Below are positions 1 to 64,000 of a DNA stretch of 64,000 nucleotides, in pieces. A program made the position numbers and the translations under genes. Source of the DNA: Candidatus Rokuibacteriota bacterium (GTDB lineage Bacteria > Methylomirabilota > Methylomirabilia > Rokubacteriales > CSP1-6); the NCBI GenBank assembly GCA_016184365.1, contig JACPCW010000072.1:17341-81340 (forward strand), written 5' to 3'. The notes under the pieces are model-generated. The model did not search any database. It was not told the origin of the DNA and saw nothing but the letters and a program-made list of their open reading frames with translations. How positions within the stretch are numbered: position 1 is the first letter of the stretch; every line of letters begins with the position of its first letter.

Positions 1-55
1 CGAGCGATGGAAGCAACCGAGCGGCCGAGCGGGCGACCGAGCGGCGACGCGAGGC

Positions 56-433
56 TCAGGCAGCGACGTCGTCGCGAGGCCGCGCGCCGACGATCTGGTC
101 CCGCAGCTGCTCCCAGTCGAACGGCTTCCGAAGCACGACGTCGGCGCCGGCGGCGGTGGCGCGCGTGACCTGGCGCTCGTCCGATCCCGAGATGACGACG
201 ACGCGCGGCCGCGGCGTCGCGCTGGCCACGATCTCGCGGATGAGGATCTCGCCGGGAATGTCGGGCAGCCGCAGGTCGGTCAGGAGGACGTCGAACGTCT
301 CCCGCGAGGCCGCGTCGATGGCCTCACGGCCGGTGGGCACGGCCACGACCTCGATACCTTCCACCCCGATGAACAGCGTGAGCAGCTTGCGGACGTCATC
401 GGCGTCTTCGACGAGGAGGACGCGAAGTGCCAT
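56..433 (-). CDS. Single-domain response regulator receiver
   Basis: A 125-residue protein that is almost entirely a CheY-like receiver. The N-terminal strand VLLVEDADD carries the acidic pair, the phospho-acceptor Asp lies in LLTDLRLP, and the conserved Lys is in LRKPF. There is no output domain, so it probably acts by protein contact or as a phosphate sink. The ATG at 433 begins the natural receiver sequence; an ATG 30 bases upstream would add a short basic extension. No kinase is adjacent: the neighbour is a divergent molybdopterin oxidoreductase, so the partner is unknown. The much longer ORF in this frame is an antisense shadow of that gene. Confidence 0.85.
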   Translation of the reverse strand: MALRVLLVEDADDVRKLLTLFIGVEGIEVVAVPTGREAIDAASRETFDVLLTDLRLPDIPGEILIREIVASATPRPRVVVISGSDERQVTRATAAGADVVLRKPFDWEQLRDQIVGARPRDDVAA

Positions 434-475
434 GGATAGCCCACGTGGCAATCGCCGTGCCATGATGCAGGCCTC

Positions 476-2629
476 ATGACGGCCAGCCCTTCGATCGCCG
501 ACGGCACGTTCCCCAGCACCTGCTGGGAATGCGGCACGATCTGCGGCTCGCTCGTGACCGTGAAAGACGGCCAGGTGGCCAAGGTCGGTCCGAACCCCGA
601 CCATCCCGCGACGCGCGGCGCGTTCTGCGTGAAAGGCATTCTCGGCGCGCCCGGCTGGACGACGCATCCGTCGCGCCTGACCCAGCCGCTCCGGCGTGTC
701 GGCACGCGCGGCGAGGGGCGGTGGGAGCCGCTCGGCTGGGACGACGCGCTCGACGTGATGGCGGACGGTCTCGCCTCGGTGCGCGAGCGCTTCGGGCCGC
801 TCGCGATCGCCGGCGCGGTCAGCGGCGCGTTCTTCAGCCGCGGTCTCACCGTGGCGCTCCTCATGCGGTCGCTCGGCTCGCCGAACTGGCTGATCAACCA
901 GGACCTGTGCGGCGGGTGCCGCGCGCTGAGCGACCGGCTGACGGGGCTCGCGATCGATCGCGGGGAAGACATCGACGCGACCCGCTGCGCGCTCGTCGTC
1001 GGGCGCAACCCGTCCGCGGCCGACCCCGCGCAGTGGCAGGCGCTCAGGCGCGCCCGAGCGAAGGGCGCGCGCATCATCGCGATCGATCCCAAGCGCATTC
1101 CGGTCGCGGACATCGCCGATCTGTGGCTGCGCGTGCGGCCGGGCACCGACGCGGCGCTCGCGCTGGCGATGATCCACGTCCTCGTGACCGAGGGCCGGCA
1201 CGACCGCGAGTTCGTCGCGCGATGGACGCACGGCTTCGACGCGCTCGCGGCGCGCGCGGCGCAGTATCCGCCGGAGGTGGCCGCGCGCCTGACGGGTGTC
1301 GCGGCCGACGACATCGTCCGCGCGGCGCGGATGTACGCCGACGGGCCGTCGACGTTCGTGTCCGGCCACGGCATCGACGCGTTCAGCGCCGGTGTGCAGA
1401 CGTTCCGCGCGTATCACGGCCTCGTCGCGATCAGCGGCAACCTCGACCGCGAAGGCGGCAACCGGCGTGTGAAGCGCCCGGCGGGCTATCGCACGTATCT
1501 CGACCTGCTCCATCACCCGGATTTCCGGCTGCCGCGCGAGGTGGAAGAGCGCACGATCGGCGCCGACCGGTTCCCGCTGTGGGCGGGGCCGCGCGGCTGG
1601 CAGATGGCCTGTCACAACCCGTCGGTGATCGACGCGATCCTGACCGGGGAGCCGTATCCGATCCGCGCGATGTACGTGAGCGGCGTGAACGTCGTCGTGA
1701 CGTACCCGAACGCGCGCAAGACGGCGCGCGCGCTCGCGTCGCTCGATTTCCTCGCCGTCGCGTCGCAGACCATGACGCCGACGGCCGAGCTCGCCGATCT
1801 GGTGCTGCCGAAGACGACGACGCTCGAAGAGGAAGAGGTGTCGCTGAACCCGGCCGGTCCGTGCGTCACCTATACCCGGGCCGCGGTGCCGCCGCGCGGC
1901 CAGGCGCGCTGCGATCTCGACATCGCCGTCGGGCTGCTCGACCGGCTCGAGGCCCGCGGCGCGATCGCGAAGAACTTCTTCCGGTGGCGGACCCAGCGCG
2001 AGTTCTGCGACTTCCTCCTGGCGGACACGACGATCTCGCTCGACGACCTCCGCACCCGCGGCTTCGCGACGTATCCCTACCGGCTCGGCAATTTCGACGA
2101 GCAGGGCTTCAACACGCCGACCGGCAAGATCGAGCTCTTCTCGACGACGCTCGACGGTCTCGGCCTCGATCCGCTGCCCGATTTCGTGACGCCGGCGGCC
2201 GAGCGCGAGGGACACGATGCGGGCGCGTACCCCCTCGTCCTCCTGACCGGCGATCGCGAGAAGGCGTACCACCATTCGCGCTTCCGCGAGCAGGCATGGG
2301 CCCGACGCATGTCGCCGGATCCCGAGCTGCGCGTGCATCCGGAGACGGCCGCGGCCCACGGCATCGCGCGCGGCGACTGGGTGTGGGTCGAGACCTCCGG
2401 GGGCCCGGGTCGCTGCCGGCTTCGCGTCGAGCTCACCGAGGCGACGCCGCCGGGCGTCGTCTCGACGGGCATGGGCTGGTGGTTTCCCGACGCGCCCGTT
2501 CCGGACCACGGCGCCTTCGACGTCAACGTGAACGCCGCGATGTCGTACGACGGTCCGTGGGATCCCGTGTCGGGCTCGGCCGACACGCGCGGCCTGCGCT
2601 GCCGCCTCGTCCCGGTCCCCGCCGCGTAA
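476..2629 (+). CDS. Molybdopterin-dependent oxidoreductase (DMSO reductase family)
   Basis: A 717-residue catalytic subunit of the DMSO reductase superfamily. The N terminus has a 4Fe-4S binding pattern, CWECGTIC followed about 28 residues later by a fourth Cys. A Cys-rich segment NQDLCGGC near residue 145 is the likely molybdenum ligand region. The C-terminal third has the molydopterin dinucleotide-binding beta-barrel fold (PLVLLTGDR, VHPETAAAHGIARGDWV). No Tat signal is visible, so it looks cytoplasmic. No electron-transfer or membrane-anchor subunit lies beside it, so substrate and redox partner cannot be assigned. It could be an assimilatory or formate-dehydrogenase-like enzyme; the family call is firm and the substrate unknown. 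Confidence 0.93.
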   Translation: MTASPSIADGTFPSTCWECGTICGSLVTVKDGQVAKVGPNPDHPATRGAFCVKGILGAPGWTTHPSRLTQPLRRVGTRGEGRWEPLGWDDALDVMADGLASVRERFGPLAIAGAVSGAFFSRGLTVALLMRSLGSPNWLINQDLCGGCRALSDRLTGLAIDRGEDIDATRCALVVGRNPSAADPAQWQALRRARAKGARIIAIDPKRIPVADIADLWLRVRPGTDAALALAMIHVLVTEGRHDREFVARWTHGFDALAARAAQYPPEVAARLTGVAADDIVRAARMYADGPSTFVSGHGIDAFSAGVQTFRAYHGLVAISGNLDREGGNRRVKRPAGYRTYLDLLHHPDFRLPREVEERTIGADRFPLWAGPRGWQMACHNPSVIDAILTGEPYPIRAMYVSGVNVVVTYPNARKTARALASLDFLAVASQTMTPTAELADLVLPKTTTLEEEEVSLNPAGPCVTYTRAAVPPRGQARCDLDIAVGLLDRLEARGAIAKNFFRWRTQREFCDFLLADTTISLDDLRTRGFATYPYRLGNFDEQGFNTPTGKIELFSTTLDGLGLDPLPDFVTPAAEREGHDAGAYPLVLLTGDREKAYHHSRFREQAWARRMSPDPELRVHPETAAAHGIARGDWVWVETSGGPGRCRLRVELTEATPPGVVSTGMGWWFPDAPVPDHGAFDVNVNAAMSYDGPWDPVSGSADTRGLRCRLVPVPAA

Positions 2630-2711
2630 GTTCGCGTCGCGACGACTCTTTCGCGCGGCGGGCGCATCGCTGGCACCGCCTTCGCACCTTCCGGGCGGGC
2701 GGAGGGGCCGG

Positions 2712-3197
2712 ATGAAAGCGACGACGGTGCTCAGGCAGGACCACGCGCAGGTGCGGCGCCTCTTCGCACAGCTCGGCCGCACGAAGCCGACGAACATCGC
2801 CCGGCGCCAAGCGCTCGTCGACGAGCTCGTGACGGCGATCGAGATCCACGCCAAGACGGAAGAGGAGCTCTTCTATCCGGTCATCGCGCCGCTCGCGCCG
2901 CGCGCCGTGCAGGACGGGGAAGACGAACATGGCGAGATCGGGACCCTCATCGCCGACGTCGAGCGCTGCGCCGCCGACTCACCGGCGCTCGACCGGGCGC
3001 TCGCGCATCTCCGCACCCGGATCGAGCACCACGTCGCCGAGGAAGAACGCGCTCTCTTCGCCGCCGCGGCGCGGCTCGGCCACGAGCATCTGACGTGGCT
3101 CGGCGGCGAGATGACGGCGCGCAAGAGCCAGCTTCTGCAGAGTCCAATGCAGAAAGCGCTGCGCGGGATGAAGAAGCTCGCGCGGAAGGTCGCCTAA
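2712..3197 (+). CDS. Hemerythrin HHE cation-binding domain protein
   Basis: A 161-residue four-helix protein with the spaced His/Glu ligands of hemerythrin-like domains: RQDHAQVRRLF near residue 11, EIHAKTEEELFYP near 50, DEHGEIGTL near 77, and EHHVAEEERALF near 110. Such proteins bind a di-iron centre and serve in oxygen, NO or iron sensing and storage. The C-terminal basic tail RGMKKLARKVA is unusual in being so Lys/Arg-rich. It is the second gene after the oxidoreductase on the same strand. A TGGCAC-CGCCT-TCGCA sequence about 40 bases upstream loosely resembles a sigma-54 promoter, but one -12 base is off. Confidence 0.92.
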   Translation: MKATTVLRQDHAQVRRLFAQLGRTKPTNIARRQALVDELVTAIEIHAKTEEELFYPVIAPLAPRAVQDGEDEHGEIGTLIADVERCAADSPALDRALAHLRTRIEHHVAEEERALFAAAARLGHEHLTWLGGEMTARKSQLLQSPMQKALRGMKKLARKVA

Positions 3198-3460
3198 GCG
3201 GCGCGGCGTCGGGCTTGCGCGACGACGCCCCGCACGTCGTCGGGCGTCATCCACGTGTGCGACGTCCACTCGGCGGTCTCGCCGCAGAAGCAGGCGACGA
3301 CGACGCGATAGGCCAGCGTGGCCGCGACGTGCGCCGTGTCACAGAAGAGCCCGCCGCAGCCGCGGTGGCCGTCGAGAAACGAGCGCACGCCGCGCAGCAC
3401 GCCCTCGCGCGTCTGTCCGGATCGTCGTCGGTCGCCCGCCGGTCGTGGTGTCATGGGCAT
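3194..3460 (-). CDS. Conserved-looking small protein of unknown function
   Basis: An 88-residue protein I do not recognise. It has a Cys-containing segment GCGGLFCDTAH, a hydrophobic strand VVVACFCGE, and a C-terminal helix. The gene ends tail-to-tail with hemerythrin, overlapping by four bases. The ATG at 3460 is chosen; another in-frame ATG lies two codons downstream and neither has a clear Shine-Dalgarno sequence. Coding is supported by a well-formed amino-acid composition compared with antisense shadows, not by a family match. Confidence 0.5.
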   Translation of the reverse strand: MPMTPRPAGDRRRSGQTREGVLRGVRSFLDGHRGCGGLFCDTAHVAATLAYRVVVACFCGETAEWTSHTWMTPDDVRGVVAQARRRAA

Positions 3461-3551
3461 GCCGTCTTTGCAGGCGGCATTCCGGTGACTCGACACGCGT
3501 CGCGGGCCGGAACGGTCGATGGGGCGCGGGGTTATCGGTCGTCGGCCGCGG

Positions 3552-3791
3552 CTATCGCGCGAGCGGGACGCTGTGGGGCAGGAGCACGGTGCGGGTGACG
3601 GGCCGGATGCGACGGCAGCCCGAACACCTCCAGACGTCCTTCAGAAAGTCCGGCGACGCGGAGAGCTCGCCCGTCGTGCGCGTCACGTCAGCCGGCGCGG
3701 CGCGGAGCGCGCGCGCGAGGCAGTCGTCGCAGAGCGCCTCGCCGCGCGCGTCGAGCAGCAGGGCGACGAGGGCGGGCTTGAACCGCAGCAT
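3552..3791 (-). CDS. Small CxxC...CxxC protein (family member A)
   Basis: A 79-residue protein with two cysteine pairs, CDDC at 21-24 and CSGC at 56-59, separated by 31 residues. A helical N terminus precedes the first pair, and an Arg-rich tail (RRIRPVTRTV) follows the second. The same architecture occurs in the genes at 13978 and 23239 and, with an internal deletion, at 31593. The four cysteines suggest one structural zinc site and the spacing a compact winged-helix-like fold, but this is inference. I do not recognise the family. It is divergent from the GAF-domain gene with about 190 bases between. Confidence 0.7.
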   Translation of the reverse strand: MLRFKPALVALLLDARGEALCDDCLARALRAAPADVTRTTGELSASPDFLKDVWRCSGCRRIRPVTRTVLLPHSVPLAR

Positions 3792-3978
3792 GTGGCGTTC
3801 GTCCTGTGCAGCGGGCGTGCCTGACCGGGTGCACGGGATATCAAGCCGTTGCGCTCGCGGCAGGGTACTCGTTGCCAGACATCGGCCAACCGTTTCGCGC
3901 CTCACCGGCATCTCGCGTGCTTCGACGAGACCTTCCCTCAGGCGCTCGCGTTGGGCGGCCGAGAGGAGTCGAAGCACC

Positions 3979-4755
3979 GTGCAACCCCCTGCATCCCGTC
4001 ACGCCGCCCTCGCCACCGTGCTCTCCGTCACCGAAGCGGCCCGGGCGCTGGCCGACGCGCGCGAGGTCGCTCGTCGCGGCGCGCGCGCCGTCGCGCACCT
4101 CCTCGGCGCCGACACCGCCGTGTACTTCGCCCTCGATGAAACGCGGCAGCAGGCGACCGCCGTCGCCGGCTACCGCGTGCCCGCGGAGCTCCAGCAGCCC
4201 GCGTACCGCATTGCCACGGCCGACGTGCCGCCGGTCCTCCGGGACGCGGGCCGCCGCAGCGAGCCGGTGATCGCGGCCGCCGTTGCCGACGATCCGGGCT
4301 TCGAGTCCGGCGCGCTGCGTTCGCTGCCGCGCGCGCCGCGGTCGATGGTCTGCGCGCCGGCCGTCCACGGCGGCGTCGTGCGCGGCGCGCTCGTGCTGTT
4401 CTGGTGGGAGCGCGCGTACGAGCCCGGCGCGGACGACGTCCGCGTCGCGACGACGGTCGCGACGTGGATCGCGCTCGCGCTGGACGCCACGGCGGTCGCG
4501 GTCGTCGCGCCGAACCGGACGCTCTTCATCATTGCGCGGCACAACGAGCATCTCTACCGCTCGCTGCGGCGGACGTTCGAGGACGACCAGACCGTGACGG
4601 TCATCCTCGATCGACGGGCCGCGGAACGCCGGGCGGGCGCGAGCGCCACGGAGCTCGAGCGGCGCGGTCGCGAGCGCCGGCTGACGCCGGACGTCGAGAC
4701 GCAGCTGCGCCGGCGGGGCTGGGCCGTCGTGACGGTCAAGCCGTTCCGGCGATAG
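3979..4755 (+). CDS. GAF-domain protein
   Basis: A 258-residue cytoplasmic protein with a GAF-type sensor domain over roughly residues 10-165 (ARALADAREVARRGARAVAHLL through the strand GALVLFW). An unusual C-terminal part of about 90 residues is very rich in Arg and Glu (RRAAERRAGA...ERRGRERR). Such Arg/Glu-rich tails recur in uncharacterised signalling proteins and have no assigned activity here. The GTG at 3979 is chosen because AGGAG lies about ten bases upstream. The ligand is unknown. Confidence 0.75.
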   Translation: MQPPASRHAALATVLSVTEAARALADAREVARRGARAVAHLLGADTAVYFALDETRQQATAVAGYRVPAELQQPAYRIATADVPPVLRDAGRRSEPVIAAAVADDPGFESGALRSLPRAPRSMVCAPAVHGGVVRGALVLFWWERAYEPGADDVRVATTVATWIALALDATAVAVVAPNRTLFIIARHNEHLYRSLRRTFEDDQTVTVILDRRAAERRAGASATELERRGRERRLTPDVETQLRRRGWAVVTVKPFRR

Positions 4756-4794
4756 CGTGGCGGGCGCGGTAGGATGGCGCCGGGAGGCCGCGCC

Positions 4795-5394
4795 ATGCCC
4801 GTCCCGATCGACCCCGCGCGCGACGCGCTCGTCATCGTCGACGTTCAGAACGACTTTTGCCCCGGCGGCGCGCTCGCGGTCAACGCCGGCGACGAGGTCG
4901 TGCCGGTGATGAACCGCTATGCCGAGCGGTTCGCGCGCGCGGGCGCGCCGGTGTTCGCGTCGCGCGACTGGCATCCCCGGCAGACGAAGCATTTCAAGGA
5001 GTGGGGCGGCGTCTGGCCGCCGCACTGCGTGCAGGGGACGCGCGGCGCCGAGTTCCATCCCGCGCTCTCGCTGCCGCCGCGGACCGAGATCGTCTCGAAG
5101 GGCATGGATCCCGATGCGGACGCGTACTCGGCGTTCCAGGCGGAGACTTCGGATGGCACGCCCTTCGCCAACGCGCTCGCGTCGCGCGGGGTCCGGCGCC
5201 TGTTCATCGGCGGGCTCGCGACCGACTACTGCGTGAAGGCCACCGTGCTCGACGCGCGGAAGCACGGCTTCGAGGCGTTCGTGCTCGACGATGCCTCGCG
5301 CGCGGTCGAGGTGGCCGCGGGTGACGGCGCGCGCGCGGTCGACGAGATGACGACGGCTGGCGCGCGCCTGCTGCGGAGGACCGAGCTCGCGTGA
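4795..5394 (+). CDS. pncA: Nicotinamidase / isochorismatase-family hydrolase
   Basis: A 199-residue cysteine hydrolase. DALVIVDVQNDFCPGG at the N terminus contains the catalytic Asp, and SRDWHPRQTKHF supplies the metal-binding Asp and His residues. LATDYCVKATVLDA contains the nucleophilic Cys near residue 145 and the preceding cis-peptide region. Length and motifs fit nicotinamidase, which converts nicotinamide to nicotinate and ammonia for NAD salvage. The start at 4795 follows GGGAGG with seven-base spacing. The stop overlaps the GTG start of the FIST gene, so the two are translationally coupled at the head of a six-gene forward run. Confidence 0.93.
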   Translation: MPVPIDPARDALVIVDVQNDFCPGGALAVNAGDEVVPVMNRYAERFARAGAPVFASRDWHPRQTKHFKEWGGVWPPHCVQGTRGAEFHPALSLPPRTEIVSKGMDPDADAYSAFQAETSDGTPFANALASRGVRRLFIGGLATDYCVKATVLDARKHGFEAFVLDDASRAVEVAAGDGARAVDEMTTAGARLLRRTELA

Positions 5395-6596
5395 TCCACG
5401 CCGGCTCCGGTCTCGCCGTGTCGGCCACGCCGGACGACGCGGCGCTCGAAGCGTCGCTGGCCGCGATCCAGGCGTCGGGCACGGATCGCGCGGACCTCGC
5501 GCTCGTGTTCGCGAGCGGCGCGGAAGCCGGCGATCGCGCGCACGCCGTGCTCCATGCCGTACGCCGCGCCACCGGCGCGCGCGCCGTCGTGGGCTGCACC
5601 GGTGTCGGCGTGCTCACCGAGCGGCGCGAGGTCGAGGGCGACACGGCGGCCGCGGTCCTCACGGTCGCACGCGACGGCCTCGTCGTGACGCCGTTCCTGC
5701 TGCCCGATCTCGAAACCATCGGTGCCGACGCCGGGTCGCGCCTCGCCGTCGCGACCGCCGAGACGGTGCTCGAGAGCGGGTCGGTGATCCTGCTGCCGGA
5801 CGCGCGCGGCCTCGATCCGTGGGCGCTGCTCACGCGCTTCGACGCGGCGATGGGGTACGTGCCGATCGTCGGCGCCGTCGCCGCCGGCCCGGCGCTCGTC
5901 GAGTTCTGCAACACGGACGTCACGCAGGGCGGGGTCGCCGGCCTCGCGCTCTCCGGCGAGGAGCCCGTGATCGGCGTCGCGCAGGGTTGCATGCCGATCG
6001 GCGAGCCGTACGTGATCACGGCCGCCGAGGGCACCGTGATCCACTCGATCGGCAGCCGCCGCGCGCTGGTCGTGCTGAAGGAGGCGATCGAGACCCTGCC
6101 GAATCCGAACGAGCGGATCCAGCGCGCGGGGCTCTTCGCCGGCCTCGCCATCGATCCGGCGAAGTCGCCGCTCGAGCGCGGCGACTTCCTCGTGCGCCAT
6201 CTCGTGGCGATCGACCAGTCGAGCGGCGCGATCGCCGTGGGCGACCAGGTGCGCGTCGGTCAGACGATCCAGTTCCAGATCCGCGACGCCGAGGCCGCGC
6301 GCGACGATCTGGCCGCGATGCTGGCGGGTGTCGTGCGCCGGCTCGATGGACGCCGGCCCGCGTTCGGCTGCTACTTCAACTGCGCCGGCCGCGGCGAGGG
6401 GCTCTACGGCAAGCCGGACCACGACGTCACGATGATCCGCGAACGGCTCGGCCCGGTCCCGCTCGCCGGCTTCTTCGGCAACGGCGAGTTCGCGCCGATC
6501 GCGCGCCGGAACCTCTTCCACACGTACACGGGCGTACTCGTGATCTTTCCAGATGGGGGCCCCGACATGGCCCCCATGCCCCCCGACGCTCGGTAG
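5391..6596 (+). CDS. FIST-domain signal transduction protein
   Basis: A 401-residue protein with FIST_N (about 20-230: DLALVFASG, VVGCTGVGVL) and FIST_C (about 235-385: FNCAGRGEGLYGKPDHDV, GFFGNGEFAP). FIST proteins are proposed small-molecule sensors, possibly for amino acids. It starts at GTG overlapping the stop of pncA. The family normally ends soon after HTYTGVLV. Here the last dozen or so residues, GGPDMAPMPPDAR, are encoded by a palindromic repeat element, so the natural stop has been replaced by one inside the repeat. Confidence 0.92.
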   Translation: MIHAGSGLAVSATPDDAALEASLAAIQASGTDRADLALVFASGAEAGDRAHAVLHAVRRATGARAVVGCTGVGVLTERREVEGDTAAAVLTVARDGLVVTPFLLPDLETIGADAGSRLAVATAETVLESGSVILLPDARGLDPWALLTRFDAAMGYVPIVGAVAAGPALVEFCNTDVTQGGVAGLALSGEEPVIGVAQGCMPIGEPYVITAAEGTVIHSIGSRRALVVLKEAIETLPNPNERIQRAGLFAGLAIDPAKSPLERGDFLVRHLVAIDQSSGAIAVGDQVRVGQTIQFQIRDAEAARDDLAAMLAGVVRRLDGRRPAFGCYFNCAGRGEGLYGKPDHDVTMIRERLGPVPLAGFFGNGEFAPIARRNLFHTYTGVLVIFPDGGPDMAPMPPDAR

Positions 6597-6619
6597 CGCC
6601 CCGGGGAACCCGGGGCGCT
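6555..6619 (+). repeat. Two-hairpin palindromic element, copy R1
   Basis: The core GGGGGCCCCGACATGGCCCCC forms a stem (GGGGGCC/GGCCCCC). It is followed by CCCCCCGACGCTCGG and a second, 11-bp perfect stem, AGCGCCCCGGG-GAA-CCCGGGGCGCT. The element encodes the C terminus and stop of the FIST protein and ends just before the GTG of the exporter gene. It is one of seven recognisable copies in the window (see also 8861, 21569, 31265, 41656, 44724, 51804). Confidence 0.93.
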
Positions 6620-6624
6620 CCTCG

Positions 6625-7518
6625 GTGAAGCTTCCGCACGTCGCGCTCGCCGTGCTCGTCGCCGGCATGTGGGGCCTCGCGTTCGTCGCGACGCGCATGG
6701 CGCTCGACGACTTCTCGCCGCCGCAGCTCGCCGCGGCGCGGTTTCTCGTCGCGTGCGCGCCCGCGCTGCTGCTGCCGCGGCCCCGCATTCCGTGGGCGCT
6801 GCTCATCGCCACCGGCCTGACGCTGTTCGCCGCGCAGTTCCTGCTGCAGTTCTTCGGGATCGCGCTCGGCATGCCGCCGGGCCTCGCGTCGGTCGTCATG
6901 CACACGCAGGCGTTCTACACGATCGCCTTCGCCGCGCTCGTGCTGCGCGAGTGGCCGACCGGTCGCCAGCTCGCGGGCGCCGTCGTGGCCGCCGGCGGCG
7001 TGGTCGCGATCGGACTGACGGTGGGTCAGGACCTCACGGTGATCGGTCTCGTGCTCACGAGCCTGTCGGCGATGAGCTGGGGGGTCGGCAACATTCTCCT
7101 GAAGCGGCTGCCGCCGGTGCCGATCCTCAATCTCGTCGTGTGGCTGAGCCTCGTTCCGCCGCTGCCGGCGCTGGCGGTGGCGCTCGCCCTGGACGGCCCG
7201 CTGGCGATCGGCGACGCGATCGCGGGGGCGAGCTGGCGCGGCGTCGCGTCCGTGCTCTATCTCGGCGTCATCGGCAACATCGTCGCGTACGCGATCTGGG
7301 GCGCGCTGCTGCGCCAGTATCCCGCCGCCACCGTCACGCCGTTCGCGCTGCTCGTGCCCTTCGTCGCGTCGTATGCGTCGTCGATCGCGTTCGACGAACG
7401 GTTCGGTGCGCTGCGGCTCGGCGGCATGGCGCTCGTGCTGCTCGGGCTCGCGATCATCGTCGTCCCGCTCGGACGGGTCGCGCGCGGCGTGCCGGCCGCA
7501 TCGCGGAGCCCGTCATGA
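6625..7518 (+). CDS. EamA/DMT-family transporter
   Basis: A 297-residue integral membrane protein with about ten hydrophobic helices in two EamA repeats (first repeat VLVAGMWGLAFVATRMAL; second ALSAMSWGVGNILLK-like). Proteins of this kind export metabolites such as amino-acid derivatives. The GTG at 6625 is preferred over the upstream ATG in the ORF track, because the extra 24 residues of that ORF are simply translation of the palindromic repeat. Its stop overlaps the ATG of the methyltransferase gene. Substrate unknown. Confidence 0.9.
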   Translation: MKLPHVALAVLVAGMWGLAFVATRMALDDFSPPQLAAARFLVACAPALLLPRPRIPWALLIATGLTLFAAQFLLQFFGIALGMPPGLASVVMHTQAFYTIAFAALVLREWPTGRQLAGAVVAAGGVVAIGLTVGQDLTVIGLVLTSLSAMSWGVGNILLKRLPPVPILNLVVWLSLVPPLPALAVALALDGPLAIGDAIAGASWRGVASVLYLGVIGNIVAYAIWGALLRQYPAATVTPFALLVPFVASYASSIAFDERFGALRLGGMALVLLGLAIIVVPLGRVARGVPAASRSPS

Positions 7519-8123
7519 GAGGGTGCGAGCAGATTCCGTGGCTCTACGACGCGCTCTGCACCGTGTGCGAGGCGACCGGATTCAAGCGGTGGCGGCAATG
7601 GCTCGCCACGGGCGCACGCGGTCGCACCCTCGACCTCGGCTGCGGTACGGGGCGGAACCTGCCGCTCTTTCCCTCCGGCGTGCGCGCCGTCGGCGTCGAT
7701 CCGGAGCGCGCGTCGCTCCGCCGCGCACGCCGGCGCTCGCGCGGCACGCCGCTCGTGCAGGCGCGCGCCGAAGCGCTGCCATTCCGCGACGGCGTCTTCG
7801 ACACCGTCGTCACCGGTCTCGTGTTCTGTTCGGTCTCCGACCCGATGCGCGGGCTCGCGGAGGTCAAGCGCGTCCTCGCGCCGAACGGCACGCTCCGCAT
7901 GCTCGAGCACGTGCGTTCGACGAAGCCGTGGAAGGCGCGGTTCCAGGACTGGATCCAGCCCGCGTGGACGCGAGCGAGCGGCGGCTGCCATCCGAATCGC
8001 GACACCGAGCGGACGGTCACCGCGGCGGGATTCGCGATCGACGAGCGAACGCGCCGCGCGAAGGCGGACATGCGGCGCTTCGAGGCGCGACCGGCGCGAG
8101 GCGGTGAGTACAATCGATCATGA
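7515..8123 (+). CDS. Class I SAM-dependent methyltransferase
   Basis: A 202-residue Rossmann methyltransferase. The SAM motif I is LDLGCGTGRNLPLF near residue 41, the acidic loop is VGVDPE, and motif IV is FDTVVTGLVFCSV. The downstream LRMLEHVRS stretch matches the UbiE/PMT-like group that methylates lipids or quinones. The ATG overlaps the transporter stop (ATGA), and the stop overlaps the start of the LigD phosphoesterase gene. Substrate not predictable from sequence. Confidence 0.9.
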   Translation: MRGCEQIPWLYDALCTVCEATGFKRWRQWLATGARGRTLDLGCGTGRNLPLFPSGVRAVGVDPERASLRRARRRSRGTPLVQARAEALPFRDGVFDTVVTGLVFCSVSDPMRGLAEVKRVLAPNGTLRMLEHVRSTKPWKARFQDWIQPAWTRASGGCHPNRDTERTVTAAGFAIDERTRRAKADMRRFEARPARGGEYNRS

Positions 8124-8830
8124 GCACGAAGCCACGCCGCGAGCCGAGTCTTCCCGACCTGTCGAGGTACGGACGGCTCGCCGAGTACCGGGCGAAGCGC
8201 CGCTTCGACGTCACGCCGGAACCGCCGCCGCGTCTCGCGCGCGCCGTGAAAACGGCCGCCACGGCCAGCCCGAAGCTGGAGTTCGTCGTCCAGAAGCACC
8301 GCGCCGGACATCTGCACTACGACTTTCGTCTCGAGCACGAAGGCGTGATGCTCTCGTGGGCCGTACCCAAAGGTCCCGCGCCCGATCCCGCCGTCAAGCG
8401 GCTCGCGATGCAGACCGAGCCGCATCCCATGGACTACAACCAGTTCGAAGGCGTGATTCCCGAGGGCGAATACGGCGGCGGCACCGTCATGATCTGGGAT
8501 CGCGGCACCTGGACGCCGGAATCGAGCGACGTCGGCCGCGCGCTCGCGAAGGGCGACCTCAAATTCCGGCTCGACGGGCGGAAGCTGAAGGGCTCGTGGG
8601 TGCTCGTGCGCACGCACGGCCGGCAGTGGCTGCTCATCAAGCACCGCGATGCGCACGCGTCGAGCGAGGATCTGACGGCGACGAAGCCGCGGTCCGTCGT
8701 CTCGCGCCGCACCCTGGCGGCGATCGCGCGCGCGGCCGGCGCGTCGCCGCGTCAGCTCGAGCAGGCCGCCGCCGCCGATGTGCCGCGGGATGCGGCCGCG
8801 CCTGCGGCGACGCAGCACCGCGCGCGTTAG
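8120..8830 (+). CDS. DNA ligase D 3'-phosphoesterase domain protein
   Basis: A 236-residue stand-alone LigD phosphoesterase domain. Diagnostic stretches are VVQKHRAGHLHYDFRLEH (His/Asp metal ligands), LSWAVPKGP, and GVIPEGEYGGGTVMIWDRG. This domain trims 3' phosphates and ribonucleotides at DNA ends during non-homologous end joining. In many bacteria it is fused to ligase and polymerase domains. Here it is a separate gene directly before an ATP-dependent ligase, so the two probably work together. Neither Ku nor a LigD polymerase domain is in the window. The Ala/Arg-rich C terminus is low complexity. Confidence 0.94.
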   Translation: MSTKPRREPSLPDLSRYGRLAEYRAKRRFDVTPEPPPRLARAVKTAATASPKLEFVVQKHRAGHLHYDFRLEHEGVMLSWAVPKGPAPDPAVKRLAMQTEPHPMDYNQFEGVIPEGEYGGGTVMIWDRGTWTPESSDVGRALAKGDLKFRLDGRKLKGSWVLVRTHGRQWLLIKHRDAHASSEDLTATKPRSVVSRRTLAAIARAAGASPRQLEQAAAADVPRDAAAPAATQHRAR

Positions 8831-8860
8831 TGTCCGCCGAAGCGCGTGGTCGAGGAGCGC

Positions 8861-8924
8861 CACGGCTTCGCCGGGGCGCTTCCGAGCGCGAGAGGATCCG
8901 GGGGGCCATGTCGGGGCCCCCCAT
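8861..8924 (-). repeat. Two-hairpin palindromic element, copy R2 (inverted)
   Basis: Read on the minus strand, this is GGGGGGCCCCGACATGGCCCCCC followed by GCGCTCGGAAGCGCCCCGGCGAAGCC, the R1 consensus with a degenerate second hairpin. It lies between the LigD phosphoesterase and ligase genes in inverted orientation. It supplies the ATG (positions 8908-8910) from which the ligase frame opens. Confidence 0.88.
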
Positions 8925-9831
8925 CTCGATCCGTCCGATGCTCGCCACCCTCGTCGGCGAGCCGTTCCACCGTGAGGGCTGGGTCTACGAGGAGAAGTAC
9001 GACGGCTTCCGCATCGTCGCGTACAAGGACGGCCGCCGCGTCACGCTGATGACCCGGAATCTCAAGGACCGGACCGGCGACTTTCCGGATCTCGCGGCCG
9101 CGGTCGCGAAGCTTGCCGCGCCCACGCTCGTGCTCGACGGCGAGGTCGTGATCTTCGATCCCGAAGGCATCTCACGGTTCCAGCTGATGCAGCGTCGTGC
9201 CGAGGGCGCCGCGGTCTACGTGGTCTTCGACTGTCTCTTCGCGCGCGGCCGCGACCTGCGCGCGCGGCCGCTCCGCGAGCGCCGCCAGGCGCTCGAGGCC
9301 GAGGTGCGCGAGAGCGAGACGCTGCGGCTCGCACGGCGGTTGTCGGACGACGGCCTCGCCGCGTTTCGCGAGGCGAAGAAGCGCGGCCTCGAGGGCCTGA
9401 TCGCGAAGGACGGCGCGTCGCACTACGAAGACGGCGCGCGGTCGATGGCGTGGCGCAAGGTGAAGGTCCGCAACGAAGAGGAATTCGTCATCGGTGGATT
9501 CACGCGTCCGGAGGGATCACGCAGTCACTTCGGCGCGATCCTCGTCGGCGCGTGGCAGCGCGGCACGCTGCGGTACGCGGGCAAGGTCGGCACCGGCTAC
9601 ACGGCGAAGATGCTGGCGGACCTGATGGCGCGCTTCCATCCGCTCGTGCGTCCGACGTCGCCGTTCGCCGATGCGCCGCGCGAGCGGCGCGTGACGTGGC
9701 TCGAGCCGTCGCTGATCGCGCAGGTCGGGTTCACGGAGCTCACCGACGACGGCCGGCTTCGCCACCCGACGTTTCTGGGGCTGCGGGACGACAAGGCCGC
9801 GAGCGAGGTGCGCTGGCCACGCCGGGGCTGA
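8908..9831 (+). CDS. ATP-dependent DNA ligase (LigD ligase-domain type)
   Basis: A 307-residue ATP ligase. The adenylation motif is EEKYDGFRI with Lys near residue 29. VLDGEVVIFD is motif III/IIIa region, EGLIAKDG motif IV, and AWRKVKV motif V. An OB-fold domain follows (EEFVIGGFTRPEGSRS). It seals nicks using ATP and is the natural partner of the preceding phosphoesterase. The ATG at 8908 lies inside palindromic repeat R2; the next ATG at 8938 would start directly at MLATLVGEPF. Either way the catalytic core is intact. Confidence 0.93.
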   Translation: MSGPPISIRPMLATLVGEPFHREGWVYEEKYDGFRIVAYKDGRRVTLMTRNLKDRTGDFPDLAAAVAKLAAPTLVLDGEVVIFDPEGISRFQLMQRRAEGAAVYVVFDCLFARGRDLRARPLRERRQALEAEVRESETLRLARRLSDDGLAAFREAKKRGLEGLIAKDGASHYEDGARSMAWRKVKVRNEEEFVIGGFTRPEGSRSHFGAILVGAWQRGTLRYAGKVGTGYTAKMLADLMARFHPLVRPTSPFADAPRERRVTWLEPSLIAQVGFTELTDDGRLRHPTFLGLRDDKAASEVRWPRRG

Positions 9832-9854
9832 CGCGCGCTCAGCGAGCGAGCGGG

Positions 9855-11588
9855 TCACACCGCGTACCGGCGGCGGATCGCGGCGAGCGCCTCTCGCCGC
9901 GATGCCGCCGGCGGCAGCGCGAGGTTCGATTCCAGCCCCGCCATCTCGGTCGCCAGCTCCGGATCCTTGATCATCTCGCGCAGCCAGCGCGAGTAGTCGC
10001 CGTGCCGCAGGTGGAACGCCCAGGTGTCGGGATCGACGCCGTCGGCGAGCTCGCAGAACCGGACGAGATTCGCCGCGCGGAGGTTGAGCGCGCCCGCGGG
10101 CCCACGGAAATAGAAGCTGCGGTCCGGTGGCAGCTCGCCTTCCGTGTACTTCCGCACGTGGCGGCGGTGCTCGACGCGCCGGCGCGCCACGGTGAACCGC
10201 GTCGCGCCCGACTCGCTGTCGTCGAGCCACGCGATCGCCGCTTCGCCGCGGGCGAACGGCGGTCCGCCGATCGGCGCGGCGGGCGGACGGTCCGGACGTT
10301 CGGCACGCAGCGCGCGGAGCGTCGCGTCGAACGCGTCGAGGTCCGTCGACGCGAGCACGTTCGGCGTCGCATGCAGGTCACGCGCAAGGTCGTCGACCGA
10401 CAGCGTGATCACGCAGAGCGGGTCGCGCACGGCTTTCAACGCTTCGGCGCCGGGCGAGCCGTCGGCCGGCAGCAGGTGATGCGCCTCGTCGACGAGCAGC
10501 CAGTGCGGGAGCCCGGTCGCGCTGCGCGCGGCCGCGATCTTCGCGAACACCAGCGCGCCGTACTCGACCTTGTCGGGGCGCGACATGGACGAGAGGTTCA
10601 GGACGAGGCTGGTGCGCGGCCGGCGCAGGAACTGCTCGAGCTCGTCGGCGGTCGGCAGTCCATGGTCCGACTTGCCGCCGAGGACGAGCATGCCTTCCAG
10701 GTCGCTCAGGCTCTGATAGTCGCCTTCGGGGTCGAGGAGACAGACGCTGCGTCCCGTCTCGACGAGCCGCTCGACGAGCAGGCCGGTCAGTGTCGACTTG
10801 CCGCTGGCCGACGGACCGACGACGAGCAGCCGCGTGCCGTGCACGGGAACGCGCACAGGGGTGCCGTCGGCGCGGTCGCCGAGGTTCACGCGGTGGCGCA
10901 CGAGGCCCGGCGCGAGCGCGGCGATGTCGGTGAGCACGTGGTCTTCGATGAAGCGCCGCGCCCCGTGCGAGCCGTGTTCGGCGGTCACGTAGTCCGCGCG
11001 CTCGCGCAGCGCGGGAACCGCGTCGCCGACCGCGACCGACAGCTCCGCGATCGCGAGGAACGCGTGGTCGTTTTCGCCGTCGCCGATGCCGACGACGTTG
11101 TGCGGCGAATAGCCCATCGCCGTCAGCCACGCCTCGAGCCCGGTGGCCTTCGTCACGCCGCCGGGCAGCAGCATCAGGGCCCCCTTGTTGAAGACGAGCG
11201 TCCGCTCCACGCCGGCTTCGCGGATCGCCGCGATCGATTCTTCGGCGAACGGCGCGAGCGTCGCGATGAGCGAGCTGCCGAGGTCGTGGGGCACTTCCCG
11301 CCGGCGGAGCTGATCGACGAGCGCCGGCTCGGGCGCGTCGCCGAGCACCTTCACCTCGCGCCGCGCGGGGAAGTAGAGCACCGCGCCGTTTTCGGCGACG
11401 ACGGCGTCGAACATCTCGTCCACGGTGGGACACACGTGGCGCAGGTCGGGCAGGACGCGGCCCGTGACGAGCACGAGCTTGCGGCCGGATTCACGGACCC
11501 GGGCCAGCGTCGCCGCCATGTCGCGCGAGACGTGGCCGTGGTCCGCAACGGTTCCGTCGTAATCACAGGCGAGGACGTGGACGATCAT
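9855..11588 (-). CDS. HAD-IIB phosphatase fused to HerA-like P-loop ATPase
   Basis: A 577-residue two-domain protein. Residues 1 to about 215 form a Cof-type HAD phosphatase: DYDGT nucleophile motif at 9-13, VLVTGR motif II, GDGENDHAFL motif IV near 169. Residues about 245-480 form a P-loop NTPase with Walker A GPSASGKST near 258 and Walker B LLVDEAHHL near 364, plus DPEGDY typical of HerA/DUF87 ATPases. The C-terminal 100 residues are a charged helical region. Joining a sugar-phosphate-type phosphatase to a DNA-pump-like ATPase is unusual and the function is unknown. It ends the operon that includes DUF72, a glycosyltransferase and the RRM protein. Confidence 0.88.
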   Translation of the reverse strand: MIVHVLACDYDGTVADHGHVSRDMAATLARVRESGRKLVLVTGRVLPDLRHVCPTVDEMFDAVVAENGAVLYFPARREVKVLGDAPEPALVDQLRRREVPHDLGSSLIATLAPFAEESIAAIREAGVERTLVFNKGALMLLPGGVTKATGLEAWLTAMGYSPHNVVGIGDGENDHAFLAIAELSVAVGDAVPALRERADYVTAEHGSHGARRFIEDHVLTDIAALAPGLVRHRVNLGDRADGTPVRVPVHGTRLLVVGPSASGKSTLTGLLVERLVETGRSVCLLDPEGDYQSLSDLEGMLVLGGKSDHGLPTADELEQFLRRPRTSLVLNLSSMSRPDKVEYGALVFAKIAAARSATGLPHWLLVDEAHHLLPADGSPGAEALKAVRDPLCVITLSVDDLARDLHATPNVLASTDLDAFDATLRALRAERPDRPPAAPIGGPPFARGEAAIAWLDDSESGATRFTVARRRVEHRRHVRKYTEGELPPDRSFYFRGPAGALNLRAANLVRFCELADGVDPDTWAFHLRHGDYSRWLREMIKDPELATEMAGLESNLALPPAASRREALAAIRRRYAV

Positions 11589-11616
11589 CGCGGGGCGGGA
11601 CGTGCCTCTCGTTCCA

Positions 11617-12324
11617 CTATAACAACGCGTTCGCGGACACCCGCGCCAGTAAGCGCTTCGCCAGCTCCGGCCCGCGCGCCTCCGCCTCGTGCTTGAAGTA
11701 CACGTACGCGTCGCGCCACTCCGGTCGCTGCACGGACGCGGCCCAGCGATCGAGCTCGTCGTCGGTGTAGCCGGCGTCACGCAGCCGCAGATAGCCCCAC
11801 GACGCCGTCGCGACGTCGGGCGTGGTGCCGGCGTCCGTGTCGGCGATGCAGAGCGCCGCGTCGCGGGCGCGCAGCACGTCGTACACGTCGTCGGCGAACC
11901 ACGAGGCATGGCGGAACTCGAGTGCGACGCGAAGACCCGGCGGGAGCAGCGCCAGCAGCGCGGCGAGACGGGCCGTCTCTTTCTTGAAGGTCGGCGGCAG
12001 CTGGAAGAACAGCGGGCCGAGCTTCGGGCCGAGCGTCGCGGCCACGTCGGCGAAGCGGCGCGCGGGATCGTCGACGTCGATGAGCCGCTTCAGGTGCGTG
12101 ATCCGCTGCGGCGCCTTGAGCGTGAAGACGAAGCGGGCCGGTGTCGCCGCCGCCCACGACGCGACCGTCGCTTCCGTCGGCATCCGGTAGAAGCTCGCGT
12201 TGATCTCGACGGTGCCGAAGCGCTCGGCGTAGTACGCGAGCATCGCCTTCTGCGGCAGGTCGGTCGGATAGAAGTGGCCGCGCCACTCCGGGTAGTTGTA
12301 GCCCGACGTGCCGACCCGGATCAC
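11617..12324 (-). CDS. DUF72 (YecE-like) TIM-barrel protein
   Basis: A 235-residue DUF72 protein recognised by the N-terminal VGTSGYNYPEWRG, the EINASFYRMPT segment, FVFTLKAPQRITH, and the strand VALEFRHASW. The family has a TIM-barrel fold with no settled biochemical role. The ATG overlaps the stop of the upstream glycosyltransferase gene (ATGA). The stop is followed about 30 bases later by the HAD-ATPase start, so all three are probably co-transcribed. Confidence 0.94.
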   Translation of the reverse strand: MIRVGTSGYNYPEWRGHFYPTDLPQKAMLAYYAERFGTVEINASFYRMPTEATVASWAAATPARFVFTLKAPQRITHLKRLIDVDDPARRFADVAATLGPKLGPLFFQLPPTFKKETARLAALLALLPPGLRVALEFRHASWFADDVYDVLRARDAALCIADTDAGTTPDVATASWGYLRLRDAGYTDDELDRWAASVQRPEWRDAYVYFKHEAEARGPELAKRLLARVSANALL

Positions 12325-13414
12325 GGCCGGCCGAGGAGCTCCCGGTAGACCGCCGTCGTGCGCGTCATCACCGCGTCGATCGACTGGTCGTCGCGGACCG
12401 CCGCGCCGCCCGCCCGCGCCATGTCTCGTGCGCGGTCCGGGTCGTTCAGCAGCGCGAGAATCGCGGCCGCGAGGGCAGGGCCGTCGGCCGGCGGCACCAG
12501 GCGGCCGGTGACGCCGTCGCGGATGACTTCCGGACTGCCGCCGACGGTCGTCGCGACGACAGGGGTGCCGACGGCGAGCGCCTGGAGAATGACCTGGGAC
12601 GTCGCTTCCGACTTGATCGACGGCAGCGCGAGGATGTCGAGCGCGGCGAGGACTTCGGGAATGTCGCGCCGGAAGCCGACCATGAGGACCTCGCGCTCGA
12701 GCCCCGTCTCGCGCACACGACGCTGGATGTCGTCGAACCCGACGCCGGCGCCGACGATGAGGAACCGCGCGTCCGGCCGGACGGCCAGGATCTCGCGCGC
12801 CGCTTCGAGGAAGTACCGATGGCCTTTCGAGCCGCGCACGTTCGCGACGATGCCGACGAGCGGCCCGTGCAGGCCGAGCTCGTCGCGCACGCCCTTGCCG
12901 GACACGCCGGGGTGGAAGCGCTCGAGGTCGACGCCGGCGGTGATCGCGACGACACGACTCGCGGCGATGCCGGCATCGCGCACGAGCCCGGCCGCCCGGT
13001 CGCCGCTCGCGATGATGCGGTCGGCCAGGCGATAGACGAGCGCGCTCGTGATCGGGATGGTGACGTGCCGGCTGCGGACGACGGGCAGGCGGAGCGACTT
13101 CGCGGCGAGGCCGCCGAGCCAGCTGTCGACCGAGCTGTGCGTGTGGACGAGCGCCACGCCGCGCTCGCGCATCAGGCGTCTCAGGGTCCGGAAGGCAGAC
13201 AGCTCCGTCGCTCCCCGCATGCGGAGCGGGACCATCGGCACATCGTACGAAGACGCTTCGCGCGCGAGCGCGGTCCCGGGCTGGCAGACGACGAGCGTGC
13301 GCCAGCCGTGGACGAGAAGCCAGCGCGCCTCGGCCAGGATGCGAATCTCCTGACCGCCGAAGCCGACCGAAGCCTCAGTGTGAAGGACGAGAGGCGGAGT
13401 GGGCGCGGTCGCTG

Positions 13415-13421
<7 letters not shown>
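12321..13421 (-). CDS. Glycosyltransferase family 4, start codon unclear
   Basis: A GT-B glycosyltransferase. The C-terminal half has VGIVANVRGSKGHRYFLEAA, FLIVGAG, and the nucleotide-sugar E-x7-E region near ILALPSIKSEATSQVILQALAVG. Homology clearly extends upstream of the first GTG/ATG (13241) through LHTEASVGFGGQEIRILAEA, a typical N terminus for this group. In that frame there is no ATG, GTG or TTG between 13241 and the end of the RRM gene. The frame stays open to a CTG at 13421, four bases upstream of the RRM stop. Initiation may be non-canonical or coupled, or a sequencing error may hide the start. Acceptor unknown. Confidence 0.75.
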
Positions 13422-13777
<356 letters not shown>

Positions 13778-13791
13778 GAGAGGGCTCCTTT

Positions 13792-13849
13792 TTCGAACCG
13801 AGCGGGAGGCGAGTTCACCGTGAACCGACGACCGCCCGAACGGTTCGAA
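13792..13849 (-). promoter_or_regulatory. Nested inverted repeats in the RRM gene leader
   Basis: TTCGAACCG (13792-13800) and CGGTTCGAA (13841-13849) are a perfect 9-bp inverted repeat. Between them lies a second inverted repeat, GTTCAC-C-GTGAAC. In the mRNA the downstream outer arm directly abuts the AAGGAG ribosome-binding site. Folding would therefore control access to it, as in cold-shock leaders. A TATACT -10-like box lies just upstream on the minus strand. The regulatory role is inference. Confidence 0.55.
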
Positions 13850-13893
13850 GTATACAGCAGGACGTCAACGTGCAAATGGGCCGCGATCGATTG

Positions 13894-13908
13894 GGGAAAA
13901 CTTTTCCC
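13894..13908. promoter_or_regulatory. Palindrome GGGAAAA-C-TTTTCCC between divergent genes
   Basis: A near-perfect 15-base dyad with 7-bp arms stands out in the otherwise GC-rich gap between the RRM gene and the divergent small Cys protein gene. Its size and position suggest a regulator binding site. No cognate regulator can be named. Confidence 0.45.
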
Positions 13909-13977
13909 GTTGCGCGCTGCGCCGTATCTGCCCGAATCTTCCCGGGAGCCTCCGGCGACGGGCGCCGACATCCAACC

Positions 13978-14205
13978 GTGACCGAACGCACACCGCTGTC
14001 CCAGGCCCTGGGTTTCCTGCGCGAGCAGGCCGGCATCGCCTTCTGCTTCGACTGTCTCGCCAACGCGATCGGCGCGACGACGCGGGACCTCGCGGAGCCT
14101 CTGCGGCGGGTCGTCCCGCGCACGGGGTCGCCCATCGATCTCGGACGCGGGCGGTGCAGCGTGTGTCGGTCGGAGACCGAGGTCGCGCGCCACACGCTAC
14201 ACTAG
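13978..14205 (+). CDS. Small CxxC...CxxC protein (family member B)
   Basis: A 75-residue protein with CFDC at 23-26 and CSVC at 60-63, a helical N terminus and a GRGRC approach to the second pair. The architecture matches the proteins at 3552 and 23239. The GTG at 13978 is the first usable start. It lies immediately upstream (seven bases) of the histidine kinase gene, so it probably belongs to that operon and may be a zinc-binding accessory of the two-component system. Family not recognised. Confidence 0.72.
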   Translation: MTERTPLSQALGFLREQAGIAFCFDCLANAIGATTRDLAEPLRRVVPRTGSPIDLGRGRCSVCRSETEVARHTLH

Positions 14206-14212
14206 GGCCGCT

Positions 14213-15494
14213 TTGACGATTGCCGAGCGCAGGCCCTGGCAGGCGGTCCTCCGTCTTCTCGAGCGCGACGAGCGAGTGTTCGCCGGTCTGCTCGCCATCG
14301 CGATGGTCGGCGGTCTCGCCACGATCGGACTCATCCCGCTCCGTCCCCGCTATCGCATCGACCTCGTGTCGCTGGTCTTCTGGTTCACGGCGTACAAGGT
14401 CGGCGTCTTCGCGCTCGTCACCGTCAAGCCGCGGGCGACCCGCGGCATCTTCCTCTGCGCGCTGGCCGTCGATCTCGTGCTCGTGTTCGTGCTCCTCTGT
14501 CTCACGGGCGGCGGCGACAGCTTCTACTACGCGCTCTTCTTTCCGCTCGTCGGCGTCAACGCGTACTACTTCGGGCCCCGGATCGCCGGCGTCGCCGCGC
14601 TCACGGCCGGCGCGCTCTTCGCGCTGGCGGGGTGGCTCGTGCCGCCGTGGGTCGGCTGGCCGTCCGTGCTGTTCCTGTCCGTCGGCTGGGGGCTGCCGGC
14701 CGTGTTCCTCGGGTACGTCGCCGAGCGCGAGCGGCACGCGCGCGAGGAAGTCGATCAGCTGAACCTCGAGCTCAAGGGCACGCTGACGCGGCTGCAGGCC
14801 ACGCAGCACGAGCTGCTCGTCTCGGAGCGGATGGCCACGGTCGGTCGGCTGTCGTTGAAGGTCGCCCACGAGGTCCGCAACCCGATCAGCGCGATCGAGC
14901 TGAACGCCGAGATGCTCCAGGAGATCGTCGGCGGCCAGCCGGGCGCGGAGATGGAGGAGGCGAAGCACCTCGTCGCCGCGATCCGCGACCAGGTCTCGGC
15001 GCTCGATGCGCTGACCGAGGAATACCTGGCGTTCGCGCGGTTCCCGCGCCCTCAGTTCGAGGAGGAGTCGGTGAACCAGCTCGTCGAGGAGCTCGCCGAG
15101 TTCGTGCGGCCGGTTGCCCTGCGCCAGGGGCTCAGCGTGCGCGCCGAGACGGATCCGAACGTGCCGACGATGGAGATCGACCGCGGGCTCCTGCGCCAGG
15201 CGATCCTCAATCTCGTGAAGAACGCCTTCGAGGCGCTGTCGCGCGGCGGCGAGGTGACGATCGGAAGCCGTCTCGATGGCGAGGCGGTCGAGATCGCAGT
15301 GTCCGACACCGGGCCTGGCATCACCACCGAAGTCGCCGAGCGCTTGTTCGAGCCGTTCTTCACGACGAAGCCGCAGGGCACGGGATTGGGTCTCGGCATC
15401 GCGCGCCAGATCACGGAGGAGCACGGCGGCGAGCTCCGGTGGCGTAACGGTCCGGAGCGCGGAGTGACGTTCACGATCCGCCTCCCGGTGAAGC

Positions 15495-15511
<17 letters not shown>
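14213..15511 (+). CDS. Membrane sensor histidine kinase (NtrB-like)
   Basis: A 432-residue kinase. Four or five hydrophobic helices occupy residues 20-165, then a short coiled region. The dimerisation box is RLSLKVAHEVRNPISAIELN with phospho-His near residue 222, and the ATPase has an N box (LNLVKNAFEAL), G1 (DTGPGI) and G2 (GTGLGLGIA). The start is TTG at 14213. It overlaps the sigma-54 response regulator downstream, its evident partner. The membrane-embedded sensor has no recognisable periplasmic ligand domain. Confidence 0.93.
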
Positions 15512-16895
<1,384 letters not shown>

Positions 16896-16942
16896 CTCGC
16901 CGGACGCGATCCACCCCGCTCTGCCTTCGCCGGCGTCGCTGG

Positions 16943-17188
16943 TCAGCGACCGCGCACGGTGAGGACGGGGCACGGCGAGATCGCGACGATGCGCTCGGCC
17001 ACGCTGCCCAGCAGGAGCTTACGCAGTCCGGTCCGTCCATGCGTGCCGACCACCACGAGGTCGGCCGCGCTGCGCTTCGCCGCGCGAGCGATCGCATCAC
17101 GGGGATTTCCCTCCACGAGGCGAGTCGTCACGCGCACCCCGGCCGTCTTCGCCCTCCGGCCGAGCGTCTCGATGCGTTTCGCCGCCAT
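16943..17188 (-). pseudogene. UspA C-terminal fragment (truncated universal stress protein)
   Basis: Only the second half of a universal stress protein is present. It has the ATP-binding motif [22 protein letters not shown] and the final strand CPVLTV, but the first three strands with the N-terminal P-loop-like Asp are missing. Upstream sequence in the same frame is unrelated. The ATG at 17188 does have a good AGGAG nine bases ahead, so an 81-residue remnant may still be translated. I classify it as a truncated gene. Confidence 0.7.
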
Positions 17189-17413
17189 CAGTCGTTCTCC
17201 TCGGGTGTTCGCCGCCTCGAAGGCCTTCGCGGTGCAACCCGGCCGCCAGGAGCTCACGGGCGCCTCGCCGCGGCAGTTCTTACAGTCCGCGAGTCCGCGG
17301 CGTCGGCATTGCAGCCAGAGCGCGGAGAGGTATGTCCATGTTGCAGGACGGGACGGGGCCGACATGTGACATCGAGGCTGCAAGCTTTGGGCCTCGTACC
17401 TTCGCAACGCCAC

Positions 17414-17429
17414 TGGCCTTACGGTTGCA
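17414..17429 (+). promoter_or_regulatory. Sigma-54-type promoter TGGCCTTACGGTTGCA
   Basis: GG and GC are separated by exactly ten bases, with the TTGCA form of the -12 box. The predicted start of transcription near 17440 lies immediately before the GGAGG ribosome-binding site of the membrane protein gene at 17456. Confidence 0.5.
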
Positions 17430-17455
17430 ACGACGTGTCGTGGAGGTCTCGTGTC

Positions 17456-17980
17456 ATGCGCCTCACGCGGGGATGGACGCAGCGCCGCATTCCGGAGCGT
17501 CCGACCCTTCAGGTCGCGATCATCGGCGGGCTGGCGGCGACGTCGCTGATGACGCCCGTCGCGTACGTTTCCGCCCTCCAGCCGCTGGACTTCGCGGCGA
17601 TGCTCGGCTCACTCGTGACGGGCGAGACGACGGTGTCCGTGTCCGGCGCGTGGCTCGCCGGAATGCTGCTTCACTTCGTGAACGGCTCGCTCGTCTTCCC
17701 TGCGGTCTATGCGTTCGTTCTCTACCCCGTTCTTCCGGGTCGTCCATGGCTCAAAGGCGCCACGTACGGCGTTGCGCTCTGGGCGCTGGCGCAGGCGCTG
17801 GTGATGCCGCTCGCCGGGATGGGGTTCTTCTCGCAGGGCGCGCCGCGTCCCATGGCCGCGCTCGCCTGGAGCCTTGGCAGTCACCTGCTCTACGGTCTCG
17901 TCCTCGGAGCGCTGGTGGCGCCGTGGCTCGTGCGATTCATCGAAGAAGAGGAGCGCGAGGTGCAGCGCCGGGCGGCGTGA
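17456..17980 (+). CDS. Small multi-pass membrane protein (DUF6789-like)
   Basis: A 174-residue protein with four hydrophobic segments ([83 protein letters not shown]). It has a short basic N terminus and an acidic C-terminal tail. Such proteins occur in redox and stress gene neighbourhoods and have no known activity. The ATG at 17456 has GGAGG nine bases upstream, and a sigma-54-like promoter precedes it. The family name is from memory and tentative; the membrane topology is clear. Confidence 0.75.
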
Positions 17981-18004
17981 CGGAGCGCGCCGCACCTCGT
18001 GCCT

Positions 18005-18187
18005 TCAGCTCGCTTTCCGCGAGCGCTGGTGATTCGTCCCGGTATCGCCGGTCGTCGAGGAAGCCCGCAGCGCGCGCCGCTTCAGCGCGCGCCTGACGGC
18101 CATGACCGCCAGGACGAAGGCGATGATGCCGAGCGCGAGGGACATCGTGACGGCATCGACGTGCGTCGGTGTAGCTCTTGCCGTCAT
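18005..18187 (-). CDS. Small single-pass membrane protein
   Basis: A 60-residue ORF with one clear transmembrane helix (MSLALGIIAFVLAVMAVRRAL) followed by a strongly basic stretch and a Ser/Thr-rich tail. The ATG at 18187 or the internal ATG at 18145 could start it; neither has a convincing Shine-Dalgarno sequence. It is divergent from the receiver gene at 18220. No homologue recognised. Confidence 0.45.
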   Translation of the reverse strand: MTARATPTHVDAVTMSLALGIIAFVLAVMAVRRALKRRALRASSTTGDTGTNHQRSRKAS

Positions 18188-18219
18188 GTGTCGCGGGGTG
18201 ATACTTTCGCGGTCCGCGC

Positions 18220-18612
18220 ATGCAGACCACCCCACTGGACCAGGTGTCCATCCTCGTCGTCGACGATCACGACGACACGCGAGCCTTGCTGCAATTCGTG
18301 CTGCTCGACGCCGGCGCGCTCGTCCAGACGGTCTCGAGCGCGGAGCGCGCCCACCAGGCGCTGCAGATCGCGGTGCCCGACGTCGTCATCGTCGATCTCG
18401 AGCTCACCGGCCGGGACGGTTACTGGGTCCTCGGCGCCATCCGTGCGTTGAATGCCAGCAAGCGTGTCCGGGTCATCGCCGGGACGGCGCACGTGTCAGC
18501 GAGCGAACGCGCGCGCGCGCTCGCTGCCGGATTCGACGGCTTCCTGACGAAGCCGTTCGCGCCGGACGAGCTCGTCACGCTGATCGCGGCGCTCGTTCGC
18601 GACCCGCGCTAG
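18220..18612 (+). CDS. Single-domain response regulator receiver
   Basis: A 130-residue stand-alone receiver: acidic pair in ILVVDDHDDT, phospho-acceptor Asp in VVIVDLELTGRDG, and Lys in FLTKPF. No output domain follows. ATG at 18220. The next gene downstream encodes a membrane-anchored BON-like protein with about 95 bases between. No kinase is adjacent. Confidence 0.93.
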   Translation: MQTTPLDQVSILVVDDHDDTRALLQFVLLDAGALVQTVSSAERAHQALQIAVPDVVIVDLELTGRDGYWVLGAIRALNASKRVRVIAGTAHVSASERARALAAGFDGFLTKPFAPDELVTLIAALVRDPR

Positions 18613-18707
18613 TCGACGCGACGGTCGCCCCCGTCGATCACGCCGCGCGGCGGCCCGCCGGCCTCGCAACCGGGGTCGGCGGCAGGGCCCTTGCTCGATC
18701 AGGCCGT

Positions 18708-19256
18708 ATGCGCGCGCGCAGCGGAATCGCCGCGTGGCTCCTGGCGCTGGCCTGTGTCGTCGGCGCGTGCGACTCCGGTCACGCGCCGGCGGGCTGGGCC
18801 GAGCGTCGCGGTCTGGCCGGCGGCGGACCCGTGCCCGATCAGCCGCTGACCGATCCGCGCAACGACGCGCCGTCGACGGTGATGAAACCGGGGCAGGCCC
18901 GGTTCTGGCTCGGCCTCACCGTCGCGCTCGTCGCGCTCGGCGGGTTCAGCGTCGCCGTGCTCATTCCGATGCTCGAAGCGCGGCAGCGCACGCGCCGCCG
19001 CGGCGACGACGTGCAGCAGGCCGTCGTCCTCCGACTCGGCCGGGAGTCGCGCTTCGCGCAGGCGGCCGTTGCGCCGACGCCGGAGATCGGCTTCTGGCGC
19101 AACGAAGTCCGGCTGGTCGTGAGCGGTGAGGTGGCGTCGGAGGCCGACCGCCGGCGCGCGCTCGACGTCGTCAGGGAAGAGGCGGCGCGCGCGCCGGTCA
19201 CGATCCGCGTCGTCGATCGACTCGCGGTTCAGTCCGACCGTCGCGCCGCCGGCTGA
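18708..19256 (+). CDS. Lipoprotein-like membrane protein with BON-like domain
   Basis: A 182-residue protein. A signal-like N terminus ends in a VGAC lipobox-like site near residue 21. A second hydrophobic helix lies at about 68-88 (FWLGLTVALVALGGFSVAVLI). A C-terminal domain (about 125-175) with the alternating pattern VRLVVSGEVASEADRRRAL...VTIRVVDRLAV resembles a BON domain. BON domains bind membranes or peptidoglycan-linked partners. The protein at 20443 shares the TM-plus-BON layout, so they look like paralogues flanking the oxidoreductase gene. Confidence 0.65.
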   Translation: MRARSGIAAWLLALACVVGACDSGHAPAGWAERRGLAGGGPVPDQPLTDPRNDAPSTVMKPGQARFWLGLTVALVALGGFSVAVLIPMLEARQRTRRRGDDVQQAVVLRLGRESRFAQAAVAPTPEIGFWRNEVRLVVSGEVASEADRRRALDVVREEAARAPVTIRVVDRLAVQSDRRAAG

Positions 19257-19284
19257 CACCGGCCTGTTCGTGGGACCATGGGCC

Positions 19285-20298
19285 ATGCCTGACGCCACGA
19301 ACCTCACGATCGTGCTGAAGAGCCATCCCGTCGGTGCGCCGCGTCCCGCCGACTTCGCGCTCGTCCGCGACCCGATTCCCAAGCCCGGAGCGGGTGAAGT
19401 CCTGTGTCGCACGATCTACCTCTCGCTCGATCCGTACATGCGCGGACGCATCAGCGGCGTCCGCTCGTATGCCGCGCCCGTCGAGATCGGGCAGGTCATC
19501 GTCGGCGGCACGGTCAGCGAGGTCGTCGAGTCGAATCATCCGCGCTTCCAGCGCGGCGACGTCGTCGTCGGCTACGACGGCTGGCAGGCATACGCGGTGT
19601 CGAACGGCGCCGGAATGCGGACGCTCGACCGGGCGGCGGCGCCGATCTCGACCGCGCTCGGCGTGCTCGGCATGCCGGGGCTCACGGCGTACGTCGGTCT
19701 GCTCGACATCGGTCGCCCGCAGCGCGGCGAGACGGTCGTCGTGTCCGCGGCATCCGGCGCGGTCGGCTCGATCGTCGGCCAGCTCGCGAAGGCGGAAGGC
19801 TGCCGGGCCGTCGGCACCGCCGGGACCGACGAGAAGTGCCGCTACGTCGTCGACGAGCTCGGCTTCGACGCGTGCGTGAACTATCGGCAGGGGCTGCCGG
19901 CGTCGCTGGCCGCGGCGTGTCCGAACGGGATCGACGTGTACTTCGAGAACGTCGGCGGCCCGGTGCTGGACGCGGTGCTCGCGCTCGCGAACCAGGGCGC
20001 GCGCATTCCGCTGTGCGGTCTGATCTCGGAGTACAACGCGACGTCGCCCGTGCCGGGACCGAACTGGCGCCCGCTCCTCGCCAAGCGGATCCGCGTCCAG
20101 GGCTTCATCGTGTCGGACCACCTCGATCGGGCACCCGCCTTCCTCGAGGACCTGACGCCGCGCGTTCGCGACGGCCGGCTCAAGTACCGCGAGGACGTCG
20201 TCGACGGGCTCGAGAACGCGCCGGCCGCGTTCATCGGGCTCCTCCAGGGCAAGAATTTCGGCAAGCTGATCGTCCGCGTCGGTCCGGAGCCGGCCTGA
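19285..20298 (+). CDS. NADP-dependent medium-chain oxidoreductase (zinc-free)
   Basis: A 337-residue medium-chain dehydrogenase/reductase of the zinc-independent leukotriene-B4 dehydrogenase/CurA type. Evidence: SLDPYMRGRI at the substrate pocket, the nucleotide-binding ASGAVGSIVGQLAK motif near residue 160, and IDVYFENVGG. Enzymes of this group reduce alpha,beta-unsaturated ketones or aldehydes with NADPH. ATG at 19285. The physiological substrate cannot be read from sequence. Confidence 0.94.
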   Translation: MPDATNLTIVLKSHPVGAPRPADFALVRDPIPKPGAGEVLCRTIYLSLDPYMRGRISGVRSYAAPVEIGQVIVGGTVSEVVESNHPRFQRGDVVVGYDGWQAYAVSNGAGMRTLDRAAAPISTALGVLGMPGLTAYVGLLDIGRPQRGETVVVSAASGAVGSIVGQLAKAEGCRAVGTAGTDEKCRYVVDELGFDACVNYRQGLPASLAAACPNGIDVYFENVGGPVLDAVLALANQGARIPLCGLISEYNATSPVPGPNWRPLLAKRIRVQGFIVSDHLDRAPAFLEDLTPRVRDGRLKYREDVVDGLENAPAAFIGLLQGKNFGKLIVRVGPEPA

Positions 20299-20442
20299 CG
20301 ACGGGCGCCGCGGCTCCGCTTTTGACACCGGCTTGCCTGAAGTAGGCAGGCAGTTCGCCCGCGCCGCGTCGCCTGCCGGGTGCGATCGTCCAGCGTTTCG
20401 CGACCTTATCCGTCGGCGAGGAAATTGCTAGCGTGCGATCGC

Positions 20443-20799
20443 ATGGAGACCGCGCACTCGCTCTGGACCCTGACGATGTTGCTGGTTTCGACCGTCGCGA
20501 CGTCGGCGGGCATCTGGGTGTTCGAGGGGCGCCGGCGCGCGCGCCAGCAGGCGGCCGCGCTCGAACACAGCATCAACGGCCGTCTCAGCCGGGACGCGTC
20601 GCTGTCCGGCCTCCGGATCGTGCCGCGGCCACAGGTGCGCTCCTGGATCGGCGACATCGACCTGAGTCTCGACGGCGTCGTCTCGTCCGATGCGGAGCGG
20701 TCACGCGTGCTCGCGATCGCCGACGAGGAGCTCGGACTGCTGCCGGCGCGCGCCCGCGTGGTCGACCGTCTGCGCATCGGGCCGCCGCGCGCGGCCTGA
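20443..20799 (+). CDS. Single-pass membrane protein with BON-like domain
   Basis: A 118-residue protein with an N-terminal transmembrane helix (LWTLTMLLVSTVATSAGIWVF). A C-terminal segment, IDLSLDGVVSSDAERSRVL...ARVVDRLRI, has the same pattern as the BON-like domain of the protein at 18708. The N terminus could be a signal anchor. It is followed tail-to-tail by the HAD phosphatase gene with two bases between. Function unknown. Confidence 0.65.
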   Translation: METAHSLWTLTMLLVSTVATSAGIWVFEGRRRARQQAAALEHSINGRLSRDASLSGLRIVPRPQVRSWIGDIDLSLDGVVSSDAERSRVLAIADEELGLLPARARVVDRLRIGPPRAA

Positions 20800-20801
20800 C
20801 C

Positions 20802-21647
20802 CTAAACGCCCGCAAGCCGCGCGAGCTCGGCGAACGACGTCACGATCGCGTCCGCGCGCGCGTCCGGCGGCGCGCCCTCAGGCGCGTACAGCACCGTGCG
20901 CATGCCCACGCGGCGACCGCCTTCGATGTCCGACGGCAGGCTGTCTCCCACCATGGCGGCTTCGTGCGCGGCGAGCCCCAGGCGCTTGAGCGCCATGTGG
21001 AACAGCGGGGCTTCGGGCTTGCCGACGACGATCGGCTGCACCCCCGCCGCCGCGGCGACCGCCGCGATGATCGCGCCGCACCCGGGAAGGAACTCGCCGC
21101 CCTCCACGGGAAGTCGCGGATCGACGTTCGGCGTGACGAGCGGCGCGCCGGCCGCGGCAGCGCGCGCGGCGACGGTCAGCCGCTCGTAGGACAGATCGAA
21201 GTCGTTGCCGACGGCGACGACCGTGGCGCGGCGGTAGTCCTTCACGTCGACGATCTCGTGCCCGGCGCGGCGCACCATGTCCGCGAGCTCGTCGGCGCCG
21301 ATCACCAGCACGCGTGAGCGTCCGAACCGCTCCGCGATCGTCTCGCCGATGATGTCGAGCGGCGTGAGCGTGGCGTCGCCCGCCGTGACGCCGAGCCCTT
21401 CGAGCTTTCGACGGATGTCGGCGCCCGTCGCGCGGGAGTTGTTGGTGATGAAGCCGAGCTTGCGGCCGGCGGCGTGCAGCGCGCGCAGACAGTCGCCGGC
21501 GCCGGGGCTCAGAACATCGCCGGTCCAGACGCAGCCGTCGAGGTCGAACACGAACCCGCGCAGGTAGCGGAGCGCCCCGGGTCCCCCGGGGCGCTCCGAG
21601 GGCGGGGGGGGGGGGGGGGCCATGTCGGGGCCCCCCACGTCAATCAC
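20802..21647 (-). CDS. HAD-IIA (NagD-type) phosphatase with repeat-encoded N terminus
   Basis: A 281-residue HAD phosphatase of the NagD/4-nitrophenylphosphatase type: nucleophile motif VFDLDGCV near residue 35, FITNNSRAT motif II, GKPEAPLF, and GDSLPSDIEG motif IV. It likely dephosphorylates a small sugar phosphate or nucleotide. GTG at 21647 overlaps the stop of the upstream glycogen-synthase-like gene. Residues about 5-26 (GGPDMAPPPPPP...) are encoded by palindromic repeat R3, including a run of 16 C on the coding strand. Length change in that tract would shift the frame from this start. Confidence 0.88.
   Translation of the reverse strand: MIDVGGPDMAPPPPPPSERPGGPGALRYLRGFVFDLDGCVWTGDVLSPGAGDCLRALHAAGRKLGFITNNSRATGADIRRKLEGLGVTAGDATLTPLDIIGETIAERFGRSRVLVIGADELADMVRRAGHEIVDVKDYRRATVVAVGNDFDLSYERLTVAARAAAAGAPLVTPNVDPRLPVEGGEFLPGCGAIIAAVAAAAGVQPIVVGKPEAPLFHMALKRLGLAAHEAAMVGDSLPSDIEGGRRVGMRTVLYAPEGAPPDARADAIVTSFAELARLAGV
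21569..21637 (-). repeat. Two-hairpin palindromic element, copy R3, with G16 tract
   Basis: The second hairpin is a perfect 13-bp stem, GGAGCGCCCCGGG-TCC-CCCGGGGCGCTCC. It is joined to the core GGCCATGTCGGGGCCCCCC through an uninterrupted run of 16 G (21604-21619) on the plus strand. The whole element is inside the HAD phosphatase reading frame. Mononucleotide runs of this length are prone to slippage. Confidence 0.93.
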
Positions 21648-22809
21648 AATCCCGCTTGAACTCCTCGACGGCGTCGCGGTACGTGTGCTCGGTGCGCTCG
21701 GCGACGCTGGCCCAGCTGAACTTGTCCTCGACGCGCTTGCGGCCGGCCTGACCCATCGCGCGCGCGCGGTCCGGATCGTCGAGGAGCTTGCGGATCGCGC
21801 CCGCGAGGTCGTCCGGCCGCGCGGGCGGGACGAGCAGCCCGGTGACGCCGTCGTCGACGACTTCCAGGATGCCGCCGACCGCGGACGCGACGACCGCAGT
21901 GCCGCACGCCATCGCCTCGAGATTGATGAGACCGAACGGCTCGTAGACGGACGGGCAGGCGAAGACGGCGGCGTGGCTGTAGAGCTGGACGACTTCGTCG
22001 ACCGGCACCATCGCCGGGATCCACGTGACGTTCTTGTGGTTCGGCAGCGCGGCCTTCAAGCGCTCTTCGATCTCCGGCGTGTCCGGCGCCGAGGCGCACA
22101 GCACGACCTGCACCCCCTGCGGCATCTTCGGCGCGGCTTCGAGGAGATGGAAGATGCCCTTCTGGTCGGTGATGCGGCCCACGAACAGCACGTACGGCGG
22201 CTTCACGCCCCACTTCGCGAGCGCATCGCGCTTGTCCGTGCGCTTGAAGCGATCCGGATCGATGCCGTTGTGGATCGTGATCACCTTCGCGGGATCGACC
22301 GAGAAGTGCGTCACGATGTCGTCGCGCATCTTCGCCGACACGGCGATGACGCGATCCGCGGACTCCACGGCCGTCTTTTCGATCCACGTCGAGACGAGAT
22401 AGCCGGTGCCGAGCTGGTCGGCCTTCCATGGGCGCAGCGGCTCCATGCTGTGGAGCGTGACGATCAGCGGGATCCGATGAACCATGCGGATCCAGAGCCC
22501 CGCCATGTCGGCGTACCAGGTGTGGGCGTGCGCGACGTCGGCGTCGACGGGGTCGCGCGCCATCGCGAGCCCGATCGACATCGTTTCGAGCGCGGGCGCG
22601 TAGCGCGGCCCGTCCTTGTCCGCCTTCAGACGCTCCCACGGCGTGTAGCCGCGCAGCGCGATGTCGTCCGTGCGCGGGTCGCGCGGACCGAAGCACCGGA
22701 CCTCGACCTGCATGCGGCGCGCGAGCGCGATGGAGAGCTGATCGACGACGACGCCGGCGCCGCCGTAGATGTGCGGCGGATATTCACGCGTGAGGAGCAG
22801 CGTCTTCAT
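21640..22809 (-). CDS. Glycogen-synthase-like GT4 glycosyltransferase
   Basis: A 389-residue GT-B enzyme of the actinobacterial GlgA/GlgM-like group. It has the N-terminal loop REYPPHIYGGAGVVVDQL, the AHAHTWYADMAGL segment, donor-site VLFVGRITDQKG, and the E-x7-E motif CPSVYEPFGLINLEAMACG. It probably makes an alpha-glucan or maltose-1-phosphate from a nucleotide glucose. ATG at 22809. It is directly coupled to the downstream HAD phosphatase, and no branching enzyme or other glycogen gene is in the window. Confidence 0.9.
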   Translation of the reverse strand: MKTLLLTREYPPHIYGGAGVVVDQLSIALARRMQVEVRCFGPRDPRTDDIALRGYTPWERLKADKDGPRYAPALETMSIGLAMARDPVDADVAHAHTWYADMAGLWIRMVHRIPLIVTLHSMEPLRPWKADQLGTGYLVSTWIEKTAVESADRVIAVSAKMRDDIVTHFSVDPAKVITIHNGIDPDRFKRTDKRDALAKWGVKPPYVLFVGRITDQKGIFHLLEAAPKMPQGVQVVLCASAPDTPEIEERLKAALPNHKNVTWIPAMVPVDEVVQLYSHAAVFACPSVYEPFGLINLEAMACGTAVVASAVGGILEVVDDGVTGLLVPPARPDDLAGAIRKLLDDPDRARAMGQAGRKRVEDKFSWASVAERTEHTYRDAVEEFKRDCD

Positions 22810-22866
22810 GGTTGGCCCAGCATACCATCGGGTCTTACGGCGTTCGGGTGCGCGGCGGCGCGCGGC

Positions 22867-23079
22867 TCAGGCGGCCAGCGGCGTGATCAGCGCCGGGACG
22901 TCGGCGTCGCGCGTGCTCGGGACGGGACGGCGGTGCTGCACGTGTCGGGTGAGGCCGAGCTCGCCGAGCAGGCAGCCGCACGACCGGTCGCGCAGCGTCG
23001 CCGTGTCGCCGGTCTCGGCGTTGAGCAGGACCTGTGCGGCGCTCGATCGAAGCGTCGTGACGAGCAGCGCGGCGGCCTG
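22867..23079 (-). pseudogene. Phenylacetate-CoA ligase-like C-terminal relic
   Basis: One minus-strand frame of about 71 codons reads ...NAETGDTATLRDRSCGCLLGELGLTRHVQH... This resembles the C-terminal part of PaaK/CapK-type adenylate-forming enzymes (ETGD motif and Cys-Gly-Cys). No start and no catalytic body are present, and upstream sequence does not continue the family. I read it as the tail of a deleted gene. The assignment is from motif memory. Confidence 0.5.
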
Positions 23080-23238
23080 CGCGCCCGCACGCGAGCACCG
23101 CCCATGACGAGAACGCGCGGCCGCCGAGGCCCTGGACGGCGCGAAGCGTCGCGGGCGGAAGGGACTCGCCGGTCGCGCGTCACGGGGCGCCGGTCGGGCA
23201 AGCGATTGCCGTAGTTCGGAAGGTTCGGGGCAGTCGCG

Positions 23239-23472
23239 TCAGCCGCCGTCGGCGGTATCCCGCGCCTTGACGACGATGCGGGTCTTGCCGCACGCGGCAC
23301 AGCGCCCGTAGGCGCGCCGGAAGGCGGGCACCGCCTCGAGCTTGAGCGTCGCCTCGTGCGCGCTCTTGTGCGACACGTCGAGCGCCCGGGAGATGCACCC
23401 GACGCAGAGATCGCGCCCGGGCTGCGACGAGAGGAATTCGACCACGCGGTCCTTGAGCTTCACGGTCTGCAT
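23239..23472 (-). CDS. Small CxxC...CxxC protein (family member C)
   Basis: A 77-residue protein with CVGC at 23-26 and CAAC at 58-61, 31 residues apart, as in the member at 3552. The sequence between (ISRALDVSHKSAHEATLKLE) looks like a helix-turn-helix with recognition helix, and AYGRC precedes the second pair. A zinc-stapled winged-helix DNA-binding protein is a reasonable guess but not established. ATG at 23472. It stands alone between the PaaK relic and the GT2 gene. Confidence 0.75.
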   Translation of the reverse strand: MQTVKLKDRVVEFLSSQPGRDLCVGCISRALDVSHKSAHEATLKLEAVPAFRRAYGRCAACGKTRIVVKARDTADGG

Positions 23473-23590
23473 GAGGCGGCCTTCGGGCCGCCGTCACTGT
23501 CGACGACACGGCCCGTGCCGGTCAAGCAGGCGAATACCTGACGGCCCGCCCGAGGACATTTCCCCAAGATGAGCCACCGCGGGTAGCGGT

Positions 23591-24520
23591 TCAGATCAAG
23601 CGTTCGCGCACGTGCCGGCGGACCCGCGCGATCAGGCCCGGCTTGAGCGCGCGCAGCGCCCGGAGGCGCGCGTACGTCTCGTGCGCGAGCGGGCGCCGGT
23701 CGGCCAGCGCCTCCCGGATGCCGGCGAGCCCATCGCGCACGCCACGGGCGAACGCGCCGAGCTCGCCGGCACGGAGGGCGGCGAAGCCCATCAGCGCGAG
23801 ATCCTGGGCGATCACTCCCGCGGCCTGCCGCGGCCGATGGTTCCTGAGGGCCACCCAGATCGCGTTCCGGGTGAACGTGTAATAGATCCGGCTCGACGGC
23901 CGCACGCTCCCGTCGACGAGGTGCCGGACGCGGACCGTCGGCGTGTACACGAGATCCCAGCCCCGGTTGAGCAGTCGCAGCGCCAGGTCCCAGCCCTCGT
24001 GGCCGATGAAGAACGGCTGCCAGTAGCCGCCCGCCGCGAGGTAGGCGTCGCGGCGGCAGGCCGACGCGCCTTCGAGGACGTAGTCGGTGCTGAACTCGGT
24101 CTCGGCGAAGCGGTCGGGATCGCGCGGATGGCACCAGTCGCGGCGCGAGAGCTGCCCGTCGGGCCCGAGGATCGTGAAGTTCACGACCGCGGCGCGCGGA
24201 TGACGCTCGAACGCGAGCACGGCGCGCTCGACGTCGTCCGGCGTGGTGAAGCGCACGTCGTTGTCGATGGTGACCACGAGATCGCCCTTGGCGGCGGCGA
24301 CGCCCGCATTGCGGCCGGCGGCGGCGACGTTTTCCGGCAGCGGCACCAGGCGCACGTCGGGAAACTCCTCACGCACCATCTCCCGAGAGCCGTCGGTGGA
24401 GGCGTTGTCGACCGCGAGGATTTCGAGGACCGGATAGCGCTGGGCGCGTGCGCCGTGCAGCGCGTCGCGCAGCGCATCCCGGCGCTGGTAGTTCAGCACC
24501 GCGATCGAGACCGTGCGCAT
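23591..24520 (-). CDS. Glycosyltransferase family 2
   Basis: A 309-residue GT-A enzyme. The N-terminal strand is IAVLNYQRRDAL. VDNASTDGS supplies the nucleotide-binding Asp, the IDNDVRF DxD motif near residue 92 binds metal, and EGASACRRDAYLAAGGYWQPFFIGHEGWDL is the acceptor-side ED motif region. It resembles rhamnosyl/galactosyl transferases of exopolysaccharide loci. The ATG at 24520 overlaps the stop of the FemAB gene (ATGA). The long upstream ORF extension is antisense noise over FemAB. Confidence 0.93.
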   Translation of the reverse strand: MRTVSIAVLNYQRRDALRDALHGARAQRYPVLEILAVDNASTDGSREMVREEFPDVRLVPLPENVAAAGRNAGVAAAKGDLVVTIDNDVRFTTPDDVERAVLAFERHPRAAVVNFTILGPDGQLSRRDWCHPRDPDRFAETEFSTDYVLEGASACRRDAYLAAGGYWQPFFIGHEGWDLALRLLNRGWDLVYTPTVRVRHLVDGSVRPSSRIYYTFTRNAIWVALRNHRPRQAAGVIAQDLALMGFAALRAGELGAFARGVRDGLAGIREALADRRPLAHETYARLRALRALKPGLIARVRRHVRERLI

Positions 24521-25554
24521 CAGTTCGGCACCTGCCGGCGGATCCACGGGCCGACCGCGTTCGCGATCGGCACCGGCACGCGCTTCCAGAGCTCGATCAT
24601 GCGCTCGTACCGGCTCCGGTCGCGCTCGACCGAGGGCGCGGCGCCGGGCGCCAGGTCGACGAACATCCACGGCAGCACGTACGGCTCCGCGCCCCACTGG
24701 CGCTTGAACTCGAACGTGCCGGCGTTCTTGAACGACCGGCCGAGATCGAGCACGCGATAGCCGTTGCGGCATCCGAACCGGATGACTTCCCAGTAGAGGA
24801 CGAAATTCGGACAGAGCGAGAACGCGTCGCGGAGCGACGACACCCACGGGACCATGATCGCGTCGCGGAAGAACAGGCAGATCGCCGCGCCGATCGCGCG
24901 GCCCGGCGTGTCGCGCACGATGAGAATGCGCGCCGTGCCCGGCAGCTCGTCGAGCATGGCGCGGAAGTACGCGCGGCTGTGGACCGGCGAGCCGAGGTCC
25001 CGCATGTTGACCGCGAAGACCTGGTAGAACTCCTCGAGCGCTTCCGTGCCGCACCAGTGCGCGGTGAGTCCGTTCTTCTCGCCCTTGCGGACGCGGTTGC
25101 GGCGCTCGGACGGCAGCGCCTTCCAGACGGCGTCCTCGGCGGTGAGGGTCAGCAGCATCGTGACGCGGTCTTCGGCGGTGGGGTAGGGCAGCGGCGTCGG
25201 CTCGAGCTGCCGAAGCCCGAGGCTGTGCGCGCCGAGGTCGCGCGCCACGCCGAGCGCGGTGTCCACGAGCCGCGTTTCGATGCCGCGGTTCGGCTCGGCG
25301 ACGATGCCGCCGTAGTCGAGGAACGGCATCGACGCGAGGCGATGGCCGAAGATGCGGCTGCGGATCATGACGAGCGGCAGCGCGCCGACGATCTCGCCGG
25401 CGTCTTCCGCGGTCAGGTAGATGGGCTCGTGGCCGTACGCGCGCTGCACCACGCGGCCCCACCCGGACAGATGCGCCACGGTCGACGACGCGTGGCGTTC
25501 GACGAACCGGTCCCAGCTCTTGTCGACGTCGGACGTGCGGAGAATTCGGATCAT
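24520..25554 (-). CDS. FemAB-related protein of the XrtA/PEP-CTERM type
   Basis: A 344-residue double-GNAT FemAB-like protein. Recognisable parts: LSGWGRVVQRAYGHEPIYL, MPFLDYGGIVA, LPSERRNRVRKGEKNGL, and the C-terminal DLGRSFKNAGTFEFKRQWGAEP stretch characteristic of PEP-CTERM-associated FemAB proteins. It probably transfers an aminoacyl group to a cell-surface or exopolysaccharide substrate. A second, more divergent relative is at 35202. A sigma-54-like promoter lies 17-31 bases upstream of the ATG. First gene of a two-gene unit with the GT2. Confidence 0.93.
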   Translation of the reverse strand: MIRILRTSDVDKSWDRFVERHASSTVAHLSGWGRVVQRAYGHEPIYLTAEDAGEIVGALPLVMIRSRIFGHRLASMPFLDYGGIVAEPNRGIETRLVDTALGVARDLGAHSLGLRQLEPTPLPYPTAEDRVTMLLTLTAEDAVWKALPSERRNRVRKGEKNGLTAHWCGTEALEEFYQVFAVNMRDLGSPVHSRAYFRAMLDELPGTARILIVRDTPGRAIGAAICLFFRDAIMVPWVSSLRDAFSLCPNFVLYWEVIRFGCRNGYRVLDLGRSFKNAGTFEFKRQWGAEPYVLPWMFVDLAPGAAPSVERDRSRYERMIELWKRVPVPIANAVGPWIRRQVPN

Positions 25555-25570
25555 GTCACCGCGGTAGTGC

Positions 25571-25585
25571 GCAAGGCGCCTGCCA
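25571..25585 (-). promoter_or_regulatory. Sigma-54-type promoter TGGCAGGCGCCTTGC
   Basis: On the minus strand TGGCAG-GCGCC-TTGC has GG and GC exactly ten bases apart, close to the consensus TGGCAC-N5-TTGC. The predicted transcript start is only about five bases before the FemAB ATG, which is unusually short and a caution against the call. Confidence 0.5.
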
Positions 25586-25810
25586 CACCGTGACGCCCGG
25601 AAATCGGCCACTTCGGCACGCGCGTGCGGAGCGCGCGTGCAACGACATCGACACATCGGGGCGGCCACTGCACACGCCCACCCGCCGCTGTTCGTCACAC
25701 GACGGCTGACACTTTCTTGACACCGTCACCGTCACCACCGCCAGCCTCATCCCGCGACTGTGGAAACTTCAACGCTCGTACCACCGCGCGGTTACACGCC
25801 GCCGACGCTC

Positions 25811-25825
25811 TGGCGCGCCCCTTGC
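25811..25825 (+). promoter_or_regulatory. Sigma-54-type promoter TGGCGCGCCCCTTGC
   Basis: GG-N10-GC with a perfect TTGC -12 box, directed at the small beta-protein gene at 25907. The predicted start near 25837 leaves a 70-base leader. Confidence 0.45.
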
Positions 25826-25906
25826 CGTGGCCTCGCCTTCGGCAAATGGTTGCCCGGTCTTGTAACGCGTACATGGGCCACCACGCACCTTGACGGTGAG
25901 GAACTG

Positions 25907-26242
25907 ATGAACGTAGAGACGCTCGCGCTGCGATCCGCTGCGAAGACGGATGATGCGCCGACGACCGGACGACCGGTCGCGCGGCGTCCCGGGCTCGACG
26001 TGCGGCTGGCCGTCCGCCCGGTCGGCGGCGCGACCGCGGTGACGGTGAAGGTCGGCGGGGCGCGCGGACCGTTCCGCGTGTACGTCTACGTCGACGGCGA
26101 CCTGACCGAGGCGTGGATCCCGGCGAAGGAGACGAACGAGCTCCTGTCCCGTGTGCTCAGGCACGGCCGTCACACGGTCACGGCGCGTGCGATCGACGCG
26201 CTCGGCCGCTGGGGCGGCGCCAGCACCATGACCGTAGGCTAG
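25907..26242 (+). CDS. Small predicted beta-sandwich protein of unknown function
   Basis: A 111-residue protein with no signal peptide. After a polar N terminus of about 25 residues it shows alternating strands (LDVRLAVRPVGGATAVTVKV; FRVYVYVDGDL; HTVTARAIDALGRWGG). This pattern suggests an Ig-like or fibronectin-like module, as found at the edge of carbohydrate-active proteins. The start ATG has GAGGAA upstream. It is the first gene of the forward exopolysaccharide arm, behind a sigma-54-like promoter. I do not recognise a family. Confidence 0.75.
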   Translation: MNVETLALRSAAKTDDAPTTGRPVARRPGLDVRLAVRPVGGATAVTVKVGGARGPFRVYVYVDGDLTEAWIPAKETNELLSRVLRHGRHTVTARAIDALGRWGGASTMTVG

Positions 26243-26343
26243 ACGAGGTTCCCACCGCACGCGCGTTCCGCGAAGCGGGACGCGCGTGCACAAACACACT
26301 TCACACGTCACGTAAACGCCCGCCGTTCGGCATTTCTTCGGTC

Positions 26344-26358
26344 CGGTACGAGTCTTGC
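26344..26358 (+). promoter_or_regulatory. Sigma-54-type promoter CGGTACGAGTCTTGC
   Basis: GG-N10-GC with TTGC. It shares the pattern CGGTACGrGwCTTGC with the site at 27100. The predicted start near 26370 sits directly before GGAGG, the ribosome-binding site of the gene at 26387. Confidence 0.6.
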
Positions 26359-26386
26359 GCCTGTCCCGTCGCGGAGGACGCGCACG

Positions 26387-27046
26387 ATGATCCAGGCAGT
26401 CATTCTCGCGGCGGGCCTGCGCTCGCCGGCGCCACTGATCGGTCTCGCCCTCGACTCGCTGCTCGAGGCCGGCGTGAAGGATGCCATCGTCGTGACCGAA
26501 GCCGACGGTGCGGCGGTCCACGCGTATCTCGCGCGGCGCTTCGATCTGAACGTCACCGCCGTCGAGCATCGCGACGCCCGGACCGGCACGCTCGCCTCGG
26601 TCGCCGCCGTCGCGCACCTGATCGAGGACGACTTCGTCCTGATCGACGGCGATCTCATGTTCGAGCCCGCGCTCGTGTCGCGCCTCCTCGGTCCCGGGAC
26701 GCGCCTGGCCGTCGATCCGAGGCGCCCGGTCGATGACGAGGCCGTGAAAGTCGCCGCGGAAGGCGAGCGCATCCTGTCGGTCGGCACGTGCCTCGCGCCG
26801 TTCCAGCAGCCCGCCGGCGAATCGATCGGCATGGCGAAGATCGACCTCGCGACCGGCGAACGGCTCTTCGTCGTCGCTCGACGGCTGCTCGACGCCGGCC
26901 TGCGTCACCTCAGGTACGAGGCGGCGTTCGAGGCCCTGATCGACGAGGGGGAAGTGTTCGAGATGACGGACATCACCGGCCTCCGGTGGACAGCCATCGG
27001 CGACGGTGCGGAACGGGAATTCCACATCCGGCGTGCAACCGCCTGA
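26387..27046 (+). CDS. Nucleotidyltransferase-like protein lacking the NTP signature
   Basis: A 219-residue protein of the sugar-phosphate nucleotidyltransferase fold. It begins MIQAVILAAG and retains LIDGDLMFEP (metal DxD near residue 86) and ESIGMAKID near 146, resembling phosphocholine/inositol-phosphate cytidylyltransferases. The signature that should follow LAAG (GxGxR...PKxL) is missing: the sequence jumps to LRSPAPLIGLALDSL, about fifteen residues short. It may be inactive or use a different substrate. ATG has GGAGG upstream. Second gene of the forward arm, with its own promoter. Confidence 0.75.
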   Translation: MIQAVILAAGLRSPAPLIGLALDSLLEAGVKDAIVVTEADGAAVHAYLARRFDLNVTAVEHRDARTGTLASVAAVAHLIEDDFVLIDGDLMFEPALVSRLLGPGTRLAVDPRRPVDDEAVKVAAEGERILSVGTCLAPFQQPAGESIGMAKIDLATGERLFVVARRLLDAGLRHLRYEAAFEALIDEGEVFEMTDITGLRWTAIGDGAEREFHIRRATA

Positions 27047-27099
27047 CCCCTTCGGCGATCCGATTCCCCTTGAATGCCCTCCCAGGGCCGTTCCGGGCT

Positions 27100-27114
27100 C
27101 GGTACGGGACTTGC
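27100..27114 (+). promoter_or_regulatory. Sigma-54-type promoter CGGTACGGGACTTGC
   Basis: GG-N10-GC with TTGC, nearly identical to the site at 26344. The predicted start near 27126 is at the AAGGAG ribosome-binding site of the methyltransferase gene, so the leader is very short. Confidence 0.6.
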
Positions 27115-27139
27115 CCCGGTGATCGAAGGAGCTTGACGC

Positions 27140-27940
27140 ATGTACGGCCGTGAAAAAGCGTGGGGCGAGACGGATTGGCGCCGGCGGACGGGGTACCGGC
27201 TGCTCGGGGAGCTTCATCTCCCCGGCCGGCTGCGTGCCTGGCACGTCATCAGGGAGCTGAAGCGCCTCCTCTGCTGGGGACCCGAGCCGCGCACGCTGCT
27301 CGACGCGGGCGGCGGCGAGGGGGCCTTCTCGTACTGGGTCGCCCGGAAGTTCCCCGAGTGGAAGATCGTCGTGGCCGACAACGAGCAGGACACCCTCGAG
27401 CGGGGCCTGCGCATCAAGGACAGTCTCAGGCTCACGAACGTCGAGGTCCGGCTGAGCGACCTGCGCGACGCCGTCGAGGAGAAGTCCTACGACGTCGTGC
27501 TCTGCACCGACGTCCTCGAGCACATCGCCGAGGACGGTCTGGTGCTCAAGAACCTCGGCACGGCGCTCAAGCCCGGCGGCGTCGTGATCGTGACGTCGCC
27601 GAGCGTGCCGCAGCCGCGACACCTGCCGCTGGTGCGATGGCGCGAGCGCCGGATCGGATTCCATCCGTCGGACTACGGGCACGTGCGTGACGGATATTCG
27701 AACACCGAGCTCGCCCGGCTGCTGGAGCACGCGGGGCTCGAGGTCGAGTCCGTGCGTCACACGTTCGGCCCGTTCGGGACGCTGATGTTCGATCTCTTCT
27801 TCGCAACCGGCGACAACGAGCCGCATCCGCTCGTGTACGCCGCGCTCTTTCCGCTCTACATGGCGCTGGCGCGCCTGGATCTGGCCCTGCCCGCGCGGCA
27901 CGGCGCGGCGGTGCTGGGCGTGGGACGCAAGCCGCTGTGA
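27140..27940 (+). CDS. Class I SAM-dependent methyltransferase
   Basis: A 266-residue methyltransferase: motif I LLDAGGGEGAFSYWVA near residue 53, acidic VVADNEQDT, motif IV SYDVVLCTDVLEHIAEDG, and post-motif LKPGGVVIVTSPSV. This resembles UbiG/Coq3-like and exopolysaccharide methyltransferases that modify sugars or lipids. ATG has AAGGAG nine bases upstream. It is followed 47 bases later by the O-antigen ligase gene. It probably decorates the polysaccharide made by this locus. Confidence 0.92.
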   Translation: MYGREKAWGETDWRRRTGYRLLGELHLPGRLRAWHVIRELKRLLCWGPEPRTLLDAGGGEGAFSYWVARKFPEWKIVVADNEQDTLERGLRIKDSLRLTNVEVRLSDLRDAVEEKSYDVVLCTDVLEHIAEDGLVLKNLGTALKPGGVVIVTSPSVPQPRHLPLVRWRERRIGFHPSDYGHVRDGYSNTELARLLEHAGLEVESVRHTFGPFGTLMFDLFFATGDNEPHPLVYAALFPLYMALARLDLALPARHGAAVLGVGRKPL

Positions 27941-27987
27941 CATCGCGCGCGCATCCGCGCGACGCCGGCTGAGGACGGAGGCCTGGT

Positions 27988-29235
27988 ATGTGGCTCCTGC
28001 TCTTGATGATCTTCATCATGCCGTTCGAGACGAACCCCTATCTCAAGATCTCGGACAGCTTTCTCGGTGTCTTCCAGGACTTCACCGTCATCAAGCTGCT
28101 CGGCATGATCGGCTTCGGATGGGCGGTCGCGCGCGTCCTGCAGGGCGGCGACGACGAGGGCCTCTTCGGGTCGCGGCAGGCCAAGCTCTTCCTCGCGCTC
28201 TACGCCGGCATCCTGTTCGCCGGCCTGCTGTCCGGGTCGGGCTTCCTCGTCATCTCGCGCTATCTCGCGTTCATGCTGTTCATGCCGTTCGTGCTGGCGT
28301 CGATCCGCACGCACGACGATCTGCGCCGCGTGATCTACGCCCTGGCGCTCACGTTCGTCGTCGTGTTCCCGTACGCGCTGCGGCAGATGTACCGGTACGG
28401 CGCGCGCCTCGGCACGGGCGTCAGCGAGACGAACTACTTCGCCGCGAACCTCGTCCTCGTCATTCCCATCGCCTTCGCGATCGCGCTCACGCAGGTCGAT
28501 CCGATGAAGCGGAAGCTGTGGTTCAGCGGCGGCCTCGTGCTGTGCCTGGCGCTGTTCCTCACGTCGTCGCGCGGCGGCTTCCTCGGGCTGCTCGTCGCGG
28601 GGGTCGCATACGCGTACCGTCGGCGCGGCCTGATGGGCGCGGTCACGGTGCTGACGATCCTGGTCCTGGCCGTCCTGCCCACGGGCATCGGCGAGCGGAC
28701 GATCGCGTCGATCACCGGCACGGCGCACGAGACGCCGGGTCTCGAGCAGTCGAACCGCGCGCACACCGGCCTCCTGAAGGCCGGCTTCCGGATGGTCGCC
28801 GACGCGCCGATCACCGGCGTGGGCCCGCAGAACTTCAAGGCGCTCTCCCTCAAGTACGCGCCGGAGCTCGACCGCGCCTTCATCGCGCACAACACCTATC
28901 TCGAGCTGGCCGCCGAGACCGGCATTCCGGTGCTCGTGCTGTTCCTGCTGCTGCTCTGGCAGGTGTACCGCACGTTCAATCGCGCCACGCAGCTGCGCGG
29001 CTCGCCCGAGGCGCGCGAGCTCGCGACGCTGGCGGAGGGCCTGCGCTGCGGACTCCTCGGCTTCGTCGTGTCGGCGTCCTTCATCAGCGCCCAGTACGAG
29101 AAGCTGTTCTGGGTGACCGTCTTCGTGTCGATCGCCGTCGAGCGCGCCGTGAGCCGCTACGAGCGGCGGGTCGCGGAGCAGGCGACCGTGCCTGATCCAC
29201 TCGCGTTCACGCCGGCCGGAGCTCCGGCCCGATGA
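27988..29235 (+). CDS. O-antigen ligase / polysaccharide polymerase (Wzy/WaaL family)
   Basis: A 415-residue membrane protein with ten or more hydrophobic helices. It has the large periplasmic loop of O-antigen ligase/polymerase proteins, including RAHTGLLKAGFRMVADAPITGVGPQNF and the invariant HNTYLELAAETG near residue 305. It should polymerise or ligate the exported polysaccharide repeat units on the outer face of the inner membrane. ATG at 27988. The stop overlaps the start of the glycosidase gene. Confidence 0.93.
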   Translation: MWLLLLMIFIMPFETNPYLKISDSFLGVFQDFTVIKLLGMIGFGWAVARVLQGGDDEGLFGSRQAKLFLALYAGILFAGLLSGSGFLVISRYLAFMLFMPFVLASIRTHDDLRRVIYALALTFVVVFPYALRQMYRYGARLGTGVSETNYFAANLVLVIPIAFAIALTQVDPMKRKLWFSGGLVLCLALFLTSSRGGFLGLLVAGVAYAYRRRGLMGAVTVLTILVLAVLPTGIGERTIASITGTAHETPGLEQSNRAHTGLLKAGFRMVADAPITGVGPQNFKALSLKYAPELDRAFIAHNTYLELAAETGIPVLVLFLLLLWQVYRTFNRATQLRGSPEARELATLAEGLRCGLLGFVVSASFISAQYEKLFWVTVFVSIAVERAVSRYERRVAEQATVPDPLAFTPAGAPAR

Positions 29236-31259
29236 CGGTGATGACGCGGCTCTCCGTCGCGCTGCTCACCGGGCTGCTCGTGGTCGCGGGCGCGGCGTTC
29301 GCGCAGAACGGCGGCCTGACGGCGCTGCCGCCGCTCGGCGCCGCGCAGAACCTCGTGCAGGACGGCAGCTTCGAATCGAGCGGCGCGTGGCGCGTCCGTC
29401 CGGAGGCCGCGTTCGCCGTCGACGCCGGCGGCCGCTCCGGGAAGGCCCTCCGGATGGCGGGCGCGGACCGCGACGCCGGCGTCGCCACCGCCGATCAGAC
29501 GGTCACGCTCGAGCCGGGCTTCCACACGATCCAGGGCTGGGTGAGGACGGAGAAGGTCGGGACGGCGTCGCCGCGGACCGGCGTGCGCCTCTGCCTCGAC
29601 GGCCGGCCGCGCGTGAACTGGTGGAAGTGCACCGGGGTCGCGCGCGAGACGAAGGCGTGGACCGAGTTCTCGCGGGTGGCGGTCTCGGTGCCCGAGGCGG
29701 GACCGTATCGCGTGACGGTCGGCGCGTACGGCAAGCCCGACGGCGTCGCCTGGTTCGACGACGTCGCGGTCACGCGCGTGAAGGCGCCGCCGCTCGACGC
29801 GTTCCTGCTGTATCCGAACTATCGCGGCACGCTGTGGGACGACCGGCCGCAGACGATCCGCGTGTCGCTCGCGGTCGCGCCCGACGCGCCACGCGGCGCC
29901 GAGCGGATCCGCGTGTCCGTCGTCGAGGAATCCGGCGGCGCGGTCCGCGCGCATCGTGACTGGCCCGCGAGCAGCGCGCGCGGCAAGCGGCTGGTGGGCG
30001 AGCTCGACGCGGGCCCGCTCGGCCACGGCGAATACCTGCTGCGCGCCGCGCTGCTCGATGCGAGCGGCACCAGCGTCTTCGCCTATCCCGAGCATCGGAT
30101 CGCGAAGATGCCGGCGAAGAGCCGCCGGAAGCTGAACGCGTGGGTCGACGAGACGAACGTCACGCACCTCGGCGGCAAGCCGGCGTTCGTGCTCGGCCTC
30201 TACAACACGTCGGGCTTCTCGACGAACCGCGCCGCCTATGCCGCGGGCAGGGACGGCTGGGGCAACGACCGCATCGGCGAGGCGCCCTTCAACATGCTGA
30301 TCAACTACCACCTCGGCGCCACGCCGATCCCGGCGCTGAACGTCTACATGGACGATCTGCACGCGCGGGGGATCTATTACCTCCAGACCGTGAACTTCTA
30401 TCACGAGGCGCACCCGCAGTACCGGAAGCTGCCGTACGACGCGATCCGCGACGGCGAGGACGCGCTGAACCGGTGGGTGGGGAAGACGCTCGCGAAGCAT
30501 CCCGGTCTCGCCGGCTTTTACACCGCGGACGAGCGCACGGCCGACATGGTTCCGACCGTGTTCCGCCAGCATCGCGAGCTGCGCCGTGCGGCGCCCGGCA
30601 CGCTCGACTACGCCGTGCTCGGCAACGGCTGGCAGGACCAGGCGCCGCTCTGGCGTGACGCCGCCGACGTGCTCGGTCTCGATCCGTATCCCATCGTGAA
30701 GCCCGGTGACAACCACCTGGCGATGGTCGGCGAGTGGACGCGCATCGGTCAGGATGCGGTGATGGGCGCGCGGCCGCTCTGGATGGTGATCCAGTACTTC
30801 CCGGTCACGCGGCAGGGCGGCTGGCCGTCGCGCGAGGACCTCCGCACGATGAGCTGGATGGCGATCGTCGAGGGCGCCAAGGGCCTCTTCTACTGGTCGT
30901 TCGGGGTGAAGGGCCTCGCGTGGGTGAAGGATCCCGACGAGAAGATGAAGCGCTGGCAGGATCTCGTCGCGGTGACGAAGGAGATCAAGGCGCTCGAGCC
31001 CGTGCTGCTCGCGCCGGACGCCGCCGTCGTGCGCGAGGCGCCCGCGCCGATTCGCGTGCTCGGAAAGAAGATGCCCGACGGCACGCGCTATCTCTTCGCG
31101 TACAACACCACCGGGAAGGACGCGCCCGTGCGCCTGACGCTCACCGAGGTCGCGCGCGAAGTCGCGGCGATCGGCGGCGGAGCCGCGGGCAAGCTCGACG
31201 GCTCGACGCTGACCGACACGTTCGGCCCCTACCAGGTGAAGCGGTACTCCATTCGATAG
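29232..31259 (+). CDS. Secreted TIM-barrel glycosidase-like protein with N-terminal CBM-like domain
   Basis: A 675-residue secreted protein. It has a signal peptide (LLTGLLVVAGAAFAQ), a carbohydrate-binding-like beta-sandwich at about 38-185 (NLVQDGSFE...WFDDVAVTRV), an Ig-like region, and a TIM-barrel domain from about 320 (VLGLYNTSGF; GFYTADERT; DVLGLDPYPI; FYWSFGVKGLAW). Candidate catalytic acids are in TADERT and the later DPYP region. It likely trims or degrades polysaccharide, fitting its place after the polymerase gene. GH family not assigned. The palindromic repeat R4 begins immediately after its stop. Confidence 0.85.
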   Translation: MTVMTRLSVALLTGLLVVAGAAFAQNGGLTALPPLGAAQNLVQDGSFESSGAWRVRPEAAFAVDAGGRSGKALRMAGADRDAGVATADQTVTLEPGFHTIQGWVRTEKVGTASPRTGVRLCLDGRPRVNWWKCTGVARETKAWTEFSRVAVSVPEAGPYRVTVGAYGKPDGVAWFDDVAVTRVKAPPLDAFLLYPNYRGTLWDDRPQTIRVSLAVAPDAPRGAERIRVSVVEESGGAVRAHRDWPASSARGKRLVGELDAGPLGHGEYLLRAALLDASGTSVFAYPEHRIAKMPAKSRRKLNAWVDETNVTHLGGKPAFVLGLYNTSGFSTNRAAYAAGRDGWGNDRIGEAPFNMLINYHLGATPIPALNVYMDDLHARGIYYLQTVNFYHEAHPQYRKLPYDAIRDGEDALNRWVGKTLAKHPGLAGFYTADERTADMVPTVFRQHRELRRAAPGTLDYAVLGNGWQDQAPLWRDAADVLGLDPYPIVKPGDNHLAMVGEWTRIGQDAVMGARPLWMVIQYFPVTRQGGWPSREDLRTMSWMAIVEGAKGLFYWSFGVKGLAWVKDPDEKMKRWQDLVAVTKEIKALEPVLLAPDAAVVREAPAPIRVLGKKMPDGTRYLFAYNTTGKDAPVRLTLTEVAREVAAIGGGAAGKLDGSTLTDTFGPYQVKRYSIR

Positions 31260-31264
31260 TACCC

Positions 31265-31331
31265 GGGGGCCCCGACATGGCCCCCAGACCCCCCGCGCTC
31301 GGAAGCGCGCCGGGGGAACCCGTCGCGCTCC
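31265..31331 (+). repeat. Two-hairpin palindromic element, copy R4
   Basis: GGGGGCCCCGACATGGCCCCC followed by CCCCCCGCGCTCGGAAGCGCGCCGGG-GGAA-CCCGTCGCGCTCC. The core is identical to R1; the second stem is partly decayed. It begins five bases after the glycosidase stop and runs into the DUF3182-like relic. Confidence 0.92.
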
Positions 31332-31522
31332 GATGCGTTGCTCGCCGACGAGGCGGCGCGGCTCGGCATCCGGACCGCGGGCGACCTCTTCGGCGGCATC
31401 GTGCCGTTTCCGTTCGTCGGCACGAAAGCGATCACGCACGCGCTCGTCTCGCCGCAGGCGGAGCGGCCGACCGGGTGGTCGGAGGCGTTCTCGGCGCGCA
31501 CGGCCTCGGTCGTCCTGCCCGG
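31332..31522 (+). pseudogene. DUF3182-like fragment
   Basis: The frame LADEAARLGIRTAGDLFGGIVPFPFVGTKAITHALV...GWSEAFSARTASVVLPG matches the start of DUF3182 proteins (ATP-grasp-like, unknown role) from memory. Homology stops at about 31522, and no further DUF3182 sequence follows in any frame. It has no start codon or ribosome-binding site, and the left edge coincides with repeat R4. A gene relic of about 63 codons. Confidence 0.6.
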
Positions 31523-31592
31523 ATCCCGCATCCGGTCGTCGCGAACTATCTCGCTGCGTTCCGCCGGTCGGCCGCGTCCGTGACGCACCATC

Positions 31593-31781
31593 TCATCCGG
31601 GGCGCCGATCAGTCACGACGCGAGTCTTGGCGCACGCAGCACATCGGCCGTAGCCGCGATGGAAGTCGCGGTGGGCTTCGAGCTTCCCGGCCCGCGAGCG
31701 CAGCAAGGCCACGATCCGTTCTCTCAACGTGGTCAGGTCGTGGTCCGCGTCGACGCGGCGGTGCTGGCCGACGACGGGCAA
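31593..31781 (-). pseudogene. Internally deleted CxxC protein (family member D)
   Basis: The frame reads ...LRERIVALLRSRAGK-LEAHRDFHRGYGRCAACAKTRVV... Compared with member C (23239) it keeps the N-terminal helix and the GYGRCAAC second pair. About 24 residues carrying the first CxxC and the following helix are missing, in frame. Only a TTG is available as start. It is likely non-functional but proves the family is older than the present copies. Confidence 0.6.
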
Positions 31782-31784
31782 CCC

Positions 31785-31829
31785 GGCCAGTCGGTCCTCG
31801 AGGACTGGCCGCGCGTTCCCGCGGGAACG
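31785..31829. other. Palindrome pair downstream of exosortase
   Basis: GGCCAGTC...GACTGGCC (31785-31810), with an internal perfect GTCCTCGAGGAC, is followed by a perfect 16-bp palindrome CGTTCCCGCGGGAACG (31814-31829). They lie just beyond the 3' end of the exosortase operon. They may end transcription or bind a protein; there is no T-run. Confidence 0.45.
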
Positions 31830-31883
31830 TCGCAGGGCCGCGCGACGTCTGAAGTCAGCCTGATGCCGCCGACCGGATCAGCG

Positions 31884-32717
31884 TCAGGGGCGCGAGCGGA
31901 TCCGAGCGGGCGCGCCGCTCGGCGTGGCGCGCCGGAGCAGCAGCACCGTCGCGACGAACGGCACCATCATCACGAGATAGACGACCTTGCCGTAGGCCAG
32001 GTGTGCGACGCCCGTCGCGGCCTCACGGCCGAGGTAGTGCGCCACGACGCCGGTCCCGGTCACGCGGATGATGTTGGCCGTGATCGCCGCGACGATGGCG
32101 ACGGCGACGACGGCCGCGCGCCGGCCCGGCGTCCGCTGGGTGAGCCAGCCGAACGCCACGCCGACCACCAGCATCGCGAGCAGGAACCGGAGACCGTTGC
32201 AGCTCTCCTCGACGTGCAGCACGACCGCCGGCAGCGTGATGAACAGGCCGCTCTGGATGGAGGGGATGCCGATCGCGTTCAGCGCCACCGTCGCCGAGGT
32301 CGCCGCGAGCTGCTGCAGCGGGAGGGAGACCGCGGTGATCGCGCGGTCCGGCAGCGGCGCCATGAAGACGAGGAACGCCGCCGGAAACGCGAAGGCGCGA
32401 AAGCCGACCGGCCCGAGCGCGAACAGTCCGATGCCAGTGACCACGACGGGGATCGACAGCGCGCGCAGCATGAGGCTCTCGGCCCCGACGCCCGCGGCGA
32501 GCAGCGCGAGGCCCGCCGCGATGACGCCCAGACCCGGCCGCCAGCGCGTGCGCGCCGCGCGCGCCAGCTCCGCGCGCGACTCCCAGACGAGCCATGCGCT
32601 GAACGCGGGAATGAGGAATCCGTAGTTGAAGTAGCTCACGCGCCACCAGACGCCCACGAGCTCGTAGAGCACCGGCGTGTAGAGCAGGACCAGCGCGGCG
32701 AGAGCGACGTGGATCAC
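31884..32717 (-). CDS. Exosortase, short form
   Basis: A 277-residue membrane protein with about eight helices. The predicted exosortase triad is present: Cys in VEESCNGLRF (near 181), Arg in ANIIRVTGTG (near 219), and His in GVAHLAYG (near 237). Exosortases cleave PEP-CTERM proteins and attach them to the outer surface. XrtA proteins are often fused to an EpsI domain; this one is not, and no EpsI gene or PEP-CTERM substrate is seen in the window. GTG overlaps the epimerase stop (GTGA). Last gene of the long reverse operon. Confidence 0.92.
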   Translation of the reverse strand: MIHVALAALVLLYTPVLYELVGVWWRVSYFNYGFLIPAFSAWLVWESRAELARAARTRWRPGLGVIAAGLALLAAGVGAESLMLRALSIPVVVTGIGLFALGPVGFRAFAFPAAFLVFMAPLPDRAITAVSLPLQQLAATSATVALNAIGIPSIQSGLFITLPAVVLHVEESCNGLRFLLAMLVVGVAFGWLTQRTPGRRAAVVAVAIVAAITANIIRVTGTGVVAHYLGREAATGVAHLAYGKVVYLVMMVPFVATVLLLRRATPSGAPARIRSRP

Positions 32718-33664
32718 GCGGCGATCCGTTCGCGCGCCGCCGCCGTGAACCACTCGGCGGTGCGGCGCAGGCCCTGCGCGAGATCCACGTCCGGCGCCCA
32801 GGCGAGCTCGCGCTTCGCGCGGCTCGGGTCGAGCACGCTGCGGCGCAGGTCGCCGGGCCGCGGCGCGGCGTTGACGGGCGACAGCCGCGTGCCGGTGATC
32901 GTCGCGAGCGACTGCCACAGATCGTTGACGCTCACTTCCCGGCCGCTCGCGACGTTGAACACGGTCGGTGTCGCCGGGTCGAGGTGCATGGTGAGGGCGA
33001 TCAGGTTCGCGCGGACGACGTCGTCGACGAACACGAAGTCGCGCGTCTGCCCGCCGTCGCCGAAGATGGTCGGCGTCACGCCCGCCAGGATCTTCTGCAT
33101 GAAGATCGCGACGACGCCCGCTTCACCGTGCGGGTCCTGCCGCGGCCCGTAGACGTTCGCGTAGCGCAGGACGACCGATCGCAGGCCATGGGTCGCGCGA
33201 TAGCCGTCGAGGTAGTGCTCGACCGACAGCTTGGCGATCGCGTAGGGCGACAGCGGGCGGCACGGATGCCGCTCGTCGGCGGCGCCGGCGTCGATCTCGC
33301 CGTAGATGGCGCCGCCCGTCGAGGCGAACACGACGCGCGCGACGCCGTGCCGCCGCGCCGCTTCGAGGAGCTTCAGCGTGCCGACGACGTTGATCGAGGC
33401 GTCGAGGACGGGGTCTTCCACGGAGCGCCGCACGCTGACCTGCGCCGCCTGGTGGCTGATCACGTCCGGCCGCTCGGCCTGGACGACCGCGTCGATGTCG
33501 TTGGTGCGGAGGTCCACGCGGTACCAGCGCGCCCGGACGTTCAGGTTCGCGCGCGCGCCGGAGGAGAGATCGTCGACGATGACCACCTGGTGGCCCGCCT
33601 CGAGGCAGGCGTCGACGATGTGCGAGCCGATGAATCCCGCGCCGCCGGTTACCAGTACACGCAT
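32714..33664 (-). CDS. NAD-dependent epimerase/dehydratase (UDP-sugar 4-epimerase type)
   Basis: A 316-residue extended SDR enzyme. The NAD-binding motif is VTGGAGFIGSHI, DLSSG occupies the second strand, and the catalytic Tyr-x3-Lys is in SPYAIAKL near residue 147, preceded by ASTGGAIYGE. RYANVYGPRQDP and FGDGGQTRDFVFVDDV bind the sugar nucleotide. It probably interconverts UDP-glucose and UDP-galactose or their uronic forms for the polysaccharide. ATG overlaps the flippase stop (ATGA). Confidence 0.95.
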   Translation of the reverse strand: MRVLVTGGAGFIGSHIVDACLEAGHQVVIVDDLSSGARANLNVRARWYRVDLRTNDIDAVVQAERPDVISHQAAQVSVRRSVEDPVLDASINVVGTLKLLEAARRHGVARVVFASTGGAIYGEIDAGAADERHPCRPLSPYAIAKLSVEHYLDGYRATHGLRSVVLRYANVYGPRQDPHGEAGVVAIFMQKILAGVTPTIFGDGGQTRDFVFVDDVVRANLIALTMHLDPATPTVFNVASGREVSVNDLWQSLATITGTRLSPVNAAPRPGDLRRSVLDPSRAKRELAWAPDVDLAQGLRRTAEWFTAAARERIAA

Positions 33665-35205
33665 CACGCTGACCTCGTTTCGAGGGCCGGCTTCGCCGGC
33701 ACCTCGGAGTCTTTGGGTCGGGCCGGCGGCCGACGCCACCGGGCCATCGATCGGTTGAAGGTCATGAGGGCGAAGCGCCATTCGCGCGCGCCGACGACAC
33801 GGAGCCCGACGGCGGCGCCGACGTAGGTGGCCAGGCCGGCCATCCCCGCGAGGACGATGCGGAGCAGATCGGGCTCGTCGGTGGCGATGGCGACCGCCGC
33901 GCCGTACGACAGCACCCCGGCGCCGGCGATCCGCAGGAGCGTGAACACGGGGACACGGCAGCCCTGCGCCCGCGCGAGCACCACGAACGCCCACGACGTC
34001 GCGACGAGCTGCGCGAGGGTGTTCGCGCCGACCGCGCCCCAGGTGCCCCAGACGGGAATGAACAGGATGGCCGCCCCGATGTTGATCGCGGCGGCGACGC
34101 TCGTGGCCGTGACGGCGCAGCGGCGGTCACCGAGACCGCGGAGAGCGGTCCACGCGACCTTCCGCATGGAGGCGAAGACCGCGACGATCATCATCACCGA
34201 CAGCAGGGCGGCGACCGGGCGGTACGCCTCGCCGTAGAGCAGCGTCACGAGCGCGGGCGCGACGGCGGTCGTGACCGCGGCGATCGGCGCGCCGACGAGC
34301 GTCACGTTCCGGAGCGCCCCGCGGTAGACGCCGCGGAACTCGTCCATCGCGCCGCGTCCGTGCAGGCCGGAGAACGTCGGCAGGAGCGCGCCGATCGTGA
34401 TCTCGGGGAAGATCATCGCCTTCGTCGCGAGCCCGAACGCGAGGCTGTAGAAGGCGATGTCGTGCGAGTCGGTCCAGAATCTGAGGAAGAAGACCTCGGA
34501 CCGGTCCCACACGAGCGCGTCGAGGACGACGACGACCGAGAGCGGGACCAGGTAGGCGCGCATGTCCTGCCCGAGCGCGGGCGGCACGGGCGCGGCGCTG
34601 GCCGGATAGATCGACCGCGCGCGGCGGCGCTGGAGCATGGCCGACACCGTCGTGCCGATCATGTTGCCCGCGACGATCCCGACGAGGTCGAATCCGAGCG
34701 CGAGCGCGACGACGGTCGCCACGAAGTGCAGCCCCATCTTGATGGTGCTGACCTGCGTCGTGAGGTCGTACCGGTTCGCGCCGTAGACGGCGTGCGAAAA
34801 GATGTGCTCGAGGGTGATCGGGAACAGGCCGAGACACACGAGCGCGAGCGGCCAGCGGATCGCGTCCGGGGCGACGGCGAGGACGATCGGCATCATCGCG
34901 GCGGCGACGATCGCGGTGGCGAGGATCTGGTGCCGCTTCATGCGCTCGACCACGCCCCAGGCGAGCGCCGGATCGCCCTGCGCGAGCGCGCTCGCCGTGT
35001 AGCGGGTCGTGCCGACGGCGAACCCGAGGGAGGCGAGCGCCGTCAACGTGCGCGTCACCCACAGGATGTAGGAGAAGTCGCCCATGCGCGCCGGCCCGAG
35101 CCAGCGCGCGAGGACGACCGACATCACCACGCCGCTGCCGAGCCCGATCACGGTGACGAGCCCGAACCAGAACGTGTTCCGGACGAGGGTGTCCCGCGTG
35201 CTCAC
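33664..35205 (-). CDS. Polysaccharide flippase (MOP superfamily, Wzx-like)
   Basis: A 513-residue protein with about 12-14 transmembrane helices and the MOP-type N terminus RNTFWFGLVTVIGLGSGVVMSVVLARWLGPARMGDFSY. It should move lipid-linked repeat units across the inner membrane. GTG at 35205 overlaps the upstream FemAB-like stop. The last residues (SEVPAKPALETRSA) are translated from a second palindromic repeat type (33679-33712), so the C terminus appears repeat-derived. Confidence 0.93.
   Translation of the reverse strand: MSTRDTLVRNTFWFGLVTVIGLGSGVVMSVVLARWLGPARMGDFSYILWVTRTLTALASLGFAVGTTRYTASALAQGDPALAWGVVERMKRHQILATAIVAAAMMPIVLAVAPDAIRWPLALVCLGLFPITLEHIFSHAVYGANRYDLTTQVSTIKMGLHFVATVVALALGFDLVGIVAGNMIGTTVSAMLQRRRARSIYPASAAPVPPALGQDMRAYLVPLSVVVVLDALVWDRSEVFFLRFWTDSHDIAFYSLAFGLATKAMIFPEITIGALLPTFSGLHGRGAMDEFRGVYRGALRNVTLVGAPIAAVTTAVAPALVTLLYGEAYRPVAALLSVMMIVAVFASMRKVAWTALRGLGDRRCAVTATSVAAAINIGAAILFIPVWGTWGAVGANTLAQLVATSWAFVVLARAQGCRVPVFTLLRIAGAGVLSYGAAVAIATDEPDLLRIVLAGMAGLATYVGAAVGLRVVGAREWRFALMTFNRSMARWRRPPARPKDSEVPAKPALETRSA
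33679..33712 (-). repeat. Second repeat family, copy B1
   Basis: TTTCGAGGGCCGGC-TTC-GCCGGCACCTCGGAGTC contains a 6-bp perfect stem. It matches the sequence at 56623 (CTTCGAGCGCCGGCTTTGCCGGCGCCTCCGATG) over about 30 bases. It lies at the 3' end of the flippase gene and codes for its last residues. Confidence 0.7.
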
Positions 35206-36326
35206 GCGAATCTCGGCGCCAGCGTCGGGACGCGCGCGACGAGCGTCCACATCTGCGGAAACACTCGCGTCTCGAGCAGGCGGAAGGCGCGGTAGAGCCT
35301 CGGGCGGAGCACGAGGTCGTGGAACGGCACGAACGTGTCGAGGCGGCAGCCGAGCCCGGCCTTGAAGTGGTACACCCCCCACCCGGCGTCCGTCTCGCGC
35401 GGCGGCAGCTGCACGCCGCTCCCGCCGAAGTCGGCGAGCTCGCAGCCTTCGGCGCGCGCGCGGCGCGCGAACTCCCACGAGATCGCCGGCGCGACGTGGT
35501 GGCGGACGGCGTCGGCCGCGTTGCCGCGCACCGAGGTGTAGAGGAGATACGCGCGGCGGCCGAACCGGATGGAAAGCAGGCCGCCCACGACGGCGTCGCC
35601 GGTGCGCGCGATCAGGAGCGTGCAGGCGCCGGCCGCGCGGTAGTGACGGATGAGCGACCGGTAGTAACCGACGTCGCGCACCGGGAAGCCCTTGATGCGC
35701 CCGACGTTCACCATGAGCGCGTGGAAGGCGACCACGTCCTCGTCGCGGTCGGTCGCGTCGATGACGAGACCCTTGCGCGGCGCCGCGGCGATGTACTCGC
35801 GCATGCGCCGGCGCATCGCGCCGAGCAGCGTCTTTTCATCCGGCGTGAGATCCAGCACCTGGACGTAGCGGGGCGTGTTCCACGTCGTCCACGGCTCCGG
35901 CAGCGACACGAGGTCGTGCCGTGCGAGGCACGCCGCGTCCGCGGCGTCGTCCATCGGCACGCCCGGGCTCATGCGCACGAGGATGGCGCGGGACTCGCGG
36001 CCGGCGGTCCGCATCGCGCCGAGCAGCCGGTCGAGCGCCTCGGGCTCGCCGGGGCTGAAGAGCGGCCCGCGCGGCGCGTACGCGACGGCCCCGAGGCCGG
36101 GCACCGCCCGCGTGAGCATCGCGCACGCCGCCAGGCACTCGTCGCGGCGGTACACCGCGAGGCGCGTGGCCGGCCACCCGTGCTCGGTGCGGAGCGCGCC
36201 CCACTCGAAGCCCTGCTTGACGTCGCCCGCCGGGAAGCGCTCGACGACGCGGTTCCACTCCACGCGGTCCGTGATGCGCCGGCACACCAGCGCGTCCGTG
36301 GCCGCAGCCATCGAGGTCGTCGTCAC
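35202..36326 (-). CDS. FemAB/GNAT-fold aminoacyl- or acyltransferase
   Basis: A protein of about 374 residues with the two-GNAT FemAB layout: VKQGFEWGALRTEHGWPATRLAVYR, YAPRGPLFSPGE, RRRMREYIAAAPRKGL, DAVVGGLLSIRFGRRAYLLYTSV, and C-terminal GCELADFGGSG...HFKAGLGCRL. The ORF frame runs further upstream, but the natural start is the GTG at 36326 (GTGA overlap with the GT2 stop) or the ATG at 36311. It resembles peptidoglycan-bridge and exopolysaccharide FemAB proteins and is distinct from the one at 24520. Confidence 0.9.
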   Translation of the reverse strand: MTTTSMAAATDALVCRRITDRVEWNRVVERFPAGDVKQGFEWGALRTEHGWPATRLAVYRRDECLAACAMLTRAVPGLGAVAYAPRGPLFSPGEPEALDRLLGAMRTAGRESRAILVRMSPGVPMDDAADAACLARHDLVSLPEPWTTWNTPRYVQVLDLTPDEKTLLGAMRRRMREYIAAAPRKGLVIDATDRDEDVVAFHALMVNVGRIKGFPVRDVGYYRSLIRHYRAAGACTLLIARTGDAVVGGLLSIRFGRRAYLLYTSVRGNAADAVRHHVAPAISWEFARRARAEGCELADFGGSGVQLPPRETDAGWGVYHFKAGLGCRLDTFVPFHDLVLRPRLYRAFRLLETRVFPQMWTLVARVPTLAPRFA

Positions 36327-37492
36327 GCCGCGCGTTCCGTGACGGCCGGCTGGCCGGTGGGCGCCCAGACGGACTCGGCGCCGGACGTGAGGAAGCGGAG
36401 GACGCCCCCGACGCCCGCCACGCTGACGACGCAGAAGTAGTAGGGCAGCGCCAGCCTGCCGATCGATCGCCCGCCGCGCTCGGCGAGATACCCGGCCAGG
36501 GCGAGCGCGTAGAAGCCGATCTGGCCGGCCATCGTCAGCGCATAGATCGTCGACTCGGCGGCCAGCGCCGCGTTCGTGACGAGCGCGGTCCCGAGGAAGA
36601 CGGCGGTGTTCCACCGCAAGGCGCGGTGGGACACGAGCATGAACGCGGCGCGCCACTGGCCGGCGGCGATCAGGCGGGGCAGCCACTCGCGAACGATGTG
36701 GATGCCCTGCGCGATGATCCGGACGTGACGCCGGAACTCCTGAGTACCGCCCTTCGACGGCGGCTCCATCGTGTAGGCCGCGCCATCGAAGCGGCAGAGC
36801 CCGCCGGCGAGCGCGACCTGGATCGGGTGCAGGAGATCGTTGACCTGCGCGCTCGCGAGGTCGCGGTAGACGTCGCGGCGCAGGGCGTAGATCGCGCCGT
36901 CGGCGCCGGCGAGGAAGCCGAGCCCGGCTTCGCCGGACTTCACGAGCTCCTCGAACCGCACGTAGCCGTTCGAGACCGCCTGCGCGTCCGCCGCGGCGCT
37001 CGACGCGTAGAGGCCCTGGCCGCTCACGAGCGACACGCGCGGGTCTTCGAACGGCGCCGCGAGGCGTGCCAGCGCCTCCGGACCGAAGAGCGCGTTCGCG
37101 TCGGTGAACACGAGCACGTCGCCGCTGGACGCCGCCACGGCGCGGTTCAGCGCGAGCGACTTGCCGCTCCGCGTGTCCTGGCGGAGCAGGCGAACGCGCA
37201 CGTCGGGATAGTGCGCGACGATCTCGTCGGTGGCGTCGGTCGAGCCGTCCGAGACGACGATGACCTCGAGCCGGTCCCACGGATACCGCTGGCGCAGCGT
37301 GCTGCGCAGCTTGGCCGCGATGCAGCGCGCTTCGTTGTAGGCGGCGACGATCACCGTGAGGCGTGGCAGCCGCCGGCGGGACGGCGCGGGCGGGCGGCGC
37401 CAGCGCCCGAGGGCGGTGACGAGCACGGGATACCCGACCCAGGTGTAGCCGACGGCGAGCGCGGCGAGCCAGAAGAGCGTGTCGACGATCAT
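36323..37492 (-). CDS. Membrane-bound glycosyltransferase family 2
   Basis: A 389-residue processive-type GT2: N-terminal membrane helix (LFWLAALAVGYTWVGYPVLV), GT-A domain (TVIVAAYNEARCI; VSDGSTDAT; VFTDANALFGPEAL; GADGAIYALRRDVY), and two to three C-terminal helices. It adds a sugar to the lipid-linked intermediate at the inner membrane. ATG at 37492 overlaps the GT4 stop. The ORF extension upstream to 37972 is antisense noise. Confidence 0.94.
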   Translation of the reverse strand: MIVDTLFWLAALAVGYTWVGYPVLVTALGRWRRPPAPSRRRLPRLTVIVAAYNEARCIAAKLRSTLRQRYPWDRLEVIVVSDGSTDATDEIVAHYPDVRVRLLRQDTRSGKSLALNRAVAASSGDVLVFTDANALFGPEALARLAAPFEDPRVSLVSGQGLYASSAAADAQAVSNGYVRFEELVKSGEAGLGFLAGADGAIYALRRDVYRDLASAQVNDLLHPIQVALAGGLCRFDGAAYTMEPPSKGGTQEFRRHVRIIAQGIHIVREWLPRLIAAGQWRAAFMLVSHRALRWNTAVFLGTALVTNAALAAESTIYALTMAGQIGFYALALAGYLAERGGRSIGRLALPYYFCVVSVAGVGGVLRFLTSGAESVWAPTGQPAVTERAA

Positions 37493-38613
37493 CGGCGGGG
37501 TTCTCCGAGGACGCTGCGATACACACGCGCCGTCGCTTCCACCTGCGTCGCGAGGTCGAATCGCCGGAGCACGCGCTCGCGTCCGGCGCGCCCGACGGCG
37601 CGCGCACGCTCCGGGTCGGCCAGCATCCGGACCAGCGCGCGGCCGAGCGCGGGCGGGTCCGCCGGCGGCACGAGCCAGCCGGTGACGTCCTCGTCGATGA
37701 CCTCGGGCGTGCCGTCGACGGCGGTCGCGACGACCGGGCACGCCATCGCGGACGCCTCGATCACGGTGAGCGGCATGCCCTCGTAGAGCGACGGCAGCGC
37801 GAGCCCGTCGAGCGTGTCGAGCAGGCGGGGAATGTCGCTGCGGAAGCCGAGGAAGACGACCGAGTCCGCGAGGCCGAGCGACCGCACCTGGCCCTCGAGC
37901 TCCGCGCGCAGCGAGCCGTCGCCGATGACGAGCAGCCGCGCGTCCGGATACTCGCGCACGACGGCCGGCCACGCGGCGAACAGGTACCGGTGACCCTTCT
38001 GGGTCTCGAGACGTCCGACGACCCCGACGACCGGAGCGACGCGGTCGATGCCGAGCTCCTTGCGGACCGTGTCGCGGTGGCCTCCCGGCGCGAACGCCGA
38101 GAGATCACGGCCGTTCGGCACGACGACGACTTTCGCCGCCGGGTAGCCCTTGCCCTCGACGAGGAAGCGCGCGGCCGCCTCCGAGACGGCGATGACGCGA
38201 TCGCAGAAGCGGGCGACGAGGCGATCGAGCACGAAGTTGCCGCTTCTCCGGCCCTGCCGCCAGCCCTCGCGCCCGTGATACGTCTCCACGACGCGCGGGA
38301 CGCCGGCGAGGCGTGCGAGCGGGGCGGCGACCGCCGTCGAGCGGAAGAGGTGCGCATTGACGATGTCCGGACACCAGCGGCGGAAGAAGGCGTCGAGGCG
38401 GCCGAGCTCGCGCGGCTCGAGCCAGCTCTCCGCCCGGACGGCCGTGGTATCGACGCGGACGCCGGCGAGATCGGGCGCCAAGGCGTCGAGGAGCGGCGCC
38501 GGCGCCGCGAGCGCCGTCTGGAATTCCCTCGGGTCGAGCCGCTGGAGCAGCGCGAGGACGACTTCCTCGACGCCGCCGCGCACCGGTGACGTCAGCGCGA
38601 AGCAGACCCTCAC
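37489..38613 (-). CDS. Glycosyltransferase family 4
   Basis: A 374-residue GT-B enzyme: N-terminal TSPVRGGVEEVVLALL (Gly-rich acceptor loop), ETYHGREGWRQG, RVIAVSEAAARFLVEGKG, donor side VVGVVGRLETQKGHRYL, and the E-x7-E motif ALPSLYEGMPLTVIEASAMACPV. GTG at 38613 overlaps the phosphodiesterase-type gene stop (GTGA). Part of the long exopolysaccharide operon; sugar specificity unknown. Confidence 0.94.
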   Translation of the reverse strand: MRVCFALTSPVRGGVEEVVLALLQRLDPREFQTALAAPAPLLDALAPDLAGVRVDTTAVRAESWLEPRELGRLDAFFRRWCPDIVNAHLFRSTAVAAPLARLAGVPRVVETYHGREGWRQGRRSGNFVLDRLVARFCDRVIAVSEAAARFLVEGKGYPAAKVVVVPNGRDLSAFAPGGHRDTVRKELGIDRVAPVVGVVGRLETQKGHRYLFAAWPAVVREYPDARLLVIGDGSLRAELEGQVRSLGLADSVVFLGFRSDIPRLLDTLDGLALPSLYEGMPLTVIEASAMACPVVATAVDGTPEVIDEDVTGWLVPPADPPALGRALVRMLADPERARAVGRAGRERVLRRFDLATQVEATARVYRSVLGEPRR

Positions 38614-39773
38614 GCCGCCGCCTCGTGGGGCGCGATCCCGAGATCCTCGAGCAGCACGCCGCGAACGCCGGTGATGTGATCGACGGCCTTGTCGACCGGC
38701 ACGTTCGAGAGCAGCACCGCATCCGCCGTCGGCTCGCTCGGGTGATAGCCGTGCATGCCGGCGAACCGGATGCGCCCCATGTGGCTCGGCGAGAGGAGCA
38801 CGCCGGGCTTCGCGAGGAACAGCATGTGGTAGTAGCGGCCGTCCTCGAACCAGATGCCGAGGCGCTCGAGCTCGGCGCGCGAGAGGAGCTGCCCGCACGG
38901 GTGCTCGACGAGGAGCTCGGTGAGCTTCGCGCGCGCGCGATCGTTCCAGACCCAGAACCGCGCCATCGTCGAATCGATCGCCGCGAGGTAATCGTCCGGG
39001 GCGTCGAGCCCGAGCGTCGCGATGTCGCGCGGCAGGTCGTACGTCCACCGGATGGGCGTCATGCCGTGGTCGGAGAACACGAACATGCGCACGTCGCGGC
39101 CGCTCTGGCGCGCGGCGTCCCACACGCCGCGGAGTCCCGCTTCGTACCACGCGAGCTGCTTCGCGACGCCGGCCTCGTCGTGGATGTTGAAGTGCAGGTA
39201 GTGATCGAGGCCGGAGAGGTACAGGAAGAGCACGCGCGCGTCGGTGGTGCGCGCGCGCTCCGGTGCGAGCGCCAGGATCTGCGCGTCGGTGTGGGCGTGG
39301 TAGTTGTAGCACTCCCACGTGATGCCGCGGCGCTCGAGGTCGTCGAAGAGCGACGGAGCATCGAGGCCGCCCGGCTGATAGATGTCGCGCTTCTCCGTCA
39401 TGTCGTAGAGCGGCAGGTGCGCGATCGGGTACGAGTGGATCGAGAAGTACCCGGTGTAGCCGGACAGGCGCCGCGACACGTGCTTGATCGCGCGGCGGGT
39501 GAACTTGTTCTCGACGAGCCCTTCCGGCAGCTTCGCGAGCGGGCGCATCCAGCGGAACGGCGACTGCCCGGGCGCGTGATAGAAGAGGTTCCAGTGCCCG
39601 TGCTCGGCCGGCGTCTTGCCGGTGAGGAGCGTCGGGATCGCGCCGGAGCTGTACCCGAGGATCGTCACCAGCCAGCGGCGGTCCGTGAGCACCTCGTCGA
39701 GGAACGGAGCGCGCTTCACCAGGTCCCAGCCCAGCGCGTCGACGAGCACGTAGATCGACAGCGGAGTCGACAT
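38610..39773 (-). CDS. Alkaline phosphatase superfamily / type I phosphodiesterase-like protein
   Basis: A 387-residue protein: VLVDALGWDLV gives the first metal-ligand Asp, SSGAIPTLLTGKTPAEHGHW carries the candidate nucleophile region, YLSGLDHYLHFN and VFSDHGMTPI supply the metal His/Asp residues, and GMHGYHPSEPTADAVLL the final His. No signal peptide is obvious. It likely hydrolyses a phosphodiester or phosphoglycerol-type linkage, perhaps modifying the polysaccharide or its carrier. ATG at 39773; eight bases after the nucleotidyltransferase gene. Confidence 0.9.
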   Translation of the reverse strand: MSTPLSIYVLVDALGWDLVKRAPFLDEVLTDRRWLVTILGYSSGAIPTLLTGKTPAEHGHWNLFYHAPGQSPFRWMRPLAKLPEGLVENKFTRRAIKHVSRRLSGYTGYFSIHSYPIAHLPLYDMTEKRDIYQPGGLDAPSLFDDLERRGITWECYNYHAHTDAQILALAPERARTTDARVLFLYLSGLDHYLHFNIHDEAGVAKQLAWYEAGLRGVWDAARQSGRDVRMFVFSDHGMTPIRWTYDLPRDIATLGLDAPDDYLAAIDSTMARFWVWNDRARAKLTELLVEHPCGQLLSRAELERLGIWFEDGRYYHMLFLAKPGVLLSPSHMGRIRFAGMHGYHPSEPTADAVLLSNVPVDKAVDHITGVRGVLLEDLGIAPHEAAA

Positions 39774-39781
39774 GGATCTCC

Positions 39782-41029
39782 TCAGGTGTTGCGCACGCAC
39801 CAGCGCCACAGGGCCGTGATCACCCCGCGCTCGGCGTCGGGGCGATGGCGGAGCGCTGCGCTTTGCACCGGAAGCAACGCCGCGATGCGACGCGGCGGAA
39901 TGGTTGGATGCACGAGGTTGAGATACGCGAGCGCCGCCGCGGCGTAGAGCAGGCCCCGCGGCGTGGACGTCAGGAACAGCCGCGCGGCGCGCAGCCGCGA
40001 CAGCGGGACGGGCGAGCGGCGGGGGTTCACCGCGAGCTTCGTCCAGTCCCACACGCGGCGCCGGAAGCTCGGCGTGCGCAGCCAGCGGCGGAGCAGACCC
40101 GGGACGTCGCCGTCGGTGTCGAGCAGCGCGGCGAGCTCCCAGCGGAGGAGCGCGGTGACGGCGGGAGCCGCGGTCGCCATGCGCGACCGGATCCACGCGC
40201 GCTGCGCGTCGAGCGTCATGTCGCCGGCGAGCACGCCGCTGCCGTCGCCCGGGGCGATCTTGAGCCGCGCGGCACGCTCGAGCTCGGGCACGAACGCCGG
40301 CGGCATCGCCGCGGCCAGCGACGGTGTTTCGGCGAGGAGCCGCGCGAAGGCCGCGGGCCGCGCTTCGTACGACGGCTCGTGGCGGCCGCTGAACGCGAGC
40401 GCCGATCCGGCGAGGTCGAGCATGAGCTTCAGGCGCTGATACGCGAGGTCCCACAGCGCCCGGCCGTCGAGCGTCGGCACGCGGTCCCACGCCTCGAGCT
40501 GCTCGATCGTCCGATTGAACAGGAGGTAGAGCGCGTCCGTCGGCGGAATCTTCTCGGGACCGAACTCGCGCACCAGCTTGACGATGTCGTGCGGTCCCCA
40601 CACCACCTTGCCGTGGCGGATCAGGTCGTACACGAAGATCGACGGAGACGCGTACCGGCGGAGGTACTCGATCCCGACCGGTCCGAATTCGACGTCGACT
40701 TCCACCTCGTCGCGGACGGCCTGGGTCGCGTCCTTCGCCCAGTCGGCCATGCGCGTGCGGTAGGCGTAGTAGTCGACCGCGCTCGCGAAGACGACGAGGA
40801 ATTCGATGTCGCCGAGGACGCGCAGGCGCCCGCCGGCGGACATGACGCTGCCTTCGCCGCGCGCGAAGCTGCCGGTGAGGATGAGCGCGGCGAGCTTGCC
40901 TTCGGGCAGGCGGTCGCGCAGCAGGTCGCACGCGCGCACGAGCGCGCGGCGGATGACCGCTTCGTGCCGCGGGTCGCGGCAGAGCGGGAAGTCGACGTTC
41001 GGCGCGTCGTTACGCGAGGAGGCGAGCAC
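39782..41029 (-). CDS. Nucleotidyltransferase-fold protein of unknown role
   Basis: A protein of about 415 residues. A pol-beta-type nucleotidyltransferase domain (LILTGSFARGEGSV; metal residues in DIEFLVVF and EVDVEFG) occupies the first 150 residues. A long helical domain with a hydrophobic patch near the C terminus (LLYAAAALAYLNLVHP) follows. It might transfer a nucleotide or act as a regulator; partners unknown. GTG at 41029 is preferred since the upstream GTG at 41056 would overlap the kinase gene by 47 bases. Confidence 0.8.
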   Translation of the reverse strand: MLASSRNDAPNVDFPLCRDPRHEAVIRRALVRACDLLRDRLPEGKLAALILTGSFARGEGSVMSAGGRLRVLGDIEFLVVFASAVDYYAYRTRMADWAKDATQAVRDEVEVDVEFGPVGIEYLRRYASPSIFVYDLIRHGKVVWGPHDIVKLVREFGPEKIPPTDALYLLFNRTIEQLEAWDRVPTLDGRALWDLAYQRLKLMLDLAGSALAFSGRHEPSYEARPAAFARLLAETPSLAAAMPPAFVPELERAARLKIAPGDGSGVLAGDMTLDAQRAWIRSRMATAAPAVTALLRWELAALLDTDGDVPGLLRRWLRTPSFRRRVWDWTKLAVNPRRSPVPLSRLRAARLFLTSTPRGLLYAAAALAYLNLVHPTIPPRRIAALLPVQSAALRHRPDAERGVITALWRWCVRNT

Positions 41030-41750
41030 CGGTCCGAACCTCCTCGCGCCCGGCACGGCGGGCGCGGATCAGGGCCGCGGCGACCTCCACGAGCGGCTCG
41101 AGCCGCCCGGTGTTTTTCAGCACGACGTCGGCGAGGGTCTTCGTCGGCTCGACGTAGCGCACGTGCGCCGGCATGACGGTCTCGGCGTACTGCCGCAGCA
41201 CCGACGCCGACGCGCGGCCGCGCTCGATCGTGTCGCGGGCGAGCCGACGGCGGAGGCGTAGCAGGCTCGGCGCGTCGACGAAGATCGCGAGATCCAGCAG
41301 CGCGCGGACCGCGGGGTCGTGGAGGAGCAGGATGCCGTCGACGAGCACGAAGGTGCGCGGCTCGACGGCGTCGGCATCGCCATCCCGCCGGTGCGTCACG
41401 AAGCAGTACCGCGGCGGGCACACGCGCTCACCACGACGAAGCCGCGCGAGATCGTCGCGGAACCGCAGCCCGTCGAGCGCGTCCGGCACGTCGAAGTCGA
41501 GCGCGGCGCGCTCGGTCTCGTCGAGATCACTGCGATCCCGGTAGTACGCGTCGTGGCAGAGCACCGACGTGTGCTCGCGCCCGAGCTCGTCGGCGACGAG
41601 CCGTACGAGCGTCGACTTGCCGCTGCCGCTCCCGCCGGTCACTCCGACCACGAACGGGGGGGCCCCGACATGGCCCCCCCGACCCCCCGACGCTCGACCG
41701 TCCCCGGGGAACCCGGGGCCGGTCTCGAATTCCGTGCGCTCTCCGCTCAT
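41010..41750 (-). CDS. Uridine kinase-like P-loop kinase with repeat-encoded N terminus
   Basis: A 246-residue P-loop kinase of the uridine kinase/phosphoribulokinase family: Walker A TGGSGSGKST at about 38-47, HDAYYRDRSDL, FDVPDALDG, and VLVDGILLLHDPAV. It would phosphorylate uridine or a similar small substrate. Start ATG overlaps the GT4 stop (ATGA). Residues about 10-31 (GPGFPGDGRASGGRGGHVGAP) are encoded by palindromic repeat R5, inserted in frame just after the coupled start. The kinase core is undisturbed. Confidence 0.88.
   Translation of the reverse strand: MSGERTEFETGPGFPGDGRASGGRGGHVGAPPFVVGVTGGSGSGKSTLVRLVADELGREHTSVLCHDAYYRDRSDLDETERAALDFDVPDALDGLRFRDDLARLRRGERVCPPRYCFVTHRRDGDADAVEPRTFVLVDGILLLHDPAVRALLDLAIFVDAPSLLRLRRRLARDTIERGRASASVLRQYAETVMPAHVRYVEPTKTLADVVLKNTGRLEPLVEVAAALIRARRAGREEVRTGARLLA
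41656..41720 (+). repeat. Two-hairpin palindromic element, copy R5
   Basis: GGGGGGGCCCCGACATGGCCCCCCC followed by GACCCCCCGACGCTCGACCGT and the stem CCCCGGG-GAA-CCCGGGG. It is inserted in frame near codon 10 of the reverse-strand kinase gene, opposite in orientation to that gene. Confidence 0.93.
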
Positions 41751-42922
41751 GCGGCCACCGAGACCGGGTGGCCGGCGGCGCCGGCCACCCGCTTCAGCAC
41801 GGCCTCGTACTGCGCCGCGATCGCGGACCAGCCGTAGCAGCGCTCGACGAGGTCGCGCGCATTCCGCGCGACCGTGTTCGCGACGACCGCGTGGCCCAGC
41901 AGGAGCACGACGGTCTCCGCGAGGTCGGCGTCGCGCTCGGCGACGAGCACGTGATGACCGGCGATCACGTCGGGCAGGGCGGCGGTCGTGCCGGGCGAGG
42001 CGACCACGGGCGTGCCGAGCGCCATGGCGTGCGGGACCAGGCTGCGCCGTGCCGCGGCGGCGTCGAACGGGCTCACGGCCGCGGCGGCGCTCCAGAAGCT
42101 CGGCCGGATGTCGCCGACCGGCGCGACGATGCGCACGGCGTCGAGATGCGCGAGCCGCCGTGCGCCGCCGACGGGCGCGGTGGCGACGAGGATCATCTCG
42201 GCGCGCGGACGGACGCGGCGGATGCGCGGCAGCACCGACGTCGCGAAGCGATACGCGGCGTCGGCGTGCGGCCGGAACCCGAGATCGCCGGCGAAGACGA
42301 TGCGATCGGTGTCACCGCTGCGGCGGAACGTGTAGCGGCCGAGGTCGAGGCCGGGCGGCACGACGTCGACGCGCGCCAGCGGCACGTGGCGGCCGAGCAG
42401 CGCGCGGTCTGCGTACGACGGCACGATGCACGACGCCGCCTTCGCGAACCAGCGGTGCGCCCACGCGTCGGCGCCCCGATCCGTGAACCAGCCCGCGAGC
42501 CGGTCGAGCGGCGAGCGGACGAGGCGCCCGGCGAGGTCGGACAGTCGCGCGGCGTGCGGCGTGAGGACGCACGCCGCCGGCGTCGCGGCGGCGAGCGGCG
42601 CGATCATCGCGCCGTGCAGGTACACGACGTCCGGCATGAAGCCGCGCACGCGGCGCTCGAACGCCGCCTGCAGGCCGGTCAGCCCGACGTCGGGATCGCC
42701 GGAGAGGGGACGGCGCCAGCGCGCCGCCGGGAGCACCTCGGCGAACGCGGCGCGGCGTCCAGGCCAGCGCCGCTGCAGATCCGTGTCGATGGGATCCGCG
42801 GTCGCGAGCACACCGACTTCGTGGCTCGCGGCGAAGGCGCACAGCAGCTGCGCGGCGTCGGCTCGCGCCGTGTCGGGACACGGAAGGTATGGCGCCCGCT
42901 CGGAAACGAAGAGGATCCGCAC
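41747..42922 (-). CDS. Glycosyltransferase family 1/4
   Basis: A 391-residue GT-B protein: N-terminal RILFVSERAPYLPCPDTARADAAQLL, middle CIVPSYADRALL, donor domain RIVFAGDLGFRPHADAAYRFA, and C-terminal GTPVVASPGTTAALPDV. It resembles the XrtA-locus glycosyltransferases that begin with RILFVSxRxPYPP. Start is GTG at 42922, four bases after the deacetylase stop. Its stop is coupled to the kinase gene. Confidence 0.92.
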   Translation of the reverse strand: MRILFVSERAPYLPCPDTARADAAQLLCAFAASHEVGVLATADPIDTDLQRRWPGRRAAFAEVLPAARWRRPLSGDPDVGLTGLQAAFERRVRGFMPDVVYLHGAMIAPLAAATPAACVLTPHAARLSDLAGRLVRSPLDRLAGWFTDRGADAWAHRWFAKAASCIVPSYADRALLGRHVPLARVDVVPPGLDLGRYTFRRSGDTDRIVFAGDLGFRPHADAAYRFATSVLPRIRRVRPRAEMILVATAPVGGARRLAHLDAVRIVAPVGDIRPSFWSAAAAVSPFDAAAARRSLVPHAMALGTPVVASPGTTAALPDVIAGHHVLVAERDADLAETVVLLLGHAVVANTVARNARDLVERCYGWSAIAAQYEAVLKRVAGAAGHPVSVAA

Positions 42923-42926
42923 CCGC

Positions 42927-43790
42927 TTACCCGAGGCTCGCGGCCGCCGTCAGGCGGCGCGGCGTCGCGACCTCGGGCCACGCACGCGCGATCGACGTGA
43001 ACGAGAAGCTCTGCAGCAGCATCGCGAGCTTCTCCGTCGCCGCGGCGAGGCCCACGTAGTGCCGGAACCGTGCGCGCGCGCTCATCGGCGGGCGCGGCTG
43101 GTCCGGATCGAATTCCCACGGATGCACGAAGAGCACGAGCGGAGCCGCGTCGCGGCGGTTGACCCGCGCGAGCGCGGCGCGGATCAGCGCACCCGGGAAC
43201 AGCCGGAAGAACCCGCCACCGACCGGCAGGTTCACGCCGGCGAACCGCGCCGTGCCGACCGGAACCTCCATGAGGCCCTCGGGCAGCGGATGCGGAAAGC
43301 GCGGCGCGTCGGGAAAGCCGTAGCGGTCGTGCGCGATCGGATTCACGCTCGAGTCGTAGGCGTGGCCTTCGTCGGCAAGGATCTCGAACGCCCAGCGCGT
43401 GTCCGGACGGATCGAGTAGTTCGGGGCGCGGTAGCCGACCACGCCCTGGCCGGACGCCTGCTCGAGCGCGTGCCGCGCGCGGCGCACGTCGGTGCGGAAG
43501 CGATCCGGCCCCTGCTCGTACGCGAGGCTGTGGTCCCAGCCGTGCGAGGCGAGCTCGTGGCCGCGGGTCACGATCTCGCGGACGAGCCGCGGATGACGCT
43601 CGGCGACGACGCCGAGCGTGAAGAACGTCGCCCGTGCGCCGTGGGCGTCGAGGAGATCGAGCAGGTACCGGGTCTCGGGGACGACGCGGCTCGGCAGTCG
43701 CCGCACCGCGTCGCCGAGCGCCTCGGCGAACTCGACCGAATTCCAGTACTCCTCGACGTCCACGGTGAGGACGTTGGTGCGATCAGTCAA
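42927..43790 (-). CDS. Polysaccharide deacetylase with C-terminal DUF3473 (XrtA type)
   Basis: A 287-residue NodB-type deacetylase: LTVDVEEYWNS holds the catalytic Asp pair, GHELASHGWDHSL the metal His residues, and GYRAPNYSIRPDTRWAFEIL is followed by the DUF3473 extension (LVLFVHPWEFDP). It removes acetyl groups from the exopolysaccharide. The true start is TTG at 43790: GGAGG lies eight bases upstream and the protein overlaps the tyrosine kinase gene by eight bases. The longer ATG ORF is an out-of-frame read of the kinase gene. Confidence 0.94.
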   Translation of the reverse strand: MTDRTNVLTVDVEEYWNSVEFAEALGDAVRRLPSRVVPETRYLLDLLDAHGARATFFTLGVVAERHPRLVREIVTRGHELASHGWDHSLAYEQGPDRFRTDVRRARHALEQASGQGVVGYRAPNYSIRPDTRWAFEILADEGHAYDSSVNPIAHDRYGFPDAPRFPHPLPEGLMEVPVGTARFAGVNLPVGGGFFRLFPGALIRAALARVNRRDAAPLVLFVHPWEFDPDQPRPPMSARARFRHYVGLAAATEKLAMLLQSFSFTSIARAWPEVATPRRLTAAASLG

Positions 43791-44907
43791 CGAGTCCGCC
43801 TCCGAGCTTGAAGCTGACGTACTTCCGCCAGCCGTCCGGCTCTTCGGCCACGGCCGCGCCGTTGCGATCGTCGTCGTTGAAGACGAGACCGAGCACGCGG
43901 TGCCGGCCGATCGTGTCGAGCCCGTCGACGAGCCCCTCACGCGGCGTGCGGTTGGCGCGCACGATCATCACGAAGCCGTCGACGGCGTCGCGGAGGATGC
44001 CGACGTCGGGGAACAGCAGCACCGGCGGGGTATCGACGACGACGAAGTCGAAGCGGGTCCGCAGCGTCTGGAAGAGCTGGGTGAACCGCGGCGACTTCAG
44101 GAGCTCGTACGGCATCGACGACACCGGACCGGCGGGCACCACCGAGAAAGCGATGCTCGACGGCTTCTCGATGACGTCGTCGGGCGTCAGACCGGCGTCG
44201 AGCAGATAGCTCGAGATGCCCCGGGCGGACGCGAGGCCGAGGTAATCGGCCACGCGCGGGTGGCGCAGGTCGGCGTCGACGAGCACGACCTTCGCGTCGG
44301 GCGCCTGACCGAGCGCGCCGGCCAGGTTGATCGCGCTGATCGTCTTGCCTTCGCCGCGGCCCGCGCTGGAGACCGCGACGACGTGCAGGCCGCGCTCGCG
44401 ACGGAAGTTCTCGATCGCCAGACGCACGGTGCGGTACTGCTCGGCCGCGAAGCCCGTCGGCGCGAGCAGGCTGACCAGGTGGTCATCGAGCTGACCCGCC
44501 TCGCGGATCTGCGACGACGTGTCGCCGACGAAGATGTCGGCGTGGCGGCTCTTCTTCTTCGACCGCGCCATCGGCGAGCCGAAGGTGCGCATCGGGTCGG
44601 CCGGCTTCTCCGGCGCGGTCACGGTCTCGGCGCGCGCCGCGGGGCGCGTGTCCATCACGGCCGGCGCGGTCGCCGCCTCGGCTCGCGGCGCCGGCGCGGC
44701 GCGCAGCGCGGAGTCGAGACGGGCGTGGGGTTCCCCCACGGCCGTCGAGCGTCGGGGGGGCGGGGGGGCCATCTCGGGGCCCTCCCGGTCAATGATCGCG
44801 TCCGCCGTCGGCGTGGTGGGCTCGGCCGGCCCGGTCGGTCCTCCGACCGTCTCGGCCTGCGCCCGCTCCCTCTCGGCGTTCTCCAGGGCTTGGAAGAACT
44901 TGCTCAC
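43783..44907 (-). CDS. XrtA-associated BY-kinase-like ATPase (CpsD/CapB family)
   Basis: A 374-residue protein: MSKFFQALENAERERA start typical of PEP-CTERM tyrosine autokinases, Walker A SSAGRGEGKTISAINLAGAL, Walker A' VVLVDADLRHP, and Walker B FVVVDTPPVL. The C terminus lacks a clear tyrosine cluster. It would control chain length with the Wzz-like protein at 45888. Residues about 41-68 in the poorly conserved linker (REGPEMAPPPPRRSTAVGEP...) are encoded by palindromic repeat R6, inserted in frame between the N-terminal helix and the ATPase. Start GTG at 44907. Confidence 0.9.
   Translation of the reverse strand: MSKFFQALENAERERAQAETVGGPTGPAEPTTPTADAIIDREGPEMAPPPPRRSTAVGEPHARLDSALRAAPAPRAEAATAPAVMDTRPAARAETVTAPEKPADPMRTFGSPMARSKKKSRHADIFVGDTSSQIREAGQLDDHLVSLLAPTGFAAEQYRTVRLAIENFRRERGLHVVAVSSAGRGEGKTISAINLAGALGQAPDAKVVLVDADLRHPRVADYLGLASARGISSYLLDAGLTPDDVIEKPSSIAFSVVPAGPVSSMPYELLKSPRFTQLFQTLRTRFDFVVVDTPPVLLFPDVGILRDAVDGFVMIVRANRTPREGLVDGLDTIGRHRVLGLVFNDDDRNGAAVAEEPDGWRKYVSFKLGGGLVD
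44724..44787 (-). repeat. Two-hairpin palindromic element, copy R6, inside the kinase gene
   Basis: Minus-strand reading: GGGAGGGCCCCGAGATGGCCCCCCCG then CCCCCCCGACGCTCGACGGC and the stem CGTGGGG-GAA-CCCCACG. The core has one change (GAGATGG for GACATGG). It is in frame inside the tyrosine kinase gene. Confidence 0.9.
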
Positions 44908-44916
44908 GGCATCCTC

Positions 44917-45891
44917 CTATCGAATGGCGCCGCCGAGCCACCCCAAGGCGTTCGCGGCGAACACGAGCATCAGCATCAGCAGGAACACGAGGACGGCGAC
45001 ACCGCCGCGGGCCGCCCACACCATCCCGCGGCTCGGGACGAGCCGCATGGCGCGACGGCGTTTCCACTCGGGCTTCTCGCCCTCTTCCAGGTACTCGATC
45101 GCCTCCTGCACCATGCCGCCGTCGATGCGGCGCTTCGAATCCGCGTAGCCGGAGAGCAGGCAGTGGTCGCAGACGATGTTGATGACGCGCGGCGTGCCCT
45201 TGCTGTAATCCGAAATCTTCTGGATGGCGGCGTCGGTGAAGATCCCGGCGTCGGTGGCGCCGGCGACGCGCAGGCGATGACGGATGTAGAGCCGCGTCTC
45301 CTCGGGCGAGAGCGGCCCGATGTGACACCGGAGCCCGATGCGCTGCTTGAGCTGCCGGAGCTCCGGCACGTTGAGCTTTTCGCGAAGCTCCGGCTGGCCC
45401 ACGAGCAGGATCTGCATCAGCTTCTGATTCGTGGTCTCGAAGTTCGACAGGAGGCGCACCGCTTCGAGCGTCTCGATCGAGAGGTTCTGCGCCTCGTCGA
45501 TGACGATGACCGGAGACCGGCCCTGGCGGTGCTGCTCGATGAGGAACTCGTTCAGCTCGACGAGCCGCTGCGCCTGCCTCTGCGCCTGGGACTTCATGCC
45601 CCAGTCGTTCAGGATGTACTCGAGCAGGCCTTCGATCCCGAGCGCGGAGTTGTGCACGTACGCGACCGGGGTCATGCCGTCGAGCCGCTCCAGGAGCGTG
45701 CGCAGCAGCGTCGTCTTGCCCGTCCCGATCTCGCCCGAGAGGACGATGAACCCCTTCCGCTCGCGGACACCGTAGAGGAGCTGGGCCAGCGCCTCCCGGT
45801 GCCGCGCGGACTGGAAGAGGAACTTCGGGTCGGGCGTCGGTCCAAACGGCGCCTCGTGGAGTCCGTAGAACTTGAGATACATGCCCGTCAC
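44917..45891 (-). CDS. XrtA/PEP-CTERM-associated AAA ATPase (ExeA-like)
   Basis: A 324-residue protein: MYLKFYGLHEAPFGPTPDPKFLF start diagnostic of the group, Walker A GEIGTGKTTLLR near residue 55, Walker B VIVIDEAQNL, sensor LVGQPELREKL, and a C-terminal transmembrane helix (VAVLVFLLMLMLVFAANALG). It is anchored in the inner membrane and probably energises or positions the export machinery. GTG at 45891 overlaps the chain-length gene stop; ATG at 45882 is also possible. Confidence 0.95.
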   Translation of the reverse strand: MTGMYLKFYGLHEAPFGPTPDPKFLFQSARHREALAQLLYGVRERKGFIVLSGEIGTGKTTLLRTLLERLDGMTPVAYVHNSALGIEGLLEYILNDWGMKSQAQRQAQRLVELNEFLIEQHRQGRSPVIVIDEAQNLSIETLEAVRLLSNFETTNQKLMQILLVGQPELREKLNVPELRQLKQRIGLRCHIGPLSPEETRLYIRHRLRVAGATDAGIFTDAAIQKISDYSKGTPRVINIVCDHCLLSGYADSKRRIDGGMVQEAIEYLEEGEKPEWKRRRAMRLVPSRGMVWAARGGVAVLVFLLMLMLVFAANALGWLGGAIR

Positions 45892-47561
45892 CTTCTCGCC
45901 GTCGGAGTCGCATCCGGCGTCAGCAGGCCGACGAGCTCGTGGTTGCCGTACGCGATCGCGAACGTGGTGCCGACCACGGCGAGGAGGCCGATGGCGACGG
46001 CGGCCGTCGCCAGGCGGCGCTGGCGGGACAGACGCCGCAGGTCGGTCTCGGTCGTGATGCGCGGGATCATCGCGAGGATCGGCACCGGCAGCTTCGACCG
46101 CACCTCGTCGACGCGGCGGAACGACGTGTCGACGTTCTCGGCGAGGACGACGGCGGCGCCGGAGGCGCCGAGCGCCAGAACCAGACCGATCAGCAGCAGG
46201 CGGATGCGGTTCGGGCCCGTCGGCCGCTCGGGGACGACGGCCGGATCCATGATGCGGAAGTTCTCGCCCTTCTGGCGCTGCTCGAGGTCGGCGGCGATGC
46301 CGGCCTCTTCACGCTTGCCGAGCAGCGAGCGGAACAATTCCTTCGTCGATTCGTAGTCGCGCGCGATGAGCGACAGCTCGTGCTCGCGGCGCGGCGTGTT
46401 CTCGATGCGCCTCTCGTAGGTCGCGATCTGGCGCTGGAGGGAGGCCATCTGCTCGGCGCCCGTCTTCACCTCGACGTTGGCCTGGTCGACCTGCGACATC
46501 AGGCTCGTCACGTACGGGTTCGTCGGCGCCATCCGCAGCGCGGACTTCTTGTCGTCCTTCTGCTTCGGCAGCGCCATCGCCGACTGTTCCTCGGCCAGGC
46601 GCGCCTCGAGCAGGCGGATCTGGTCCTTGGTGTAGACGATGTCCGGGTAGCGGTCGCTGTACTTCGTCTGCAGCGCCGCGAGCTCCTGCTTGAGGAGATT
46701 CAGGCGCGCGGCCATGGAGCCGGCCGCCGGCGGCGCGGCCGTGGTCGCGGCGGCGGGGCCGGAGCCCTGGTCGATCTCGGCGAGCGCCTGCGTGATCTGC
46801 TGGCGGCGCTCGGCGGCGCGGCGGTGCGTCTCCTGCGCGCCCGCGAGCTGCGACTGCAGCCGCTCGAGCGTGCGGAGGTTGGCGTCGCGCTGCTCGGGCA
46901 GCTCGCCCATGTAGCGCTCCTTGTACTCGGTGACGCGCTTCTCCTGCTCGGCGAGCTTCTTCCGCACTTCCGTGAGCTGCGAGCCGAGGAAGTCGGACGT
47001 GCCGACCGCCTGCTTCTCGCGCAGCTTCACGTTTTCCTGGATGTAGAGGCCGGCCAGGGTGTTCGCGACCTGCATCGACACCTGCGGGCTCGTCGTCGAG
47101 TACGACACGGCGAAGGCCACGGTGCGCGGGTCACGGTCGCGGCGCGCGCCGGGGCGATCGCGCTCCGTCGACGTGTCCGCGAACTCGATCCTGATGTCCT
47201 TCCGCATCTTGTCCACGACGTCGTCGGGCGAGGCCGTGGCGCGGAGCTTCGGATACAGGTTGTGCTTCTCGGCGATCTCGTAGAGCCGCGTCCGCGACAG
47301 GATCTCCTGGGAGAGCGTCAGCAGGCGGCCCTCGACGTCGCTCGTGACCGTCGACTTCACGAACGCTTCGGGGATCTGCTGGCGGTCCACCATGACCGTC
47401 GCGCGTGCCGTCCAGAGACTCGGCAGGAAGAACGCGAGGGACGCGGTCGCGGTGAGGACGAAGAGAAAGGGAACGAGCGCGAGGACCTTCCGGCGCCGGA
47501 TCGTCTCCAGCAGACCGGAGAGGCCCTGGCCGCGCGTCGGTGCGTTGTCGGTAGTGGTCAT
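45888..47561 (-). CDS. Polysaccharide chain-length determinant (Wzz/GumC-like, XrtA type)
   Basis: A 557-residue inner-membrane protein: N-terminal TM at about 27-48 (VLALVPFLFVLTATASLAFFL), a large periplasmic coiled-coil region (RKKLAEQEKRVTEYKERYMGELPEQRDANL; QIRLLEARLAEEQ), the GNVR-like REHELSLIARDYESTKELFRSLLGKREEA, and two C-terminal TM helices. It sets chain length with the kinase at 43783. ATG at 47561 is chosen because GAGGTG lies six bases upstream; the track GTG at 47570 overlaps that site. Confidence 0.95.
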   Translation of the reverse strand: MTTTDNAPTRGQGLSGLLETIRRRKVLALVPFLFVLTATASLAFFLPSLWTARATVMVDRQQIPEAFVKSTVTSDVEGRLLTLSQEILSRTRLYEIAEKHNLYPKLRATASPDDVVDKMRKDIRIEFADTSTERDRPGARRDRDPRTVAFAVSYSTTSPQVSMQVANTLAGLYIQENVKLREKQAVGTSDFLGSQLTEVRKKLAEQEKRVTEYKERYMGELPEQRDANLRTLERLQSQLAGAQETHRRAAERRQQITQALAEIDQGSGPAAATTAAPPAAGSMAARLNLLKQELAALQTKYSDRYPDIVYTKDQIRLLEARLAEEQSAMALPKQKDDKKSALRMAPTNPYVTSLMSQVDQANVEVKTGAEQMASLQRQIATYERRIENTPRREHELSLIARDYESTKELFRSLLGKREEAGIAADLEQRQKGENFRIMDPAVVPERPTGPNRIRLLLIGLVLALGASGAAVVLAENVDTSFRRVDEVRSKLPVPILAMIPRITTETDLRRLSRQRRLATAAVAIGLLAVVGTTFAIAYGNHELVGLLTPDATPTARR

Positions 47562-47574
47562 GATCGACACCTCG

Positions 47575-48243
47575 TTACGGAACGACGACGACGTCGCCCG
47601 CCCGGAGCGCCAGGATGTCTTCCTGACCGCGGACCGCGCGGTTGTAGTTGAAGGACAGCTTGTGGGTGTTGCCGTAGGTGTCCTTGCGGAACACCACGAT
47701 CTTCGAGGGCGACGCGAAGTCCCGGAACCCGCCCGCCATCGCGAGGACTTCGAGGATCGACGTGTCGGCCTTGAGCTGCAGCACGCCCGGCCGGTTGACC
47801 TCGCCGAGCACCGACACCTTGTAGCTGCGGACGTCGGTCACGATGACGGAGACTTCGGGGTTCGGCATGAACTCGGCGAGCGCCCCGGCGATCTTGTCGC
47901 GCAGCTGCATCGCCGTCAGGCCGGCCGCGTGGATGTCGTGCAGCAGCGGCAGCGAGATCTTGCCGTCGGGACGGACGGGGACGGCCCTCGACAGCGTGTC
48001 GTTCTTCCAGACCGTGATCTGCAGCATGTCCTCGGCGCCGATGACGTAGTCCGTCGGCACCGCCGGCGTCACTTTCGCGGCGGGCGCGGACGGAGCGGGG
48101 GAAGCCGCGGGGGACGGCGGCGCCGTCGCCTTCGCGGCGGGGACGGCCTTCGGCGCCGGCGTGACCGGCGCCTTCTGCTGCGCCAGGGCCGGTACGGCCA
48201 TGGCGGCGACGAGCGCGAACGAAAGCACGAGGCGAGTCGACAT
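47575..48243 (-). CDS. Polysaccharide export protein (Wza-like, SLBB)
   Basis: A 222-residue periplasmic/outer-membrane export protein: signal peptide (LVLSFALVAAMAVPALAQQ), a long Pro/Ala-rich linker (residues 22-65), the Poly_export domain DYVIGAEDMLQITVWKNDTLSRAVPVRPDGKISLPLL, and an SLBB domain (KVSVLGEVNRPGVLQL). No lipobox Cys is seen, which differs from E. coli Wza. ATG at 48243 has AGGAGG upstream. It precedes the chain-length gene by 13 bases. Confidence 0.94.
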   Translation of the reverse strand: MSTRLVLSFALVAAMAVPALAQQKAPVTPAPKAVPAAKATAPPSPAASPAPSAPAAKVTPAVPTDYVIGAEDMLQITVWKNDTLSRAVPVRPDGKISLPLLHDIHAAGLTAMQLRDKIAGALAEFMPNPEVSVIVTDVRSYKVSVLGEVNRPGVLQLKADTSILEVLAMAGGFRDFASPSKIVVFRKDTYGNTHKLSFNYNRAVRGQEDILALRAGDVVVVP

Positions 48244-48271
48244 CGTGATCCTCCTCGAAGAGCTGACCGCC

Positions 48272-49714
48272 CTAGCTGGCGGCCGCATCCTGCTTGAGGC
48301 CCATGTCCTTGATCTTGTAGAGCAGGGCCCGGTAGCTGATCTTCAGCATCTTGGCCGTCTTCACACGGTTCCACCGACACTGCTCGAGCGCGCGCATGAT
48401 GACTTCACGCTCTGCTTCGAGCACCGCGCGCCGCGAGATCTCCTTGAGCGACAGGCCGCGCGACTGCGCGAACTGCTCGGCGGCCGGAGCGGGCGCGGCG
48501 GGAATCTGCGGAATGGCGAGTGAGCGGGGCAGCGTCAGGTCTTGCAGCACGATCATCCGCTTGATGAAGTTCTCCAGCTCGCGGATGTTGCCGGGCCACG
48601 GAAACGCGACGAAGGCCTGCATGGCCTCGCCCGACATCTCGCGCGCGGGCAGGTTGAACTGCCGCGCGTAGCGCTCGACGAAGTAGCGCACGAGCCCGGG
48701 AATCTCTTCGCGCCGCTCGCGCAGCGGGGGCACGACGATGTTGATGACGTTCAGGCGGTAGAAGAGATCCTCGCGGAAGCGGTTGCCGGCCACCTCGCGC
48801 GCGAGGTCGCGGTTGGTGGCGCAGATCACGCGCACGTTGACGTTCAGGTTCTGGCGGCCGCCCACGCGCGAGAACTCGCCGTCCTGCAGGACGTGGAGCA
48901 GCTTGGCCTGCAGCGCGGGATGCAGCTCGCCGATCTCGTCGAGGAAGATCGTGCCGCCGTCGGCGAGCTCGAAGCGACCGGGCTTGCGCTGGTGCGCGCC
49001 CGTGAAGGCGCCGCGCTCGTGGCCGAACAGCTCGGACTCGAGCAGCTCGCGCGGCATCGCCGCGCAGTTCACCTTCACGAACGGCGCGCGGCGCCGCGTG
49101 GAGGCGCCGTGGATCGCGCGCGCCACGAGGTCCTTGCCGACGCCGGTCTCGCCGCAGACGAGCACCGTGACGTCCGCGCGCGCGGCCTGCTCGACGATGC
49201 CCATGATGTCGCGCATCGCCGGGCTCAGGAGCAGCCCGAGCTCCCGCTGCAGCCGCTCGCCGTCGTCGCCGGCGGCCGGCCCGCTCACGGACGTCGCGCG
49301 GGCTTTCGTCGCGTGCGTCTTGATGGCGGTCTCGAGGTCCTCGGCGGTGTAGGGGCGCCGCAGGAAATCGTCGGCGCCGGCCTGGATGGCCTCGACGATC
49401 TGCGAGCTCATGCCGGTGTCGGCGATCATGATCACCGGGCCCGACTGCTTGAGCTCGCTCGCGCGGCGCAGCAGCTCGATGCCGGACATGCCCGGGAGCC
49501 GGATCGCGACGAGCGAGAGCGCGAAGCGCGTCTGGCCGATCAGCTCCAGCGCTTCCTCACCGGTCGCGGCGGCGACCGGCACGTAGCCCCAGCCCGTCAG
49601 CTGGGAAACGACACGTCGGCGCTGATCGGGCTCGCTCTCGACGACGAGCACGCAGCGTTCGTTCGGCGTGGTCACGAGCGTGGACGGGGCGGTGTCGAAG
49701 CTGGGGATTCTCAT
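48272..49714 (-). CDS. Sigma-54 activator with degenerate receiver (PrsR-like)
   Basis: A 480-residue NtrC-type activator. The AAA+ core is intact (Walker [21 protein letters not shown] sigma-54 loop, Walker B IFLDEIGE), and the C-terminal Fis HTH is [22 protein letters not shown]. The receiver has lost its chemistry: the phospho-acceptor position reads [10 protein letters not shown] (Ala for Asp), the acidic pair is ESEPD, and Lys is replaced in LRRPY. It is probably phosphorylation-independent. ATG at 49714 fits the sigma-54 promoter upstream; ATG at 49735 would leave only a seven-base leader. First gene of the long reverse operon. Confidence 0.93.
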
Positions 49715-49753
49715 GCCGGTTGGAGCCTCTGACATGCGGCATCATTCGTCGTG

Positions 49754-49768
49754 GCAAACGGCGTGCCG
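49754..49768 (-). promoter_or_regulatory. Sigma-54-type promoter CGGCACGCCGTTTGC
   Basis: On the minus strand GGCACG-CCGT-TTGC matches the consensus nearly perfectly, with ten bases between GG and GC. The predicted start near 49742 precedes the activator gene, implying that this activator or its paralogue at 53722 drives its own operon. Confidence 0.7.
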
Positions 49769-49892
49769 GACCTTCCGAACGCACCGAACGCGCGGCGGGA
49801 GACGGCGCGCGCGCGCGTGTGCTCGCGCGGACGGCTTCCCGTGAGGAGGCAGGTGCCCCTTCTCGGTAAAGCTTTGGCGCGATGGCTCGGAC

Positions 49893-51248
49893 TCATCCCG
49901 GTCGCTTGCCGCTGAGGACGAATTTCACCGTGTCGAAAATGATGCGAAGGTCGAACGCCACGGACATGTGCTTGACGTAGTAGAGGTCGTAGCAGAGCTT
50001 TCGCGTGACCTCTTCGGTCGACATCGAATAGCCCGCTCGCACCTGCGCCCAGCCCGTGAGACCGGGGCGCACCTCGTGCCGGAGGTTGTAGAACGGGATC
50101 ACCGCGGAGAACGTCACCACGTTCGAGGCCATCTCGGGGCGCGGCCCGACGAGGCTCATCTCGCCGCGGAGGATGTTGACGAACTGCGGGATTTCGTCGA
50201 ACCGGTACTTCCGGAGGAACGCGCCGCAGCGCGTGACGCGGCTCGCGTTGTCGCGCGCCCACACGCCGTCGCGCGCCGGCTCTTCCGGACGCATCGTGCG
50301 GAACTTGATCAGGCGGAACGGACGGCCGCCGCGCCCGATGCGCTCCTGGATGAAGAGGACCGGACCCGGCGATTCGAGCTTGATGAGGGCCGCGACGATC
50401 GCGACGAACGGGATCGCGCAGACGAGGCCGAGCGCCGCGACGGCGCCGCTCAGCAGGCGCTGGAGCAGGACCTGCGTGCGCGAGATCCGGAAGCCGCCGC
50501 CGAAGATGAGCGCGCTCGGCGTCAGCGACTCCACGGGGAGCCGGCGCGTCAGGCGCTCGAACGCCGTGCTGCCGTCTTCGATCGCCACGCCGCGGAAGCG
50601 GCACGTGAGGAGGTCCGCGACGGGGAGGTTCCCGCGCCGGTCCGGCATCGCCACGACGATGCGGTCGGGCCGGTGGCGGCGCACGACGTCGCCGATCTCC
50701 TCGTAGCCGCCGAGGTGCGGGCCGGTCTGCGGGGCGACGGCCGGATCGCCGACGAACCCGACGAGCGTCATGGCGAGGTCCGCGCGCGTCTGGATCTGCT
50801 CGGCGAGATCGACGGCGAGCGCGCTCCGTCCCATGATCACGACGCGCTCGGCGAACGGCTCGCGTTTCGCGAGCGTGTACACCGAGGCGCGTACCGCGAT
50901 CACGGCGCCGAGCGCCAGGAGGAGCGCGTACGACGCGGCCTGTCCACCGACGCCGAGGCCCGGGAAGGCGACGTACGCCGCCGCGAGGGCCACGGCCGTC
51001 ATGCCGAGCGCGCGCGCGAGCCGGGTGAAGACATGGCCCAGCGCGTGCGACGTCTCGAAGTCGTAGAGGTCGTTGTAGTAGAACGCGACGAGCGCCGCGA
51101 TCACGATCACGCCGAGGCGCGCGGCGAGCGTCCACGGATTCGCGAGGGCGTCGGGTGTGGGCCACAGCGACAGCGCGCCGGCGAGCACCGCGGCCGTGGA
51201 CAATCCATCGAGCCAGGCGATTCTTCTCACGAGTGACATGGTGTTCAT
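49893..51248 (-). CDS. Undecaprenyl-phosphate sugar phosphotransferase (XrtA type, EpsB-like)
   Basis: A 451-residue polyprenyl-phosphate sugar-1-phosphate transferase. It has four N-terminal helices (up to about 120), a CoA-binding-like Rossmann domain (FAERVVIMGRSALAVDLAEQI), and the C-terminal catalytic domain with a TM helix, FIQERIGRGGRPFRLIKFRTMRP, RCGAFLRKYRFDEIPQFVNILRGEMSLVGPRPE, and PGLTGWAQVRAGY. It primes synthesis by putting the first sugar on undecaprenyl phosphate. Start ATG at 51248 or 51239. A near-perfect sigma-54 promoter lies 30 bases upstream. Confidence 0.95.
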   Translation of the reverse strand: MNTMSLVRRIAWLDGLSTAAVLAGALSLWPTPDALANPWTLAARLGVIVIAALVAFYYNDLYDFETSHALGHVFTRLARALGMTAVALAAAYVAFPGLGVGGQAASYALLLALGAVIAVRASVYTLAKREPFAERVVIMGRSALAVDLAEQIQTRADLAMTLVGFVGDPAVAPQTGPHLGGYEEIGDVVRRHRPDRIVVAMPDRRGNLPVADLLTCRFRGVAIEDGSTAFERLTRRLPVESLTPSALIFGGGFRISRTQVLLQRLLSGAVAALGLVCAIPFVAIVAALIKLESPGPVLFIQERIGRGGRPFRLIKFRTMRPEEPARDGVWARDNASRVTRCGAFLRKYRFDEIPQFVNILRGEMSLVGPRPEMASNVVTFSAVIPFYNLRHEVRPGLTGWAQVRAGYSMSTEEVTRKLCYDLYYVKHMSVAFDLRIIFDTVKFVLSGKRPG

Positions 51249-51277
51249 GAGCGCGTCGCGCTCGACAGCAGAGAAGC

Positions 51278-51292
51278 GCAAGGGAAGTGCCA
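51278..51292 (-). promoter_or_regulatory. Sigma-54-type promoter TGGCACTTCCCTTGC
   Basis: Read on the minus strand, this is a textbook TGGCAC-N5-TTGC with GG-N10-GC. The predicted start is near 51266, eighteen to twenty-seven bases before the two candidate ATGs of the sugar transferase. The best sigma-54 match in the window. Confidence 0.8.
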
Positions 51293-51552
51293 AACCCCTG
51301 CAACGCGTCGCGGAAGCGCGTGATCTTGCGCGGTCTTGCTGCATCGGTGGCGCGGGGTCGAGGGGAAGGGGTCACGCGAACGGGGCGCAATTCAGCAACA
51401 CGATGCAGCGCGCGTAGGCACGCGCTTGCACCGATCCGCGCGTTTTCACATGGACTTCGCGCGCGTGAAAGAGCACTTCGTCACCCGATGTAGGGCGACG
51501 CGTTCAGTCGCTCACGCCGCGATCACGCGCGCGGTGCCGCGGTCACTCCGGA

Positions 51553-51697
51553 GGGCGAGGGGGGCGGGGGTTCGCCCGGAATTCCGCGCTCGCTCTCATG
51601 CGCTCGGCGTAGCGACCGCAGGGCATCACGCCACGCTGCGTCCGTACCGTGGTCGAAGCCAAACGGAATTCCGGACGAACCCCCGCCCCCCTCGCCC
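51553..51697. repeat. Long inverted repeat with 34-bp arms (MITE- or hairpin-like)
   Basis: Left arm GGGCGAGGGGGGCGGGGG... (51553-51586) and right arm ...CCCCCGCCCCCCTCGCCC (51664-51697) are reverse complements at 33 of 34 positions, around a 77-base spacer. Each arm contains GGAATTCCG. The unit is 145 bases with no ORF of its own. It could be a miniature transposable element or a large RNA hairpin. Confidence 0.88.
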
Positions 51698-51803
51698 CGC
51701 CGAGTCCGCACCACGCGCGTCGAGCACCGCGAGCACATGGAATACGGCGAGACATCGAGTACCACGACCGCGAGATCGGCAACAGGTCCGAGCGGGAAAA
51801 CGA

Positions 51804-51868
51804 AACGGCCCCGGGTTCATCCCGGGGCCGTTGAGCGTTGGGGGTATGGGGGCCATGTCGGGGCCCCC
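51804..51868 (-). repeat. Two-hairpin palindromic element, copy R7
   Basis: A perfect 12-bp stem AACGGCCCCGGG-TTCAT-CCCGGGGCCGTT is joined through GAGCGTTGGGGG to the core GGGGGCCATGTCGGGGCCCCC. In minus orientation it lies 17 bases after the stop of the barrel gene, as R1 and R4 do after theirs. The loop-first hairpin may end transcription. Confidence 0.92.
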
Positions 51869-51884
51869 ATCCAGCTAGGCCGTC

Positions 51885-53168
51885 CTAATCCCAGCGGATC
51901 GGGTACCCCACGAGGATGCCGACGAACACGCGGTTCTGATCGACGTCACGGCCGAGCGGCTCGCCCGTCGTCGGGCTGCGGAGCGTGCCGTCCGACACCT
52001 GGTGGAGCAGCGCGTAGCCGGCGGTGACGGCGAACCACGGCGTCATCTGGTACGTCGCGCGGATCGGCAGCGAGAACGTCTTCACGTCGATCGTGTTGTC
52101 GTGCGGCGACTCGGACGTGCGGTACTGCGGCAGCGCCTCGATCGTCAGCCCGCGCATGAGCGTGGCGACGATGACGCTTGCGCCGAACGTCTGGTTGTCG
52201 GCGATGCCGCCCAGCCCGCCCGCGGTGGTGACTTCGCGCGCGTACAGCACGCCGGTCTCGCCCCAGGCGTACCGCTTGCGCAGCGACGCGAAGAGGAAGG
52301 GCGCCACGCGCGTGTCGTCGTCGCGGAACTCGATCGTCGGGCCGCCGGTGATCGATCCCGTGAGGGTCGGCGTGAACTCGTACGTCAGGCCCACGCGGGG
52401 CGTGTGGGTGGTCGCGTCCTCTTCGTCTTCGATGTCGAAGTACGCCACCTGGTAGCCGAGCGAGCCGCGGAAGCGCGGCGTGAAGGTGCGCTCGACCTCG
52501 ACGTCACCCCGGTAGGTGTCCGAGTCGCGCAGGTCGCGCGAGTCGAAGCGCTGCGCCGTCCACGCGCCGAACGTGCGGAACGCCGTCAGCCGGTCGAGCT
52601 GCCACGCGGCGCCCGGCCGGACCGTGTTGCTCCACGCCTGGTCGCGGCCGGTCACGACGCCTTCCGGCGAGAACGCGTTCACGCCGGTGTTGAAGGTGAA
52701 CATGTCGTCGAGCGACAGCGTCAGCGTCGGATCCGGGCGGTAGAAGCTGTCCATCACGAACCGCTGACGGTCGAACCCTTCGTTGCGGTCCGGCTCGCGC
52801 ATGTACAGCCGCGCGTCGAACTCGTAGCCGACGTTGAAGCGGTAGGTCGGACGCTCGGCGGTGAACGTGAGGCCCGGCGTGAGGACGGTGATGAGATCCC
52901 AGTCGCGCCGGCGATTGTCCATCAGGACGTTGTCGTTGAACTCCTCGGCGACGCCGAGCGTCGGGGTCAGCGTGATCGGCGCGCGCAGGGGCTGCTGGAG
53001 CGGTGGCTGGCCGCCAGTGCGCGCCGGCGGCTCGGTGCCGGGCAGCGGGCGCTGCAGAAGCGGAGCCGTCTGCGCCGTCGCGAGCGCAGGAGCGACCGCG
53101 ACAGCGAAGAGCAGGGACACCACCGCAACAGCAGGCCGGGTCCGGCACCACAACGGGGCGGGGGTCAC
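51885..53168 (-). CDS. Outer-membrane beta-barrel protein (PEP-CTERM/XrtA-associated)
   Basis: A 427-residue secreted protein: signal peptide (AVAVVSLLFAVAVAPALATAQ), a Pro/Gln-rich linker, then repeated amphipathic strands (PTLGVAEEFNDNVLMDN; TYRFNVGYEFDARLY; PRVGLTYEFTPTLTGSITGGPTIEF) ending in the aromatic-terminal strand VFVGILVGYPIRWD. This is the pattern of XrtA-locus outer-membrane proteins related to surface-polysaccharide export porins. Start GTG at 53168; the ORF track extension upstream overlaps the receiver gene. It is 13 bases downstream of that gene. Confidence 0.9.
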   Translation of the reverse strand: MTPAPLWCRTRPAVAVVSLLFAVAVAPALATAQTAPLLQRPLPGTEPPARTGGQPPLQQPLRAPITLTPTLGVAEEFNDNVLMDNRRRDWDLITVLTPGLTFTAERPTYRFNVGYEFDARLYMREPDRNEGFDRQRFVMDSFYRPDPTLTLSLDDMFTFNTGVNAFSPEGVVTGRDQAWSNTVRPGAAWQLDRLTAFRTFGAWTAQRFDSRDLRDSDTYRGDVEVERTFTPRFRGSLGYQVAYFDIEDEEDATTHTPRVGLTYEFTPTLTGSITGGPTIEFRDDDTRVAPFLFASLRKRYAWGETGVLYAREVTTAGGLGGIADNQTFGASVIVATLMRGLTIEALPQYRTSESPHDNTIDVKTFSLPIRATYQMTPWFAVTAGYALLHQVSDGTLRSPTTGEPLGRDVDQNRVFVGILVGYPIRWD

Positions 53169-53181
53169 GGCTGATTCTGTA

Positions 53182-53565
53182 TCACACCCCCGGGACCGGC
53201 TGAAAGGGCTTTCTCTCACCGAGTCGCTCGATGGCACGGTGATAGTGGGTGAGCGCCGCCGGTTTCGCGATGACGTCGACCGCGCCGAGGCGCCGCACTT
53301 CGTCGATTTCGTCCGGCGTGGCGTGTCCCGTGATGACGACGACGGCGAGCGTCGGTCGCCGGCGCTTCACTTCGGCGAGGACCTCGAGGCCGTTCATGCC
53401 GGGCATCGACACGTCGAGGAACATCGCATCGACGCCGGCGTCGTCCAGCCGCTTCAGCGCATCCGCGCCCGAGTTGACGGTCGTCGTGCGATGCCCTTGC
53501 CGCGTCAGCGACTTCGCGAGCACCTCGGCCACTTCCGGTTCGTCGTCCACGATCAGGATGTTCAT
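53182..53565 (-). CDS. Single-domain response regulator receiver
   Basis: A 127-residue receiver with all key residues: acidic pair in ILIVDDEPE, phospho-acceptor Asp in AMFLDVSMPGMNG, Thr in VVITGHA, and Lys in VIAKPA. ATG at 53565 has a strong AGGAG. It is co-directional with the barrel gene and divergent from the receiver-less sigma-54 activator at 53722. It could supply the phospho-input that activator lacks, which is inference. Confidence 0.94.
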   Translation of the reverse strand: MNILIVDDEPEVAEVLAKSLTRQGHRTTTVNSGADALKRLDDAGVDAMFLDVSMPGMNGLEVLAEVKRRRPTLAVVVITGHATPDEIDEVRRLGAVDVIAKPAALTHYHRAIERLGERKPFQPVPGV

Positions 53566-53689
53566 TCGTTTTCTCCTGTGTTGTAGTTCTTACACATACC
53601 CCGGCATTTTCTACAAAATCGGCGCACCGTCCGTTTGCCCACTGGCCATAACTGGCAGTAATCGTTTCGAAAGTGCCGTGGGAAAAACT

Positions 53690-53705
53690 TGGCACATGCA
53701 CTGCA
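53690..53705 (+). promoter_or_regulatory. Sigma-54-type promoter TGGCACATGCACTGCA within inverted repeat
   Basis: GG-N10-GC with TGGCAC and CTGCA. It sits inside an inverted repeat ACTTGGC...GCCAAGT (arms about 53687-53693 and 53706-53712). The predicted start near 53716 precedes the activator gene. An embedded dyad may allow autoregulation. Confidence 0.55.
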
Positions 53706-53721
53706 GCCAAGTGCAGACGTG

Positions 53722-54831
53722 ATGAATTCCGACCCGGAAAATGACCGAGAGTCCATGGGGGGCGAGACTTCCGAGCGCGCGCGCCGAGAGCGCGGAGAGG
53801 ACACGGGAATGAGCGACGGCCTCAACCTCTGCACGAGCAGCAAGATGCAGCCGATCCGTGATCTGGTCGGGAAAGTCGCGTCGACCAACACGACGGTGTT
53901 GCTGCGCGGCGAGAGCGGCGTGGGCAAGGAGATCGTCGGGCGCGCGATTCACAAGGCATCGCCGCGCGCCAACAAGCAGTTCCTGAAGGTCAACTGCGCC
54001 GCGCTGCCGGGCGAGCTGCTCGAGTCGGAGCTCTTCGGACACGAGAAGGGCGCGTTCACCGGCGCGTACCGTCAGAAGCCCGGCAAGTTCGAGGCGGCCG
54101 ACGGCGGCACGCTGCTGCTGGACGAGATCGGCGAGATGCCGCTGCGGCTGCAGGCCAAGCTGCTCCACGTCCTCCAGGACGGCGAGTTCTCGCGCGTCGG
54201 CGGTGAGCGGCTCATCGGGACGGACGTCCGGCTGATCGCCGCGACGAACCGCGATCTCGAGAACGCCATGCGCCAGCATCAGTTCCGCGAGGATCTCTAT
54301 TACCGCCTGAACGTCATCGAGATCCGCATCCCGCCGCTCCGTGAGCGCCGCGAAGAGATCCCGGTGCTCGTCGAACACTTCCGCCGGAAGTTCAACGTCC
54401 AGTACGGACGCACCGTCGAGATCCCGGCGGAGACCGTGCGCGTCTTCATGGAGTATCACTGGCCTGGCAACATCCGCGAGCTCGAGAACGCGGTGAAGCG
54501 GGTCGTCGTGCTCGGCAGCGCGCGGCCGGTGCACCAGGAGATCATCACGAGCCTGCAGCGCGGCCCGCGCACGAGCGTGCCGGTCGCGGCGGCCGCGGCC
54601 ACGATCAGCCCCGATCAGGTCATCAGCCTGAAGGAGATCGCCCGCCAGGCCGCGCGCGAAGCCGAGCGCGTCGCCATCAAGGAAGTGCTCGACCGCGTGC
54701 ACTGGAACCGCGCGAAGGCCGCGCGGCTGCTGCAGATCAGCTACAAGGCGCTCCTCTACAAGATCGTGCAGTGCGGGCTCGTCACGCCCGACCCCGACAA
54801 GGCGGCGGCGAAGGAGTCGGTCGCCAGCTAG
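53722..54831 (+). CDS. Receiver-less sigma-54 transcriptional activator
   Basis: A protein of 340-369 residues consisting of the AAA+ core (GESGVGKE Walker [13 protein letters not shown] loop, LLLDEIGE Walker B) and a C-terminal Fis HTH ([22 protein letters not shown]). There is no regulatory domain. The HTH region is strikingly like that of the activator at 48272, so both probably recognise the same upstream sites. ATG at 53722 gives the longest form; ATG at 53809 has a better GGAGAGG and a more natural start at MSDGLNLC. It likely activates sigma-54 promoters of the exopolysaccharide genes. Confidence 0.92.
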
Positions 54832-54911
54832 GCGGCGCGCCGACCGAACACGAGTTCGCTCGCGGCGAGCGCCGTGAGCAGGACGAAGTAGAGCAGGACA
54901 CGTAGCGCCAT
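54828..54911 (-). CDS. 27-residue hydrophobic peptide antiparallel to the activator end
   Basis: The short frame [27 protein letters not shown] has a good ribosome-binding site (GGGAGG, eight bases before the ATG) and one hydrophobic helix. It is too short for the ORF track and overlaps the stop of the convergent sigma-54 activator by three bases. It may be a small membrane protein; no homologue recognised. Confidence 0.45.
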
Positions 54912-55008
54912 CGTCGAAGCCTCCCGGTACGGGGGATGAGCAACACGCGTGCCCCGGCCGGGAGGCCACCCGCCTCGGCCGTTCCGTTCGCGATGCTACT
55001 CTAGGCCC

Positions 55009-55488
55009 ATGTTCGATATCGGCCTGCAGGAGATGGTCCTGATCGGCGTCATCGCGCTGCTCGTGTTCGGACCATCGAAGCTGCCGGAGCTCGGCCGCAT
55101 GTTCGGTCGCGCGATGCGCGAGTTCCGCCGCGCGAGCGACGAGTTCCGCTCCACGGTCGAGACCAATCTGCAGATCAACGATCCCGAGCCGACGTACTCC
55201 GCGACGACGTCGCCGCCCGTCCCGACCGAGCCGACCGCCACCGACACCTCGATCGCGACGCTGCCGTCCGAAATCGAAGCGGCGCAGAGCGGCGAGCCCG
55301 CCGTGGCCGTCGAGACGCCCAGCGAAGCCTATTGCGCCCAGCGCGGCTCGCGCCTGTTCCACCGCCGCGAATGCGCGTGGGTGACGCGGATGCCCGAGGC
55401 CGACCGTATCTATATGAAGACGGTCGCCGACGCCCGCGACCAGGGCTTCTCGACCTGTCCGGTCTGCGAGCCTTGGGAACCCGCTTGA
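55009..55488 (+). CDS. TatA/TatB-like protein fused to a four-Cys Ada-like domain
   Basis: A 159-residue protein. Residues 1-50 form a TatA/B-type unit (FDIGLQEMVLIGVIALLVFGPSKLPELGRMFG then amphipathic RAMREFRRASDEF). A Thr/Pro/Glu-rich linker spans about 60-105. The last 50 residues carry Cys109, Cys122, Cys150 and Cys153 in a pattern (GSRLFHRREC...TCPVC) like the metal-binding N domain of Ada. TatC is not nearby. Such a fusion is unusual; the Cys domain would lie on the cytoplasmic side if the TatA topology holds. ATG at 55009. Confidence 0.88.
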   Translation: MFDIGLQEMVLIGVIALLVFGPSKLPELGRMFGRAMREFRRASDEFRSTVETNLQINDPEPTYSATTSPPVPTEPTATDTSIATLPSEIEAAQSGEPAVAVETPSEAYCAQRGSRLFHRRECAWVTRMPEADRIYMKTVADARDQGFSTCPVCEPWEPA

Positions 55489-55686
55489 TCCCGGACCGGC
55501 GAAGTTCTCAGCCTGACTACGAATTTGCCCGTTCCTCCGTGCTGGGCCCGCAAGGCGGGCCTGGGCGCCGCGAGCTCTGTTGACGCTGGAACGCTCGGTG
55601 TGACGTCGAGATAGCCCGGCCGGTACCTGCCGGCAGGGCCAGAGAGCACTACAAAGCCCGTACCACCCGCCCCTGGACTCGTTTTT

Positions 55687-55717
55687 TGTTGACGCGTCAA
55701 CACCCGTTGAGTATCGT
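55687..55717 (+). promoter_or_regulatory. lexA promoter with palindromic operator
   Basis: TGTTGACGCGTCAACA (55687-55702) is a perfect 16-bp palindrome. An overlapping dyad TCAAC-ACCC-GTTGA follows. TTGACG within the palindrome can act as a -35 box, with TATCGT 17 bases downstream as -10. This placement is typical of LexA self-repression. Operator identity is inferred from position. Confidence 0.7.
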
Positions 55718-55744
55718 GGGCCTCACCATCCAAGGAGGGCTGCG

Positions 55745-56365
55745 ATGCGGGAATTGACGAGCCGTCAGCGTGACGTGCTGGGGTTCATCCGGAACTTCAG
55801 TGCGCAGCACGGCGTACCGCCGACCGTTCGCGAGATCGGCGAGAAGTTCCGCGTCACACCACGCGCCGCGTTCGACCATCTGCGCGCGCTCGAGCGCAAA
55901 GGGGCGTTGCAGCGTCGTGAGGCGGCCGGCCGCACCTCGCGGGCGCTGACGGCGGTCGATCAGTCGCCGGGCGGCTTTCGCCGCGTTCCGATTCTCGGCC
56001 GCATCGCCGCCGGTGTGCCGATCGACGCGGTGGAGAATCGCGAGGGCGAGCTGCCGCTGGCGGAATCGGCGTTTCGCGGGAACGCCGAAGACGTGTTCGC
56101 GCTGCGCGTCCGCGGCGACAGCATGATCAACGCGCACATCTGCGACGGCGATCTCGTCCTGGTCCGCCGGCAGGATGCGGCGCAGGTCCAGGACATCGTG
56201 GTCGCCATGGTCGACGGCGAAGCCACGGTCAAACGCTTCCTGCGCGACGGCTCGCGAGTCGTGCTGAAGCCCGAGCATCCGACGCTCGCGCCGATCGTCG
56301 TCGATCCGAGCGAGCGCGAGCTCCGCATCCTCGGCAAAGTCATCGGCCTCCTGCGCGGTTTCTGA
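55745..56365 (+). CDS. lexA: LexA repressor (SOS regulator)
   Basis: A 206-residue LexA. The N-terminal winged HTH starts RELTSRQRDVLGFIRNF and continues through PPTVREIGEKFRVTPRAAFDHLRALERKG. The self-cleavage site is Ala89-Gly90 (GRIAAGVP), and the catalytic dyad is Ser126 in GDSM and Lys163 in ATVKRF. RecA-stimulated autocleavage would derepress the SOS genes. ATG at 55745 has AAGGAGG upstream. The palindrome at 55687 is the likely self-operator. A stem-loop with T-run follows the gene. Confidence 0.97.
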   Translation: MRELTSRQRDVLGFIRNFSAQHGVPPTVREIGEKFRVTPRAAFDHLRALERKGALQRREAAGRTSRALTAVDQSPGGFRRVPILGRIAAGVPIDAVENREGELPLAESAFRGNAEDVFALRVRGDSMINAHICDGDLVLVRRQDAAQVQDIVVAMVDGEATVKRFLRDGSRVVLKPEHPTLAPIVVDPSERELRILGKVIGLLRGF

Positions 56366-56382
56366 GTCGGAAGGAGACAGCG

Positions 56383-56526
56383 ATGTACGCCCATGCGCTC
56401 ACGTATCCGTCACTCAAGACGCGCCGCGTGCGTCAGGTGCGCACGCGTCGGCGCGCCCTTTTTTTCCGCGGAAGTACTCGCCATATGCGTGCCCTTTCGC
56501 ACCGCAAGTCGGCCGCGAGCGTGTAG
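56383..56526 (+). CDS. Possible Arg-rich 47-residue peptide downstream of lexA
   Basis: The ORF starts with ATG behind AAGGAG (spacing about six), seventeen bases after the lexA stop, and encodes MYAHALTYPSLKTRRVRQVR... rich in Arg. The ribosome-binding site is good. However, the frame contains the terminator-like hairpin at 56421, so translation of the full peptide is doubtful. It may instead be leader sequence. No homologue recognised. Confidence 0.3.
   Translation: MYAHALTYPSLKTRRVRQVRTRRRALFFRGSTRHMRALSHRKSAASV
56421..56465 (+). terminator. Probable Rho-independent terminator of lexA
   Basis: GCGCC-GCGTGCG-TCAGGTG-CGCACGC-GTC-GGCGC forms a 12-bp stem with a three-base bulge, followed by GCCC and seven T. 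It begins 55 bases after the lexA stop. Confidence 0.75.
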
Positions 56527-56622
56527 TGGGGCCGAGAGCTCCTGCGCATGACGGCGGCGCTGGCGAACGTCGCCGGCTGGGCGGCGCTCGCTTACATCGT
56601 GCTGTAGCCGCCCGGTCGGCCG

Positions 56623-56715
56623 ACTTCGAGCGCCGGCTTTGCCGGCGCCTCCGATGGGTCCGAGACCTCGCGGGTAACCGGTGGGGGGGTGCCGGGGGAG
56701 CGGCGTCGCTCCCCC
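56623..56715. repeat. Second repeat family, copy B2, plus a 9-bp hairpin
   Basis: CTTCGAGCGCCGGC-TTT-GCCGGCGCCTCCGATG is the same sequence type as B1 (33679). It is followed by GGGGGAGCG-GCGT-CGCTCCCCC at 56694-56715. Both lie just beyond the 3' end of the reverse-strand HD-GYP gene and are likely to end its transcript. Confidence 0.7.
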
Positions 56716-56725
56716 CGCCTATGAA

Positions 56726-58642
56726 TCAATAATACGGGTCGTCGAGGTCGCGGAAGCCGGGGCGCTCGCCGCTGCCGCCGGCGCGGGCGCGCGTGACCTC
56801 GTACACCTTGGCCGCGATGAACAGGTCGAGCAGCTCGCCGTCGAGCCGGCCGGCGCGCCGCTCGTGATCGAGGATGTCGATGGCGTTCTCCGGTGAGATC
56901 GCCGGCTTGTACGGGCGGTCGAACGCGGTGAGCGCGTCGTAGATGTCCGCGATCGTCATCATCCGCGTCTGCAGCGGGATCGCTTCGCCGCGAATGCCGC
57001 GCGGATAGCCGGAGCCGTCGAGCTTCTCGTGATGATCGCGGGCGATCTCCGGCAGCCGCCGGAACTCGTGCGTCCACGGAATCTGCGCGAGGAACTGGAA
57101 CGTGTGCACGACGTGCGACCGCACCTCGACGTATTCGTCGGACGTGAGGCTGCCGCGGGCGATCGCCAGGATCTCGGCTTCGTCCGGCGTGATGACGGGC
57201 CGCGGCGCGCCGGTCCGGTCGGCGAACGTGCGGCGCGCGATGGCGTCGATGTCGGCGCGTGTCGCCGGCGCGAACACCGTCGGCTCGTTCACCCGCAGCA
57301 CGCCGGTCAGGCACGCGTCGAGCTCGGCGAGCGCGGCCGCCATCTCCACGTCGAGCGCGGCCGCCTGCGCGGGGAAGTCGCGCGCACCGTGGTCGAGGAC
57401 GTACTGCAGCTTGCGGTGCGCGTAGGTCAGCTCGACCTCGCGCTTCAGGACCTCGACGCGATGGCGGATGCGCTCGAGCATCTCCGGATGGAGCTTCTTG
57501 GCTTTGCCGAGCACGCGCTCGCGAACCGCGACTTTTCCGAAGTCGTGGAGCAGGGCGGCGTAGCGCAGCTCGCGCAGCCCGGCATCGTCCAGGCGCGCGT
57601 AGGCCAGCCGTCCGCGCCCGCCGCGGTTCGCCGCTTCGGCGAGCGCCACGGTGAGGTCGGCCACCCGGAACGAGTGACCCGCCGTCGTTGGATCGCGCGA
57701 CTCGATGGCGATGACCGACGCCCGGACGAAGCCGTCGAAGAGCCGGCGGATGTCGTCGTACAGCCGGCTGTTCAGCAGCGCGACGGCGGCCTGCGACGCC
57801 AGCGACGACACGAGCTGCACGAAGCGCGACGGGAACGGCCGCGCCAGCCGCTCGACCTCGTCGGGTGACCGCAGCCGCGTCGTGAGCGACGGCTTGCAGT
57901 TGATCAGCTGGACGACGCCGATGATCTCGCCCTGGGGGGCGCGCATCGGCACGACGAGCATCGACTTCGTCCGGTAGCCGATCCGGGCGTCATAGGAGCG
58001 ATTGATGTCGAACGCGGCGCCCTCCGGCAGCGTGTAGGCGTCTCCGAGATTCAGCGGCTCGCCCGACAGCGCGACGAAGCCGGCGACGCTCTGCCGATCG
58101 AGCGGCAGCGTCGACTCCTCCCACGGCACGGGCATGCTGTCGTTCTGCGCCAGCGCGAACCGCAGCTGTCGTGCGCCGTCGCGCGTTTCTTCGACCAGGT
58201 ACAGGGAGCCGGCGTCGGACAGCGTGATCTCGCGCGCCGTGCGCAGGATCATCTCGAGCAGCCGGTCGGGATCGCGCTCGGCCGTGAGCTGGATGCCGAT
58301 CGCATTCAGGTCGTGCAGCTCGCGTTCGAGCCGCGCGACGTCGGCGGAGGCGTGGAGGTCGGCGAAGGCGTTTCGCACCGCGCGCGCGACGACGTCGCGC
58401 GCCGACCCTTCGGGCACGACCGCGTACCACTGCTCCGGCCATGGTCCCGGCGCCAGCGGATCGACCACGGCGATGAGCCGCGTGCGGATGGACGGCTTGA
58501 GCGACGACTTCGGCCCGACGAGCACGACGGCCTCGGTGGCCGTTTCCGCGGCCCACGTCGCGACGTCGAACTCGTCGGCGACGGCCCGGGCGGCGGCAGC
58601 CGCGGCCGGCGCTTCGGGATCGAACATCACGGCGCGTTGCAT
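56726..58642 (-). CDS. GAF and HD-GYP domain protein (c-di-GMP phosphodiesterase-like)
   Basis: A 638-residue protein: a receiver-like or unknown N-terminal region (1-105), a GAF domain (about 115-290: LLEMILRTAREITLSDAGSLYLVEE; MLVVPMRAPQGEIIGVVQLIN), then an HD-GYP domain. It has HD in YAALLHDFGKVAV, the DHHEKLDGSGYPRGI motif, and an unusual insertion of about 130 residues between the two halves. HD-GYP enzymes hydrolyse cyclic di-GMP. The start is ATG at 58642 or 58627. The ligand of the GAF domain is unknown. Confidence 0.9.
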   Translation of the reverse strand: MQRAVMFDPEAPAAAAAARAVADEFDVATWAAETATEAVVLVGPKSSLKPSIRTRLIAVVDPLAPGPWPEQWYAVVPEGSARDVVARAVRNAFADLHASADVARLERELHDLNAIGIQLTAERDPDRLLEMILRTAREITLSDAGSLYLVEETRDGARQLRFALAQNDSMPVPWEESTLPLDRQSVAGFVALSGEPLNLGDAYTLPEGAAFDINRSYDARIGYRTKSMLVVPMRAPQGEIIGVVQLINCKPSLTTRLRSPDEVERLARPFPSRFVQLVSSLASQAAVALLNSRLYDDIRRLFDGFVRASVIAIESRDPTTAGHSFRVADLTVALAEAANRGGRGRLAYARLDDAGLRELRYAALLHDFGKVAVRERVLGKAKKLHPEMLERIRHRVEVLKREVELTYAHRKLQYVLDHGARDFPAQAAALDVEMAAALAELDACLTGVLRVNEPTVFAPATRADIDAIARRTFADRTGAPRPVITPDEAEILAIARGSLTSDEYVEVRSHVVHTFQFLAQIPWTHEFRRLPEIARDHHEKLDGSGYPRGIRGEAIPLQTRMMTIADIYDALTAFDRPYKPAISPENAIDILDHERRAGRLDGELLDLFIAAKVYEVTRARAGGSGERPGFRDLDDPYY

Positions 58643-58676
58643 GGGCCACAGTAGTCCAAACGGCGCATCGGGCACA

Positions 58677-60281
58677 ATGACGGCGATGGAAGGCACGTCG
58701 GTGAACACCGCGTTCGCGGACTTCGTCGCGCTCTGTCGCGAGCTCGAACGCACACCGGGCCGTCTCGAGAAGCGGCGCCTGACCGCGGACTTCCTGCGCC
58801 GGCTCGATACGTCGGAGGTGGCGACGGCCGTCGCGTTTCTCTCCGGCCGCGCGTTCCCCGTGTCCGATCCGCGCGTCCTCGGCGTGCGCGGCCTGCCGAA
58901 CCCACCGGCAGACCATCGAAGCGATCGAGCGCCGCAGGATCGCGGCCTCACGATCGCCGACGTCGCGGCGACGTTCGCCGCCGTCGCCGAAGCGACCGGC
59001 GCGGGGTCGCGGCGCGCGCGCGAAGAGCGGCTCCTCGCCCTCGCGGCGCGAGCCACCGTGGACGAGCGCGCGATCGTGCACCGCATCATCGGCGGCGAGA
59101 TGCGCACGGGCGTGTCGGAAGGCGTCGTGCTCGAAGCCATCGCCGCGCTCGCCGGCGGCGACCTGCCGGCCACCCGGCGCGCCGCGCTCTTTCTCGGCGA
59201 CCTGTCCGTGGTCGCGGAGCTCGCGGCGACGGGTGGAGCGGCCGGGCTCGCCGCCGTGACGCCGCGCCCGTTCGTTGCGCTGCTGCCGATGCTGGCGGAG
59301 ATCGCGACCGATTTCGGCGACGTGCTCGCCGCGCACGGCGGGCGCACGGCGCTCGAGTACAAGTACGACGGTGCGCGGATCCAGCTCCACAAGGACGGCG
59401 ACCGCGTCCGGATCTGGAGCCGCCGGATGTCCGATGTCACGCGCAGCCTGCCCGACGTCGTGGAGCTCGCGCGGCGCGACCTCCCGCGCGGCCCCGTGAT
59501 TCTCGACGGTGAAGTGCTCGCGCTCGATCGCGCCGGACGTCCGCTGGCCTTCCAGGAGCTCATGCGCCGGTTCCGGCGCGTGCACGGCGTCGAGTCGCTC
59601 GTCGGCGAGATGCCGCTCGCGCTCTATTTCTTCGACTGCCTGATGAGCGAGGGGCGTGCGCTCATCGACGCGCCGTATGCCGAGCGGTGGGACGCGCTGA
59701 CCACGGCGACCGGCGGTCGATATCTCGCGCGGCGCGTCCTGGTCGGCGACGTCGCGACGGCGCAGCAGGTCATGGCCGACGCGCTCGCCGAGGGACACGA
59801 AGGCGTGATGGCGAAGGATCTGAAATCGGCGTACGAGCCCGGCGGACGCGGCAAGCGCTGGTTCAAGGTGAAGTCGGCCGCGACCGTCGACTGCGTGATC
59901 GTCGCGGCGGACCGCGGATCCGGCCGACGCGCCGGGTGGCTGTCGAACTATCACCTCGCGGTGCGCGCGGGCGACGAGTTCGCGGCAGTCGGCAAGACGT
60001 TCAAGGGGCTCACGGACGCCGAGTTCGGCGCGATGACCGAGCGGCTGCAGGCGCTCGCGGTCGGCGACGACGGCTACACCGTGCGCGTCCGGCCGGAGGT
60101 CGTCGTCGAGGTCGAGTACAACGAGATCCAGAAGAGCCCGACCTATCCCTCGGGCCTGGCCCTCCGCTTCGCGCGCATCGCGCGGATCCGTGACGACAAG
60201 GCGCCGGGGCAGGCGACGACGCTCGACGAGCTGCGCGCGCTGTACGAGCGGCAGTTCGGGACGAAGGGGCGTGTCGTATAG
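58677..60281 (+). CDS. ATP-dependent DNA ligase (archaeal LigB type)
   Basis: A 534-residue ligase: N-terminal DNA-binding helical domain (ELERTPGRLEKRRLTADFLRRL), adenylation Lys in EYKYDGARIQLHKDG near residue 235, motif III YFFDCL, motif IV EGVMAKDL, and motif V KRWFKVKS, followed by an OB fold. This type is standard in archaea and found as an accessory ligase in some bacteria. ATG at 58677 or 58686. Divergent from the HD-GYP gene. A second ATP ligase with LigD parts is at 8908. Confidence 0.94.
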   Translation: MTAMEGTSVNTAFADFVALCRELERTPGRLEKRRLTADFLRRLDTSEVATAVAFLSGRAFPVSDPRVLGVRGLPNPPADHRSDRAPQDRGLTIADVAATFAAVAEATGAGSRRAREERLLALAARATVDERAIVHRIIGGEMRTGVSEGVVLEAIAALAGGDLPATRRAALFLGDLSVVAELAATGGAAGLAAVTPRPFVALLPMLAEIATDFGDVLAAHGGRTALEYKYDGARIQLHKDGDRVRIWSRRMSDVTRSLPDVVELARRDLPRGPVILDGEVLALDRAGRPLAFQELMRRFRRVHGVESLVGEMPLALYFFDCLMSEGRALIDAPYAERWDALTTATGGRYLARRVLVGDVATAQQVMADALAEGHEGVMAKDLKSAYEPGGRGKRWFKVKSAATVDCVIVAADRGSGRRAGWLSNYHLAVRAGDEFAAVGKTFKGLTDAEFGAMTERLQALAVGDDGYTVRVRPEVVVEVEYNEIQKSPTYPSGLALRFARIARIRDDKAPGQATTLDELRALYERQFGTKGRVV

Positions 60282-60292
60282 AATCGCCGTCG

Positions 60293-61177
60293 ATGACTCC
60301 ACGCGCATCGACGGGACTTCCGAAGCTCGACGAGATGCTGGGCGGCGGCCTGCTGCCGGGCACGCTCACGGTGGTGTACGGCGCGACCGGCATCGGCAAG
60401 ACGCATCTCGGGCTGACGTTCGCGAATCACGGCGTCACCGCCGACGACGCGCGCGGCGTGGTGCTCGACATGAACGGCCGCGGCGACAGCCAGCAGCACG
60501 ACGAGTACGCCGCGCGGCTCTTCGCGTGGGATCTCAAGCCGTGGGCGCACACGGTGACCCCGATGTCGCATCCCTATCCGTCCGAGACCGACATGCAGGC
60601 GTTCTACTCGAACGCGCTCAGGTGGGTCGGGCGCGTGCGCGACTTCCAGGTGCCGACGTCCGACGGCGGCTTCGAGTTCGACTGGAACTGGAAGGCGTCC
60701 TACAACCGGGCGCTCTACACGGTGCGACCGTACCTCTACTTCCACTTCGCGGCCGGCACGCGGCGCGTCGTCGTCGACGGCGTCGAGCCGATGGACGCAC
60801 CGGCCGACTCCATCCAGTTCCACATGTTCAACGACGTCTACCACACGATCATCCACCGGGACGCCGAGACGCTCGGCATGGAGATCTGCCTGCCGGTGTG
60901 GCGGCACCGCGCGTTCATCGACTCACATCGCTACGACCACACCGCGATCACGACGGTGCTGCTCGTGACGACGGAGGAGACGCGGCTCGAAGACCTGCTC
61001 GCGCGGAAGGTGGCGACGGGCGACATCGGCGCGACGGCGAACACGATCGTCGTCATGGGCAGCGAGCGCGCCGGCCACCGGGTCGCGCGCATGCTGTCGC
61101 TCGTGAAGCACCGCGGCAGCGCGATGACGGACGAGATCGTGGAGTTCCGGATCGGCGCGAAGGGGATCGAGCTCTAG
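60293..61177 (+). CDS. RecA/KaiC-like P-loop ATPase of unknown role
   Basis: A 294-residue ATPase of the RecA/KaiC group: STGLPKLDEMLGGGLLPGTLTVVYGATGIGKTH (Walker A), VVLDMNGRGDSQQHDEY, Walker B-like RRVVVDGVEPMDAP, and C-terminal ANTIVVMGSERAGHRVARMLSLVKHRGS typical of circadian/RadA-like family ends. Only one KaiC domain is present. It starts 11 bases after the ligase stop, so they probably form an operon and it may assist DNA repair. Function unassigned. Confidence 0.85.
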   Translation: MTPRASTGLPKLDEMLGGGLLPGTLTVVYGATGIGKTHLGLTFANHGVTADDARGVVLDMNGRGDSQQHDEYAARLFAWDLKPWAHTVTPMSHPYPSETDMQAFYSNALRWVGRVRDFQVPTSDGGFEFDWNWKASYNRALYTVRPYLYFHFAAGTRRVVVDGVEPMDAPADSIQFHMFNDVYHTIIHRDAETLGMEICLPVWRHRAFIDSHRYDHTAITTVLLVTTEETRLEDLLARKVATGDIGATANTIVVMGSERAGHRVARMLSLVKHRGSAMTDEIVEFRIGAKGIEL

Positions 61178-61178
61178 C

Positions 61179-61892
61179 TCAGGCGCCGAGCTCGTCGGCG
61201 AGAGCGACGAAGTCCTGGGCGACGACGTCGAACTCCGGCCGCGCGTCCGCCCTGAACGCCACCGCGCGTTCCGGGCCATGCTCGAGGGGCCGCGGCACGT
61301 ACGCCGTCCGGAAGCCGCAGCCGCGCGCCGCCATCAGGTCGTTTGGATGCGCCGCGACCATCAGACACTCCGCCGGGCGTAGCCCCAGGAAGTCCGCGGT
61401 CCGCAGATACGCGTCGGGCCGCGGCTTGTACGCGCGCGCCGGCTCCGCGCCGAGGATCGCGTCCCACGGCAGCCCCGCGCGTCTCGCCATGTTCACCATC
61501 AGCGCCACGTTGCCGTTCGAGAGCGTGGCGAGCACGAACTTCCGCTTGAGCCGCGTGAGGCCGGCGACGACGTCCGGCCACGGATCGAGGCGATGCCACG
61601 CGCGATTGAGATCGTCGATCGCCGCGGCGTCGAGGCCCGTGATGCCGAAGTCGTCGAGCAGGCGCACGAGGCTCTCGCGATGCAGGTCGTCGAGCTTCGT
61701 CCACGCGCGTCGCCCACTCCGGACCTCGTCCATCGACGGCTGGTAGAGCCCGCGCCAGGCGTCCGCGAAGCGCGCCCAGTCCGCCCCGACGCCGCGCGCG
61801 CGGCCGAAGGCTTCGCCTTCGCGGATGATGCTCGCGCGCCAGTCGACGACGGTCCCGAAGACGTCGAACGTGAGCGCCTTCACGGTCTCCAT
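61179..61892 (-). CDS. Haloacid dehalogenase type II
   Basis: A 237-residue HAD enzyme of the (S)-2-haloacid dehalogenase group: nucleophile in TFDVFGTVVDWRASI, motif II LATLSNGN, and later VAAHPNDLMAARGCGFRTAYVPRPLEHG, which is typical. It hydrolyses 2-haloalkanoic acids or related substrates. Convergent with the KaiC-like gene. ATG at 61892. The substrate is inferred from family only. Confidence 0.93.
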   Translation of the reverse strand: METVKALTFDVFGTVVDWRASIIREGEAFGRARGVGADWARFADAWRGLYQPSMDEVRSGRRAWTKLDDLHRESLVRLLDDFGITGLDAAAIDDLNRAWHRLDPWPDVVAGLTRLKRKFVLATLSNGNVALMVNMARRAGLPWDAILGAEPARAYKPRPDAYLRTADFLGLRPAECLMVAAHPNDLMAARGCGFRTAYVPRPLEHGPERAVAFRADARPEFDVVAQDFVALADELGA

Positions 61893-61935
61893 GGGGCGGC
61901 CTCCCGGCTAAGCTTGAGGTGGAGCGGACTCTAGC

Positions 61936-63381
61936 ATGGCGAATCTGAGGCTCGAGCAGTTGCCGGCCGGCAGTCGCGACCTGTTGCGCGCGGTGCTCGA
62001 CGTGGCGCGCGACCGCGCGCCCGTCGTCGTCGGCGGCGTGGTGCGCGATGCGCGTCTGCGCCGCCGGCGCGATGGCGCGAAGGCCGACGTGGACGTCACT
62101 GTCGCGCGCGACGCGCTCGACACCGCCCGTCGCGTCGCCGACCGCGTCGGCGGCGCCTACGTCGCGCTCGACGAGGAGCGTGGCGCCGCGCGCGTCGTCA
62201 CCGCCGATGCGCGACTCGACGTCACCGACCTGCGCGCGCCGACGCTGGAAGCCGACCTCGCCGCGCGCGACTTCACCGTGAATGCGCTCGCGGTGCCGCT
62301 CGCCCCGCTCCTCGAGCGCGGCCGCGCGGCCATCGTCGATCCGACCGGCGGGCTCGCCGATCTCGCCGCGGGGCGTCTCCGGCCCGCGGGTCCGACGGTG
62401 CTCGCCGACGATCCGGTGCGGGCGCTGCGCGGCGTGCGTCTCGAAGCCGAGCTGCCGCTTCGCCTCACCGCCGCCGCCGCGCGGGCCATCCGCGCCGTCG
62501 CGCCGACGCTCACGCGCGTCTCGCCGGAACGCATCCGCGACGAGATCCTCGCGATCCTCCGGGTGCCGCAGACGGCGCCCGCGCTCCGCCGGCTCGACGC
62601 GCTCGGGCTCCTGACGGTCGTGTTCCCGGAAGTGGAGCCGATGCGGCGCTCCCGTCAGCCGCTGCCGCACCGCTTCACCGTGCTCGAGCATTCGCTGCGT
62701 GCCGTCGGCGGCGCGGACCGTCTCCTCGCGCGCCTCGACGACCTCGAGCCGTTCGGCGACGAGCTGGCCGCGCACGTCCGCACGACGCTGGGCGGCGGCA
62801 TCGACCGCCGGCAGGTGCTGAAGCTCGCCGCGCTGCTGCACGACGTCTCGAAGCCGGAGACGCGTCGCGAAGTGAACGGCCGGATCCGGTTCTTCGAGCA
62901 CGACACCATCGGGGCGGACCGGGTGCGTGCGATCGGGGAGCGCCTGAAGCTGCCGGAGCGCGCGACGACGCTGCTCGAGCGGCTGGTGCGCCATCACCTC
63001 CGGATGATGCACCTCGGTCAGGCGGGCGAGGTGACGTCGCGCGCCCGGTACCGGTTCTTTCGCGATCTGCGCGAGGACGCGCGGGACCTCCTGTTGCTCT
63101 CGCTCGTCGACGCGGCGGCCGTGACCGGGGAGTCGCCACGCTCGACGTGGCGACGCGCGACGCTGATTCACGACCTGCTGCGCGGCTGGTCGGAGGACCA
63201 GGACCTGGCGACGGCGCCGCCGCTCGTGCGCGGCGAGGACGTCATGCGGCACTTCGGGCTGCCGCCGGGGCCGGTGGTCGGCGCGCTGCTGCGCCGGGCC
63301 CGCGAAGCGCAGGATCTCGGGCTCGTCCGGACGCGCGACGACGTCCTCGCATTCCTTGACTCGTCGGAAAACGGTCAATAA
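61936..63381 (+). CDS. CCA-adding enzyme / poly(A) polymerase family nucleotidyltransferase with HD domain
   Basis: A 481-residue class II nucleotidyltransferase: VVVGGVVRDARL and metal residues in KADVDVTV (near 50), the RNA-binding neck RDFTVNALAV, then PTVLADDPVRALRGVRLEAEL. The C-terminal HD-type phosphohydrolase region carries ALLHDVSKPETR and HHLRMMHLGQAGE. CCA enzymes finish tRNA 3' ends; A-adding relatives look similar, so the exact activity is not certain. ATG at 61936. Its stop is 48 bases before the solute-binding protein gene. Confidence 0.92.
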   Translation: MANLRLEQLPAGSRDLLRAVLDVARDRAPVVVGGVVRDARLRRRRDGAKADVDVTVARDALDTARRVADRVGGAYVALDEERGAARVVTADARLDVTDLRAPTLEADLAARDFTVNALAVPLAPLLERGRAAIVDPTGGLADLAAGRLRPAGPTVLADDPVRALRGVRLEAELPLRLTAAAARAIRAVAPTLTRVSPERIRDEILAILRVPQTAPALRRLDALGLLTVVFPEVEPMRRSRQPLPHRFTVLEHSLRAVGGADRLLARLDDLEPFGDELAAHVRTTLGGGIDRRQVLKLAALLHDVSKPETRREVNGRIRFFEHDTIGADRVRAIGERLKLPERATTLLERLVRHHLRMMHLGQAGEVTSRARYRFFRDLREDARDLLLLSLVDAAAVTGESPRSTWRRATLIHDLLRGWSEDQDLATAPPLVRGEDVMRHFGLPPGPVVGALLRRAREAQDLGLVRTRDDVLAFLDSSENGQ

Positions 63382-63428
63382 AGTAGCGGCATCCCGAACC
63401 GGCCCAGTCCCTCTCCGAGGAGGAGTCC

Positions 63429-64000
63429 ATGAGGCTTGCCCGCAGCCTGTTCCTGCTCTGTCTGGCGCTGCTTGCCCCGTTCGCGGCGGACGCGGCGCCC
63501 GCCGGCAAAGTGGTCGTCGCGCAGGGCGTCGATCCCTCGACGCTCGACGTGATGAACCAACAGGAGACGCCGGCGTCGAACGTCGCCGCGCAGATCTTCG
63601 ACACCCTCGTGGAGCGCGACGCGAACTTCAAGCTCGTGCCGGCCCTCGCCACGGAGCTGCCGAAGCTCGTCGCGCCGACGGCGTGGGAGATCAAGCTCCG
63701 CAAGGGCGTGAAGTTCCACAACGGCGAGGACTTCAACGCCGAGTCGGTGAAGTTCAGCCTCGAGCGCGTCGCCAACCCGGCGAACAAGCTCCGCGGCAGT
63801 TCGCCGTTCGGCCCGATCGACCGCGTCGAGATCGTCGATCCCTACACCGTCCGGGTGCACACCAAGAAGCCCTGGCCGATCTTCGTGTCGGCGATGAACT
63901 TCCGCCAGGCGTCGATGTACCCGCCGAAGGAGTACGCCGGCAAGGACACCTCGTACATCACGAAGTCGCCGATCGGGACCGGCCCGTACAAGTTCGTGCG
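63429..64000 (+). CDS. ABC transporter solute-binding protein, family 5 (partial)
   Basis: The window ends inside this gene; 190 residues are visible. A signal peptide (SLFLLCLALLAPFAADAAP) is followed by VVVAQGVDPSTLDVMNQQETPASNVAAQIFDTLVERDANF and KGVKFHNGEDFNAESVKFSLERV, diagnostic of dipeptide/oligopeptide/nickel-binding proteins. It binds its ligand in the periplasm for an ABC importer. ATG at 63429 has GGAGGAG upstream. It is absent from the ORF track because its stop lies outside the window. Confidence 0.93.
   Translation, partial: MRLARSLFLLCLALLAPFAADAAPAGKVVVAQGVDPSTLDVMNQQETPASNVAAQIFDTLVERDANFKLVPALATELPKLVAPTAWEIKLRKGVKFHNGEDFNAESVKFSLERVANPANKLRGSSPFGPIDRVEIVDPYTVRVHTKKPWPIFVSAMNFRQASMYPPKEYAGKDTSYITKSPIGTGPYKFV

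Follow-up and report, generated by a model that had tools for sequence, protein, structure and literature searches.

A dispersed palindromic hairpin repeat family with internally matching arms in an uncultured Candidatus Rokuibacteriota bacterium

Palindromic repeats between bacterial genes are known from REP sequences, whose palindromic units measure 20-40 nt (PMC3733652), and from ERIC and Correia/NEMIS elements, which, according to the work cited in PMC10969869, can sit at 3' ends and act on mRNA via RNase E or RNase III. Template switching is known to homogenise the arms of inverted repeats (IRs), maintaining hairpins and mimicking compensatory evolution (PMC8794818, PMC8604942). Here we analyse a hairpin in a 64,000-nucleotide stretch of DNA (the window) on contig C119 of a 5.58-Mb MAG (G000, 90% complete) from a Candidatus Rokuibacteriota bacterium. 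We consider it to be one copy of a dispersed, lineage-specific family of palindromic repeats that is non-autonomous and mobile-like, with template switching homogenising the arms at the DNA level, and we give this reading a probability of roughly 0.6. The hairpin and its surroundings contain the following features.

49893-51344, minus strand: sugar transferase gene (PF02397), 5' end towards the hairpin
51537-51552, plus strand: 16-nt left extension, CCGCGGTCACTCCGGA, common to the three subfamily copies on C119, C88 and C2
51553-51586, plus strand: 5' arm, G-rich, ending with CGGAATTCCG
51587-51663, plus strand: 77-nt loop, whose conserved ends (CGC... and ...GTCGAAGCCAAA) set the orientation as plus
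51664-51697, plus strand: 3' arm, C-rich, beginning with CGGAATTCCG and pairing with the 5' arm at 33 of 34 positions
51804-51832, minus strand: intrinsic-terminator-like hairpin with a T tract, belonging to the porin-like gene and lying outside the repeat, between gene and repeat
51885-53237, minus strand: outer-membrane porin-like protein gene (weak DUF2490 and Phenol_MetA_deg matches), 3' end towards the hairpin

The 34-bp arms with a single mismatch are as the original prediction described them, and the sequence that it placed in each arm is CGGAATTCCG, located at the inner end of both. A looser IR extends from 51545 to 51705, with 42-nt arms and a 90% match. The pairing is beyond chance: with ungapped scoring (match +1, mismatch -3), the best score is 30, compared with a maximum of 13 and a mean of 8.8 when the intergenic region is dinucleotide-shuffled 100 times, and the runner-up in a scan of window positions 1-51400 scores 14. 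The earlier description as a long hairpin is structurally right, with a very stable predicted fold (MFE of -106.8 kcal/mol and z of -9.87 as RNA, z of -9.98 as DNA) that none of 200 shuffles equals in stability, closed by the 77-nt loop. The sequence GGAATTCCG has 4 strand matches in the 64-kb window, all at this hairpin, where 0.38 are expected. The left extension has no matching right-side counterpart in the three subfamily copies. The distance to the sugar transferase, given before as 260 bases, is 304 bp from the start with the best codon usage (51248) or 208 bp from the ATG of the longest open reading frame (51344), and the 3' end of the porin-like gene lies 187 bp from the hairpin. The closest relatives of the sugar transferase are in Candidatus Rokuibacteriota and Methylomirabilota. 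This gene also belongs to a likely polysaccharide biosynthesis/export cluster (window positions 44917-51344), together with genes for an AAA ATPase, a Wzz/GNVR chain-length-type protein, a probable export protein, and a sigma-54 response regulator.

The search for other copies suggested in the original prediction reveals a dispersed repeat. Beside the window copy, BLASTN finds full copies on C88 and C2, at 92% and 90%, as well as divergent ones, and two covariance models (R1 and R2) extend the set to about 24 distinct hairpins, 3 of which are partial, scattered over the MAG. One subgroup carries GGAAATCC where the others have GGAATTCC. The arm sequence CGGAATTCCG occurs 36 times in G000, compared with 0 for its reversed control; some of these sites are hairpin arms, and others are single, unpaired, and coding-looking. 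Hairpins of the same plan are also present in relatives from three genera, with 1 to 7 in each genome: 3 in G002, 1 in G034, 1 in G017, and 7 in G025 (6 found by model R2 and the seventh by an IR scan). Locus L047, which scored with R1 and not with R2, was left out. No hairpin was found in G001 and most family genomes by a covariance search that scored a limited number of candidates per genome, so these absences hold at that sensitivity. Elsewhere in the phylum, matches to ATCGAAGCCAACGGAA come without such a hairpin, except in genus g16. The hairpin family is previously uncatalogued.

In G002, a genome of the same genus, and in G017, the sugar transferase gene likewise neighbours the porin-like gene, and the orthologous spacers contain no hairpin in either genome; at 58% amino acid identity, they are too distant for a base-precise empty site. 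A single copy conserved in relatives had been named as the sign of a regulatory structure; instead, the repeat is multi-copy, which rules out a single-copy regulatory structure, and the same site is hairpin-free in G002 and G017.

Each family unit of ~145 bp consists of a near-perfect stem of 32-50 bp and a loop of ~50-90 nt, with a G-rich 5' arm, a C-rich 3' arm, and loop ends that are conserved within a genome. These ends read CG...CCAA(A) followed by CGG in the window genome, ACTGACTGT...CGTACCCAA followed by CGG in most G025 hairpins, and CGC...TTAG(C/G)CCAA followed by CGG in the G002 C77 pair. The loop-proximal parts of the arms are conserved, and the outer arms vary between copies, even between subfamilies of one genome. 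Within each copy, the arms nevertheless match. Across 19 hairpins and 34 stem pairs, 92.8% of 638 cells are paired, compared with 75% after shuffling and 31-55% with the arms slid against each other. The changed cells include 105 two-sided and only 3 one-sided changes, and 23 of the 34 pairs show two-sided changes. Similarly, in six G025 copies the two arms of each hairpin show 94-100% complementarity, whereas arms from different copies share on average 71% identity (60% when shuffled). The near lack of one-sided changes fits a recopying of one arm from the other by template switching. The residual mismatches in the G000 set are asymmetric, with ~19 independent A.C events on the loop-oriented strand and 3 or 4 G.T events (p ~0.003; one G.T event is perhaps counted twice because of a register shift, C39 versus C80_16k). 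A.C on this strand corresponds to G.U in RNA of the opposite strand. This asymmetry counts against purely strand-symmetric template switching, which does not predict it, and could reflect RNA-level selection on the opposite strand.

The hairpins show a strong bias towards the 3' ends of genes. According to gene calls by a simple codon-usage script, the 21 loci with both neighbours called comprise 8 convergent, 12 codirectional, and 1 divergent gene pairs, compared with 2, 19, and 8, respectively, among 29 window gaps of at least 40 bp. All 7 hairpin loci cut by contig ends adjoin the 3' end of a gene. The nearest stop codon is often less than 50 bp away (the window copy is farther), and on C88 the 16-nt left extension of the repeat includes the stop codon and the final codons of the upstream gene. 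The genes flanking different copies are mutually unrelated, so a common neighbouring gene as mobiliser is ruled out. Eight close pairs of hairpins were found (on C22, C110, C56, C80, the start of C119, C1, G002 C77, and G025 C30), and all 8 are convergent by loop orientation; 5 of the 8 represent one amplified composite, which leaves ~4 independent cases.

Both the covariation and the location by gene ends would also be expected of a structured non-coding RNA or a 3'-UTR element (a terminator, an RNase III site, or an mRNA 3' stabiliser) maintained by selection for pairing in the RNA. This is the alternative that fares best, and it is still unlikely. The very stable predicted fold and the G.U-compatible mismatches on the opposite strand are in its favour. 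The loops, however, do not point in a consistent direction relative to the genes around them: the window copy and C1 face one way, and C2, C34, and G034 face the opposite way. Strand-specific selection therefore cannot be explained by read-through from the upstream gene, nor does read-through transcription account for the mismatch asymmetry. Moreover, the porin-like gene upstream already has its own intrinsic terminator, no T tract follows the window hairpin, no Rfam family matches at the gathering threshold, and the distribution is patchy, with none found in G001 and most family genomes at the sensitivity of the search. Particular RNA identities were rejected as well. The only Rfam matches are below threshold (EBv-sisRNA-2 and MIR8788) and typical of GC-rich hairpins, and the repeat is not itself an intrinsic terminator, as it has a 77-nt loop, lacks a T tract after either arm end, and is separate from the terminator-like site at 51832-51804.

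The original prediction offered a MITE as one identity, and the part of this idea that stands is a repeat with multiple dispersed copies in one genome. In a classical MITE, the arms would be terminal inverted repeats (TIRs) cut by a DDE transposase, with a target-site duplication. The size and the intergenic sites fit as well, and a related subfamily does lie inside elements with recognisable TIRs. These composites of ~470 bp hold a convergent hairpin pair inside GCNCGGACTATTCATGAACG ends with TA/CTAG flanks, and are often inserted directly at stop codons. The subfamily includes those on C22, C110, and C56; GCNCGGACTATTCATGAACG is present at both ends on C110, and also on C22, where one end has 3 mismatches. 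The composites in G000 are located as follows.

L018:1420-1895: composite
L043:1118-1595: composite
L007:1442-1915: composite

Of 95 Methylomirabilota genomes, 30 contain the GCNCGGACTATTCATGAACG TIR with TA/CTAG flanks, and most of its occurrences are on miniature elements that are often ~110-210 bp long with other interiors and that often directly follow stop codons. G023 and G077 contain ~30 such ends each. In relatives, an IS1380 transposase (PF13701, E of 1.9e-126) adjoins this TIR, with one end of the insertion sequence examined; IS1380-family transposases lie beside the TIR at L232 (G019:C91), L235, and L237. Judging by these adjacent sequences, the IS1380-family transposase is likely the autonomous partner of the GCNCGGACTATTCATGAACG miniature elements, and the hairpin pair inside the composite looks like cargo. 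Several genera also contain a different miniature element that bears a hairpin, has the GCNCGGACTATTCATGAACG TIR, and carries an asymmetric motif in its interior, GGGTGGCGC / GCGACAGGACCC (L142:1427-1544, L245, L246, L242, and L249).

What is not supported is a set of transposase-recognised termini for the window hairpin. The GCNCGGACTATTCATGAACG TIR is absent around 51553-51697, no genome-wide TIR match lies near this copy (C119:68893), and the other solo hairpins likewise lack the TIR, so the IS1380 link accounts for the composite subfamily only. A cognate autonomous element with matching ends is seen only for the TIR of the composites, in other genomes. In the window and solo copies, conservation is lowest at the outer ends and lies instead next to the loop, which is the reverse of what TIRs show; conserved terminal inverted repeats were thus not found, as the outer arm ends vary between copies. 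The target-site duplication proposed as a check did not appear, with no flanking duplication above chance at the window copy or other solo copies. The flanks share only 6-8-mers at scattered, chance-like distances, and the element ends are not defined. We therefore regard a classical MITE as improbable, to a degree close to that of the RNA element.

The same conservation pattern allows a more specific idea, namely an undescribed class of apex-recognised mobile hairpins. Here the machinery of transposition or recombination would act on a folded single strand by reading its conserved loop ends (GGAWTCCG...CCAA(A)CGG), and the unit would be the convergent pair. If the loop ends are what is recognised, the arms would be free to drift while still being recopied from each other. 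We hold this to be a doubtful proposal, about on a par with the MITE.

A REP/REPIN-type element mobilised by a RAYT (Y1) transposase, which would share the organisation of palindromic, extragenic singlets and inverted doublets at 3' ends, is very improbable, because the unit is ~145 nt and not 20-40 nt and PF01797 (Y1) has no match in G000 while the same search is positive in 5 of 14 control genomes, so that a RAYT-driven REP is ruled out as far as a 90%-complete genome shows.

Several other candidates were rejected. An integron attC site seems unlikely, as the conserved part of this hairpin is its apex, which does not pair in the manner of attC core sites. Spread by viruses was set aside, as exact matches to TCGAAGCCAACGGAATTCCG are absent from viral contigs. 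All arms are rich in G (51-59% G in G025) and have a G-run pattern in common, so they are not inverted copies of an insertion target.

Returning to a dispersed family with arms homogenised by template switching, we propose that the repeat may have been spread by a putative enzyme that reads either the folded hairpin or its conserved apex (GGAWTCCG...CCAA(A)CGG), and not terminal repeats; no transposase tied to the solo hairpins was found. In one subfamily, an IS1380-type miniature element would have picked up a convergent pair and then carried it along in its own amplification. The match between the arms may be kept, whether or not selection contributes, by template switching from arm to arm at replication (quasipalindrome correction). 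Copies would persist mainly after stop codons, presumably because they do the least harm there, and each copy, if transcribed, would give a very stable RNA stem.

With this family, an uncultured phylum gains a palindromic repeat family of its own. It also offers naturally occurring data from within one genome on how long, perfect hairpins are maintained, in which arms differ between copies and match internally, with hardly any one-sided intermediates. Such data allow arm copying by template switching to be separated from selection on RNA pairing, and they caution that in repeats two-sided covariation, usually taken as strong evidence for a functional RNA, can be misleading. Genome assembly suffers as well. 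In G000, hairpin or TIR elements contain at least a dozen contig ends (on C40, C44, C52, C54, C60, C68, C104, C114, C118, C119, C128, C137, and C144), so the copy numbers are likely underestimated and the assemblies are fragmented by the elements.

Among known systems, IS1380-family miniature elements resemble the composite subfamily, which has the GCNCGGACTATTCATGAACG TIR, TA/CTAG flanks, and IS1380 transposases beside the TIR in relatives, and differ from the window and other solo hairpins, which lack that TIR. REP/REPIN elements are similar in being extragenic palindromes by gene 3' ends, as singlets and inverted pairs with many copies per genome, whereas the window family has hypervariable arms of 32-50 bp, a unit of ~145 nt, and no detected Y1 transposase. 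Compared with ERIC and Correia/NEMIS elements as described, the window family has no target-site duplication found, a conserved apex instead of conserved termini, no Rfam match at the gathering threshold, and a host from another phylum; it shares with them the form of 100-200 bp intergenic palindromic repeats in tens of copies. Our analysis suggests that, as an interspersed palindrome, the window repeat resembles ERIC, Correia, and REPIN elements in how it works; membership of any of these three is not supported.
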